Shown: piece after piece, positions 1 to 64,000 of the stretch
Numbering within the stretch: position 1 is the first letter of the stretch
Layout: each line of letters opens with the position of its first letter
Assembly: GCA_018389105.1 (NCBI GenBank)
Contig: JACATO010002192.1
Coordinates: 248,001 to 312,000 of the forward strand
Reading direction: 5' to 3'
Origin: Nautilus pompilius
Taxonomy: Eukaryota > Mollusca > Cephalopoda > Nautilida > Nautilidae
DNA: 64,000 nucleotides
Made by a program: the position numbers and the translations under genes
The notes under the pieces: generated by a model
What the model saw: only the letters and a program-made list of their open reading frames with translations
The model's database searches: none
What the model was told of the DNA's origin: nothing

Positions 1-2448
1 TAGCTACTGTTAAGAGTTAAGCAAAGTCTCTTATCAGCTCTTACTGTTTATTAACTCTAATCTCCTGATTTAATTACACTTCAATCTTTTACACTACTCT
101 TATCATAATTTCTTGGTTTCTGAAAATAACTTTTATGTAATTATAGTATTGATACAGGAATCATATATATATATATATGCATGTAACCCTATTTTTTTTT
201 TCCTTTGCTTAAATTTTTACATACAGCTTTTCCCATTTTCTTGGTGGGACTGGAAGACTTAAGTGATATTCTGAGAAAAGGAAGAATTGCAGCAGTTAGC
301 AAAATCTTGACAATACTTTCTTAAAGTAGTTAACAGAAGTAAATGAAAGAAGTATAAATGAAACAATCTTGGAACATGTTAGTATAATGAGTGCTGCTGC
401 TTGAAAAAGTCACTACACTACAGCTGGATGTAGAATCATGGAAAATGTAAAAAGTTCTGAGAACTGACAATAAATCATATGTTGTTGAATAGCTTTAATG
501 CAGAGCATGGAATTATGGGAACTCTAAAACATTCTGAGAATTGATGATAAACCACACAGCAATAAAAACTTTAATGTAGAGTGTAAAATCATGGGAAATG
601 TAAAAAGTTACATGAATCAATGATATGAAAATATTTAACAGCCTATGAAGGAAGATCCTCTAGGTGTTAATGGAATCTTGCTGGTGGTAGTAAATAGCTT
701 TCTGAGTTTTTATTACCCCCTATAAAAGAAAAATTTTTTTAAAAAAATGGCTGCCCTAAATGAAACTCCACTTGCTGGTCTGGTGGACAATAGAGTATAA
801 ACCAAAAATATTTTACTGACTGACTGTTGAAGCCATCTGTATCATGGAGTCATGGTTAATAATAAAATAACCTCATATCCTCATCATGATTTTCCTAAAT
901 GTGGTGGAAGGGAGAGTTTGCAAAAAAAAATAACAACAAAAACAAAAAAACAACAACAAACACAAACTTCTTCAGGTGGTAATAAAAGCCTGAGAAACTT
1001 TTTTTGAGCAAATACCTTCAAGCACACTTGGATAAATTAAAACTGATTTATTGTTATTTAAAATTTAAAAAAATTCTATATTTTATCTTTATGTTGCTTA
1101 TGTGAGGTCAAAATGGAAACAATTTTAGTACAAAAATGCCCTGCAACTTGCTTTAATGTCATTTGTATTAATGCCAGGGCTACCAATCATCAAAGGGGTT
1201 CCAATGAGCTCCCTGTTCAGCATCCAAGTGCCAAAATCTGGTGTGCAGTGCTATTATTCCCATATATACAGGCACCTACATAAAACTGATAAGAAAAACA
1301 CAGTGGGAACAGTGGCCCACAAAAACTATCAGTACCTGTAAAAACAATCAAAGAAAGATTCTATAAAACCACAGGTAAAATAAAGGTTAACCATGCTCGC
1401 ACTTCCATCTAAAAAAGTATGCAATTTCATGTCTTGCACTGTTCATTCTATGATTCTTACTTTCCCACACTACCAGGTTCCAGAAAAGTTGCTATAACAG
1501 TTAGCACATTAGATAAATAAACTTCAAAAACTATAATTTGAGAAAGTAAGCAACATACCATGTAAGTAATTGTCATCCTTAATTTACTTGTAACATGCTA
1601 TAAAGTATTTTTCTTCTTTTTCTCCTTTTATAAACATTAAACAAATACCAGATACTTAAATATCTAAATAGATACATCAACAGTGGGTCAAATGATAAGG
1701 GCACCAACAAACCTTTAAGTTTTCTAATAGATACATTTTACCAGAAAATAGAGTATACATGACCATATCTAGTTTCATAATTCTGCTTTCCTACCTTAAC
1801 ATTCGTTGTCCCCTTGCCTAATCTGCAGTACCTTGCAGTCCAAAGAGGGCTGCTTATAAAAATAAGGTCCAACAATCATCTTCCGGTGATGAAGTAAACA
1901 CACACCCTAATTTGTTTTGGCATTAACCTGTTCTTGAACATGTCAGCCAAAAGAACTTGAGGGGACCACTTTCCCAGGACAAGTAAGTATCTGCTCTTGA
2001 TGCTGATAAGATTTACAGAGTACTAAGCATCTTACCAGGCTAAAAGAAGAGGCTTTTTCCATCAGTTTAAGCTGCTTGGAATTGATGAATGTATATAAAC
2101 CAAACAGGTATCAGATTATATGAATATTTAGAAAATCCAGAAAGACACTGCCTTTTCTTTAAGTTACATCAGCTTAGCTCCTTTTGAGATGGGAAAAAAT
2201 ACTGTACAACGTGGGAAAAAATGTCATCTCTACCTTTTCTTAATCAAATGTCTTCAAGAACCAAAGAGTCACCTCTACATAATGTTTGCAATTTTCATAC
2301 CATGTAATGGGCAATCAGCAAGAAGAGCTTTTTGTCTGATGATATTTTTAAATGCATAATTAAAGGTACTTCTCCACCTTAAACTCTGCAAGTGAGCAAC
2401 ACAAAGCAATAAAACATTAGTAACAGAGTTTACATGAATGGAATAAAT

Positions 2449-2760
2449 GTCAAGGTGATGCAGTGGTCCAGCAGGCAGAGTACTAAGTAGACTGCAAAGA
2501 TTAAGGGCCCATGAGTTTGAATCCTGGTTGGTAGTGACTCAGTTTGGGAGATGTGCCAAATTTACTCTTCTTCACCAGCTAACTGCATGGGTTTCCTCTT
2601 CCACATCCTGAAAGCAAGTTCCGGCAAGAAAGGCTACAGCCTAGTCAGAATATGCTAAGCACTCTTGAATTGACTATGATTTCCAATGTCGCACCTCTCC
2701 CTTTTCCCCCAATCCTTTAAGTATTGTACTGAAAAGGGGGCATTGTGAAAAAAAAAATAA
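2449..2760 (+). mobile_element. tRNA-derived SINE (copy 1)
   Basis: The head has an A-box-like TGGTCCAGCAGG and a B-box-like GAGTTTGAATCC, the internal RNA polymerase III promoter of a tRNA-derived element. The body contains AGCTAACTGCATGGGTTTCC, shared almost exactly with the minus-strand copy at 19.6 kb. It ends in an A-rich tail (about 2749-2758). Boundaries are approximate. Confidence 0.75.
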
Positions 2761-5700
2761 ACAAATGTACTCAACAGTGATAGTTTAAGCCAATTTAAAA
2801 CTTATACTAATACACATTTCTCTTCCAAATCGGGAGTAGAATGTGTAAGCCACCTGCTAATTAAACTCAACTCAAAACCAATCAGTGGATGAGCCCACAA
2901 CTTTGGCATTCTATTCGCAGAGGTTAGAAGAATGCTACACATTTTTCAGTCTTTGTCAAGATCAATGTCAATTTCTTTAAACATCCTTCATCACATTTAA
3001 GGAGGCTTGCTTCTTACTGAATTGCTCCTGATGCTTTTAGGAAACACTTTACAATAGCTCAGGATGGAAAACTTTAAAATGCTCTTCTAATTTAAAAAAA
3101 AAAAACTAGCAAACAGAACTTGCCATTCTACTTTCCAATTCTCCATGTGGACTGTATTATTATCCATGTTATGCAGTGCAGAGGCTAAGCATAATAAGGC
3201 ACACAGTCAACCAGTACAGATTATTTTGGCTTTCTGCTTTTCTAAAAATCTTTCTTTGGCAGAACTAGGAAAGCTTTTCCATCACCAGCAGACTTCTTGT
3301 GTATATCTGCATCCAAACAGCATGCATTGGTTCTTCTGCAATAAAAATCCCTAGTTTCCTATGCCAAACATAGTAGTAGACTGTCTATGTGACATCTTTG
3401 GAGGTGGCCAAATTAACATAGCAGGGCACAATATAAAAATAACAGGAGAACAGACTGGTTATAGGGTAGCATGCCAGTCTCATATTGGCACTTAAGATGC
3501 ATTAATGCATTATGTATTCATTCATTGCTTGATGTTTTGTCAGTACTTTATTCTGTATACAGATGACAGAACAAATATGCAGCATATCTGACTATTAGCG
3601 AATGCAACTGTTCAAAAAAAGTTACAATTTACATATGTATGTTTACTGAGATCATGGGTAAGAAACCATTAAAATTATTTATAAATAGTTTACATTTTGA
3701 GAAACTAGAAAACAAAAAATATTACAAAAAGAGAGGGGTGGGGGGGTCACTGATAATTCATGGACACATTTTTAGCTCTTCATAAGTAAATATGAACAGA
3801 ACACTTTGCACTAATTAAGAGTATACTGCAGAAGAACCCAACAAGTAAATGTTCTATATCACACCATCTAAAGCAACTGTAACACCCAGCCAAATGACAA
3901 TAGCGCACCTCGTACAAACTACTATGACATAAAACTTAATGCCACACAGTGCACCATCTTGTACAACCCTGACAAGCAATCAGAGATGCCAGGGTGTAAA
4001 TACTGTTATGGTTGGCAAAATAGCAGTGAAGTTGTCACCACCAGAGACCCTGTAGATATCCCCTAGAAAATGTTTTTAAAATGGGAAGAAATTTGGTAGT
4101 ATTCAGAAGGAACATATTAAACATTTGCTAAAAGATTTTGGAAGTACACTGACAAAATAAATGTGATGCATGTATGCTTTAAAACAGAAATATATACATA
4201 CATATGAACCTTTATTTTGTTGTAGACATTGTAAATTGTAACTTGACATGTTGGTAATTTGGCTAAATTTTGGTTGGTAAAGTAGAAATGTAATGTGTCC
4301 CTCAATATTCCAATGGCTTAAGGTGAACAACTCGTGTTTCAATGATAGTCTATGCCCCTTACAACTAAAGAAATTATTAAGAGGTTGTTTTAGAGCTCCA
4401 CATATGAGGGCAAAATTTGTGAAATATTTATTTCCATCCATTTTTTTTGCCACTTTTATAGTTGTTTTTACGATTTTCATAAAGTTTGGTTTCTGAGTCT
4501 ACGTCACCTAAGGTGCACATTTAATTTTCAGCCATTTTAAAGAAAAGAGTAAAGGTTCACAAAAAGTATGTTTGTACCAAGTGGTTGAAATATATCTAGG
4601 TAAGCCACTGAAAGATACACTGGTACTAACATCAAATTAAGGATTAGGCAATAAATTACACTACTACTAAAGATGTAACAATGTAATGCTGTGATGGTAT
4701 ACTGAACTGATGAAGAGAAATTGGCTTATATGCATGATGAAAAAAGTCCTGCATGTGCATTCACATATAAAGCATGACACTTGGCAGGTCTGCAACCAAC
4801 CAACCACCATGTTGCAATGTTACTGTGATGTATACAGTTATTATTGGTTTTCTTGACAAGAGTCGTAGCATTACACGTGTGCGCGTGTGTGCACTTTCCC
4901 GTTTAACATAATGATACTATAAGTTGTTACAAATATATGTTTTCAGTTATGAAGTAAATTAAGTCCATCTATTAAAAGAATTTAAGGAACTGCATCTGTT
5001 TCAAATCCACCCAAGTATGGCGTAACACTAAAATTTTAAACAACCTTCCAATAAACAACAAATAACCTGTTGTCAGAATTTCCTTGTGATTAGTGCGGTC
5101 AGTAGAAAGTCTTTGACACTGAAAAATCAGCCAAATTAGTGTTATAAAGAAAAAAACCCAGCTGACAAGAGTGGACCAATTTCCAAATTTTAGCCTTGAA
5201 AAGAAGCAGAGCGATTCAGGATTTTTACTTTCTGCTCATTCAAATTGGCCAAGAACTATCACTGCTGACAACTCCAAAAGAACGAGACTTAGCTGGATGG
5301 TTCTATCTCTACCTATATCTCTCTATCTATCTATCTCTTGAGACATGGGTAAAGTGGACTGGAAACTTGGTTCTGTCAGGGACGTTGTGGAAATGTTGCT
5401 GCTCGGTTGTTTCAAACCAGTGAGATGATTCAAATGTGTGGTCGTGTATCTTATTTTTCCATAAATGAAATGAAAGGGCTTCTTGAGCAAATTGTTGATG
5501 ATGAGAATGAAAAGGTTTCCTCCCTTTTTGTTTTTTAACCAAAATTAAAAGCTGCATGCACACAGTGTGGTTGGGCTCATAGAAAACTAGGGGAGTCTTT
5601 TGAAAAAAAACGAGGTCAGAGGTAGCCACCAATAGCAGAAAAGGAAGCCCTAAAATTGAGTCTCAATTCCTTTTTTTTTTTTTTTAATGAGTGTGAGAAA

Positions 5701-6424
5701 ACATATTCAAGCAAAAATCATTAAATGAGTTTTGGCTACCTTTTGTTTCTTAAAAATAAACGAAATACCAGGTCTTCCAGCATATGATAACTGTAGCTGT
5801 TGGCTGTGACCATTCAGAAATTTCAAAAGGGGCCTGCTTGTGTGCAATATGCATCTTAAGCTACAGCATTTCCATAAAAGGATATTGAAAATCACCCTCT
5901 CTGTCTCTGCCTTCATTTCTGGATTTTGCTCACCTCAAAGTCTCCAATATTCTCAGTGCAAAATGGTGCCATTCGCTTCTGCTGGAGTGAGCAGGTTAAA
6001 AGATGGAGAGTAGTTGATTGGTTTCAAAGATACCATTGGATTAGCAATGTAGCCTTTGCAGCATGCTCTGGGGTTTTTTTCTCCTTTTAGGTGAAACTTT
6101 TATTACAAAGCCTTCGTATTTTTCTTTTTCATTTTGAAAACAAAATTCTTTTTCAAGAAAGACCAACATTTGTTCATCAGGTGACAAAAGACTGGCCTAA
6201 GAAAACTCATTGTTAAATCTCTCTTTAGCCAGCAGAAAGGTTGGGCTAGCCATAATGGCCTCTTTCTTGTATAAGCTAAAATAAAGCAAAGAGAATCAAA
6301 GGGGTTTTTTTTTTGCATGTTACAACCCTGAGGAACACGTACACACGTACACAAAATACCTAACTATGGAAATGGAGAAAGAGATTTTAATCAGCCAGAG
6401 CACCAAAAATAAATATATATATTA

Positions 6425-6497
6425 GGAATATTCAGATGAAAGCCAGCTGGTTACCATTATGGCAATGCTATTTCAGCTGAGTTTCATTTGAATGTCC
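6425..6497 (+). repeat. foldback element, copy 1
   Basis: A 73-bp imperfect palindrome. Left arm GGAATATTCAGATGAAAGCC, right arm on the reverse strand GGACATTCAAATGAAACTCA, each followed by AGCTG. The loop contains ATTATGGCAATGCTATTT. Three other copies occur in the window. Confidence 0.8.
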
Positions 6498-7614
6498 TTA
6501 GTATCTGATATTTGACTACTTGTAATGGGTGAGACACAATATCTGGGCCAGACATTTGAGCACAGTGAGATTAGAATCAAGCAGCTAAATACAGAAGTAA
6601 ACAACAATAATGGTAATATGTCCATTTATATTCATAGCATCTAACCGCACCCTGGGATGAGTAACATGCTCACCAAGATCTGATTTAACTTTAATGGTTT
6701 TCTTCTTCTTTAAATGTAGCAATTACTGCATGTATTAATATTGTCTACTGATACTGCATCCATCACAGAATCCACAGCCTGATAAGCTGCAAGCAACAAT
6801 AATGAAGTCTAGGGCTAAACAATGAAGACTTTTTAGAACTCTCTTGATTAGAAGTTGAGAATTTGGGGAGGGTGTCTGACCACAGAAAACAAGCAAACAA
6901 ACGAAATAAAATAACAGGAAAAACATGCAAGAAAACTAGTACAGAACAGCGAAAGAAGCCATGTTTGTTGTTATGGAAACCAAATGCAGAATGGGCTCAT
7001 CAGAAACTGAACTGTAGCTACACTGTGACATGCAAACACATTACATTGCCACATTAACTAACCTGCTACCCAATTATAATATACAAATTAAAGAAATCAT
7101 CTGCTAAGTATTTGAATGAACTTTTCAATTCTACATGTGATTACATTTATTCAAATCCTCTGTTAGTTTTTGTAAGCTCTAATCACATTTTCATGCACCC
7201 AACTTATCCACAAATGTGATTAATCAACTTTTTTTTTTTCATATTTGAAAGAAAAAATAACAAAATCGTTGTGACTTTAAAAGGAAAGTGTGCAGGGTTA
7301 ATATCACTACCAGTTTTCATTTAGACTTTCATCAGTTCCTTCAAAAATTATCCCAAAAAAAAAAACCAGTTTGCGCCACTTAAAACCGGAAAATTTGTTA
7401 ATGGCCGCAAAACGATCCATCTGTAAACCCTAGCTACAATTCTTTCCTTTAGATCTTCCAGTAGTGTATCCAAAATAAGTTGGCATCTCAAATTCTTCAA
7501 CACTCAGTCTTGGCCTCTCTTATTTGAATATCTGTAATTCAAAGGTCAGCTAGATTATCAAGGTATGTCATGTACAATGCGATCTGTCAACACCAGATGA
7601 AAACAGTTTCTTAC

Positions 7615-7674
7615 CGTTTCTTAGAATCCATAAACGTGTCATATTCCTGGGCCATTTTACAGCACAGGGCTTGC
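7615..7674 (-). CDS. fng: fringe exon 4 (60 bp)
   Basis: A 60-base exon. Joined to exon 3 (AG|G makes Arg) it reads RQALCCKMAQEYDTFMDSKK plus CG. It corresponds to RKALCCKMSAELDVFLESGKK of Drosophila fringe. The next residues expected are (R)WFCHxDDD, containing the metal-binding Asp triad. No sequence encoding them was found between position 1 and 7614, so exon 5 should lie left of the window. The acceptor is CATTTTTCAG and the donor is AAACG|GTAAG. The window thus holds about the first 220 residues; Drosophila fringe is about 410 residues long. Confidence 0.93.
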
Positions 7675-8989
7675 CTGAAAAATGAAAACAATACAAAAAA
7701 TCATTTATAAAAGCAAACTAGCAATCTCTTGGATGCTTTAAGTAAATGTATAAGTATCAGCTAATAACAAGACTATTTGTTCATTAAACACAAAAATCAA
7801 ATGGGGTATCAGAAGTATTTCAGTTTGTTTTATACATTCCACATTTATATTTCTTATAACATACTTATTAACAATACACATTAAGTATTCTACTTTCTCA
7901 CATCCTTGAACTGTGAAACAAAACTAAATGCCATTTAGAATCTTTAAGATGACACTACACTTCTTTCTCAAAGATAATAACCCAAAATCTTACTTTATTT
8001 AGCTTTTAACAAACTTTTTTGTTTGTTTTTTTTATGCCAAGCTACATTTCAAGAGAATCATCCTCTGTGACCATCAGTAGGTTTGTGCAACCAATGGAAT
8101 TATTCACTTGACAGTTTCTGTTTGGATATTATCACCAGATGGAACTAAATGGATTTGAACCCACTAAGTTACTAGATGTCTGTCTGTCTGTCTGTCTCCA
8201 CCCATCTGTCCCTATACTTCAATTTTTGATAAAATTGAAGTCTCAAACTTTTTTTTTCAAATTAAACAAAGAAAATTACATAAAAACACTTCACCCATTT
8301 CTAATTAGGACAGTGACATTGTTAAATAATAAAACTATTTTGTATCATGGTAACAGGTAACAATTGGGATAAGATACAAAAGCAGCATGGCTGTACAAAA
8401 GGAATCAACAACAGAGATACTAAAAATCAGCTGTTTTAGTCCAACCATTCTTTTTGATGTTTACAAAGTCATCTTTAAAAAAAAAAAAAAAAACAAAAAA
8501 CCAGCAACATAAATTTTAGGGATGACGAGGATGGTCCTTTATCACGCCTGCTGCTGAGTAGAATCTTTAAACAGCAAAAGGAGACATCCTTGGATCCACT
8601 TCTTGAAGATAAAGCAAACATCTTACCAACTTGTGCTCAAAAGGTAATGCCAAGCTTTCATAGCGATGTGAAAAGTTTTTCTAAATTATCATGAGACAAA
8701 AAGCAGATTCAGATGGCACAACCAGCTCCGTAGTAAAAGGTTATACCAAGCAGTATGCCATATATCAAGATACAGACTCCAAAAGAGTAAAATCTTATCG
8801 TCAACTGGTGTAGCATTCGGCAGAACTGTAAGCTGCCCCAACTCACGGTCTGTAGACCGTGCATAAGTAACCAGTGAAAAAGACTAATAGCAAGTTTGAT
8901 TTTTCACTAATATAACCTTTTTTATACTGCAAAAACCAATAAAACAGTAAGGGTCAAGTAAGTCTCCCCCTAAGATGTAAATATTACTA

Positions 8990-9067
8990 GGGACATTCAA
9001 ATACAACTTTGTCAAAGAATATCATTACAGTGATGCTATTTCAGGTCAGTTTCATTCTAACATCCCT
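8990..9067 (+). repeat. foldback element, copy 2
   Basis: The arms are GGGACATTCAAATACAAC and, on the reverse strand, GGGATGTTAGAATGAAAC. The loop ATTACAGTGATGCTATTTCA matches copy 1. Confidence 0.7.
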
Positions 9068-9287
9068 CTTATAATATATTATAGTCCAAAGTAGTTTAAC
9101 AGGATTGCATGAGGAAGCCCCACATATCCACCAAGCCCAGTTTTATTCACAATTAGGACATCCACTTCCTAGAGTTGGTACCTTATCTTATGTAAATATT
9201 ATATTAGAAATCATAATTTAGCTTGTACAAATATTTATATTGGAAATCAGGATCTAACGTTTTACAGATATTTAAGTGTTTTTTTTT

Positions 9288-9345
9288 TTAGAAGACTTTC
9301 CCACAATGCAATGGAAGGAACATTCACAATTAGGTTCTACAACTG
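9288..9345 (+). mobile_element. single MITE end (truncated copy)
   Basis: TTAGAAGACTTTCCCACAAT then GCAATGG, followed by CACAATTAGGTTC, matches the left end of the two complete MITEs. No right inverted repeat was found downstream. Confidence 0.55.
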
Positions 9346-12300
9346 CTGATAGCTTCTGGACATTTTGCAATAAAATCAAAAATGTTTTAAAAAAAAAAAC
9401 AACAAAAAACAACACTGCTGAACCTTAGCCCCAAAAAGTATGAAAGAAAAACAGTTAATCTTGGAACTGCTTTAGACGACTGGCAGCCATTTTACTAACG
9501 TCTACTCAAGACAGAAACCAGACTTAGATAGCATCAAAGTGGCTGTGCATGCTGACAGGAGATAATGTTGGTTGATAATTCAGTTTTTAAAAAAATCATT
9601 TAAAGACTGTTAACAGCATACATTAAGTTTATAAAAAAAAAATAATTTTTTATTTAATTTTCTTTTAAAAACTGCAAAGAAATGTAAAAACCTAACTCTT
9701 TCTACTGACATATTTTGGGAGAGAAAGTGTTAAAACTTGTCTTGCCTGTGAGGTTTGTTTACAGATTGACTACCACAAATGAATAAACATTTTAACTTTA
9801 CTGAAATACACTTTATTTTTTTCTTTTTAATTCTAACCTGTTCCTACAGTAATTCTAACCACATGCTATCAGCAAGAGAAGGCTATGTGAACAGTAGCCA
9901 CATATGAATTCCATCTCAGTATCTGTGGCTTGCTTAGACATGTGTGGGACAAATTTCAACATGTGGTAGATGCATTTCACTGTGTGTTATGAGAGAAATG
10001 TGGGTATGTCCTCTGGGATTCTTCACACCCTGTCTGTACAAGCTCTCTTTACTTAACCCCTGAGTATTGCATAGCCTTCTGACTCTCACCCTCCTCTGCA
10101 AACTAGGAGTTACAACAATCATTATCAACACGGCTAATAATACATCCATCATCAAATAATGGGGGAAGTATTCTTAAAAATTCTACTAAAAGGTCAGTCA
10201 ACTTTTAGTTTTTTTTTTTTTTTTTTTTGTTTGTCTGGATACAGAGTCTCAAATAATATAGTCTAGCTGATAAATACTTCGTTAGTTGTTTCTTTTTCTT
10301 CTTTACTTGTGAAAATACGGTGGTCATAAAAATTCTTAACAAGCGAGTTCTCTGAGAAATCTCTGGCTCTTATTTTCATTTAGTACGGTCTACTTTCTAA
10401 GGTTACAACTATTAACACTTCCTTCCCTGCAAAATTTCTTTTGCATCCATCGCCCTTATAAAGCTACTGCTGAAAGATATGGTTTGTGAGATAATGTAGA
10501 TAAATAATGCTGACTAACAAACATAACAACAAAATCATTATGGAAGTTTCTAATGTGTATGGATACACACGCATTTGCTAGAAACTGAGATCTTTCCTCT
10601 TCAGTGACATTTTGCAGTAACAGGAGAGACAGATAAGGGAAATGGAGACAGATAGAGTTATGTTGGCCCAAAGATTGCTTTCCATTATTCATCCATATTA
10701 AATTCTAAATCATTATTGTCGATATCATTTCTTTCACCCCGACTATTTTTAAAGAAACATTGGAATTCGTGCTGCTAACATATATAGCTACTGTTTATCG
10801 TTTGATTGCTAATTTTAGCTTTGAAACCAAGGTAACAAATCTATAGAAGAAATAATTATACATTTATAATGATATTTCAGAGTGTGCCATCTTCTATTTT
10901 TAAACACTTTTTAAACTAAGTAGGAAAGGTTGTGATTACAGAAGCTGTTCAAATGAATTGTATCACCTAGGTAAAACAAGTATGATGTACAACCAAATGT
11001 CATACAACACTATGCAACAATTCTGATGTGCACAAGGTTTTTTCTGGTGTTCTTGATAAAAGAGTGATGCCATCACTCATGCATGTTCAAAAAAAGAAAA
11101 AAAACATGGAAAGATTACCGAAATTCTCTAAATTTAGTCATTAGTTAAGACCTGTGTTAAGTTAATTTTGGTGTTTATATTTCATTATATGGCAATATAT
11201 GTACATATATAAATACATATATTTTTTAAGAAAAGGGTTGAAACTATGTGTAAATAGACTGAGAACCTATGGAAAATTTAATTTTAAAATTCAAACTATT
11301 ATTGGTGTCATTTTGGTTTTATTATATTTTCATTAAATTTGAAATTCTATTCCATTAAAACTAATGGTATAATTTGAATATATCACATGGCATTCTTCAA
11401 AGAGAAGCTGCTTATTAAATGAAATTTAAAAATTTTTCAACTAGGATCAGAGAAATTACTTTATATCTGACCAATTTTAATATAGATAATGTGGAATCTA
11501 AATACCCATTGTGTGTGCATACAAAGAATATGAAATGATGTTAAAATATTTCCTACATGGATGCCTAACATCATATTTCAGAAAAGAAGAGTTTCAATTT
11601 TCTTTGGATTTGTCCTTTTACTGAAATCATTAATTTAAAAAAAATATTTCAATCTCAAAATCTCAATTTTTACCTCTGGACCCCACATGCTTGCATATTT
11701 ACCAAAGCAAACTTTCTAGGTGTGTACTTGTTGTGGAGCAGAAAGGCTGATCTCAGATGCAATTATTGCCTCCTTTACAGAGATTCATGACTGCCAATTT
11801 ACATCTTATCTGGAGATTTGCCAAGCTAAATCAGATTACATTCAGATGTTTTGCAAATAAATAGTTACAGCTAATCGTGTCTGGTGAATAATGGATGCAT
11901 AAAAATGCCATTATTTTGTCTTCACCCAATATTCTGTTAGGAAAATGAAAGGCAAAATGCCAAAGTCAAAGGTAGTCAAACATTCCATCTTCATGAAAAA
12001 GAACAGCAACAAATTATTGTAGGTCAACACAATAAAGAAGCCAAGTTCCCTAAATAATTAAACAGATATAACTACTATATTTTGCTACACTCACAAATGC
12101 ATCATTCACCTTTTGGTTGGAAAAGGGGGCAGAGAAAATTATGTTAAGAAATAGTGAAAAAGAAACAACTAGAAAATAGGTAAAACAATTACATTTCTTC
12201 ATGGAGGCACAGTGAAGTATTATTATCAAGCATGCATACACACCGACATAAACAAATATGGAAAATCCAAAGAGGCAGAAAGTTTTGAAATTCATAAGTA

Positions 12301-15300
12301 GTGTCTCTTACCAGAAAAAGTCTGCTAACTGTATTTAAAAAAAACAGACAAAAACATTCATGCTTTCTACTTTCACTACCTGTTTTGGTAAAGCATTCCG
12401 AGTAAATACTACACAATTACTAATATAAGATCAATGCCTAAGTGAAAACATTCATCGGTCTTATGACTTCTTATGTATGGTATAGAATGCACCACTACTA
12501 TTGAAAAATGTAACTCCAGGCTTTCCTTTGAAGAAAGAATTTTACAGACTCCTATCATAACACTTGAAAAAAGATCCACAGCACAAACTAGGCGACTGAA
12601 GACACTTTAGGCTTTCTGAACACCTAAGAATACGCATACTAGTAATCCTGGTAAATCTTTCAATTACTTCCAAGATATCTATATCCCCTGGCATAACACG
12701 GGCTAACACACACCTGGATCTGCATTCTCCAAATAAGGTCTGACTAATGATTTATATAGGAGAACTAAAAATGTTAAATGTTTTATTGTTGGTTGTGTGA
12801 GTATTATACTTGTACGTGTGGGTTATTTCTGTTTTCTGGGTGTTGAGTTACAGATATGGAAACCGTTGGATGGCTCAGTTTCTTGCAACCAGATAAATCT
12901 CTTACAAAACAAAGGATTCACTGGCATCATTCAATAGATGGAGACACCTGTAGTACCATTAAACAAAAATGCAGATTTAAAAAAAAAACAGAAAACCCAT
13001 GAAAACTGTTTAGTTATATTCTCTTCCTGTGCAACTTTAATAAGAATTTCAATTTTTCATTATTAAGAAAAAAAAGTTTTTTATTAAAGTTATTACAAAA
13101 ATGTATTTTTGGCGGCGCATTAAATTCTGTTCACTGACTGAATTAAAAATAAACATTTTCCTCAGATTTTAAAATGTAGTTTCTCTTTTTATATACAGTA
13201 CGCATTAAGTTGTTTCAAATCAAATACATGAATCCACAAACTTTATCTATTATTTCTTGAACTGGTTGAAGAGTTTAAAACTGGGGGGAAAAAAAGAAGC
13301 ATCACTATAGACCTGAGAAAGACCAATTCAGAGTCCAACTTTGTTAATTTGGTGTAGGTATTTATATTCTTGGATTGAACAAAGGGCTTCAGCTGGTCTT
13401 GAACTCATGACCCATGTTGCAAAGCTTTGGGGAGGTGTTATCTTTTAAACTATTATTATTGTTAACTTCCCCCAATGGGGCATCTTCTGCTTCTGATGGT
13501 GCTCCATTTCAGCTTACCAGGAGCCAGTATAAACAGATTTCCATCCAGCTCTGCGCACCAAAAAAAAGGCAGCAAAATAAAGCTAATAACTTTTGATGGT
13601 AATTACCATTTTAAAAAATGGCCGACAGAGAGGCTTAATTAGACTTCCAATTTGGGATTGTCTGTAGTACTTGGAAAGAAAAAAAAAAAAAAAAATTAGT
13701 CCTGACATTAATCTTGGCAATTTGAAAGCCTTCATGATGGAGCCAAGCAAAGTAATCAACAAAAGTTGTCAGCCACTGTAGACAGGCCTTCCTCACCTGG
13801 CACTGGCTCTGTTTGATGAGCCAGACAATACAGGTGTATTATACAACAGAATACCAGTATCATGTCCACCTTCACCTGCGGCAATTTATTTTAAAAATCT
13901 ACATTTTATAGTTTTGTTCAGCTTTTGTTTCAGGTTCTGCATTTTTGGTTTTTTTTACACTCTCATTTTCATCTTTTTGGTTAAGTCTACATTTTCTCTA
14001 GGAAGTAAAAAAGAATAAAATCAACAAAATATTAAATGGAAAAACCTTACAGCAAAGATGTTGCAATATTTAGTGCAGCTAGCTATAAGCAGGGCTTCAG
14101 GTTAAGATATCTAGTGTTCAGTATGTAACTTCTTTTTTTTCACAATGTATGTTAAATCTACTGCATCACTTTGAGCTTATTAAACTTGATTAAATACATA
14201 ACCATAAAGTGGTTTTGCACTGAATCTGAACAAAGTCTAAAAAGATTACCAATGCGTTTAATACAAATCAAATCTGTAGTAATCAGCACAGGGAGAGAGA
14301 CAGCCCTAGTGGCTGCAACACACATTTCTTGTTAATATAATAATCCCGTGTAATGACAAATCCATATCACTCCATCCCAATGTGTTTTTGCATTACAACT
14401 ATATTTGAATAAATATACAACCAGGTGAACACGAATACCAAGGATAAAAAAAAACAAACAAACAGATGTGGCTTGTGAAGGGTTAATGCTACACTTCGGA
14501 GACCAAGGAGAATTTGCTCTATGGTTCACTGTTCAATGCATTTCCAGTTTGCCATCTAACTGCGTTAAAACCATGTACGCTTACAAAATGGCCAATGGAA
14601 CTACAATGCTTTGACTATGGGGCATTAAAGCTAGCCTGTCTGGCCATAAATCCAAACTGACTAAACAGTGAGACAGCCCAACATTTATGTCTATTTATCA
14701 TAACTTTTAATTTAAATTAGCCTATTGTTTTGGCATGATCAGGTTGTTTGAGGATCATTCCTCAATGAAGAAATAATCCACAATCTTTGTCTGATACACT
14801 GACAGTGTTTAGCCTTATCAGCAGTAAATCCAGATTAATTAATCACAAGGAGGATTGGAGCTAATTAATGTGATAATAAATGAATCTTTGTTCAGTTTTA
14901 TTTACCCAGTTCTTCTGTTATTAATTGTTGTTGTTTTCTTATTTCACAAAACAGCAATCAGAGTAGATGCTAAATGTCTAATTAAATGGTTCCAAAAGTA
15001 CTCACAATATTAATACAGTACAACCATGGCTTGTTCCTCCTCAAGACAAGCAAGTAAGATAAATAATGATTGCTCTTATTTGTAATTGTTCTATTTCAAG
15101 AGTAAATAACATGAGATTATTTAATTCTCCGGACAAGACATTTTTCCTAAATGTATGCTCGCACGTGTGCCTGTACGTAAATGCATCATAACAAAAGTCT
15201 GTATAGCAGCAAGAACTGCAGAGCCATCACATTCACAGTTATGTGCCCTTGTTTATTTATTCCGAGAATGAATCCTTGACTAATGCCCAGAGTAGATACG

Positions 15301-16120
15301 CATCATTTAAAATGCAAACAAACAAAACCACCCCCCCCTTTTTTTTTTCCATTGATTTTCAAAACCAAAATTTAAACCAGACAGAACCCCTATGGGGTCT
15401 AATAAGCGACAGACCAACATATTAGATATTGTTTATAAATCATTAATAAGGAAAACAATAGCAGCGACATTTGCTTTTCCACTGTTTTCTTTTCTAATGA
15501 GAGTCACAATGTAATCCCCAAAAGTTGTGTGGGAGTAGCCGGTGACAAAAACAGAAACCAAAAGAAATACACAAAACATTCTCACCGAAGAAAGATTACA
15601 CGCTGACATTCTTACAATGTAACAGAAAACTAAAGCTGAACCAACTGTGTAAAGATACTTCTGCTGCTGCTGCTGTTCTAGGTCACGTGTTTCCCCTCTC
15701 TTGGGGTCTCCCAGTCCCACTGACTGTTTCAACACTGCCACTTCTTCATTGCGAGTAAGGGATCAGTTGATAGGGACTAGAAAAATGTGGAAAATTGCAA
15801 AAAAAGAAGGACAGGCTGAACTTCATGGATGAGAACCCAAAACAATCCCTTTCAGGAAGTCTTTGATTAGGCTCTAGGTTCCTTGGTTCTATTTTTCTCC
15901 TTTTTTTTAAAAAAAAAAAGAAGTTTGTTACCATTTCTTCAAAAGAAAAAAAACAAGCAAAAACACCACAAACGATGATAGAAGTCCTTAATATTCTTCT
16001 GTGTCACTAAAGTTTATTTCACTTTCCTCCCCCTTTTGTTCAGAAAATGAAGTTAATGTATAATTGCCTGTTGAATTTGGAAAAAAATAATTAACTATGA
16101 CATAAGAAAATACAACTTAC

Positions 16121-16163
16121 CTGTTATGTATGGCTGAACAATTTGTGTTGATCAGGTGACCAT
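16121..16163 (-). CDS. fng: fringe exon 3 (43 bp)
   Basis: A 43-base exon. With the base carried from exon 2 it reads NGHLINTNCSAIHN plus two bases. Insect fringe has GHLINTKCS here and vertebrate fringes have VITNCS, so the match is direct. The Asn-Cys-Ser triplet is an N-glycosylation sequon. The acceptor is ATTTAACCAG after a T-rich tract and the donor is CATAACAG|GTAAGT. Phase is 1 at the start and 2 at the end, matching both neighbours. Confidence 0.94.
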
Positions 16164-17221
16164 CTGGTTAAATAAATAAACAGAAGTAGACAAATAAAAG
16201 TAACTGGTAAAACAGTAATTTTCAGAGTTTATGTAAATCTAAAGAGACAGAAAATAATTTTAAAAAAAATATATTTCCTAATCATCCAAAGGATAAGACC
16301 AAACTGTTAGCTTTTAAGCTGTGCACTTCTTACATTACAGACTTCTGACATCAATTATGAACTTTAAAAGTTATCAGAAGATACAACAGTGATATTGTTG
16401 ATTCTTAAAAATTGTTTTTAATATTTTCCCCTCTTTATTTAGAGTACATAGCATAAAGAAAAGATTGTACTGGATTTTATACCACTACAGTAATAAGAAC
16501 TGATAGATACAAACTCATCAAAATTCCTCATTAATAAAGGATGTGTATATACATATACTAGAGATGTTTGAATGCTACCCAGCTGAAAACTGACTCACCA
16601 CAATTATATTGGCTGGGCCTCAACTGAACATTGCTTATATGTGGAGTACGAAATTAATTTTATCACATTTTTCCTATGACAAAGATATTATCTTAAACTT
16701 CTGTAGCATGAAAACAAAACTACAAATTTTTTGTACAAGTGACACAAACAGTTTTTACTGTTGGACCAGAGGAAATGCCAGAGCCATAAACAGCTATCAT
16801 ATAAAACAAATAGCCTATATGCATTATACCTTTTCTTGCAAAGTTTGTCATCTAACACCACTTTTTTTTTAAAATCCCATCTATATTTTGCTTTATTATT
16901 TTTTTTTTTTTGTTATTCCTTTATGTTAAGAAAGAAAATCAACAGAAAGCTGAGCAAATTTTTCGATAACTTGGTCAGTGTGAATCTAATATTAAAGAGA
17001 TATAATTCAGTTTAGCTGGTTCAAGAAGCAAACATCATGGTTTACAGAGCTTTCAGCAAAAGGTATCCCAAGCCTGTCACTTTAATTTACTAGTGGTACA
17101 TGCTATGTGGATTAGTCCCCCCCCATGGATATAAAGTTTGTTCTACTGATAACAAATATAAAGTCACACACACATATATAGTAATGCCACAGGTTTATAA
17201 GAGAAAATAACTCATTTCACT

Positions 17222-17293
17222 GGGGACGTTCAAATGTCACATGGCTGAAAGCATCGCCATAATTATCTCCCCTCTGATTCCATTCAAAAATCC
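17222..17293 (-). repeat. foldback element, copy 3 (inverted)
   Basis: The reverse strand reads AATTATGGCGATGCTTTCAG and ends in GACATTTGAACGTCCCC, matching the loop and right arm of copy 1. The other arm is degraded. Confidence 0.6.
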
Positions 17294-17608
17294 TAACACC
17301 TAGTTTTGATGGCTACAATAAACACTATTGAATATCGAAGGCAAACAGCATCTCTGATTGATTCAGTGGCATATAGCATCAGGGTTCCAGCAAGCCAGTA
17401 CTATGCTCGTAGACTAGCTTTATATATGTGGATGTTCTACTACAGTGCCACAGCAAAATGCTGATGGTTCTGTAGTATGACATTATGCTGGCAAAGGCAG
17501 CACTCTAACTCATCCCAAGCATGTTTGATCAATTGATGGATGTCTGGGGGAAGAGATCTGTATGGTCAGGTTGTCTGAAATCTGAATCTGGTTTCTATCT
17601 ATTGATAT

Positions 17609-17853
17609 TTTAGAAAACATTCCCACAATGCAATGCTACAAAAAAACATTCCCTATGCACAAGTAAAAGTTGGTAAAGTGTCTGCCAATGCATATCCAGG
17701 GCTAATGGGCATTTAAGCGCAACTTCTTTCTGATTAAATTGTCTAATTTTTATTTCATCTTCTATAATAATTTGAAAATAAAGCATTCAAAAGCAATCAC
17801 CTGGAACCTAACTGTGAGTTTCCCTGTGTTGTATTGTGGGAAAGCTTTCTAAA
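17609..17853. mobile_element. MITE with ~28-bp terminal inverted repeats
   Basis: The left end TTTAGAAAACATTCCCACAA and right end (reverse strand) TTTAGAAAGCTTTCCCACAA are inverted repeats extending to about 28 bp with few mismatches. The element is 245 bp, noncoding and AT-rich, as expected of a non-autonomous DNA transposon. Confidence 0.75.
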
Positions 17854-19574
17854 TAATAGGGAGATAAAAACCAAATTCAGTTCATATACACAGATGCTCT
17901 AGAAAAAGGCAAAATCCTATTCATGATTTTCTATTTAAAGAAAGTTATTGTCATGCATTTTTTTGAAGGAATTCTTTTTAACATACCGTACCAGTTTGAA
18001 TGAACTATAAATAAACCACAGATAAAACCTCTAGCATCCCTCGTAGCTTCAACCTAACAATCAAGGTAAAAGTAGTAATACTTATATATGATTTGATGCT
18101 GGTGTTGACAAAAAGGTTATGACATTGAACATAGCAGTATAAACAACTTCTAGCTGTGGTGCTGTGTGTATGGAAGAGTTCAGAGACTAAACATAGGAAG
18201 TTTTCGTCATGGTCATCTTTGCTTATTGTTTGATATGTATATGTAATGCCCAATTTAGTAAAGTGTCAAACATGGCATGAAATTAAAAGATTTACTAGCA
18301 CAGAGAAAACTCTTTCCAGAAGCCAAAGTCTGTTTGTATTTAATTTGCTGATGTAGTTTACGGATCTCAGGCACTGATCCAGAAAGTTAGATCTTGGGAG
18401 AATTATCTGCATCAGTTAGCCTGATAGCGCAATCCCCTTGATGTATTTTTTTTTTTTTTTATTTTCACTGATGACTCGCAACAAACAGGGGGCTGGATGA
18501 TTTCTTGTTCTTCCACTATGATCTTGGAAGCTATCCTACAAATAAGTGGCACCCAGGAAAACAAGGATGACAGCTAGCTGCATGCTGAAACAGTTGAGCT
18601 AATGTTTCCCATGATACCTCCTTCATTCATGTATGTTTTCTTCATTTCTCCCCTCCCAACTTCTTATCATCAACTTCTTTAACATCTAATCAGTTTTTAT
18701 GTAATCTTTTTTTCCCACTTTCCAGTTAAGAGAGACATCTACACTGGATCAGATATTCCCCCCCGTTTCCTAACCTTTTGTGAAAAATTGAAACGTATAG
18801 ATGGTGGGGATAAAAGAGAAGCAGATGTAAATATGACTTTTCTAAACTGAATGTGCCTAGAATAGTTTAACCACAATAGAATAAACGAAAACAATAACTT
18901 ACTATGATGCCAAAGATAAGACTATGCTAGGTTTAAAATATTCCAATTGATTACACAGAGATACCCTGATTTTTCTAAGTTATTAAAGCTGTACCATGCA
19001 GATTATTTAAAATGACTTCAAATCTTAAAAACTGAAAATATTATGCAAATATTAGATTTCTAGCTCAATGAGCCCCTCCTTTTTTCTAAAACCTTGTCAA
19101 AAGAACTGAAATTCAAAGATTTCTGAAGCATTCTACATAAACCAGTACTGATCCAATGTTATTGATACAATACTGATTATCTTATAAAATTTGGAAAGAA
19201 AATTATCACAAAAATTTCCATTAATTTTACACACTTTTGCATTTTTCCTTTTGTATTATTTAGCTAGATGAAGAAAACAAAACAACATTCTAGAAGAAAA
19301 CAATGAAATATAAGCAGATAAATTGGAAAATTTTTTCGTAGCTTTGTACTGCAGCAGATGTTTTTCGGTGACTGGAATCAGGGGGAAAAAAAAAATTGGA
19401 AACTGTCGAAAATGGTCTACAGCAGATGAAATTGCCATTTGTTGTATTTCTGCATGATACACCAGCCTCAGCAATGAAGATAACACTGAGACATTGCACT
19501 CTCTAACCAGGGTTATCTGCCAGAGTGTGTTATCCATCCTGTGCCGTGAGGGGACCAGCACTTCCAACTTCAGC

Positions 19575-19740
19575 CATTTTATTTTTCTTATGTGAGAGGA
19601 AACCCATGCAGCCAGCTAGTGAAGACAGACAAGAAGGAACTGCACCAAGAAAGTCTGCCAAACCAAGCCAAACATCAAACTCCAATCCTCCATAGTCTAA
19701 GACTTTCACCACTAAGCCAACAGCCCCTTCCACCCATTAT
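19575..19740 (-). mobile_element. SINE (copy 4, minus strand)
   Basis: The reverse strand reads GTTGGCTTAGTGGTGAAAG (A-box-like), GGATTGGAGTTTGATG (damaged B box) and AGCTGGCTGCATGGGTTTCC, the last nearly identical to copy 1. A short open frame on this strand is a product of the SINE. Confidence 0.65.
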
Positions 19741-21794
19741 CATTTTTAAAAAGAGGCTTTGCTTCAGGTCAAGTCTGCCAAACTTGTGATCTGAAGAGAC
19801 TGGCGTAGATGGAAAAGTGGCTGCAAAGGAACCATTTATTGCACGCTACCAAAATGGATAAGAGGCTTTGGTTTAAGTACAGGTAAACTGGACAGAAGAA
19901 TACTGGTGTCACAAGGCGATATGAATCAATGTCCGAGTTTGAAAAAGTGTTGAATCCGTAAGAAGGATAACTGTCTAGTGATGAAAATATAGCATTGAGA
20001 ACACGTGATGTCGATAATGCATATGCTGAAAGTGATAAAGAAAGAAAAGAAAAAACGGTAAAACAGTCAAGTTTAATGCACTATACTGGTGAGATGTGCC
20101 ACATTCCATCTGATGGGAGGCTACTGAAGAAGCCTTTCTAGTTTCAAGAAAACCAAAGTGTCCCAGAAGGAATGACGGGGTGTCCTCCAAGCTCTGACCA
20201 TAATCTCATTTAACATATCGGAAAGTAAGTGTAGGTAAATCTACTAAAACCTATTTGTCATCCCTATTTTGTGAAGCTAACACTCTTTCAATACAGTATA
20301 CAAACATGATGGGAGTTAGACAGCTATATGGAATCAAGAAAACGAAAATATGTGAAACACCTGCCTCATTCAATATTGCAGGCTCTGCATGCGTATGAAA
20401 CTTTAAAAGTCAATTGTCTTAAATAAGATCATATAGATTTTGGTGATGAGTTATTTACAGAAAGGTAAGTTCAAGATTTTCTCATCACTTTATTACTAGT
20501 AAAACAACTAAGCAATCATTCCCTGTTACCGTCATTGGGTTTTGGTGTTGAGACTGTCTGTTTTAGTATGAAACGATATAACCTTCACTGTTGGGGTTTT
20601 TATTTTGGAATGTTCAAATGAAGCTGTAGATCTGGTGAAAATTATTAACAAAGAAAAATTCTACAACATTACAGTACATATAAGCAATGTTTTGTGGTTG
20701 CAGGTTTTGTAAAGATGGCCAACCAAAATTCAAAGAATTTTCTAGAACCATAACACTAGAAAACACTTAATAATACATTAATAAAAAAAAAACAACTATC
20801 TAATTTTCAGATCTATACTGGATCATAACATTAGATGTGTTTTTTTGGATTAAACTAACCCAATTTAATTATACATTATATCTTGGACCAAAGCCCGGTT
20901 CCTTCCACTACACAGACAGGAAATTAGCATGGATTTCCTTAAATGTACAGCTGTTAAAGTTGTTTCAGCATGCCAAATGACCCATATCAACTTGTACACA
21001 GTTTCACTAGAATATTTAATAATGAGACTATTAAAAAATGTTTTGACCAATACAATGATAATTATTTCATACTGGAAGACTGCAGTCACCAAGTCAAACC
21101 AAAGAACAAACTAGTCTTGTATTTGTCTCTTTTAATTTCTAAAGACTAACGTTTCGGGTACTGACTTACAGGAAATTCGACAACACCAGTGTTCATTTTA
21201 ATATCTTCATTAGCATAAAAGAACAAACATTACACAATCACAAGCAGATGAAAACAATTAACCATACAGGAAGTTGTACATCAAGAGCCCGCCCAAAAGC
21301 CAAGCCAAGCCATAATATACACTAAATTTCTATTCACTTTGACTCTTATTTCATTTGACTCTTAATTATCAGTATTCTCAATTTTATTCTGGGAAATAAA
21401 CAGATAAGGAAATTCAAGAACTTTGAGGTTATTTGTGGATTCAAAAATTGTGCAAACCTACTCCATGGTTGTCACCTAATAGGTCCATGTATTGGATTTC
21501 GACTCACAACAATGAAACCTACTCCTTATTAAATCTATAGATAAGCTAAACTCAGCATCATATGCTTTGATCTTTGATTACAGTTTGTGTGTTTAATTAG
21601 GGATTACCAGTGCTATAACAACTATTCCTTAAAAGAACTATCCTTGGTCTCCCTATTGGTTCCTTTTTTTAGATTATGAATCGCACACAATGTGTTGTTT
21701 TGATGCAAATAGTGTGACGAAAATAAATAGAGATTTTAGAAGAAAAACTATTTTTCAATATAAAATTTTATATGATGGCTCAGACTTTTAACCA

Positions 21795-21830
21795 CACACG
21801 CGTGCGTGTTTGTGTGTGCACACGCGTGCG
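21795..21830. repeat. alternating purine-pyrimidine direct repeat
   Basis: CACACGCGTGCG occurs at 21795-21806 and again at 21819-21830, separated by TGTTTGTGTGTG. Nearly the whole 36 bp alternates purine and pyrimidine, so it could adopt Z-DNA. Confidence 0.85.
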
Positions 21831-23113
21831 GAATCAGCTTTAATAATTTCACATTGTGGGGTGTTTCATGACTACTGTCAGAGAGAAGCTTGTTTCAGAT
21901 TCACATGTTCCAACAAACATTTAGATAATTTCATATGCATCAAACAATTTTCTTTTCTAAATAAATATTAGCCAAATAATTTTAATAGTTCTCTCCGTAG
22001 AAGTACAAATGGTAGTTGACAACATTTAAAAAAGATACTAGATCTGTAAGCTTTAAATGGTCCAAAAATTCAATAATTCATTTCAGCTGTAACAGTGAAT
22101 CAACTAGTCAGCAATGTACTTGCCTATTCTAAATAATGCTATATATATATATACAGATACACAATCACACCGGGCGGACATAAAGTTACTGCCTGTAGCG
22201 GATTGCTTTTAAATCCTAAACCATGACACATTAATGGAAGCAAGCAGGAGTACACAGAAGGTCATGAAGAGTGCATTCCCAGAGTTTGCAGATTTTGCCA
22301 CTGGGGGGCACCACTTAAGCTCTGTGACATCTCTTCTGATGTTTTTTTTTCTCCCCCCCCCAGCTCGCCTCTGTATATAAACCTGCAGAGATGTCTGCGA
22401 ATAGAGTTTCTCTCCAAGGTTGCATAGCACTTGTGAAGTTTTTCTATAACAATGAACACACTATAGGAAAGGCTTTATTCGCCCCACAACAGATGTGTTA
22501 ATCAAGGCTCAAGTAGCCCAAGGGCCTTGTGTAATCTCATCCATAAATTTAAGCAAACAGGATCTATGGCCAGTGTACTACGATCACCACGACAGCCACC
22601 TACACCCAGCCAGACAAGCTGCTGCAATGACTTTCAAAAGCTGCATTTAAAAAAGCAACAAATCATCTGAGGGCCTCTGTTGGTGGTTAGGGTTCTCAAA
22701 AAAAGAAAACAGGGGGAACCGCAGGTACTGGTATACAGAAAAGTACAGTCACTCAAACATGTAATCAACTCTCATAATATCAAGTTAACATACCCTGACA
22801 TTCTTTTTCTTTTCTAATTTATTCTCCACTACATATTTACAAAAAATCCAAATTAACCCTTGGCTGTTAGGCAAATTTTTATTCTATTAAAAAATACAGA
22901 TGTAGGTAAATAAATTTTTATATATAACTGTTTGACATCTTCAGAGTGCTGCGCTAAAATATAGACATGCTAACAAATTACGCCTTATAATCAGATTACT
23001 ACATTATAGAGGAGAAATTGTTAATATAGAAAAGTGGTGAATGTAAATAGAAATATTCTTATATTTACTATCTATAAACTAACAAAAATGGTAGAATAAG
23101 AAAAAAGACTTAC

Positions 23114-23162
23114 TTGTTCTTTTACTGTAAACTGGATCCGTTGTATCTGTGAAAAAGTACGT
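23114..23162 (-). CDS. fng: fringe exon 2 (49 bp)
   Basis: A 49-base exon that translates in phase 0 directly after exon 1 as TYFFTDTTDPVYSKRT plus one base. This matches the fringe segment known as TWFFTD in insects and TFIFTD in vertebrates, part of the Rossmann-like nucleotide-sugar fold. The acceptor follows a pyrimidine-rich tract ending TTAATTACAG. The donor is AGAACAA|GTAAGT, close to consensus. The reading frame continues exactly into exon 3 (A|AT makes Asn). It is too short to stand out as an open reading frame and is recognised by homology and splice sites. Confidence 0.94.
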
Positions 23163-26100
23163 CTGTAATTAAGAAAAGAAACTAATTTTGGTCTGGATCT
23201 TTGATACAGTTAAACATCAGTTATAAAAATATTATGGAGCCATAACAGCGTGAATTCGCAGTATAATTATGTAACTAGCATTGTAGAGACATGACTTATT
23301 GTATAAAAATGTTAATGATCCAAGGCACATATCTAACTCGGTGAAACAGTATTTTCAAAATAAAGTAGATGATATCATTCCGAATGTGATGGACTGATTG
23401 GCCAACAAAATATCCGCGCAGGGACATTACTGAGCTAGTATCATCGAAAGATATTGCAAGTGCATTTCTAAGCAAGAGGCAGAAATATTGAAATTCCTCT
23501 CAATTTGCAGGCCATGTACAGCAAACTTGGAATGCATCTCTTTTCAACTGCAAATCAAATAGTATCAGGTGGGGGGGAGAATAACAGGAAAAACACAGCC
23601 AGCAAAATCTTTTTCATGGTTAGGCAATTTATTTATTATGCCCCCCCCTCCCAAACTTTCCTTTTATTTTAAAAACAAAAATTTTGTTTTTAGTATAAAT
23701 AAGCTAAGAGTACTGTCATGAACTCACCCAGGTTTTTATGTATATATATATAGGTCAGGTGGTTGACAAAATAGACAGACAGACATACACTGTACAGATA
23801 AACTTCTCTCTCTAATAATTGAACACTGGAGGTTCAGCTGGACTTTAATTTGGGGCTCACCAGGTTTTAACACAGGAAAGTTAATTAAATGGCTATTTCT
23901 GTCACATGGTCTCCCCAATCCTCCTCCAATCTAGATGCAGGGGGGGGGTGTTAGAGCTTAATACCAAATATGTATTTCACTCTCTCCAGGCCAAGTCATG
24001 TAATTCTGCAAGAAAGCATAAAGCAGCATACCTTTGTCTGCCTGCCACTTAGGTCCTTAAATGTTCTGAGCTGGTACATGTAATGCGACACCTACATGTA
24101 ACTAGAAAGTCAACTTAACAAGAGAGAAAGATAAAAAAAAAAAAAAAAGGCAGTTTCTCAGGCTCATTTCTCCCTCTCATTTATTTAACCCATTCATCAC
24201 CTTTAACCATAAACCCAAGACTGCCCTTGCTATGATTCCAATCTTCTGGCTCAGCTGGATTTAAAATTCCCATGACACAAAATGCATCAATTACAGTATA
24301 TTGCTTTCCTATGTAATAACCCCATCATTTATCACTAAACACTTAAGTTAATTCCCAAAATTCAAAGAAAGAACTTTTTTGTTGTTGTTGTTAAGAAATA
24401 GTAATATTTACCCTAAAACCTAATTAATAGAAGCACCAAATGAAGGCAATCTGTTTTTATTGTTTCTTTGGAAAATTAAATTTAAAATGTAAAAATTTGT
24501 GTTTCAAGATATTTATGGTGTATTTTTATTATTATCATCATCATTTTCCCTATCAGTACCATTGATCTTTAAAACAGTAAGTTATTTTTCTTTCGTTATA
24601 ATATTCAACAGATTATAATTAGGTTTCCACATCATCAAAAAAAAAACAAAAATAAAAACACTCAAATAGGTCAAAAAGCTAGGACATCTAACATAGTAGC
24701 CCATCTAATTTTACTAATATATTCATTAATAAATGTTGACACTCCTGATGACAAGTCAAAAGGAAGAATTAGAGTTCCAAAATTGCGTGACCCCATCTTA
24801 AAGGTTAGGGGAACCTAGTTATTATAAGGATTTGTAACTAATTAAAGAAAAGAAAACTAATATATCATTCAGTTTTCAGCACTAGAGGTGCAGCAATACC
24901 CACATGAAAGACTAATGCTTCTCATATAGAAAAAGAAAGTAAAAAAAATCTTTTAACTGGCTCTCTTTCACCAAAGATTTTTCCCATGACTTGCTGAGAT
25001 GGTATTTGTCATCTGGAATTTCATAAACATATGTCAACATCTCTAAATGTTATAACATAGTGCAATACATATTTTGTATATCCAGTAATAAGATATTAAT
25101 GAAAGAATCTGTCTCAATTGGCAATATTGTTTTACACTCTATCCTAACAATAAAAAAATTAAATTCTAAAAATAAATTAAATAACATAACACGTTTTAGT
25201 ATGTATTATACATCTTGACAATTCTGATTATTTAAACTTAAAGAAACATGGAGATCCCAGCTTTTAAATATATTACCACCCTTTATGACTAGCACTATCA
25301 AATGCATTAAATGTGTTTGCATTAATTACTTCAGAGACCACCATCTTGTGTTTTAGAGCTCTTGTGAAGTGAGAGCAGAAAATATTGCTGTCAGACTTAT
25401 GCACTTATGCAGCCACACATCTCAGTAGTAGCTTACCTCAATGAAAGACATGGATCTGCTGTTGACAAAAACCACAATTAATCTTAATTTGCTTTAGACA
25501 AAACTAAGGCGCAACCAAAGAGGTAATGTATCTTATCTACACAGCAAACTGGTAATGTGGAAAGGTCTGTCAACATTAATGCATGTCAATGACATGTTGG
25601 CACGTATATAGTTGTTTGTGGTCTTCTCTCCAAGAGAACTACAGCAATGTCCCTACACACTGAAAAAATTTGCAACTTAAAATTTCTTGAGATTTTCTTT
25701 GAAATAAATGACAGGGGGTAAGTTCTGCAAAACGAATTTTCAGTTTATGGCATGAATTATGCGCATCTTTTCCTTGACAGTTCCCATTCATTCAGATTGC
25801 ATGATCTTGGCCTTCACATCAAAACCACTATCATGTTATCGAAAGTTTGTAGTTTGTTTTATACCACATGGAGTTAACTGTCTGAGAGAAAAAAAAAAGG
25901 ATTATACAAGATGTTTATAGAGAAAAAGAAAAATGAAAATTGCAAGAGCAACATCTGTAAATTTAACGTGAAACAGGAGCAAGAAAAAGACTAATTAAAA
26001 ACAAAATAGTAAAAAAAATTTTTTAAAAAGTCAGCATCTAATCACACATTTACTGATGTTCGGAATCATGCCAACTTCATTCCCATTTAAAGCTGAGTGA

Positions 26101-29100
26101 ACATAAATACAGACAGAAGTTTGTGTTAATTAAAGCTCCTACCCACTCAAAGACGCATTGTACAAAGTTTTCAAAAAAAACAAAAAAAAAAAAATGCCTT
26201 GCCTAGTTTTGCTTAAATGTTTGAACTATTACAGACAGATACATGTGATTACTAAAAAAAAACCCATAAAAAACAAAAATAAAAAACCTATTTCCTCCTT
26301 AATCTGGAAAATTACTTATTAGAACCCCTAGTGATATGTGGCACGCTAGTAGTATTGGCCAAAAATCTATCTACACTTCATGCACCCCATTATGAAATGT
26401 TGGTTGGCCAAACAAGGCAGCCAAAGCTTCTGTAGCTTCTGCTAATCATTTAAGTAAATTGCCTTTACACTTTTCCCTAGATACCTGTAGCCTCTAGATA
26501 CCTTGGCCAAGTCCCTACATACAATATAAAAGGTCTAACTAAAAATGTACAAATGTTTATAACACGAAACCATCAATCTTTCAAAATTATGAAAAAAAAT
26601 GTTAACACTGTGTTAATTAATCACAACTCTTCTGTTTGAGAAGTCACAGAGATCCCCCAAACACAATTTCAGGAGGGGGCACAACTCTTTTTCAAAGGAT
26701 ATTTGATATTAATAAGAATCCAGGATTTTGTTCTACTATTTAGATTCTAAGAAGCACAATTAAATTCTATTGACCATAGTCCATTGACAATGGTAACAAA
26801 AACCATTGCCAATATTGGTGCATGCATCAAAACTATCTATATATTTTCATTGGAATAATTCCAAGCAACTAGGGCAGTCAGCTTACTTTAAAACAAGTAG
26901 TTTTTGTTAAACTTTAATAATATTTGTTAGATTTGGTAAGATTTATATGTTTTTTAAAAAAAAAAGGAAAAGAAAGAAAAAGAAAAGTCTGTTTTGATGA
27001 CATAAAAGCTGGGTAGCACCTGCCAGCGTTTTTATCATCTTACCTCAAAACAAAGATCACAGACGCTACACTTTTAATATAAAGGTTTTCAAGTGGATAA
27101 ACAACTCCTAGCAGCTACAAAAGGCATGAAATATGTCACGCTAAACTTGCCTAAAATAGGACATTTTAAAGCTGATAGTCCATGGTACTTGTGAATTGAG
27201 AAAGGGACTTGATAGATTTACATATTTCATTTGGCTTGCTTGGACATTATAAAATTGCTTTTAATGTCACCAAAAGAAAAAATAGTGCTAATTAACATTT
27301 GTGACACCTTTCTCATAATAAAACCCAACCTGAATAGTGCTACAGAATTTGTAGAGCTTAGAGTTTCAATCCAACTGAAGGTAAACTAAGAGGTCTCCTA
27401 AAACAACAACAAAAGGAAACCTCAGTAATAGGTCAACATTCTTTCTTTAATGTACACACATAACTGAATTTCAAATTGTGATTATTGCATGGCTAAGCAG
27501 CTCTTGAATCTTTTCGATTGACATGTTAACATTTATGATTTTAAGTAATCAACATAATTAGAGCTCAGTATCAAAGTACTTTTAAAACCATGCTTTTGAC
27601 AAGGGCAGGAAGTTTAAAATGAGAAAGTCCTCCCCACCTTTCTCTCTCTCTCTCTTTTTTGACAAAAATATGCACCTAACAAATTTCAAAAGGTCTTCAA
27701 GAACAAATTTATCAGTTGCCACGTCTGTATCAATAACTAACTGCCATCAAATATGGTTAAAACTAATGCAAGACTCACCATCCACACTCCATCTTTTAAT
27801 GGTCTTTGGTAAACATTTCATCTATTCTCTTTGCTGTTTAACAAATACTTTTGCCTTAAGGCCATTCTTAGCTTTAACGGTGATCTCCATAGACAGTTTT
27901 CATTAAAACCTTTGTTAATTTAATAATAGCTTCTATATACAGACCAAAGTTATAAACGTTGTATCAGTCAGCATGTAAAAAAAAACAAAAAAAACTTCCT
28001 TGATTAATATTGTTAGTCTCTAAACTTCTTTATTAAATAGGCTTCACTTTGTTTAAAGGTACCTGTCTATCCAGACCCTGTTATTAGTTGTATTAGTAGT
28101 CTTCTCAGACAGGTATTGCTTAAAATCAATTGTCTTTTGTAATGATTCCACTAGTCCTTCACACATTAAACCACAATTATCAATATCAGTGTTCAAGAAT
28201 TATTTATTAAAACCATTTAGGAGTCTCCATAGAAAGACACCATTTAAAAATACCAGTTTATAAAGAGCTGATTTTCAACAGTTCTTTTATTGGTTTTTAT
28301 TAAAAACTCAGGTTTCTGCTTCGAACTTTCATTCATCCTAACCTTTGTTCTTTCTTTTATTAAAAAATGAATTGCCACTAATTACTTTCTTCGCAAACCC
28401 ACATCCTGACTTTCAAGGAGCTTGCAGACATCTCACGTAAATGAGCTGGAAGGGAGGTGTCAGTCAGGGCAGCATCCTCGGTGACCAAGTGAGTAGTTAG
28501 CTAGGCACGTTTGGGCTCTTGAGTGGCGGTCAGCCTACAAGCCAGTTGGATTGGCTGCAAGGCCTCCAGCACACGAGTACCTGGGAGATCCCTAATAAAA
28601 CCTTTCTGTTCAGCTGTGGGAGAAAAACCACACAGATAGTCTAGTACAGAAAACCATGCTGTAGAGATCACCAAACCTGGGCTCTCGTCTATGACAAACT
28701 GGTGGTTTGCATACATAGCCACCTTCCTGCCCCTTATACTTAATAACTGATCTTAACATTTGAGTTTAAATACAAAGTCTGATCTTTTAAAAATATCATT
28801 CCAAATAGTACGAGAGTTAGCAACTTTACAAGTATATTTAGGTGAGTCAACTAGAGCATTGTTCACTTAAACAAGTCTACTTTCACTTTAACTCCCAGCA
28901 AAGCTAGTAAAGTCTGGCAGGCAGAGGTATTTTTGGCCTCAAGTACGAAGGCACACCAACTGGGATGCCACATGTAGTTAAAAAATAATCAACATCTTTA
29001 CCCCTTGCATTTCGCTGTGCATATAAAACAAGTCAGACTATTCAAATAAAATTTCTTATCGCATTAATATTTTAAATCAAGAATCAGTCAAAACTAATTC

Positions 29101-30006
29101 AAATTGTATTTTTAAAGCTGTACTATTTTATAAATGGGAATAAAGGAAAAAAAAACCAACCAACCAACCAAAAAATTGAAAATGTTTAGCATAAATCTGT
29201 AGTGGTTGGGGGATAATGGAAACATGTCCCCAGGACTTTATGACCAAGAACAGAACAGCATATCTTATGTTCTCCCTACTTTTGGACATAGAATGTTGTT
29301 TCTATTGTCTGAAACATGGAAATTTCTTTGCATTGCGACCTGAAATTTACCTTTTAAAATTGGTACAAAATAACAAATTCCATTAGCTTTGCAGGTGAAT
29401 TCCATTCATTATCTCAAATGTTTTGCGCTCAAAACAATGCTCCAGCAATGTTATTTCATGGGCGTAAATCAGTAGAAGACAGGAGAACAAACAATAAACC
29501 ACACATCCACCCCATTTATTCTGCCATTCATTGTTTTCATTTGACGTGTCTGAAACATGAGGATTTATTTCAGAAGTGAATGTAGGTAAGGTGCACCCAG
29601 TGCACTCCCCCAGTTTGTTCTCCAAATTCCAACCCAGCACCAGTACCCAGTGATCAGTGGATCCAGAATCCAAGAGAGGAAGTTGAAGGGGCCACTCAAC
29701 CCCACTAAAATAGTTTCAAAAACCTTGTTTTAAAGTGCAAGCTTAAAACATTTAGGGATCTCATTAATTAAAGCACTGAGTATGGATCATTCAGGTTTGA
29801 CAGGATATCTAATAAAAGCATTTGAAATGTTCAAGGGCTCTGAACAGGCATAAAATAATAGATGGCATAACTGTTTGTGGAAAAATAAACTAGATGTTAG
29901 ATGTGTGTTTAGTGACAGCAATTTTGGACAATAAAGAAAATCTCTCAGAGGTTCAGAACTGTTAAGTTTTGTGGTTCATCTGTGATTAATATTTCATACC
30001 AGAGAG

Positions 30007-30235
30007 GCTGGCAGTTAGTCCAGCTTTCATGATTAAAGCCCCGAGTTTTAATCCTGATCAGGACTGGCTCCTCCCAATCTAAATCTGGAGACTTCGCCAG
30101 GTACATGTGATGGAGGTGCCATAAGTACAGACTGGCTTGTACTTTGATGACTGCTCTACCTAGTCAACAAGGCTGATGATACCAGCAGCCACTTTCCACT
30201 TCTAGGGTTTTGCCAAGAAGAAGAATTCTCTATGC
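30007..30235 (+). mobile_element. degenerate SINE (copy 3)
   Basis: Head CAGTTAGTCCAGC and CGAGTTTTAATCCTGATCAG, then GACTGGCTCC, match the head of copy 2 (TTTGAATCCTGGTCAGGACT). The B box has lost its G. The 3' part is diverged. Confidence 0.55.
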
Positions 30236-30818
30236 TCACGTTAATGTAGATTCTTATCTCACAGAAATTAAAATTTAAAAAAAAAAAGAAGAAGAAAGGA
30301 AGCAGCAACTATAATATATTTATATAAATTATCTCCTTCAGAAGCCTACATTTTGAAATATTTTTTTGGAAAATTGGAAGAAAATGCATTTTGTATTTTA
30401 GAAAAAGGTTACCTAGGAAACACCTGTTTGTTTCCTCAGTTTGCAGCAGTTAATTTTCAGTTCTGGGCAGTGAATAAAAAAAAAATTTTAGAGGAGAGAG
30501 ATTACAGCAAATTGAGCTGATAAGTTACAATTTTTAACAAATATTTGAGAAAAAATATTTTTTTTTACATAAAAAAACTTAACCAATCAAAGTGTAAAAT
30601 ATATTCCTATGATATTTGCATAGATTTGGTCCAAGCAAATTTTATCCTAAATGCATAACTAGAGAGAGAGAGAGAGGGGGAGCAGGCACACTTATCTTAT
30701 TACACGGTATATTTTAACATAAGAATATTAATAAATAATAAAAATTCTCTTCTTAAAATGGATTATGCAATCTGAGTCATCTGTTTTCTTTCCCTTTTTT
30801 TTTCAGCCTGCCAAAAAA

Positions 30819-31115
30819 TTTAGAAAACCTTCCCATGATGCAGTGCTATAAAAACTCACAATGAGGTTCAAAGTGGCAAACAAAGTAGAGCTCTCGGTAA
30901 AAATACAAATTTTTTTTTAAAATAAATAAAAAAAACAACTTTTCCAGAAAGAAGTGACGCTGAAATACCTGCCCGTCAGTCCTCCCAAATGACGGGAGGA
31001 GGATTAGCCTTGAAATTTATTTTGAAGATTGATGGAGATGTAATGTAATATCAACTTCCACCCCTGTAGGCAACTGGCTTTTCATAGCATTGCATTGTGG
31101 GAAGAAGTTTCTAGA
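30819..31115. mobile_element. MITE of the same family, 297 bp
   Basis: The left end TAGAAAACCTTCCCATGATG continues GCAGTGCTAT. The right end on the reverse strand is TAGAAACTTCTTCCCACAAT, continuing GCAATGCTAT. These share the TTCCCACAATGCAATGCTA core with the 17.6 kb element. Just inside, CACAATGAGGTTC matches CACAATTAGGTTC near 9.32 kb. Confidence 0.75.
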
Positions 31116-33091
31116 CTATTATCATACTGAGACCAGATTCAGATTAATGTACAGTCACTTTAAAAAAAATCAGAACAGAATTCAATCCCCCCAACCCTCC
31201 ATAAGCATGTTTCTGCATATTCATCTTTAAAGAGCATCATTTATCGAATAAACTTAGTAATTACTGTTACCTGTAGCTAATAAAGTCATATGTATAATTA
31301 ATAAGTATAATTATACATTAAGGGAACCATTTACTAAACTTTTTCTGGTAACTGGAGCCTTTAAAAAGAAAACAACAATACAAATAAAGGGGCGTTTCTT
31401 AATTAGAAAAGAACGAATAAATGTAATATAAACAAAAACAAGCAAAAGGTTATTATTATTAACCGCCACCATCACTTTCGAGAATTTGAGAAAGAAAAAA
31501 AACAAAACAAAAAAAAAGGGTTTTGATTAATTTCGAGACGGCCCCTTGTCCGCAACCACTCTCGGCGTGCAGGGAGGCGGCCCCTAGTTACGACACAGTT
31601 CGCAACATCAACGCCAGAACATGATACAACTCCAATAGGGTGAAGCTTATTTTCCCAGCGGGAAAAGCTATTTCTTTAAAGGGTTATGATTATGCTGAAG
31701 TGTTGGATTACACTTACATTCTCCTAAAGTCCAAGCCATGAATCAAAAATAATCCGGCAGCTTACACAACCGTGTTATTCGTTGTTTTGTTTCACCTGGG
31801 CAAATGTCATCGAATGTCCCAGAATGTGAAGTGGGGGAGGCATCGAATGGCCGGCCACCCCCCTAACCCCCACCCACCAACTCCTTTAAAAACAAATTAT
31901 CTTCCGTCTATTTTTAGTAGTTTGGATGGTAAGTAATTTTAGGAGAAAACAAAGGGCACTCTTCCATCCACTAGACTCGGGACACCTCCCTCCCTCCCAC
32001 CCGGGTCCCCAGATAGGGGGCGCGAGGGCCACGTATTACTGTTATTAGTTCTCTGTCTCTCTCTCCGGATTCAGGGAGAAGCAGCGACCGACCCCCTCGC
32101 GATGATAACCGGGAGTGGGTGCCCGGAGGAACCGGCGGCACCATGGCAAGAAAAAGGGGGCGTGGCAGGTGAACGATGGAATTGAGGATTCGGGGTGACG
32201 AGGAGGGGGAACTGGGTTTACAAAATAAGGGCTGCTACGTACGTTGGGGGTGGCCAGCCGGAAGACGGGGCATAAATCACGCGTGTTAAAGCGACAGGTC
32301 CCCCCCCCCACCGAGGGGCCGGGCGTGACCGGCCGCAGCCACCATCGCGCCTCCAGGAAGTGTTCATTTTCGCCGACAGAAGCGGGTTTGGGGGAGTTTC
32401 CCCCTCCCCCCCCAAACCAGGCGCCATTTTCCGCTTCTCGGGTCCGTTCCGGGCCGGGCCGAGCCGAGCCGGAGACCGCGCCGCTGTCGTGAACTCTCGT
32501 TCAGAGGTCACGACACGGACGCATCTTTAAAGCTCCCACGCCTACTGACAGGTAACAATGGCCGGCCGGACAGGGGCCGCCCACCACCCATTTAAGTAAA
32601 TACATGACACTTTTTTTTTTTTTTTTTTTTTGTCCGCTCGAAGCGCAATTCGATGCCCCGAGACACAGCCCGACTGTGTCCCCGTCTCTCTCCGCCGACG
32701 GCCCCCCCCCACCACAACCTCATCTACGTGTAACAATACTTCCTCACATCAGCGTCGCGAGGCGAGACTCGGGGCCTTAATACACTAACAGTCAGCAGTT
32801 TCTGGGGATCCAGGGCGGCCGCGACGAATCGATTAACCCTCCTTCCCGCGTGACACACCCCTCGATCCCCGGCCGGCCGCTGTTGTAAATAAGAAGTATT
32901 ATCCCCATTTCGGTGGGAGCAAAAACACGTATCCCTTTAAGGGAGGGGGGGAGTCGTAATCCATACCCCGGCCCCTCTCCCCCCCCCCCACTCACCAGAA
33001 CTTTTTCGAGAGTTAGCTAACTTTTTTTTGTTGTTTTCTTAAGTTAATTAACAGGTAAACAAATGCTCACGAGGGGGGTGGGGACCCTTAC

Positions 33092-33601
33092 CTGATCCTT
33101 GGCGAAGACGAACCATGTGTCCAGGATGAGTCGCAGGCGGTTTTCGTGAAACTTCTTCGTCGTCTTGACGCTGATGAAGATGTCATCGAGTTCGGTGGGC
33201 CTGGCCGTCCGGGTGCTCCGCCAAGAAGCGGCGGCGGCGGCGGCCCCCTCCTCCTCCTGGCGCGGGGGGGAGCCCCCCGGGTCGGCGGGGCGGTCGTCGT
33301 AGACCGACTTGGCGCTCCTCCGCTTCCGTCGCAACTGCACGTCGAGCAGCGACCGGGTGTCGCCCGAATCAACAGGTTGGTTCGACCTCCAGAAGTTGCT
33401 CGGTCGTCGGCCATGCTGCTGCTGCTGATGCTGCTGCTGCTGCTGCTGCTGCTGCTCCTTCGTCGCCGGCGGCCGGGGCACCCCAGCCGAGTCCAGCCAG
33501 CACAACTCCCGGGGGACCCTCCCCAGGTAGACGACGTTCAGGAACAGCGTGCAGGCTACGAACACGGACCCGAGTGCCGCCTTTCGTAGGGTGATGCGCA
33601 T
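33092..33601 (-). CDS. fng: fringe exon 1 (signal anchor, stem, start of glycosyltransferase domain)
   Basis: First coding exon of fringe, the Golgi GT31 enzyme that adds GlcNAc in beta-1,3 linkage to O-fucose on Notch EGF repeats. It has 170 codons. Residues 1-27 form a basic start (MRITLRK) and a hydrophobic segment, as in a type II signal anchor. A low-complexity stem follows, with Q8-H-Q4-H at about 50-63, RRKRR at 91-95 and a six-alanine run at about 120-125. The conserved domain begins at residue 136 with TELDDIFISVKTTKKFH, nearly identical to Drosophila fringe as I know it, and ends at AKDQ. The exon ends at CAG|GTAAGG in phase 0. The ATG at 33599-33601 is the start: the frame continues upstream only to a GTG at 33647-33649 and a TAG at 33659-33661. 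The family call is very secure. The exact Met could change if an upstream coding exon exists, but the in-frame stop argues against that. Confidence 0.95.
33413..33457 (-). repeat. CAG repeat coding polyQ/H in fringe exon 1
   Basis: On the coding strand: GAG, then CAG x8, CAT, CAG x4, CAT. No CAA codon breaks the runs, so the tract is a pure trinucleotide repeat prone to length change. It lies in the stem region, outside the catalytic domain. Confidence 0.95.
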
Positions 33602-33821
33602 AACCCCCTGTCCCAGCTTTCCCAACTGACATCGAGCGTCGAATCCCACGCCGCCGACCTACGGAGTGCCGGGGGAAGCCATGGGAGGAAGCTGATGACC
33701 ACTTGTACTTCTCCCCTCCGCCGAATCACGTCGGAGGAAAAAAAAAAAAAAAAAAAAAAGTACAGAGGTCAAAGTTATAAAGGTCATCGAGCATGCGCGG
33801 GCGGCGGCACTTCCGCCACGC
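33602..33821. promoter_or_regulatory. shared bidirectional promoter of fringe and syntaxin 8
   Basis: Only 220 bp separate the two start codons, so both 5' UTRs and core promoters must fit here unless noncoding first exons lie elsewhere. No TATA box was seen in a convincing position. GCATGCGC at 33791-33798 is an NRF1-like half site. CACTTCCG at 33808-33815 fits an ETS/GABP site. Both are typical of housekeeping bidirectional promoters. A run of 22 A residues (33738-33759) lies between the genes and could exclude nucleosomes. The short distance is seen directly; promoter function is inferred. Confidence 0.7.
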
Positions 33822-33841
33822 ATGATGGCCAACGATCCCTG
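33822..33841 (+). CDS. stx8: syntaxin 8 exon 1 (MMANDPW)
   Basis: A 20-base first coding exon reading ATG ATG GCC AAC GAT CCC TG, then donor CCCTG|GTGAGT. The split TG|G codon completes Trp in exon 2, giving (M)MANDPW-LTDHETC, which parallels the human syntaxin 8 N-terminus MAPDPW. Two adjacent in-frame ATGs are present. The second has the better context (A at -3, G at +4), so initiation may occur at either. No in-frame stop was found in the 60 bases immediately upstream, so the start rests on homology. The exon lies 220 bp from the fringe start codon on the opposite strand. Confidence 0.88.
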
Positions 33842-34285
33842 GTGAGTAGAACGGCACCGGTTCTTTCCTCCTCTCCCCACCCCCCTTTTTTTTTTTTTTG
33901 TTTTTGTTTTTGTTTTTGTTTTGCTTAAATTCGCGTTCGGCACCGACATTATCCCTTACCTGTTCCCGTCTCTCCCAGACATCTGCCTGCTTGTGTTTCA
34001 GAGGCAGCGACGATGAACAAAGCATCCACCATTGAAACTCGGTCGGGGGGGCGGGGTCCGGGTGGGGAGGGGAAATAAGGGGGCGAGTGGGACAGCCGAC
34101 AGACAGACACCCTTTAAAACGTCCGTCCCCCCCCCTTTTCTGAGAAGGTGTTGAAGCCCCTCCCTCCCCCCTCGGTGAATGCTGCGCGACAGCCGAATGA
34201 TTCTCTCACTTCCTGCCGTTGATTTTAGGTTCTTTCAGAAACACATTTCGGTGACCGGTCTTCTCTTGTGCGTCTTACCTTTACC

Positions 34286-34287
<2 letters not shown>

Positions 34288-34342
<55 letters not shown>
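34288..34342. repeat. (ATT)n microsatellite
   Basis: About 18 uninterrupted TTA/ATT units at the edge of the GC-rich island in syntaxin 8 intron 1, marking the composition change. Confidence 0.97.
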
Positions 34343-34489
34343 GACAGTTCTATTTTAAAGAAAAACAACACAACAGCAGTCGGATATCTGAGGGAACTTA
34401 AGTAGAGCCACTAGATTATGTTCTGTCACTTGCAGAAATGTACTGTACTCGGTTATCTATCATTACCTTACCATCTGGAAAATAGAGGG

Positions 34490-34615
34490 GACCCCCACCC
34501 CACTCTACCACCCCAAACCCAACCCCCACCCCACTCTACCACCCCAAACCCAACCCCCACCCCACTCTACCAACCCTCACTCCACTCTACCACCCCAAAC
34601 CCAACCCCCACCCCG
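34490..34615. repeat. 31-bp C-rich minisatellite
   Basis: About four copies of a 31-bp unit combining CCCCCACCCCACTCTACCA and CCCCAAACCCAA; the third copy is shortened. One strand is almost free of G, so the other is a run of G clusters with quadruplex potential. It lies about 650 bp downstream of the syntaxin 8 start codon. Confidence 0.9.
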
Positions 34616-35414
34616 AAGAATGTGCTTTAGGTAACTTAAGAGTTCGTAGGAACGCGACTTCTTGATCCTCGCCACCACCACCACCACATGTTGCAGAAGC
34701 CTGAATCCCTGCTGGGACTACGTACGTGAAAGGACAAACTGTACCCTAGGCTACCTTAGGAAAGGATTCCGTGATGCTCTGGTGTTGAGAACTCAAAGTT
34801 CGACACCATAAAGCTGACTAAATCATAAAGGACGAACGAGAGAACTCGCTATCCTTTTCTAAAAGAAACCAAAGTGTGTTTTAATGTTGGATGAGATCAC
34901 AACTTTGCCTTTTCTAATAACAAAATATTGAGAGAAAAAAAAGAGAGTAAACTTTCAGTGAAGGAGCCTTGGATATTTTTGTCTTGTATTCTTAGCCAGA
35001 TTTTCATGTGTCTAATGCTAACATTTCGTTGACACCCTGCTACGATATAACTGACCACTTTGTCTGGGACTGAGATTCATCTATGGAAGTTTACCTATTT
35101 ACCTTTCTTTGAGAGGTGGGGAATTAGCAGAAATGTGCAGCTGTTTTCAAAATAATCCCTCTACTTGAGTTTAATTATGTGCAGTGAGATGGAGAAGCTT
35201 GCACTACAATGAGGAAAGAGAAAATCTGAATAAAAATGTTTACCCACATGTTTTGTTTTATGTTTGGAAATTTTAGAATTATAGGCAAAAATCAATGTCA
35301 CTTAAGAAGGGAAAGATGAGATAAGTGTATGTATTTTTTTTAACATTTGCTGGATTGATGTGGAATGAGTTAAATATACTTTATTGGAGGCACTTTACAA
35401 AAGTTGTGGCCATA

Positions 35415-35525
35415 TTCACTGGCCATGGGTGGGTGTTGGACAAAGTAAGCAGACTAGTGGGTAATCCTGCTAGAACTCTCTTGGTTAGAAATGGGAAGAA
35501 ACTGGAGTACCCAGTGGAAAATCCA
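35415..35525 (+). mobile_element. fragment of a SINE-like conserved tail
   Basis: ATGGGAAGAAACTGGAGTAC followed by CCAGTGGAAA resembles the GGGAGGAAACCGGAGTACCC motif found in conserved tails of many mollusc and other invertebrate SINEs. No tRNA-like head was found. Motif recognition is from memory. Confidence 0.45.
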
Positions 35526-38302
35526 ACTCTGATGTGTTAGAGAAGATTAAGGAAAACCATGCTGCTTATTAGTTCAAACATAGTGTTCCATTGTGGGCCA
35601 GAGTGAGTGCACAAACCTAGACATCCAGTAGTAATTGCTAGTTTAAAATTAGCACTAGAACTACCCAAGGTACATGTATATCTATAACTGCTGGAGCAGG
35701 GATTTTGATTGCTGTATTAAAAGTCTCAGAAGAATTTTTCTGTGACGTTCAAATTTTTTTTCAAAATGTTCATACACTATGGGGATTACATTTCCTTTTT
35801 TAATGTTCAAAATGCAGAATGTTAAAAAAAATATCTAGTACTTTGTGGTGTCTATTGCAATCAATGCGCACATGGCACATGCACAGTGTGCTTGCCATTT
35901 TATATTTCTTGCTTATGGCAGTTTTCATGACATCTGGCCTAATACATTGGCTCTGAGTGTTGTGGGGTTATAAAAGTCTCTTTGGGATCATCTTTTCATT
36001 CTTGATGTCAACAGAAGGATAAAGCATGCCGAATAAAATGACATTTTTATCTTGGCTTGCACTTGTAGGTTGTTAGGGTGTGGCCAGAGGGCTCCAGCCG
36101 AGTAGAACTCTATATTGAAGTCCACTGCTGATGCTGTGCTGACTAGGCTTAGGAGTTGTCAACAGTAACATTCCTACCTTTTCCTGGTTAGGGCTCCATT
36201 AGGTTAAGTTTGTCTGGTTTTCTAACCATATGCTGAATTCTTCAACACTTTGGTTTGGAAAAGGGAGCTCATTGACTTAGATGTTGGCAAAAAATCCAAT
36301 TCCACACATCTGATGCCTGGCCAAGTTTCTTGTTTTGAAGACGCTGACTTATGGTTGTTTTCAAGTTAAAAAGCAGGATACATGATTTCCGAATATATGT
36401 TTTGTGCCATGGTTTGGTGAAAGAAATTGTAGCCCACACGTACTGAACCACAAGCTTTTCACTGATATGCTTCATGATCCTACATTAGTTAAATAAATGC
36501 ATCCAATTTCTCCAAAGAGATTGATCATGAGTCATCCCAGAGTTATCAGTAGATCAATGTATGCGGCAAAGCACAGGCTTATGTATAAGAGATGTAAAGT
36601 ACTTAATATGCTTTCTTCAGGGCTGTAGTATGGGGTTGGTTCTGGAACTTCCTACAGCATGTTCTGTTGAACAATTCTTCCCACAGCTTTGCACAACAGG
36701 ATTTACAACATCTCAGACAACAGCATTGTAAGCTTTCTCTTATTTTCTTGATGATGCCACTCACACCTAACCCGGGGTGGTACATAACCCTGTATCCCAC
36801 ATTCATGCATTGCTACTTGTCTGCTCAAGATGACATCTTTGCATGGTTTGAAATTTCATATTAGATACATAAAAGTTGCTAAATAAATAAACTGTAGAAA
36901 AGTAAAAAAATCCACAGGCCTTTATGCTGAACAAACCGGGTGGAGCGCATTTAAAAGATTAACCTTATATTGAGAATATGGATGGTTTCTTTTTGATCTT
37001 CCCTGTCAGTTCATCAGTACATATTTATTCCAGTTTCCTCCCACAGCTAAACAAAGGGGTTCTAGTAGGGACCATTCATACCTGACTGAAAATGGAAGTA
37101 CAAAGTGCAGGTATGGCAAATAGTTGTTAGCGCAACGTCACCTGGCCATTCTAAAAGTGTAGATAATTACGATTACGAGGGAAGGGGAACATTCCCTGTT
37201 CATGGTCCTGTAATTCATTTTTTCCCCTAAATCTTGTTCGATTTTTTGTTTTTTTAAATGTTTATTAACTCACTCTTCTGTGATTATCTCCCCATTGCGT
37301 ATGTAACTCTTCACACATTCAGATATTTCTTTACCACTTCCAACCATCTGGCCAATAATTGCAAATGAAAGCAAGATGTTTGGTCTTTGAAAAATGTGTG
37401 TACATCAACTGATGATCAGGTAAAAACAGGAATTTTAATTAAAAAAACAAACTTGGTAGTAATGTTGCAGAGTGTGAGAAACAGCTTTTACATATGTAGT
37501 TTATATGTTGCACTTCTGAACGAGATTGGGATCATCGTTGACAACAACATCTTCAGAATCAACTGCTTCCTCATATTCTTTTAAGATAATTTGCAACCTC
37601 TCAGCTTCCATCTTTTGATCCATCTAGAAATGAAGAACAAAGAATCTGAGAGGTGTAAAGAGCTTAGAAAATAGTTTTTGACAATTGTGTTCATAATATT
37701 AGCATAAACTTTGGTAACTATTGATGCCACACACATGTGGAATCCCATTCAACTTGTTCCATGGCCATGGCTCAGCTGTAACCAGATGCAACTTGGTTGA
37801 TAGGCCCACTCTGTTTGATAGGTGTGACAATTCAGCTAGAAGCCATGTATTAGCAGTCATGAAACTAAAACATTTTGGGTTTTGTTGCACCACTACCAGG
37901 TTAGAGGAGGGAAAAAGAAACTCGGGTTAACTAACCATTTTTCTTTTTGCCTTTAGAAAATAGCTATACTTGGTGCAAGAGAGGTAACTTGTCAGATGTT
38001 ACGCAATTTTCATGAGCATCTTTGTTACCCGTCATATTGCTATAACCTGGATTGTTTGTTTTGGATATATAAAATAATATAAGTAAACTGATGTTTGGTT
38101 TCTTCTTTTTTAGTCTGTTTCTTAATGTAGGTAAAACCTTGACGTTCCTGAGAGGAGGAGGAGAAGTTTTTATTCGTTAAGGTCCTACTTTCTGTTTGGG
38201 CAGAAGGGGTTAATAACTGGTAATTGATCTACTGAAACTAACTAGTCTTACTGTCTCTGGCTTTATATATATATGTATATGTTTCTTTTCCCCCCCTTTC
38301 AG

Positions 38303-38402
38303 GTTAACTGATCATGAAACCTGTGCCCACTTGGGCCAGGAGATCATGGAGAAAATCAATGAACGGAACAAGCATTCCAGAACAAGCTCTTCATACACCA
38401 AG
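38303..38402 (+). CDS. stx8: syntaxin 8 exon 2 (start of N-terminal helical domain)
   Basis: A 100-base exon: one base completes Trp, then 33 codons beginning LTDHETCAHLGQEIMEKINE and ending SSSYTK. Human syntaxin 8 has STCQIAQEIAEKIQQRN at this place, so the QEIxEKI..RN pattern identifies it. This is the first helix of the N-terminal three-helix (Habc-like) domain of this Qc-SNARE. Syntaxin 8 works with syntaxin 7, Vti1b and VAMP8 in late endosome fusion. The acceptor is a strong C/T tract ending TTTCAG and the donor is ACCAAG|GTATGT, phase 0. Confidence 0.94.
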
Positions 38403-38437
38403 GTATGTGGACATGGCTGGTCTAGCTTTCACCTGTC

Positions 38438-38463
38438 TCTGTGTGTGTGTGTGTGTGTGTGTG
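38438..38463. repeat. (TG)n microsatellite
   Basis: About 12 TG units immediately downstream of syntaxin 8 exon 2. Confidence 0.9.
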
Positions 38464-40007
38464 CGTGGTGCGTGCGCACCATGTAAATGTATGGTTGTTA
38501 TTGAACTAAGGATAAATACTAGGAGAACGCGCTGATTTCTGATTAACAACAGCCGCACATTGACACAGCTCCGAGACCAAACAGTGGTGGATTACCGAGA
38601 GGTCTCCAATGTTGATTCTAGCTGAAGTCATCTAAAGAGGGGGCCTGGTTTGGCCAGTGGATTTGCTTTTGTTAGCTTAAATAAGGAAGAAAAGGAGCAG
38701 CCAACGGTAATTAGAGAGGTTTAGGAAAGTGATCAGCTGAAAAGATTCGCGTAGGAGATTTTAGTGCGTACCTTTTTATTTTCTCCGACTGGTTTTCTTG
38801 TTCATTCATTCAAACAGAAAGATGCTTAGAAAACACCCCCCCCTATTTTTTTTATTTTAAAATTTTTGCCACATTTTTCATCAGCTGCTTTGCATTACGA
38901 ACACTGTAGCTATGATGTTGAGGATTTTCACCATCGACTCTGCCTGATTTCTTTTTCCCCATCAGTCACTTCCCCCTTTTTTGCCAAGTTCTAGCTGCCA
39001 GTTTCTGTAGCACCGCACTGAGGAAATGTTCTATTTGTTACTGGCGAGCAGGAGCCAGTTTTTGGCTGCTTTTTTAACAAAATCCCTTTTAGGATTGAAA
39101 ACTTGAGATCCCGAAAGGCTGTATGTGTGCTGCCTACTGAAGTTGGTAGATCATTTACATTGGAGGTAGGTACACGTGTACATTCCCTTGTATAACGTGG
39201 CCCATGCTGTCTACGGAAGGGGAGGCTGAAAGAATCTGGATAACATTCTGGCTCCATGCTAGGTCGTTTCTGGTTTCTTCCCATGCTCAAGTAACACTTA
39301 GCTGTAAAGAGTTAACAGTAAAGCACAGGTAACATTGACTGGAACGAGGAAATGGCATGATTTTAAAAACACAGTTCTTGTAGAGAATCAAATTGGTTTT
39401 TTATTCAGAATTTCACATTTATGTACTTTTAATGGTGGTGCATCACTAAGTATTAATATATTATATGAAGAATCCCTATTGAAATTTTAGTCAAAGCAAT
39501 AATTAAATTGCTTTGCTGTACATATAAAAAATTTTTAAAAACTTTAAAAAATCACTTGCCAGCCCAGGTAACTTCATAAATCATGAAATTTTTTAGAAAA
39601 ATTGTGAAATATTTCTGCATGAAAAGTGCCTGGATTTCTTAAATATTTACTTACTAATTTTTCCTATATGAATTATATTTCTGGTTGTTTATACCTGATT
39701 AAATGAACAAAATGTATAATATTTATTTTCTTACATATTTGCCATCATTTAGCTTAAGCTTCTTATGAATCAGAGCGTGATGCCACCCTGCCCAGTCCCT
39801 GACATATCTGATAGACCTTGTCTTGATGAAGCCAATCACAAAGTGACATTAAAGGCTGATGGTGACAAAGTAGCTGTTGGAGAGCTCATCAATAACAACA
39901 CCACGAATCTGCGCTCTGATGTCTCTGGATTTCTTTTTTTTTTTTGTTTTGTCAACGACGACCAAAGATTTATACAACTGCTGCAAATTGCTGAGTGTTA
40001 GGGGCGC

Positions 40008-40250
40008 CACAAGTAGAGCAGCACAACGGTCCAGCGATATGCCTGCTAAGGTTGAGAGAGAGAGAGGGGGGGGCCTCCAAACTAGTTTGAATCCTGGTCA
40101 GGACTAGTTTAGCTTGGCGTACGTGCATGGTGCGGTAATCTTCCTCTTTACCAGCCAGCCACATAAGTTTCTTCCCATGTCTGAAAAATGAGGGGCGGCT
40201 ACAAAAAAAATTTAAGTATCGTACATCAGAAAAGTATAAAGACAATAAAA
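40008..40250 (+). mobile_element. tRNA-derived SINE (copy 2)
   Basis: CAACGGTCCAGCGATATGCC resembles an A box and TAGTTTGAATCCTGGTCAGG contains a B box. The downstream CCAGCCACATAAGTTTCTTC corresponds to the conserved body of copy 1. A GA-repeat and G-run interrupt the head. It ends in an A-rich tail. Confidence 0.72.
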
Positions 40251-42964
40251 AAAATTGCCATCATCCAAACTTAGATTATGGGGAAACGACTGCGTTGGTT
40301 TGATGTTACCATGGTGTAAAGCCTGTTATGCACAGAATTTGAATGTTACCTGTAAAAAAGGTATTTTAAAAACTGAAGAAATAATGGCAGCAATCACACA
40401 TTGTGAGAGCCACTTCGAAGTGTATTCCTTACGTTTGCTCCACTAAAGGAATCCCATCAGATGATGTTGCAGGGGGGAGGGGTGTGCTTTTCTTCGTTTT
40501 GTAAAACCACCTTGGAAATGCAGAAATGCGTAGCAGTGCGCAACCAAAATTAATTTTGTAGATTGTAGAGGAGGTGCGAGAGTATGGTTCCTTTTAATGA
40601 CACGACTCCTGCTATCCACAGGATGTTTGAAAGAATCAAGACTGTCTTGATTGTGTTTTAGTACTCTGTTGTCTTATGCTTCAGTAAATACCCATCCCTT
40701 TCTGTAGGACTTTTTTGGCACACAAATATTGTGTGAGTTTACTTCGTAGACATGACTGCCCTTGATTGTTGCATAGCTGTCTCATTTCCAGTCATTTGTA
40801 GCCTACTTAAGAGTCCCTTTTATCACTAGAGTATCTGCACTGGTGATAAACAGATTGTTTATTCTTGACGTTTGCTTGTCGATGCACCTCCCTTAAGTAC
40901 GTGGGGTATCTCACTGCTCGGTAATACTTTGGAAAGTGCTTCTTTCTCGGCCAGTGTGACTGCCACATCGCCGATCACATAAACTCTGTATTTAAGTAGC
41001 ACTGACAACATATAAACAAACATAGTCTGGAGAAGAGTTAGTGTCAAGGACAGCAAGCTCCAACAACTGAGAGGTGGAAGGAAATTTGTTGTGGACAGGA
41101 AAAGAATTTGAGAGCGGATACAACAAGAGAAAAACCGATTGCAGTTCTACCTGAGCCTGGGGATGGTTGGAAACTGCAAGATGCTGAAATAGAACAGAGA
41201 TAACATTTTTTTTTTTTTTTTTTTTAAATGGGTTTCTGAATCACAGGGTGATGGATAAGACTTAATGCACAGTGAGTTTTAATTTTTTCTGGCTGCAGAA
41301 TCCTTTGCAATTACAGTTTAAATGTGTTGGAAAATCAGAAATATATATTCTGTTTATTGTTGCTTGGAGATGTTCTGATGTTATCTAGTTCTTACCTAGT
41401 GATGCATCAGCTTTTGCCAGTTGTAGGAAGGTTTGAGTTTCAGTTTTCATCAGATGTTTCTACTCTTTTTTTTGGCTCCAGTAATCACCCACCCCAATGT
41501 CAGGATCTTGACAAGTGCCAGTAAACACAGTGCCCAAGTGACAATCAGAACTAATACAGTAAATGTAAGATAACACAGCGGCTGGGAATCACAGAGAAAT
41601 CTATGCGAATTTTTCATTGTGTGTGAACAGGACAGCATTTCGATCATGGAAGATAATTGAGCGCCACTTTCATTGCATGCGCACGAGACTCTGTGATAAC
41701 CAGAGTAGATTACTTAAGTTTGAATAATTAATAGTAAAAAAAAAAGAAGAGAGTTTTGAAAGACTTAAGAGGATGTAAAAGAGAATGCTAGAAACTAAGA
41801 GCAAGAGATGTGCATTATATGATTAATGAGGCAGCTCTGTAGAGACTAATTTGTACTACACTACTCTAAAAAGCCTGTATTATTCAACACATGCCAAGCC
41901 GTGGGGAGGCGCAGTGACACATACACACAGTGACCTTCTCCTTAATGTAACCCTTTATAACAACAACAAATCTGTATAAGGGAGGAAAGAACTGATGTCA
42001 CCGTAAAAGTTAAAAAGCAATTGTCTTCACTTATGTGATAATTTCTGAGGTCCACGGTGGCACAGAATCCAGAAACACAAAAATGAGACATTCTTCTAAT
42101 GAACTTTTCTATTACACTGAATTAGACTTATTTTAAATTGCTTGAGGCTTTAATTAGGGTCTGGTATTATGGAAGTACTGACTTCCCCAACCATGCTGCT
42201 GCCACCAATTATTCCACAATAAAACCAAGTTGTTTTCAGCTTTTATCCTGGTGAAACGCTTGTCCAATCTGGTATTGTTTATGATGCTGAGTCATGACAC
42301 TACTGGAGGGTTGGAAAGAGAAGAATGAAAAAAGTTAAACGGTAAACAGTAGAAAGGGTAATACAAGTTTCTTGTTTAAAAAAGAAAAATGTATGTCAGC
42401 TGGAAGTGTATACTTGGAAACTGACGGGTAATTAACAATGCATTTGGAATCCTAGCTTTAAAACTGAAGGCTTCAGGGTATTTTAAACTTGAGTGGAACT
42501 TGTGCAAGAAGCACTAGAGAGCATGTGTAAGTATCAGGGAAGAAATTCAAGGGCAGAAAGAGGGATTAAACTGACTAGTAATAGAAATAACTGTTTTATT
42601 GTAACTAAACAGATGTGTTGAAGTTCACATCTGTAGACCAAAACCTGGTTTTATTTTTAAAAAGGAAGGAAAACAAGAACAATGGACACTGGTTATACAA
42701 GGAGGAAGAGAAAGAGAGAGGGTTTTGTTGTTTAAAATCCAAATCAGTTGATTGATTTTTATTTGTTTGTTAGGGATTTCTTTCAAGTAAATTATTGGTA
42801 GTGAAATACCTGGCATGTGAGTCGGTCTTTAATTATTTTCCTTGCCTTAATATTTATTAGCCTTCTGGTTTTGATGAAATTTGATGACTGGTCTCTGCAA
42901 CTGTCATCATTGCTAAACTCATGGTCGGCGATTTTGCTAATATTTATTTTACTTATCCCTCTTC

Positions 42965-43536
42965 TCTCTCTCTCTCTCTCTCTGTTTAATGACGTCATGT
43001 CTCTCTCTCCGTAATGACGTCATGTCTCTCTGTAATGACGTCATGTCTCTCTCTGTAATGAACATCATCTCTCTCTGTGTAATGAACATCATCTCTGTGT
43101 AATGACGTCATGTCTCTCTCTCCAATGACGTCATGTCTCTCTGTAATGACGTCATGTCTGTGTAATGACGTCATGTCTCTCTGTAATGACGTCATGTCTG
43201 TGTAATGACGTCATCTCTCTCTCTCTCTCGATCTCTCTCTCTCTCTCTCTCTGTAATGACGTCATGTCTCTCTCTGTAATGAACATCATCTCTCTCTGTT
43301 TAATGACGTCATGTCTCTCTCTCCGTAATGACGCTATATCTTCCTGTAATGAGGTTCTCTCTCTCTCCGTAATGACACTATCTTCCTGTAATAAGGTTCT
43401 CTCTCTCTCTCTCCGTAATGACACTATATCTTCCTGTAATAAGTCTCTCTCTCTCTCTCTCTCCGTAATGACGCTATATCTTCTGTAATGAGGTTCTCTC
43501 TCTCTCCGTAATGACGCTATATCTTCCTGTAATAAG

Positions 43537-43575
<39 letters not shown>

Positions 43576-43620
43576 ACGCTATATCTTCCTGTAATGAGGT
43601 TCTCTCTCTCTCTCTCTGCT
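42965..43620. repeat. tandem array of TGACGTCA (CRE) units within CT-rich satellite
   Basis: About 650 bp of units of roughly 19-25 bp. The left part repeats TAATGACGTCATGTCTCTCT. Eleven perfect TGACGTCA palindromes start at 42990, 43015, 43036, 43103, 43126, 43147, 43166, 43187, 43206, 43257 and 43304. Three further units carry TGAACATCA (43059, 43083, 43280). From about 43325 the units change to TGACGCTATATCTTCCTG alternating with TAATGAGGTTCTCTCTC. TGACGTCA is the consensus CREB/ATF binding site. The array is seen directly; any regulatory role is inference. Long open frames across it are by-products of the repeats. Confidence 0.95.
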
Positions 43621-46289
43621 TCTGACAGGTTGTAGTACTACATCGTCAGTGCAAACCGATACGTTACATTACACTTTGAGGGGGGCAGGGATGCTAGTTA
43701 AGTGAAAATAGAACTGAAACTCGATTTAGTCAACACAGAGTTGTTAGTGTACCTTTGTTCAGTCAAATAGAAAAGGGAATTCAGTTCATTAAAATTTCTA
43801 TTTTGAACTGAATCTGAACTTTTTTCTGAAAACCCTTATCAGGTTGAGCTAATACATGGAGCATTTTTGTGATTTAAGGATGAGCTTATTTAAAATTAGG
43901 GTTCTGAAAGATTGGAGTATAAGGTGTTTCAGGGTTATTGTAAAACTTGCAGGAAAGGAAGGAAGCAGCCAAAAACTTATAAGCAGGCAGAGCCCAGATC
44001 TTATGATTGCCACTCATGTATTGTATGATGGAAATATTTAACTGTGTGTACAACAAAGGTTAAGGTGGGTGGAGCGTAGATTCCATTCTTTTGTTTTAAG
44101 CCAGTGCTAAACCGAGCCATTGTCTAAGCAGTGACAGGGGGGGGGGGAGGCTGTTTTAACAAAGAAAGAATGAGGACAAAACAGGGACAGTAACCACAGC
44201 CTCTAGTACATAAAATAGCTGTTGTAGTGTGTGCATGAATAATCAAAAGTTCAAAGATGCGGCATGTAATTTGATGAACAGGGCTCAATGATCAGAACTT
44301 GAACAGATTTAAAGGTGATTTATGTTAGGAAATAAATTTAATCCAATTTTTATTTATTTTATTTTATTTATTTTTGTTTGTTTGCAAAGGAGAGTAAAGT
44401 TCACTACAGTAGTATTACCAATATGTCCAGCACACCCACTCATATGTTTTTCTGCCTCTGTCATTCAGTAATAGTGGATGGGTGGTTAGGTGTGTTTGAT
44501 GAGATCAGTGTGTAACTGTGTGGTGGCATGGTGAACCCAACCATGGCTCTTCTTTAGAGAGCAAGATACTGAGAGAGAGAGTCCTGCCCCCATAGATGAG
44601 GAAACGTGGGCATATATCTACCAAGGCCTTGGGCGTTGTAAGTGTACTACACATGATGGCATCTTGCCACCTTAATGAATCAATAACACACACACACACA
44701 CACAATCTGTGTGGATGGAAATAACTTTTGTACATTTTAAATGGCAGAGCAATTAACCATGAAAAATCAAACTATTTTGGTGTGGAACTTCTCTGTGACT
44801 AAGAGATTTTACCGTCCTATGACTTGATTCTCTCCCTTGCATTGAGTTGGTTCTCTAGACATGTAATTTAAAAAAAAAATCAGCTTTCCATTTAAAGTGA
44901 CAGCCAGGAAACCATGATGCTGTGTCAGGCAGTAATTACATCTTAAGTAGGTACACGGAAGGAGGAAAAACAAACAAATGATAGATGCAGTTTCTGGAAA
45001 CCTTCAGAAGTGCGCTTCATCTTGTTGACAGAAGTACAATGAATGTCTATCACAGACAGGTATTACTGGACAACTCCAGTTTATATATGGCTTGAAGTAA
45101 ACATTCAGGAGATTCTCTCCCATCTCTGCCTGGTTATTTCTGCTTTAAAATGGAGCATATGAAATGAGCTTTTCTTTCTTCGATAATTAAAGAAAAATTC
45201 CCCCAGTGCAACACTGAATGCTAAGCTCTACACACACACACACACACACCACAGATCAAACATAGGACTGTCTCAGGCATGTTTCACTGTAAACATAGTT
45301 ATTGTGGTGTACAGAATAGTTTAGCCTTTTTTCCTACAGCCACTGAGAATATTGTTGAATTACGAGGATAACTTTCTTAATTATTTGTGAATAGTAATTG
45401 TCTTGGATCCTATGCTTGCTTGCTCCATGTAGGCGATATATGTATGAATAAATGACAACTGACCCTGGTTTTTAAAGGAACCGATATTATTGACTGACAA
45501 AACACCACCAATGACCTGGGTAAAACTGGCCAGGGGAGGTAGGGATTTACACTGAAATCCTGGACCTGTTTATGAGCCAGTGTCTCTCTGTATGGGAGAA
45601 CTTGAGCACGCAAAATTGGAATTGTTTGATCATCAGCTTAGTTATTAAACAGAGGAAAGAGGCCATTACATTAGGTCACTAGAGTAACAAGATATATATA
45701 AAAGTTCATTTATTATATTTTCTTGTCCATCTATTGTTTTGTTAGATGCTACAAAGATAAAACTTGTAGCTCAGGTTCTGGGAGGTGAAAATCCCTGATT
45801 AATGTATCTTCACTCCATGTTGGAGATATTAGTTTGCAAGTGCATCTCTCATCTTTCCATTCCTGCAAACAAAGTACTTCAATGTAACTTACTTAAATGT
45901 AAAAGAAATGTGTATAAAAGTAGATTTCTATGTGTAAATTAAATAAACTAAAAGGAAAAAAAGAATCCCCAACTAATGTGGGGATGGTGGAAAGGGCTGT
46001 TACCTGGTTTGTGGGATGTTACTTCAAGATGACAATTACTTTCATTTGGTTTTGTCAACATCACCATGATTCATTTCCAAGACAGCATTTTTGCCACACG
46101 GAATCATCAAAATATTCCCTACTACTATTACCACTAATGGTTTACTGCTTTATAGCCGCAATTATCGGGAGTCTGATGGTCTGAAAAGCTGGTCTTACTG
46201 ACTACAATTTCTCCTGTTAACCTAGCCACAGGTTGGTTCTCGGCTTAGACAGAGTCTGAGGGCGGGCTGAGAAACGGGGGTCGCGTTTG

Positions 46290-46350
46290 ACATCACCAGG
46301 ACGTCTTTGGAATGAACTCCCTTGGTCTGCCGAACATCTTAACACAGAGC
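46290..46350 (+). mobile_element. possible retrotransposon polyprotein relic
   Basis: The plus strand reads SPGRLWNELPWSAEHLNTEL. The R-x-WN-x-LP signature is common near the C-terminus of invertebrate non-LTR retrotransposon polyproteins. It is too short and degraded to assign a clade, and could be chance. Confidence 0.3.
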
Positions 46351-47215
46351 TGAAGTTGGTTAGGCAGGAAACTTACTAAGTGCAGGTTAGCGAGCTCCCT
46401 GATGAAATCTGTACATACAAGAAGACTTATTTGTAGACTAACAGCTGGGTAGGAGAGTAATGTAACTGAGCATCGTGTGAGAATTTCCAAAACATTGTCT
46501 GCGTAAGCCAGCATCACTTAAAATAAAGGGACGAAGTTCCTGCGTTTTTTCATGTATATTATTTATTGGGCAGTTTCATAGCTAAAATTGCCATCATAAA
46601 TTGTCAGAAATAAATAAGTATATGTTGTTGGTGATTGTGCAACTGTGAGCTTAAGTGGATATCCCAACCTGTACATACACACATTACTGGTGAGAATGAG
46701 TCACAAGAAAATTTTCATATATTGGCTACACACGTTTGTGTGTGTGTATATATATATTACTGCTGCCTCCATTAGAGTTGCTACACTCGTTTGGACTCCA
46801 GTATCCAATGAATGGTGTATTCAGTCTGAAATTTGTAAGAAAAATCTAATGTTTGAAATGCATGGGGTAGTAAGATTGTAACCCATAAAAATCTACTTTA
46901 TTATCATCAAGAAGTTTTCTGTGATTAAGGTGCCTGAATTTATAAAAAAATGTGCTTGTTTTTTTATTGTTCTGTTGGATGCAAAATTCTGATGTCAACG
47001 CGAGTTGTCCCCTCGGGGACGGGACTTTGTTGTGAAGCAGGTGGGCACAGTCTGTTGTTTCATTGAATGTTTTATGTATCTATAGAAAAAGGAGAATGCA
47101 TATTCCTTCTGGCTGAAGTATAATTGTGGATAATAATAACAGGAAGAAGTTTGTTTGGTGTGGATTGTGGTTTTTTTTAATCAATCGTCTACCTGTCTGT
47201 CTTTTCTGTTTTTAG

Positions 47216-47310
47216 TTGTCAGCAGAGATCCGGATATCCATGAAAAGGTTTGCAAGCGACCTCAGCCAGTTGAAGCAGTCTTTACTAACAGCCTCATCCT
47301 CACGTCACAT
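47216..47310 (+). CDS. stx8: syntaxin 8 exon 3
   Basis: A 95-base exon in phase 0 reading LSAEIRISMKRFASDLSQLK and then QSLLTASSSRH plus two bases. It aligns with human LTVTIRALLQNLKEKIALLKDLLLRAVSTH, the second helix of the N-terminal domain. Hydrophobic residues repeat in heptads. The acceptor is TTCTGTTTTTAG. The donor is CACAT|GTATCC, weaker than the others, but the frame continues correctly into exon 4 (AT|A makes Ile). Confidence 0.92.
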
Positions 47311-49214
47311 GTATCCTTCATCTTTGGACTCTTATAATATCAATCCTACTTCGAGGGGTGTCCAAATTAACCCTGTCCGGATGCCAGTAGGGCTCATGAC
47401 ATTTAGGACGGGTTTCGTATGAATCCAGTGTTATTTAGTAATGCCATTTAACTCCTGTCGATATAAATTTGGTTCTAGACAACAACTTTTTTTTTTTGGA
47501 AATAAGAAAGGAAAAAAAGGAATAGATTTGTTATCGATTCTTTTGAAATAGAGAACGAATCATACTATATAGAATGCCCCTAATATTGTCATGTCAGTCA
47601 CCATAGTTTAGGGGAAACTACTCTGCAGTCCTTGTGGAGTAACTGATACAAATATAAAATGCTTTAAGGGGAAATAACTCTGCCGTTTTTTTTTTTTTTT
47701 TGGTGAAACGAATACGAAATATTCTATACTTTGTTGAAGCTACAAAACACAGTTCTTTAAAAACTATCATGCACATGATAGAGCGAATAATACTTTCTCT
47801 GAGTAAATGCTGCTTTTGGTATTAATACAGTGTTAAGCAATCCAGATATAAGCGAAAATTGTGAGGGTGGATTCATTTCCAGACACCACCTGAAATGGTT
47901 CATGCAGCACATTCATTGTTTTTTTTTTAAATTATCATTGTGTTATTTTATACAAAAATGTTTCTGAGAGATGTTTTCATGTTCATTTCCAATTGACGAC
48001 AGAGTGCGTGCTGTTTGAAAAGTGTTCTGTTGTTCAGCTCTTGTCTCATGGCCGTGGAGAGGAGTAAAAAAAAAAGTGTTGGGTATTATGGCCACCAAAC
48101 ACAAGCTGACCTCTCAGTCACAGCTGCCCAAACATTGGATGCTCGAATGTTGGGGTCTGCTAGGTTTAGCCAGACCTGTTTGTCATGGTTTCTCCACTAT
48201 TCAGCTGTCAACGAAGACCTAGTAAGGTTAAGTGCTGCTATCCCTTGTGGCCCAAGATGATCGTCTTAGGGTGGTCTCCCTTGTAGAGACTGGTGGACAG
48301 GGGAGGTTTAGAAGGGTAAATACCGAAAATAATCGTTTGGTTTTGTTTTGTGTTTCTTTTTTTTAGTTTAGGGTTTGAATACAATAGCAATGAGTCCAGA
48401 GGAACAGATTTTTTTTTTGTCAAAGGGACATAACTCCTAGTTTTTTTGGGGGGGTTGTATGCAGATTAAGTTCAAATTATTTAAACTCAAAACCGTTGGA
48501 ATAGCTTAAAGACTGGAAAAATAAGTTTATGAAAATAAATATTTTAAATAAGATCATTGCATTATTATTATTAATTATTTGTTATTACTGTTTCGTGTAC
48601 CTGATGAATTATCCTCTCCCCAAAAAAATTCATTCAAACAATAACACTTTTTTTTACCCAGACAGTTTCTACTAATCTAAGAATGCGATAATTTTCAAAC
48701 TTATATCGGTAGTTTTTGTTGCAATTAAAAAGAAAACAGCTGTAAATATTTAGGTGATTTCCCCTGAATGTTATTTAGTGTCTATTTTTTTTTTTAAACT
48801 ACAGGGTTGTTTCCCTTTGAACACTATATACTTTGAGAGACAACCAGAGACTTAGTTAAAATCTTGTCCAGATGCATTTTTTTGGCTATTCATCTTCCAT
48901 CTCCACTTGAAAACTTATTTTTGTCTTGAGAGTTTTCTAGGAAGTTATTTCTGCTCTTTTTTTTTTTTTTTTAGGTCAGCTCCTGATTTTTTAGCGGTAT
49001 CAGCTGGTACACTTTGTTGATTCCATAGTTATTTAAGAAATACTCACTGTTTAAAGGTAAACTTCTACTTTTATTAACAAATTGATAGCCAATTTGTGTA
49101 TTAGAACTGAGAGCTTGTGTGTTTTTCGAAAGTCTTAATACAGATACTCTCTATAGCATGTATGTTCGCTTTGTTTTTTGAAACTCGTGTTAATTTCTTA
49201 ACGGGATTCTTAAG
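47311..49214 (+). other. syntaxin 8 intron 3
   Basis: A 1,904-bp intron, the shortest in the window. It is T-rich with several homopolymer runs. At 48190-48300 a segment of more balanced composition (GTGCTGCTATCCCTTGTGG) may be an old repeat but was not identified. Confidence 0.8.
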
Positions 49215-49316
49215 AATGCAGCGGGAACTGGAGAGACGGGAGATGATGCTGGACAGTTTAGTTACAAAAGAGATGCAGATTGACCGAGCATTCAAAAATG
49301 CAAGCCCAGAGTCCAG
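49215..49316 (+). CDS. stx8: syntaxin 8 exon 4
   Basis: A 102-base exon continuing as (I)MQRELERREMMLDSLVTKE and then MQIDRAFKNASPES plus AG. Human syntaxin 8 has QLEGDRRQNLLDDLVTRERLLLASFKN, so RRxxxLDxLVTxE and FKN are shared. It is the third helix of the N-terminal domain. The acceptor is GATTCTTAAG and the donor is CCAG|GTAGGC, phase 2. In-frame translation through exons 1-4 gives about 105 residues, close to the same point in the human protein (236 residues in total). Confidence 0.93.
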
Positions 49317-52144
49317 GTAGGCCACTCTTTCAACCTTTGGTTGTTTCGTTGAGGCTTGCAGGCGCCAGTCAAGATGGTGATTAATAAAACTTATTGCAAT
49401 GCACTGAAAACTTTGTAGAGTGATCTAGAAACCCAAACACAAACTGAAGTCTTTCTCCCTTCAGCAGAAATTGTCTTTTGGTTTTAAAATTTTGTGCTCT
49501 AGTATTATAATTAATATTTTCTGCATCTTTTTCCATGATTTAGTACATACCAGCTTCCACTGGCCAGTTCCAGTTTAATATGTATAGTGATGTAATCAAT
49601 ATTCCTTGTTGTGCATAGATACCGTCATATTATTAGTAGTCAGTCATATATAAATACTCACCTGTCTGTAATCCTATTTAGACATGATTACTATTGGGGT
49701 TTATGAAAGGCAGCAACGAAATAACTTTGTTTCTCTTCCATGGCATTTAAATAAATATAATTTATTGATTTCCAGATTTCCGCAAACTTACTAGCAAACA
49801 AAGGAAGAGTATTCATTGGTTTAGAAAGAATTTGTAGCAAAATGGTTCCTTATATATAACTGACAAAATTGCCTGCTTGATATGACTTAAAATGGGTACT
49901 ATTGACTGCCTGAGCAGAAGCCAATTAAAGAAACTCACCTGTATCTACTGTCGGAGTCATCATTAGGTGGTTGGAAATGGTTAACTAAATTAGACTTGAT
50001 GGCTGATTTATCATCCAGATTAGCCTATAGCTGTCAAGCGTGATACCATCAACAACTGCAGAAGAGAGAAGAAACTGCAGAAGCAAAGTGGGATGGGAGA
50101 GGAAAAAGTTAATTGCAGTTGGGAAGACTGAGAGATGAGATGGAATACACATGGATACTATCTGGGTGTAACAAAGCCATCTTCAGTAATCAATATGATC
50201 TTTGTCAATAAAGAAATGCTACAGCAGCCTAAGATAATCAGGCTTGTTTTAGTGACAATAGGTAAATACGATGTCTTTAGGCTGATTTTTATTTACCTTG
50301 CTTACCATTTCATAAGTCTGAGTTCAGTTAGTCAGTACATCAGATATGTTTGTTTTTAATTTGACTAGAACATTGTAAAGTTGTATTATGGTTTATAATA
50401 CGTTCATTTAGTTTACCGTGATCTTGTTTATTTTGGCGAGGCTCTAGCTGGCATGATTTCCTTTACATTTTGTGGACATGTGGGGTCAAATGTGAGGTAT
50501 TAGCCCCTTGATGACCAGTCAAGTTTCCAGAAGGCTGGTGGTTGTAGTGCAAAGCCAATTTATGGAGTCTTTGGGCTCACTCCACATGGTTTGAGACAAG
50601 AAAGGGGCTATTCTTGGAACATTATAAGCACATCCAGTTAAGTGTTCCTCCAAACAGAAGATGGATACCAGATAGTTTTACAAGTTGTTTTTTGTGTGAC
50701 GATCAAATGGATGAGATTAGGTCATACTTCCTTTAATCATGGGTTTCACAAGAAGAGAGTTTTAGATACTGTCTGTGATGTGGTAGCAAATAAACAGTAG
50801 AACAACCCTTGGCAAATCGGCCTCAATACAATATACACACAAAAACAGTGTGGAAAACTCTCTTATCAAAAATACAAGACATCTTGTAATGTGTAGCGTG
50901 GTTAGGTCTCTGTCAGAGATTGAGAAACATCCGTAAGCCAAACACTAGGACAGGAACAAGAAGATGCTTTATACTAAGATAGAAAAAACTTTTTAAAATA
51001 TTTTTAAAGATGAACTTGAGCCATAGTTGTGTAAAACATTAAAGCTGGATCAAGATCTTTGGATCCATTACAGAATCTATCTAATCATCATTTCTCTGAA
51101 CAAAACTGTGGATTTCGCATCATGATGATAGATTATTTAGATATTCTTTTTTTTTTCTTAAGCAATCTTCATGTGAATATTTGGAATTCTTTATCAAGTT
51201 GAAGCAGGTTTTGTACATAAGTTTTAAGATTTGTTAAATTAAAGGGGCGAGATATTTGAACATTTTTTTTTCTGACCGTCCATGTCTGTAGCAGCTATTT
51301 ATCAGGGTTGCTGATTAAAAACAAAAGACATTTTAAAATTTTGGTAAGGAATTTAGCCGAATTTCAAATGAAAGTAGTGAAAATTCTGTTTTAGTTGGTT
51401 CTCACGTGATGAAAATGAGGATAATATCTGACATTTAGTGGTAATTTCTCTTTGTAAGCAGGTAAAGTGTTCCAAGTGGCACACCACCTCTCGTTTTTAA
51501 CCTGGGCAGAGGAGGAGGAGGTATGGAGTTGGACAAGATTGCATGTGCCAAGAATCAGTTTCTTCCCTGGTGGCATCTTAAATAAGCCACAGCAGCTTCC
51601 GGCCTCTTCATGATCGTGCATTGCTCTGAAAATTGATAAATGTCTTTGTGCTAGAGTATCCATGATGCCAATTCTTGATGCTTGGAAGTTGATAGGTAGA
51701 AAGAAAGGATGTGTGCAATGTGAGAAAATTTTCCTAATTATTGGCAGATTAAAACCTGTTTCATATTCCACATGCCATTTTTTAATAATTGTTCTAGGCG
51801 GACATGGTGGCAGTGTTTCATTATTTAATCCCTTCCCCCACCAATGTTTTTATATTACTTATGCAGAATTGTGGAAAATGATATAGTGTCAGTTATTGAC
51901 ACCTATTTAAAAAAAAAAATTAGAAATTGCAGGAAGAGTTGTCTTTCCATACTTCAAAATGGTTGACAACACTGGCAGTTTTGAAGAATATGGTTTTAAG
52001 TTAAGCTGTCAATACTTTCAATCTCTCTTTACTTGAAATAATATATGTAGCTTTCTACTTAAAAAACTTCTTATTCTGGAATGATTTTGTTAAGTTTTCA
52101 GAAATATTTGTAATCTGAAGATTTATATCCATATTATCTTCATG

Positions 52145-52147
<3 letters not shown>

Positions 52148-52184
<37 letters not shown>

Positions 52185-52206
52185 GTCTGTCTGTCTGTCT
52201 GTCTGT
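52148..52206. repeat. (CT)n(GTCT)n compound microsatellite
   Basis: About 16 CT units run directly into about six GTCT units, followed by a short GT tract. Confidence 0.95.
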
Positions 52207-53812
52207 GTGTGTTTCAGTTACACTAACACCAGAACAGATTCTTTTTTTTTTCCTTAATAAAGACAGAACTGAAATGCCATTGCTACAGTGTTCTGGTCTA
52301 CTGTTGGCAATGAGGCTTGGGCTGTTGTTTTAAAAAATGTCAGTCAAGATTTTAGAAATGCATTTCTGCTCTGATATAGTGAACACTAACTTGGATGTAA
52401 CACGGTGCTGTTTAATCCAGGATGTTTGTTTCTTTGCCTCCACAACATCCTGTTAAAAAGAAAATAATAGCAATTCTAGTTTTTCAGGTAACAGAATTAC
52501 TGAACAGCTGTTGCCACTTAGTGATAAGATTCAGGGAGAGAAATCTTATGAGGCAGAAATTTAGTTGGCTAAACGAGTTAAACTATAGATTAGCTTGCAG
52601 ATTTCTCACACTAGATGTTTTGGACACTTTGGAGACTTCCCTTTGTTTGGTAGCTGATGGAGATGATGATCTCCTTTGAAGGATGAAGTGATTTTCAAAT
52701 ACAATGCTTCTCAACCGCATAATTGGAGCAGATTGAACAAACCTCATCAGACATCTGGTGGATTGCTGCTCAGTGATGGAGAAAAACTGATATTTGTTTG
52801 TTTGTTCTTTCTTTCTTTCTTTTCTAATCAGCTGTCAGTTTCACCTATGATTGTACAAACCAGTGTCCTAAAAGCTTACTGGTAACTTTTTTTTTTTTTT
52901 TAAATGCTTACAAAAAAAAAAAAGAAAAGGAGAGAGAGAGAGAGGAATTTAGGTTGGTTTGTTTTTGGAGAGACGATGTGGCACCGAGCAAAATACAATA
53001 AATGTCACTAAGTATTCTAAGCCAGTTAGAAGTGCTCTAGAGTTGAAGCTCTTGTATTATTATTTTTTCTTTACTTTAATTGATTTGTTTTGCACTTTCT
53101 TGTTTTTTTTTTGTATTTAATTGAAAGTATTTTCTATTCATTTGGAAAAAAAAGTAGACAGGTGGCTGAAAGCTCAAAATAAATTGCTATTTCATCAGTA
53201 GTTGAAAGTAATACTATGTTAAAGTTATAATTATTGCCAGTAATCACAGACCCCCTCCCAAGACTTCTATATATACATTTTTCTGAGTTAATGATTATTT
53301 TTACTGATATATGCTGATGTCTGAGCAATCAATGGCAGGATATCCACCTCCAAAGCCAGACTGTTGGGTTCCAATGTCAAGAATGGGTTGGGCTATAATT
53401 TGCTTTATTTAATTTTTGTATTGAAATGATAAAAGGTCATTTCTAATATTTTTCTTATACTTCAGTGAAACAAGGTAGAGCTGATGTTTTAGGGAGTTAA
53501 GAAAAATAAACTAATGTTTGGATTTTTAAAAAGATCATTTTATTGTCTTGTGAAACTGTTTTCATTTAAGAAGAAAAATGGAGAAAGGTGCATAAACAAA
53601 AACACAGCCTGTTGATCTTCAACTGGTAACCATAGAGACCTTTAGATCTGTATTAGTCCCCTCAGGTTGAGCCATATAAGGGCTATGACACACAATACAA
53701 CCTTTTTGTTAATGTTATATCACTGCTTGTTTGTAGTATACAAAAGATGTGGTCAGTAACACTGGATAGAGCAGGGATAGGTTTCTTCAGATACCAGTGT
53801 AATGGGGATGCT

Positions 53813-53870
53813 GGCTGAATAGCCCTGTTAAGAAAGAAACAACCAAACAAGATGGCTGAATAGCCCTGTT
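53813..53870. repeat. short direct repeat
   Basis: TGGCTGAATAGCCCTGTT occurs twice, 40 bp apart, around a short A-rich spacer. It may reflect a small duplication or a target-site-like event. Confidence 0.7.
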
Positions 53871-54575
53871 GTCAAACTGCTGCCCAAAGTCCTACTTTCT
53901 CACCTAATGAAATGTTTGTTTTTTTGCTTGTAAAGGGGCAATATTTTGCAATGTGAAAATCTTTTTAAGGTGGCAAGCTTTTTAAAACGGCTGTTTTGTT
54001 AGTGATTAAAAAGGAACATGCTGACAAACATATTTAGCAATATAGGGTTTTTCCCTAATTCTGGATATAACAGGACTTCATTTGAACATTAGTCTTCGTA
54101 AAGAGAAACAAACCAATTAGTCTTATGATTACCATAAACCAGTTTTTTATGTCATTTTAAAATATATTAGGTTATATAATCTACCTGTGTTTTACTCATG
54201 AAATACTAACAGGAAAACCATTTTGATTGATCAAGTAATGAGATTCTACTAATAATAATGTAGGCCCATACACACACAATTACATGATGAAGACAAAAGG
54301 TACATTTTTGTTTGAAGGGATGAGATATTTTGTCCTAAATTTGTTTGCTTTCTTTGAGAAATCACCAGCTGTTGATGTTTCTTTCTTGTTATATTCTGCT
54401 GCAGCTAAATGAAAAAGTGCATTGAGAGTTCTTTCCACTTGAATACAGTAGTTACCATCATTTCATTTAATTCTAACATCTGGTCTTTATTTTGTGCTGT
54501 CTAATAGTCCAACAGGTATGGTTGATTATGGAAAAATATATGGTTTAATATTTTCTCCATTCCTCCTCTCTTCAG

Positions 54576-54642
54576 TCCAGAGATGGACGGTCAGCGTTTA
54601 TCCGACAAGCTTGTAGCCCGAGTGTGTGCGCTATATGTAGTG
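54576..54642 (+). CDS. possible syntaxin 8 exon 5 (tentative)
   Basis: Candidate only. A strong acceptor (CCTCCTCTCTTCAG at 54562-54575) is followed by a frame compatible with the phase-2 end of exon 4: (S)PEMDGQRLSDKL, then VARVCALYVV. Three possible donors all end in phase 0: CTT|GTAGCC at 54612, TAT|GTAGTG at 54636 and GTG|GTAGGC at 54642. The last repeats the hexamer used by exon 4. The peptide matches no syntaxin 8 segment I know, although the linker before the SNARE motif is poorly conserved. It could equally be unspliced intron with a chance pyrimidine tract. Confidence 0.25.
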
Positions 54643-55609
54643 GTAGGCGTGTTAAGGGGAAACTGCTGTAGTTCTGTTTCTTTCTTCAGTTAGGGCATAA
54701 TAAACAGATGCAAATGTTTTTGTAGAAATTAAGAATAGAAGCTATAAATTGCATCTGAAGTCTGTCAGACTTGGGGGGTGATGGTTAACAAGTTGGTGTA
54801 GGGTGTGTTTTGGTTTGTTATAGTTAGCCTGTCTTTTTTGTTATCCAATCAACTTCCAATTCTCTCTGGCCCTCTGTGTGTCATAGCCCGATTCCATTAA
54901 TAGAAAGGGTCAAGTCAGGGGTTAATTAACTACAACAGAATCTTATTTCTGAGAGTAAAGAAGCATTAAGCTTTGGAGGTGTCATATAATGGAGAGCAAA
55001 TAAACAAAGAGAGTCCTAGATGTCAACAATTTCCCAGCACCACCTAGGAAAAAAAAAAACAGCTTATTAGTAAGAAGAATCTGATATTGTTGGGAGGTTC
55101 ATTTTGTATTTACCTGTTTGTAATTAATCTGGTTCTTCTTGGTTTGCTGTGGATGACTTTAACCTCAGCATATATAATACTGTTTCAGGGGCATAAATGC
55201 TTTAAATATATATATATATATATCCTACCTGCAGCAGTTAACACTGGGGCCAGCCAACCTGTTATAGGATTAGGTTTTGTGCAAGTGTCAGATCACAGAA
55301 GAAAATGTTCTCTGGCCCTGAAACGTCCCCGATAGCCTTTCCTTGCCCCAGCCCCTATAGCCCACCCCACTTGTTTGGTTATTAACTAGGCAGGCAATGG
55401 CTTGCTCTTTGTTGCTTCTCAGGTAATGTACTTTCACCTGCTTTTTATTCAAGGTGTAATAAATATAGATGTTACTTTGGAAAAATACACACCCGTGAAC
55501 TTACTTTCACCTATTACTTTCTTAATTAAGATTTAGAAAAAAAAATTGCATTTGGTTTAAGATGACACCTGGAATATCTTCAGTATTCTCCAATTCTTTT
55601 TTGTTACAG

Positions 55610-55678
55610 AAAATAATAAAAAGTATCTCTATTGTGGAAAATTCACCCTGGACCGAGCAGAATGTTGGATTTGTGTTG
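55610..55678 (+). CDS. possible syntaxin 8 linker exon (SPWTEQNVGF, tentative)
   Basis: Candidate only. After TTTTTTGTTACAG the phase-0 frame reads KIIKSISIVENSPWTEQNVG followed by FVL, up to a possible donor GTG TTG|GTGAAA. Human syntaxin 8 has NPWLFEEPEETRGLGF just before its SNARE motif, so SPW...E..VGF is suggestive. From exon 4 the phase fits only if the 54.6 kb candidate is included, or if a weaker AG at 55622-55623 is used as acceptor (AG|T makes Ser). The frame reaches a stop at 55688-55690. No sequence for the following SNARE motif was recognised nearby. Confidence 0.3.
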
Positions 55679-57193
55679 GTGAAAGAATGATAAACAAGAC
55701 TAGATTTCAGTACCCAAGGTATTGAATGGGTTAAAAAAAACCTTTTTAAAGTTTACAAACACTTTACAGTGTTTCCCCACCCCCTCCCACCCCTTAGTGG
55801 CTGGTCAATGACCCCTCCCACTTTTGTTTCTGTTGGGTTTTATTTCTTGTTTGGTCAAATAATCCAGGAAAAAACAAGCGAATGGGTTAATGGTTTCTAG
55901 GTTATTTGAAGAAAGAAAAAAAAAGGGGGGAGGGAGAGACAGCTCCCTTCTATTATATATCTGTTTATGCAAATGGCTGCTAAAATGATCCTTTGCGTAA
56001 CCTTCATTTTTACCTTAAAATTTCTTCCTATTTCAAGGGGGCTTCTTAAATGCCTAGAAATTTGTCTCTCTGGGAGGCACTACTGGCCGCATCTCCATGT
56101 AACCCGGCAGCAGTGTGACTCCAAACTTTGACTGGTTTCCAAGGATATGAACTTCACTCTTAATTAACTGCGGTTAGTGCGAAAACTGCTTTACTTACCA
56201 CAGAAGATTATTGAAGTCTTAAAGTTAAAGATGCTGGTTGGTTGCTCACTGCCACCACCATGGTGTAGGCCAGGGTGGAAGCTTTCTTGGTAGGCAGTAG
56301 GACATGCCCAATCGCTGTCTCAAAGAATGGTAGCCAGTTCTACATTTCATGCAAATCAGACATTAACATTTGCTCCAAAACATCGCAGTTGGATCTGTTT
56401 TCCAGGTGTAACTTTCGCTCTGCATGTTTCCATGGTTACTTTTCTCCTCTCCTTGTTTGCGGAATTCTCAGTAATCTCCTCCATTTGCTATAAATTTGGC
56501 TTCTTTTCTTCAGTCTCTGCTGTAAAATAATAAATAACCAAAAGATATTCATGATGAAAACTTTAATCAAAAATTGGAATTTAAAAAAAAAAAAAGAAAA
56601 ACAAACAATTTTGCTATTTGAAATGCAGATTTACCACACTTGTTCACTCACACGAGAAGTCCAGATTTTTGTTTTAAGTTTTCTATCAGCTAAGACTGGT
56701 GTAATCTTCATCCATGCTCGCTCGGCTGTAGACTGATGCTCGTGACCAGTGTTTACCTCCCCTTGACCATGATAGCCAAGAGGTGGGTGAACTGCTGATG
56801 CGGGCATTAAATGGAGCAGAGGGTCTGGGGTGGACTGATTGGATTTTTAAGAACCCGTATGAATCTCTCAGATTTATCTAAAGTTTACGTTTATTGGGAA
56901 ACTTTGCTCTGGCTTCTCCATGCACCAATTGAAGAAGCCAGATAATGTAATTACTATTTATATAATTCATTAGGTCCAGGCAAATGAAAACATTTGGATA
57001 TTGTTGTCTCATTATAGAGATTCTGTACAGCTTCTGACTCTCTTCTTTTTTTAAGTTTCATTTTGAAAAAGCAAAATAGAAAGAAAAGTAGTCTTCTTAG
57101 GGGGGGGCCTTGCATAAGATAACTCATGATGGCTTTCTTCCTCTCAACTGTTTCCTGACTTTGATTTTTAGTACATCCTTGTCTGGGAAAAGA

Positions 57194-57402
<209 letters not shown>

Positions 57403-57789
57403 AAATATTATTACAATAATTTTATCTTGAATCATTGCTCTTAGTCAGACAATTAGTTTTTTCTTTAATGTCGTCTTTGTTATGGTTTTCTTAGTATACG
57501 TAACGCAAAAAAGCAAAACTTAGATGAAGGTAGTAAATAAGAAATCTAAGGCTGCTCTGCATATTCACTGTAGCATCACTGTTAGTGTCAAGCTCGCATG
57601 TCCATTGGCTGGACTGGTCACAGCTGAGTATTGTCCAGCGGTTTGATCATTGTCATTGTGACTTGGGTATTATTTGATAAATAGAAGTTTGTTTTTTTGT
57701 CCCCCCCCCCTCTGAATAAAGAGACTGATAGGATGACTTATTTCCCCCAGAAACTAGTTACTGAGGAAGCTGCCATATCTGAATTTCTA

Positions 57790-57862
57790 GGAACATTCAA
57801 ATTAAACCCAGCGGGTATGATTACGGCAATGTTGTTTTATCTGGGTTTCATTTAAATGTCTC
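57790..57862 (+). repeat. foldback element, copy 4
   Basis: Left arm ACATTCAAATTAAACCCAG and right arm reverse ACATTTAAATGAAACCCAG differ at only two positions. The loop ATGATTACGGCAATGTTGTT matches copy 1. It is 73 bp, the same length as copy 1. Confidence 0.8.
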
Positions 57863-59439
57863 TTATACTTTAAATGCTTTTTAAGAGAGTTATAATCTTT
57901 CTTTATTCTATGCATCAGCTGTCCAAATGATAGGTGTAGAATTTTCCTTAATGAAATTAACTTGATACACACTAGACAGTGAAGCGGTAGCCATAGTAGA
58001 TGAAAAAAATTTAGCAGGTATAATGGAAAACACCTGAAATCAACCACGATGTGGAAGTATGCCCATAAGCCGGCAGGTTCGCTAAACAGTACCACATGTA
58101 GCGAAATGCTTCCACTGTGTAAATCATTGGGAAGTCCCCTTTTGGAATATGCGGTCGGGGCATGAAGAGCACGCACAACCGAAGATATCAACTGGCTAAG
58201 AAGTTCAAAGGAAATTCTAGGATGACTGTCCATCAGCATAGATTATCCTAATTATGAACAACAACTGTAGTGCTCAGTTGTCAAGTTTGGCCTGAGGACA
58301 TATCTGTGGTGAACGATAGGAAGTTGCTTTTTTTTTTCCTGCTATAGAATACATCAGCGGCAGAGCTTTTTTCTACGTTAATGATGTACCGGGTACAACT
58401 GGTAAAGGGCCAAAGCTGGGATTTATAAGAAACACTTTCAGTTAGACAAAACTACTACTGTTTTAGTTCCCCCCCCCCCCACAAGTAATCTGTTAGATTT
58501 TCCAGCCATTTGGTAGAAAACAAAATTGTTTTTAAAAGTAGAATCTTCAGACCACATGTATAGTGGTGGCCTAAGCTAAAACATCTTAGCTTTATACAGA
58601 ATATCATCAAAGCTGTGCGCATTATGGTGCAGAAATGCATTTTAAACAATGAAAACCAATTTGGCTTTGTTTAGATATCTATAGGGCCTCGATACTAATT
58701 TATGGTGGGGATAAGAATAGAGCAAAGAATTCAAAGATAAATGCTTGTGTAAGCATAGCATTGTTTTTTTCTTTTTTTAAATCAGATTTATTTCAGGTGA
58801 TGCAGTAATTTTTTAAGAACTTTCCGCCCCCTGGATCTGTTCGTCATTTAGCTTGGAATTGTAAATCAGAGCTCATAAACGGCACCCAAGGGAAATAACT
58901 TTTGTATGTTCGATGTTCTAAAGGTAAAATGAACGAACTAATTAAATAATAAGATAAATCACTTTCTTTATAATCACGATGTTCTTTAATACATTTCTGA
59001 CATTCTAATTATAAAGGTGGCATTAAAAAAACGAAAATCTTTAATGAACTAACTTTTCTTTGAATTTTTTTTATCAACTTAAACTGGCAATCAGATAACC
59101 ATCCCAAATTTTACCTGGTGAAGCAGCCACATAGTTGACAATGAAACATTACAGAATTTAAGCAGATCAGCAGCTGTGTTTACAGAAGATTGAATTTCTA
59201 TCCTTTTTGTGTGTGTGTGTGTGTGTTGTACTTCTCTGCCTCACCAGTAAAGCTAGTCCTCACAAGTATTTATCATCATCAGTTTCATTCAACAAATCAA
59301 AATTCACTTTTGTATTTCTGGTTTCTTCTTGTCTTGTGCTTCCTTTTCCCACGATCCAGAAGTTAACTTTTTGAGGATATTTTCCGTAAATATCTTTGTT
59401 TTTGCTGTTATACCTCATCTTTGTGTTTGTTTTGTTTGT

Positions 59440-59778
59440 AATTCTCTCTCTCTCCTCTCCCTCCCTCTCTCCTCCCTCCCTCTCTCCTCCGTCTCTCCAC
59501 TTCTCTCTCTCTCTCTTCTGTCTCTCCACTTCTCTCTCCCTCTCTCTCCCTCCCTCCCTCTCTCCTCCGTCTCTCCACTTCTCTCTCTCTCTCTTCTGTC
59601 TCTCCACTTCTCTCTCCCTCTCTCCTCTGTCTCTCCACTTCTCTCTCTCTCTCCTCTGTCTCTCCTCTCTCTCTCTCTCTCCCTCCCTCCCTCTCTCTCC
59701 GTCTCTCCACTTCTCTCTCTCTCTCTTCTGTCTCTCCACTTCTCTCTCTCTCTCTCTCTCCACTTCTCTCTCTCTCAG
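59440..59778. repeat. CT-rich higher-order minisatellite
   Basis: About 340 bp with a recurring module of CTGTCTCTCCACTTCTCTC followed by (TC)n or CCCTCCCTCC. The module repeats about eight times. The long open frames on both strands (up to 174 codons) are low-complexity Arg-Glu or Ser-Leu and are rejected as genes. Confidence 0.95.
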
Positions 59779-62700
59779 GTTCATGCTTTGTTTTTTATTG
59801 ATCCTTGCGTTTGTGATAAATAACCTGAGAGAACAGCAAAAGTAGAGGAGGTGGGAATTACTTCAGGCATCGCAGCAACAACACAGGCTTTAATCACCAT
59901 TTGAAGTGTTTTATTGCACTATTTTTTATATCGTATCAGTGGGTTGTGGAATTTTAAAAATTCTAAACAAAACATTTAAACCCTTTCTAGTATGTTTTCT
60001 TTCCAGTAGAAATATAATTTAATTCACAGTGGGTTGGTATAATGTGCTTGCCATTGACAAATATGGTTTGATTTCCCGTGTCTGGTATCCAGTCAGAGGC
60101 ATAGTATGTATGTGCATGCAATTTTGTCTCTTCCTCTGTCTCCTGCCTGTCTGTCTCAAAACCTTTACAGTACTCCCTATCCCTGACAGTTGGTAGAAGC
60201 CAATGCTATTTAGATCTGTCTCATGCTAAAACTAGCTGACACCATAAATAAAGGACATTTTGAAACCCCGGTTATCAAAATATTCTGTTAATAAACATGC
60301 TGCAAAGTGAACAAATTTAAAGATGCTAATTATCTCGTTAACACAAAATGGGAAGGGGGAAGCCATCTTAAACACCTGTAATGTGATAGTGGTTATTCAT
60401 TACCAGATTAAGAGGAGTTAATTAAACCAGTCAGAAGGAACTATTGTGTGTGGGTGGAGTGGGGTTAAACAGTCTACTAACAAAACAGTTCAAATTATTC
60501 ATAGTTTTGTTGTTTGCTTTTTTGATGTAAAACTGGTTTTGATGATTTCTTACTGCCTTAAGTTGGCGGAGTCTGGTCACCAATGATAATTTAAATGGCT
60601 ACATGTACAACAAAGTCCAGCTACTGGATTAGTTTATAAACCCATGGTTGGCATACTTCTAAAATGGTGGCCTTTGTGCTGTAGGTTTAATCCATGCCTG
60701 CCACAGCGGTAACAACATCACAATTATCATCTCAGGTAGCCCAACAGCTAGATTAGAAGTATGTAATGCACCTGATGTTCGCCTTATTTCAGAATGATTC
60801 TGTTATAGGTGAAGGTCCTGTGATGTGTATCTCTCTCTCTCTCTCTCTGGACCCAGCTTGAGTTTTTACCAGGTAGTCTGGCTTAGTTCAACAAACAATG
60901 TGTTTCCGCCATCGCAGCCCTTAATAATTGTGGCACCTTTCTTTAGAAATGCAGGTGACTCGCAACTAATTACTTTATGGGTGTAAAAAAAAAAAATAAC
61001 AAAGACTAATTAGTTTTTGATTATTTTAGATCCATTGGTGCCTGTGTGGGAAACGTTCAAATAAAACAATCAGTTAAACCTCTTGAAATTGCAACAAACT
61101 TTCTGTTTGAATCTTTCAACCTTTAGGGGGAAGTTGCTGGAGAAAGGGTTACTTATCATCATTTTTTAAAATCTAAATTTAAATCTAAAGTGGTTTTTGT
61201 TTTCTCTTACCATAGTAACGGTACATTGGAATTTGCAAACAAATTACTCATAGTAATGGCGTGCATTTGATTTGGCAGCAGCATCCAGCAGGATAGTTCC
61301 TCTGTGTTGGGTTCCTAACCTGTTGGTTGTGATGTGGCCCCTTGTTGCCTGATTAGTTCTGCTGTTTTGTTGTTGTTTAATCTTGGTGACTGAATCACAG
61401 TGTGGGCAGATGGGCGCTGATACAGCCAACATTCATGTGAAGAACCTGGCATGCACACAAAAAAGAACAAACAGGAGGGGCAGCAGTAACACCATAGTGA
61501 AACTGCAAAGTGTTTTGTTTCTAAACTCTGTCACAGCACTGCTACCTGCTCATGGGGGTGGAGGGTGGGGTTTGAAACTGAATCAACCATTAACCAGGTA
61601 ACAGCTGAACGGATGAGAGCTATTGTCAGCTGTCACCTGTCTGGTTAAGGATTTTGAAGCATTTTGTCTATGTTGAAAGGGGGAAAATGCATCTATTTCT
61701 TTTTGACATCCATTCCTTTATTTTTATTAAGAATTGTATGCATTTAGATATTAATATCATTATTGTGACTTGCAATTTTTTCATGTGTTTAAATAAACTA
61801 AGAACCCCTTTAGCATTTAATGATTATTAGAATAGCAGTGTGTGTGTGTGTGTTAGAGTTTTATACCTTCTAGGTGGGGTGTGGTTAGTATAATGTGTGT
61901 GGAACTGATTAACTACTGTTGGAGCCAGGCAAAGAAAATTGCCTTGGGATTGATGACACGCATTTCATTTGTTGTAATTGTCCTTATCATTTAAATCCCT
62001 TTGCGAACCCCTAGGGTGAGCTTTGCTCATTCCATTTGGCACCTCATTTGTTACCAAGCTGGTCCCTCTTTTCAAAATTGTTTACTCTTACTATCACACC
62101 TCCACACACACTTCTGTTTGCTTGCTGTTCATAAGAACCCTTGTAGCATTATTCCTGGGCTATGAGTTGTAATTTCTGTCCGCTGAGATGCGGACAAAGA
62201 GCTTGTTTGTTCTGATAATGGCTGTGCCATCAAAGATACTGCTTGGCCAGGTGTGCCATCAATATGAATGAGCAGATCTTTTTAGTTAGCGATATCTTAG
62301 CCCTAATAAGAACATTAATCCTTCTCTCAACGGAGGGGTCACCATTGCCACCTATTTCATCGCTTTGAAAAGGTCAAGTGGATTTTTGTCGGAATATTGA
62401 TATGCTCTTTGAATGGAATCCCTTTTTTTTTTCCTTCTTTCACATCAGAATGGCCAACAGATTTTAAAATCTCAGCTTACCTGGGGGCAAGTAAAACTTC
62501 AAATTAACTCGCTCACAATGCATGGATGAGCTGAACTCTGGACAGTCTGAGATGACTTTGATAAAATGCTGCATATATTTGCAAATTCTTGATTAGATTT
62601 TGACAAACCTTGTCATTTTATTTTAGTCACATGGTACTACTTGAAACGTCTTACCAGACTAGGTAGTGAGAACGAAGCATAACTTATTTTTTATAAACTA

Positions 62701-64000
62701 CAACACAACCAAAGAAAGTTATTTTTGTGGCATTTCAGGTTTATAGTTGATCATCTTTGTCTCTTGAAGCTTATACATACAGTGTATACTTTCTGCTTTC
62801 TTAATGTTAATTAAACATTTGATTTATTAAATATTACAGAAAGAAAACCAAAATGCAATGAAAGAAATTAGAGCTAACACATCTGTGATTCCATTTTTCC
62901 AACAAAAGAAAATCTATTATTGTTGTGAGAAGCCATTGAAATACCAAACTTTCTGATAACTTTTTCTTCAAAGGGCTATTTATCGTGTGTGTGTGTGTGT
63001 TCATAAACACTTGCACACACTTGTGGACTCACCAGTAAAGTAATTCTTTAAGTATAAAGGAGAATGTATCAGTGTAAAAAAAAATTTTTTTTCTTCTATA
63101 CATAGGGTTTATAACAGACATATTTTATATACTTGTAAATGGGCTGTTTCATTCTTGAGCCCATAATAATGGCCACCAGTGCATATTTACATGTATGTGT
63201 ATGTATTAATCTTTTAAATCAGTGTAGATTGCCTGTTTATCTAATGATTGACTCGGGTGGGAGGAGAGCTCATTTGTACAACTGTGCATTCCTCTCCTGT
63301 GCTTTGTCAGCTGTTGAGCAGATTTCAGTTGTCATATGTGCAGCTTTCTGCAAAAGACGGGCAGGAAGTGCACTTTTAAGCGAAAGAAATGAGGGACGAT
63401 GACCTTTGTGGTTTTCCTTTGTTTTCAATCAAGATTGCTGCATATGCATGCCTATGCAAGTGAGACTGGATGCGAAAGACAGCGTAGGTATCACAGTGAC
63501 GCAAAGAGCAAACGTTTGTTCGGGGGTGTTGGTGGGGCAGGGGACTGTCAGCCAAATAGCTGCTTGTTGGCTGGTTATCTTCAGTTAAAAGAAAACTCTG
63601 CGGTAGTTTCCAACGGGCAGTGGATGACGGACGGACGGGTGTATATATCTTGGCGCAAATTTCACAACAGTTTTACATCCCGTCCTGGTCCTTGTAGCCC
63701 TAGATTTTCTCATTTGCGCTGATGTCCGACTTATGAATCATTTCCTATTAAGTAAAAAAGGAAGAAAAGAACAAACAAATTATTTGGTAAAATGGAAGTG
63801 AAGATTCCACCTTGTTGGCATACTTGCTTTCATGCTCTGGCAGTTTTAAAAAAAAAAAAAAATTGGCAATGGATGTAAAAACACAATAATGTCAATAGTC
63901 CGATTTTAATTTTATAGGTTTTTCGTAAAAATCATTATGTGCAAACAGCTGAATGCTTCACATTGGTAAAAATAATGGTGAGAGGGAGGAGAACTGAAAA

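What the first reader, a model, noticed from the sequence alone, without database searches (positions are those of the whole stretch)
42965..43620. Eleven perfect CREB/ATF palindromes in an intronic satellite
A tandem repeat whose core is exactly TGACGTCA, kept intact in eleven units while the spacing drifts. If the sites are unmethylated and accessible, this would be a dense CREB/ATF or bZIP binding platform, able to act as an enhancer or a sink. CpG loss by deamination would be expected in a methylated repeat, yet the central CpG is kept in the left block. I do not know this array as a described element.
Basis: partly seen in the sequence, partly recalled or inferred. Interest (0 to 1): 0.8.

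Follow-up and report, generated by a model that had tools for sequence, protein, structure and literature searches.

The report
Dispersed CRE-core minisatellite in a mollusc
The eleven CREB-site palindromes are one copy of a short repeat found at thousands of places inside CT-rich tracts of this mollusc genome; that is striking, but nothing found here shows that the cell keeps the sites for use.

Summary
Observation confirmed: eleven exact TGACGTCA at 42990-43311 (0.30 expected), all in the left half of the array. Three more left-half units have lost the motif; the right half has none. The array lies in a syntaxin-8-like intron of a mollusc.

It belongs to a genome-wide minisatellite: islands near TGTAC-TGACGTCA-T inside (TC)n tracts. 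With the core left free, TCTCTGTAC-N8-TCTCTC has 12,606 places (reversed 179); 6,596 hold the exact palindrome. TGACGTCA occurs 93,914 times. Of the first 100 listed 12-base islands with core and flank free, 83 are within one base of TGACGTCA.

Masked flanks of 34 stretches share one 24-base match, so no common carrier was seen. Orientation on the TC strand is 363 to 0.

The arguments for function are weak: when not selected for, the core is about as well kept as neighbouring island bases, and 15 of 20 unbiased arrays lie in DNA that is not CpG-depleted. Best reading: a dispersed repeat, probably spreading between TC tracts by homology. A CREB/ATF platform or sink is neither shown nor excluded.

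The parts
42960..42983 (+). left bounding (TC)n tract
   Evidence: sequence; arrays elsewhere are bounded the same way, 30 of 35 on both sides
42979..43320 (+). left block: about 21-bp units TCTCTCTGTAATGACGTCATG, 14 islands, 11 with TGACGTCA and 3 with TGAACATCA
42990..43311 (.). span of the eleven exact CRE palindromes
43025..43085 (+). internal block, 98% like 43246-43306 (in-place duplication)
   Evidence: family D8
43246..43306 (+). second copy of that internal block
   Evidence: family D8
43314..43620 (+). right block: 44-bp units TCTCTCTCTCCGTAATGACGCTATATCTTCCTGTAATAAGGTTC; TGACGCTA x4, TGACACTA x2, no CRE
33822..33841 (+). syntaxin-8-like exon 1 (MMANDPW...)
   Evidence: splice join read; no NCBIfam and no convincing PDB hit for the 40-residue piece
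38303..38402 (+). syntaxin-8-like exon 2, upstream of the array
   Evidence: tblastn with human STX8 recalled from memory, E 0.044
49219..49311 (+). next syntaxin-8-like exon found, downstream of the array
   Evidence: tblastn E 0.014; stronger exon matches further on, E 5e-8 and 5e-6, outside the window
33092..33601 (-). fringe glycosyltransferase first coding exon, head to head with syntaxin-8 (start codons about 220 bp apart); left end placed at a GT donor by eye
   Evidence: Pfam PF02434, E 5.3e-12; sequence

Best explanation
SHOWN: the array is one copy of a dispersed minisatellite family of a mollusc genome. The unit is a short island (about TGTAC-TGACGTCA-T, here TGTAATGACGTCATG) set in (TC)n. 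The fetched arrays lie at unrelated loci, mostly start and end in TC tract, and have the island in one orientation on the TC strand in every case scored; this one has block duplications inside. INFERRED: the unit arose once in a TC tract and spread because TC tracts give homology for ectopic copying (gene conversion, or integration of circular repeat DNA). Once seeded, an array grows by unequal exchange and slippage. TC spacers change length fast while the non-repetitive island changes by point mutation, which gives intact cores with drifting spacing without selection. The consensus core is a perfect CREB/ATF site, so in unmethylated DNA the arrays may be bound as a by-product; no evidence here shows that binding keeps them.
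For: Core-free pattern 12,606 places, reversed 179; exact 6,596, reversed 0. TGACGTCA 93,914, reversed word 19,528. Flank- and core-free census: 20,532 islands; of the 100 listed, 44 hold the exact word and 83 are within one base, against about 0.2% of composition-matched random 12-mers. Masked flanks of 34 stretches: one match of 24 bases. TC-type tract on both ends in 30 of 35 arrays; island orientation 363 to 0 among cores flanked by TA. Internal block duplication in the window. Core about as well kept as neighbouring island bases when the listing does not select on it. CpG products are the commonest core variants, TGATGTCA 51 and TGACATCA 26 of 504 islands, though 42 TGATGTCA were counted in two stretches, L032 and L034.
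Against: In arrays picked for holding CRE pairs, non-CpG core positions vary less than the flank (0.96-0.98 match against 0.68-0.94), as selection would predict, though that sample favours intact cores. Arrays in CpG-depleted DNA, this one included, often keep the CpG, which youth explains only if such arrays are young. CpG loss in the core does not follow regional depletion in the 28 arrays tested (Spearman -0.16, p 0.42), and arrays in undepleted DNA can have lost many CpGs (L047, L048). Pairs deaminated alike are 32 (reversed 1), 10 of them in one stretch, against 347 intact pairs at the same spacing. TC tracts without CRE exist beside this array, so TC homology alone does not decide. No copying event was seen.
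Confidence: 0.62

Rival explanations
1. Selected CREB/ATF platform or sink: the arrays are kept because bZIP proteins bind them, as enhancers or as a reservoir that buffers CREB/ATF.
For: The core is the exact CRE consensus, 93,914 times. Array flanks are more often not CpG-depleted than systematic samples, 15 of 20 against 7 of 20, Fisher p 0.025 at a cut-off chosen afterwards, rank test p 0.017. CpG o/e is 0.85 in this array inside depleted DNA. Core variation is low in CRE-selected arrays. Spacings of 20-23 bp, about two helical turns, are the commonest in the fetched arrays (20 was selected for).
Against: Core not clearly better kept than its neighbours when left free; 6,010 of 12,606 islands have a changed core; spacing ranges from 10 to 59 bp among those under 60, and in the C1 listing 17, 23 and 25 are commonest.
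Confidence: 0.17
2. Transposon cargo: the arrays are the internal repeats of a Helitron-like element, as for many oyster satellites.
For: [quoted passage not shown] Molluscan genome.
Against: No sequence shared beside the arrays, beyond one 24-base match, in 34 stretches with 0.6 to 5.3 kb unmasked each.
Confidence: 0.1
3. Recombination-made: bZIP binding at CRE sites opens chromatin for meiotic breaks, and repair of these expands the arrays, as at the fission-yeast M26 hotspot.
For: All 11 sites here hold ATGACGT, the M26 heptamer (heptamer and role read in passages of PMC9775316).
Against: Elsewhere the base before the core is mostly C, not A: 76 of 91 islands in the free listing, 339 of 498 in fetched arrays. 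The same review says a TGACGTCA in ade6 is not bound by Atf1-Pcr1 and does not promote recombination.
Confidence: 0.07
4. Splicing-like motif: TACTGAC followed by CTCTCT resembles a branch point with polypyrimidine tract, and the arrays act in introns on RNA.
For: Sequence likeness only, branch-point consensus recalled. The array and the three other TC tracts found in the window read TC on the syntaxin-8 sense strand.
Against: The array here has TAATGAC, not TACTGAC; the GTCA that follows has no role in a branch point yet is about as well kept.
Confidence: 0.04

Closest known systems
Scattered satellite DNAs of bivalves (Crassostrea gigas satellitome, PMC8268682, passages read)
   Same: Short tandem arrays scattered over a mollusc genome, some next to a microsatellite.
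   Different: There mostly found with Helitrons, 160-180 bp units dominating and 21 bp the shortest; here an about 20-bp unit inside TC tracts, no shared flanking element seen in 34 stretches, and a transcription-factor consensus as core. TGACGT does not occur in that paper's main text.
Microsatellite-derived minisatellites (general class, recalled)
   Same: Units built on a TC run, growing in place by slippage and unequal exchange.
   Different: Such arrays are thought to arise independently with unlike units (recalled); here one island type accounts for 98 of the first 100 listed 12-base islands within three bases (random 13%).
cAMP response element (CRE), bound by CREB/ATF bZIP proteins (recalled)
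   Same: The core is the exact palindrome TGACGTCA.
   Different: CREs are known as single or few sites in promoters; here 2 to 89 exact copies per fetched stretch, binding untested.
Fission-yeast ade6-M26 CRE-like recombination hotspot (PMC9775316, passages read)
   Same: All eleven window sites contain ATGACGT.
   Different: A single point-mutation site, not a tandem array; most other scored copies of this family have C before the core and so lack the heptamer.

Membership tests
Dispersed minisatellite / satellite family | Head-to-tail units of about 10-100 bp | tested here: met
   21-bp and 44-bp units, TRF
Dispersed minisatellite / satellite family | Related arrays at many separate loci | tested here: met
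   12,606 core-free matches; 20,532 islands, the first 100 falling into 34 clusters
Dispersed minisatellite / satellite family | Not merely copies of one larger duplicated segment | tested here: met
   masked flanks of 34 stretches share one 24-base match
Helitron-associated satellite | Conserved element boxes beside the array | tested here: not met
   no shared flanks beyond one 24-base match in 34 stretches; known Helitron boxes themselves were not searched
Functional CRE platform | Consensus CRE core | tested here: met
   11 exact palindromes
Functional CRE platform | Core conserved better than its surroundings | tested here: inconclusive
   not clearly so in the core-free listing; so in CRE-selected arrays, which are biased; the mirror search on the flank did not complete
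Functional CRE platform | Bound by CREB/ATF in open, unmethylated chromatin | not testable with these tools
   no ChIP, ATAC or bisulfite data; CpG o/e is an indirect sign only
M26-type recombination hotspot | ATGACGT heptamer across the family | tested here: not met
   present at all 11 sites here, but C precedes the core in 76 of 91 listed islands and 339 of 498 fetched ones

The most novel reading that the evidence does not exclude
This mollusc carries tens of thousands of CREB/ATF sites in arrays that are unmethylated and bound, forming a genome-wide bZIP reservoir that sets how strongly cAMP or stress signals reach genes and that seeds new enhancers in introns; the arrays persist partly because bZIP binding keeps them open and free of CpG methylation, even inside methylated gene bodies such as syntaxin-8.
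Probability: 0.13. Interest if true: 0.88.

Novelty: new variant of a known kind. Interest (0 to 1): 0.6.

Why it matters
One short island with a perfect transcription-factor palindrome recurs at thousands of places inside TC tracts of one genome without a visible transposon. That makes two questions testable: how short tandem repeats disperse through the genome, and whether mass expansion of a factor's consensus site titrates or rewires that factor. Ten searches of the paper library, seven of them aimed at such arrays or at mollusc tandem repeats (17, 18, 44, 45, 46, 64, 106), showed no description of it in their listings; subscription papers and repeat databases were not searched.

Tried and rejected
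Single-copy oddity: rejected. Carried by a transposon: not supported; a first flank comparison without proper masking mostly re-found the arrays and was discarded. Core kept by selection: favoured by CRE-selected arrays but not clearly by the core-free listing. CpG retention as proof of lack of methylation: not accepted as a general argument. My own idea that core CpGs are lost where the region is CpG-depleted: only partly borne out. L045 (o/e 0.04) has none left and L046 (0.35) has 3 intact and 2 lost, but L047 (0.95) has 3 intact and 12 lost, L048 (0.76) 7 and 7, L049 (1.12) 18 and 9, and across 28 arrays there is no correlation (Spearman -0.16, p 0.42, a set with little spread in o/e). A first island census in the wrong TC phase (060 places, reversed 469) held only a minority of CRE-like islands by eye and was replaced, whose pattern reads the same backwards, so its printed control is no control. 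Exact pattern in viral contigs and genome contigs: 0 and 0, as expected for collections without animals. Rfam: 0 matches in the window. Dropped rows: 85 islands in exact 20-bp pairs, islands scoring under the alignment threshold, and arrays with fewer than 3 islands (29 of 34 arrays remain in the per-position table). In one search, 9 of 100 listed islands not in register or more than three bases from the core, which if anything favours the core. Two of the 34 stretches, L008 and L033, are not of the TC family; L033 also counts among the 35 arrays. One of the 20 flank stretches belongs to a cluster whose listed island is not in the CRE register (C1:129085); all 20 come from contigs C1, C2 and C5, while 15 of the 20 controls come from other contigs, so contig effects are not excluded.

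Full report
1. What is there. The window (G000:C2090:248001-312000 of a 727.6-Mb assembly) holds exactly eleven TGACGTCA, all at 42990-43311, against 0.30 expected. They lie in the left half of a two-part tandem array set in TC runs: about 21-bp units at 42979-43320, then 44-bp units at 43314-43620 that lack the palindrome. The left half has 14 islands: 11 intact and 3 reading TGAACATCA. The right half has TGACGCTA four times and TGACACTA twice. Two 61-bp blocks of the array are 98% alike, so part of the copy number is in-place duplication.

2. Where it is. Two genes stand head to head with start codons about 220 bp apart (sequence): fringe on the minus strand (PF02434, E 5.3e-12) and a syntaxin-8-like gene on the plus strand (exon join MMANDPW-LTDHETC...). 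tblastn with a human syntaxin-8 recalled from memory finds exons at 38295-38405, 49219-49311 and three places beyond the window, two of them at E 5e-8 and 5e-6; the two exons beside the array are weak alone (E 0.044 and 0.014), and an undetected exon between them is possible. The 40-residue N-terminal piece found no NCBIfam family and no convincing PDB match. The array is thus in a syntaxin-8-like intron, about 9.2 kb downstream of that gene's start codon. Fourteen haemocyanin beta-sandwich domains of the mollusc type (PF14830; its restriction to molluscs is recalled) lie in two loci of seven, with none in the 14 control genomes, and mark the animal as a mollusc.

3. It is one of very many. 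TGACGTCA-N12-TGACGTCA has 347 places, reversed pattern 0. With the core left free, TCTCTGTAC-N8-TCTCTC has 12,606 places, reversed 179; the exact core accounts for 6,596 of these, 52%, reversed 0. TGACGTCA occurs 93,914 times, its reversed word 19,528 times; the reversed word has no CpG, so it is only a rough control. Of the first 100 listed sites, covering about 160 kb of contig C1, 89 lie in 8 clusters of three or more. Leaving both core and flank free, CTCTCT-R-N10-R-TCTCTC has 20,532 places. Of the 100 listed, in 34 clusters, 44 contain the exact palindrome, 83 are within one base and 98 within three; random 12-mers of the same composition are within one base in about 0.2% and within three in about 13%. 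The listings show only the lowest-numbered contigs, so shares are from those, and a figure of thousands of arrays is an extrapolation from them. The tool calls counts of repeats lower bounds.

4. How the arrays are built. I fetched 33 stretches around CRE pairs and added the window's; two of the 33 (L008, L033) proved not to be of the TC family. With arrays and TC tracts masked, the 34 sequences (0.6 to 5.3 kb left unmasked in each) share one match of 24 bases, so no common carrier was seen. Of 35 arrays with at least four recognised islands, 30 have TC-type tract on both ends, 3 on one, 2 on neither, one of those two being L033. On the TC strand, cores flanked by TA have it in front 363 times and behind 0 times. 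This fits spread between TC tracts by homology, which would fix orientation; that step is inferred, not seen.

5. Is the core specially kept? In the 34 CRE-selected arrays (504 islands scored, 85 in exact 20-bp pairs left out) the six non-CpG core positions match in 0.96-0.98, the CpG positions in 0.88 and 0.92, and the flank G-T-A-C in 0.70, 0.93, 0.94 and 0.68. That looks like constraint, but those arrays were picked for intact cores. In the listing that does not ask for the core, cluster means are T .97, A .86, C .77 for the flank and .93 .88 .90 .92 .85 .95 .85 for the core; the first and last bases of the island were restricted to purines by the pattern, and only islands within three bases of the core were scored, which favours the core. 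No clear core-specific conservation is seen there. The mirror test on the flank did not complete by the tool.

6. CpG and methylation. The genome is a mosaic by CpG observed/expected: of 20 systematic stretches 13 are at 0.44 or below and 7 at 0.69 or above. The 33 fetched stretches have flank values of 0.81-1.40, but they were found by CpG-bearing cores. For 20 clusters chosen without that bias 15 exceed 0.6, against 7 of 20 controls (Fisher p 0.025 at a cut-off chosen afterwards, rank test p 0.017; the two sets come largely from different contigs). Arrays therefore lean towards undepleted DNA, where keeping CpG needs no explanation. Loss of the core CpG does not simply follow the region: L045 (o/e 0.04) has none of 42 counted cores with CpG and L046 (0.35) has 3 intact and 2 lost, but L047 (0.95), L048 (0.76) and L049 (1.12) have also lost 12, 7 and 9, and 28 arrays show no correlation. 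Of the five unbiased clusters at 0.23-0.53, three have intact islands listed, one keeps the CpG in a changed core, and one has lost it. Pairs deaminated alike number 32 (reversed 1), ten of them in one stretch of C294, against 347 intact ones. The window array (flank 0.31; array 0.85) keeps most CpGs, so it is young or locally unmethylated; these data do not tell which.

7. Function. The core is an exact CREB/ATF site (recalled consensus), and an array of eleven could bind such factors if open. Nothing here shows binding, accessibility or effect. The all-ATGACGT form of this array recalls the fission-yeast M26 hotspot, but the review read in passages says a plain TGACGTCA in ade6 is inactive (PMC9775316), and C, not A, precedes the core in 76 of 91 listed islands. 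I put a neutral dispersed repeat first (0.62), a selected platform or sink second (0.17), transposon cargo third (0.10).

8. Known or new. Scattered short satellites are known in bivalves, mostly tied to Helitrons (PMC8268682, passages); the review PMC10048060 was seen in passages, mostly its reference list. Ten library searches, seen as listings, showed no description of a CRE-core minisatellite in TC tracts. I rate it a new variant of a known kind: a dispersed minisatellite, unusual in its numbers, its TC setting and its transcription-factor core.

Noticed in passing
window 52148-52204, 57195-57401, 59443-59776: Other TC tracts in the same gene without any TGACGTCA (the last has its own 29-bp unit); all read TC on the plus strand, the sense strand of the syntaxin-8-like gene.
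   Followed up: partly
window about 32000-34000: CpG-rich stretch (o/e 0.83 in the 32-36 kb bin) at the shared fringe/syntaxin-8 start, in otherwise CpG-depleted DNA.
   Followed up: partly
window 33414-33456: TGC repeat, read on the minus strand as a glutamine run in the fringe first exon.
   Followed up: no
window about 2455-2750: Looks like a tRNA-derived SINE (internal promoter boxes recalled, not tested).
   Followed up: no
window 34491-34596: 31-bp ACCCC-rich tandem repeat just inside the syntaxin-8-like first intron.
   Followed up: no
L032 538-3592: Largest array fetched: 89 exact TGACGTCA in about 3 kb, plus 28 TGATGTCA.
   Followed up: partly
L033 1302-1771: A different tandem repeat with CREs, longer unit and no TC tract, so not of this family.
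   Followed up: no
L045: Family array in DNA of CpG o/e 0.04 in which all 42 counted cores have lost the CpG.
   Followed up: partly
L047, C1:1034800-1037200: Family array in undepleted DNA (o/e 0.95) that has nevertheless lost the core CpG in 12 of 15 counted units.
   Followed up: no
G000:C557:780470-791999 and C1362:511129-522124: Two haemocyanin loci with seven beta-sandwich domains each found.
   Followed up: no
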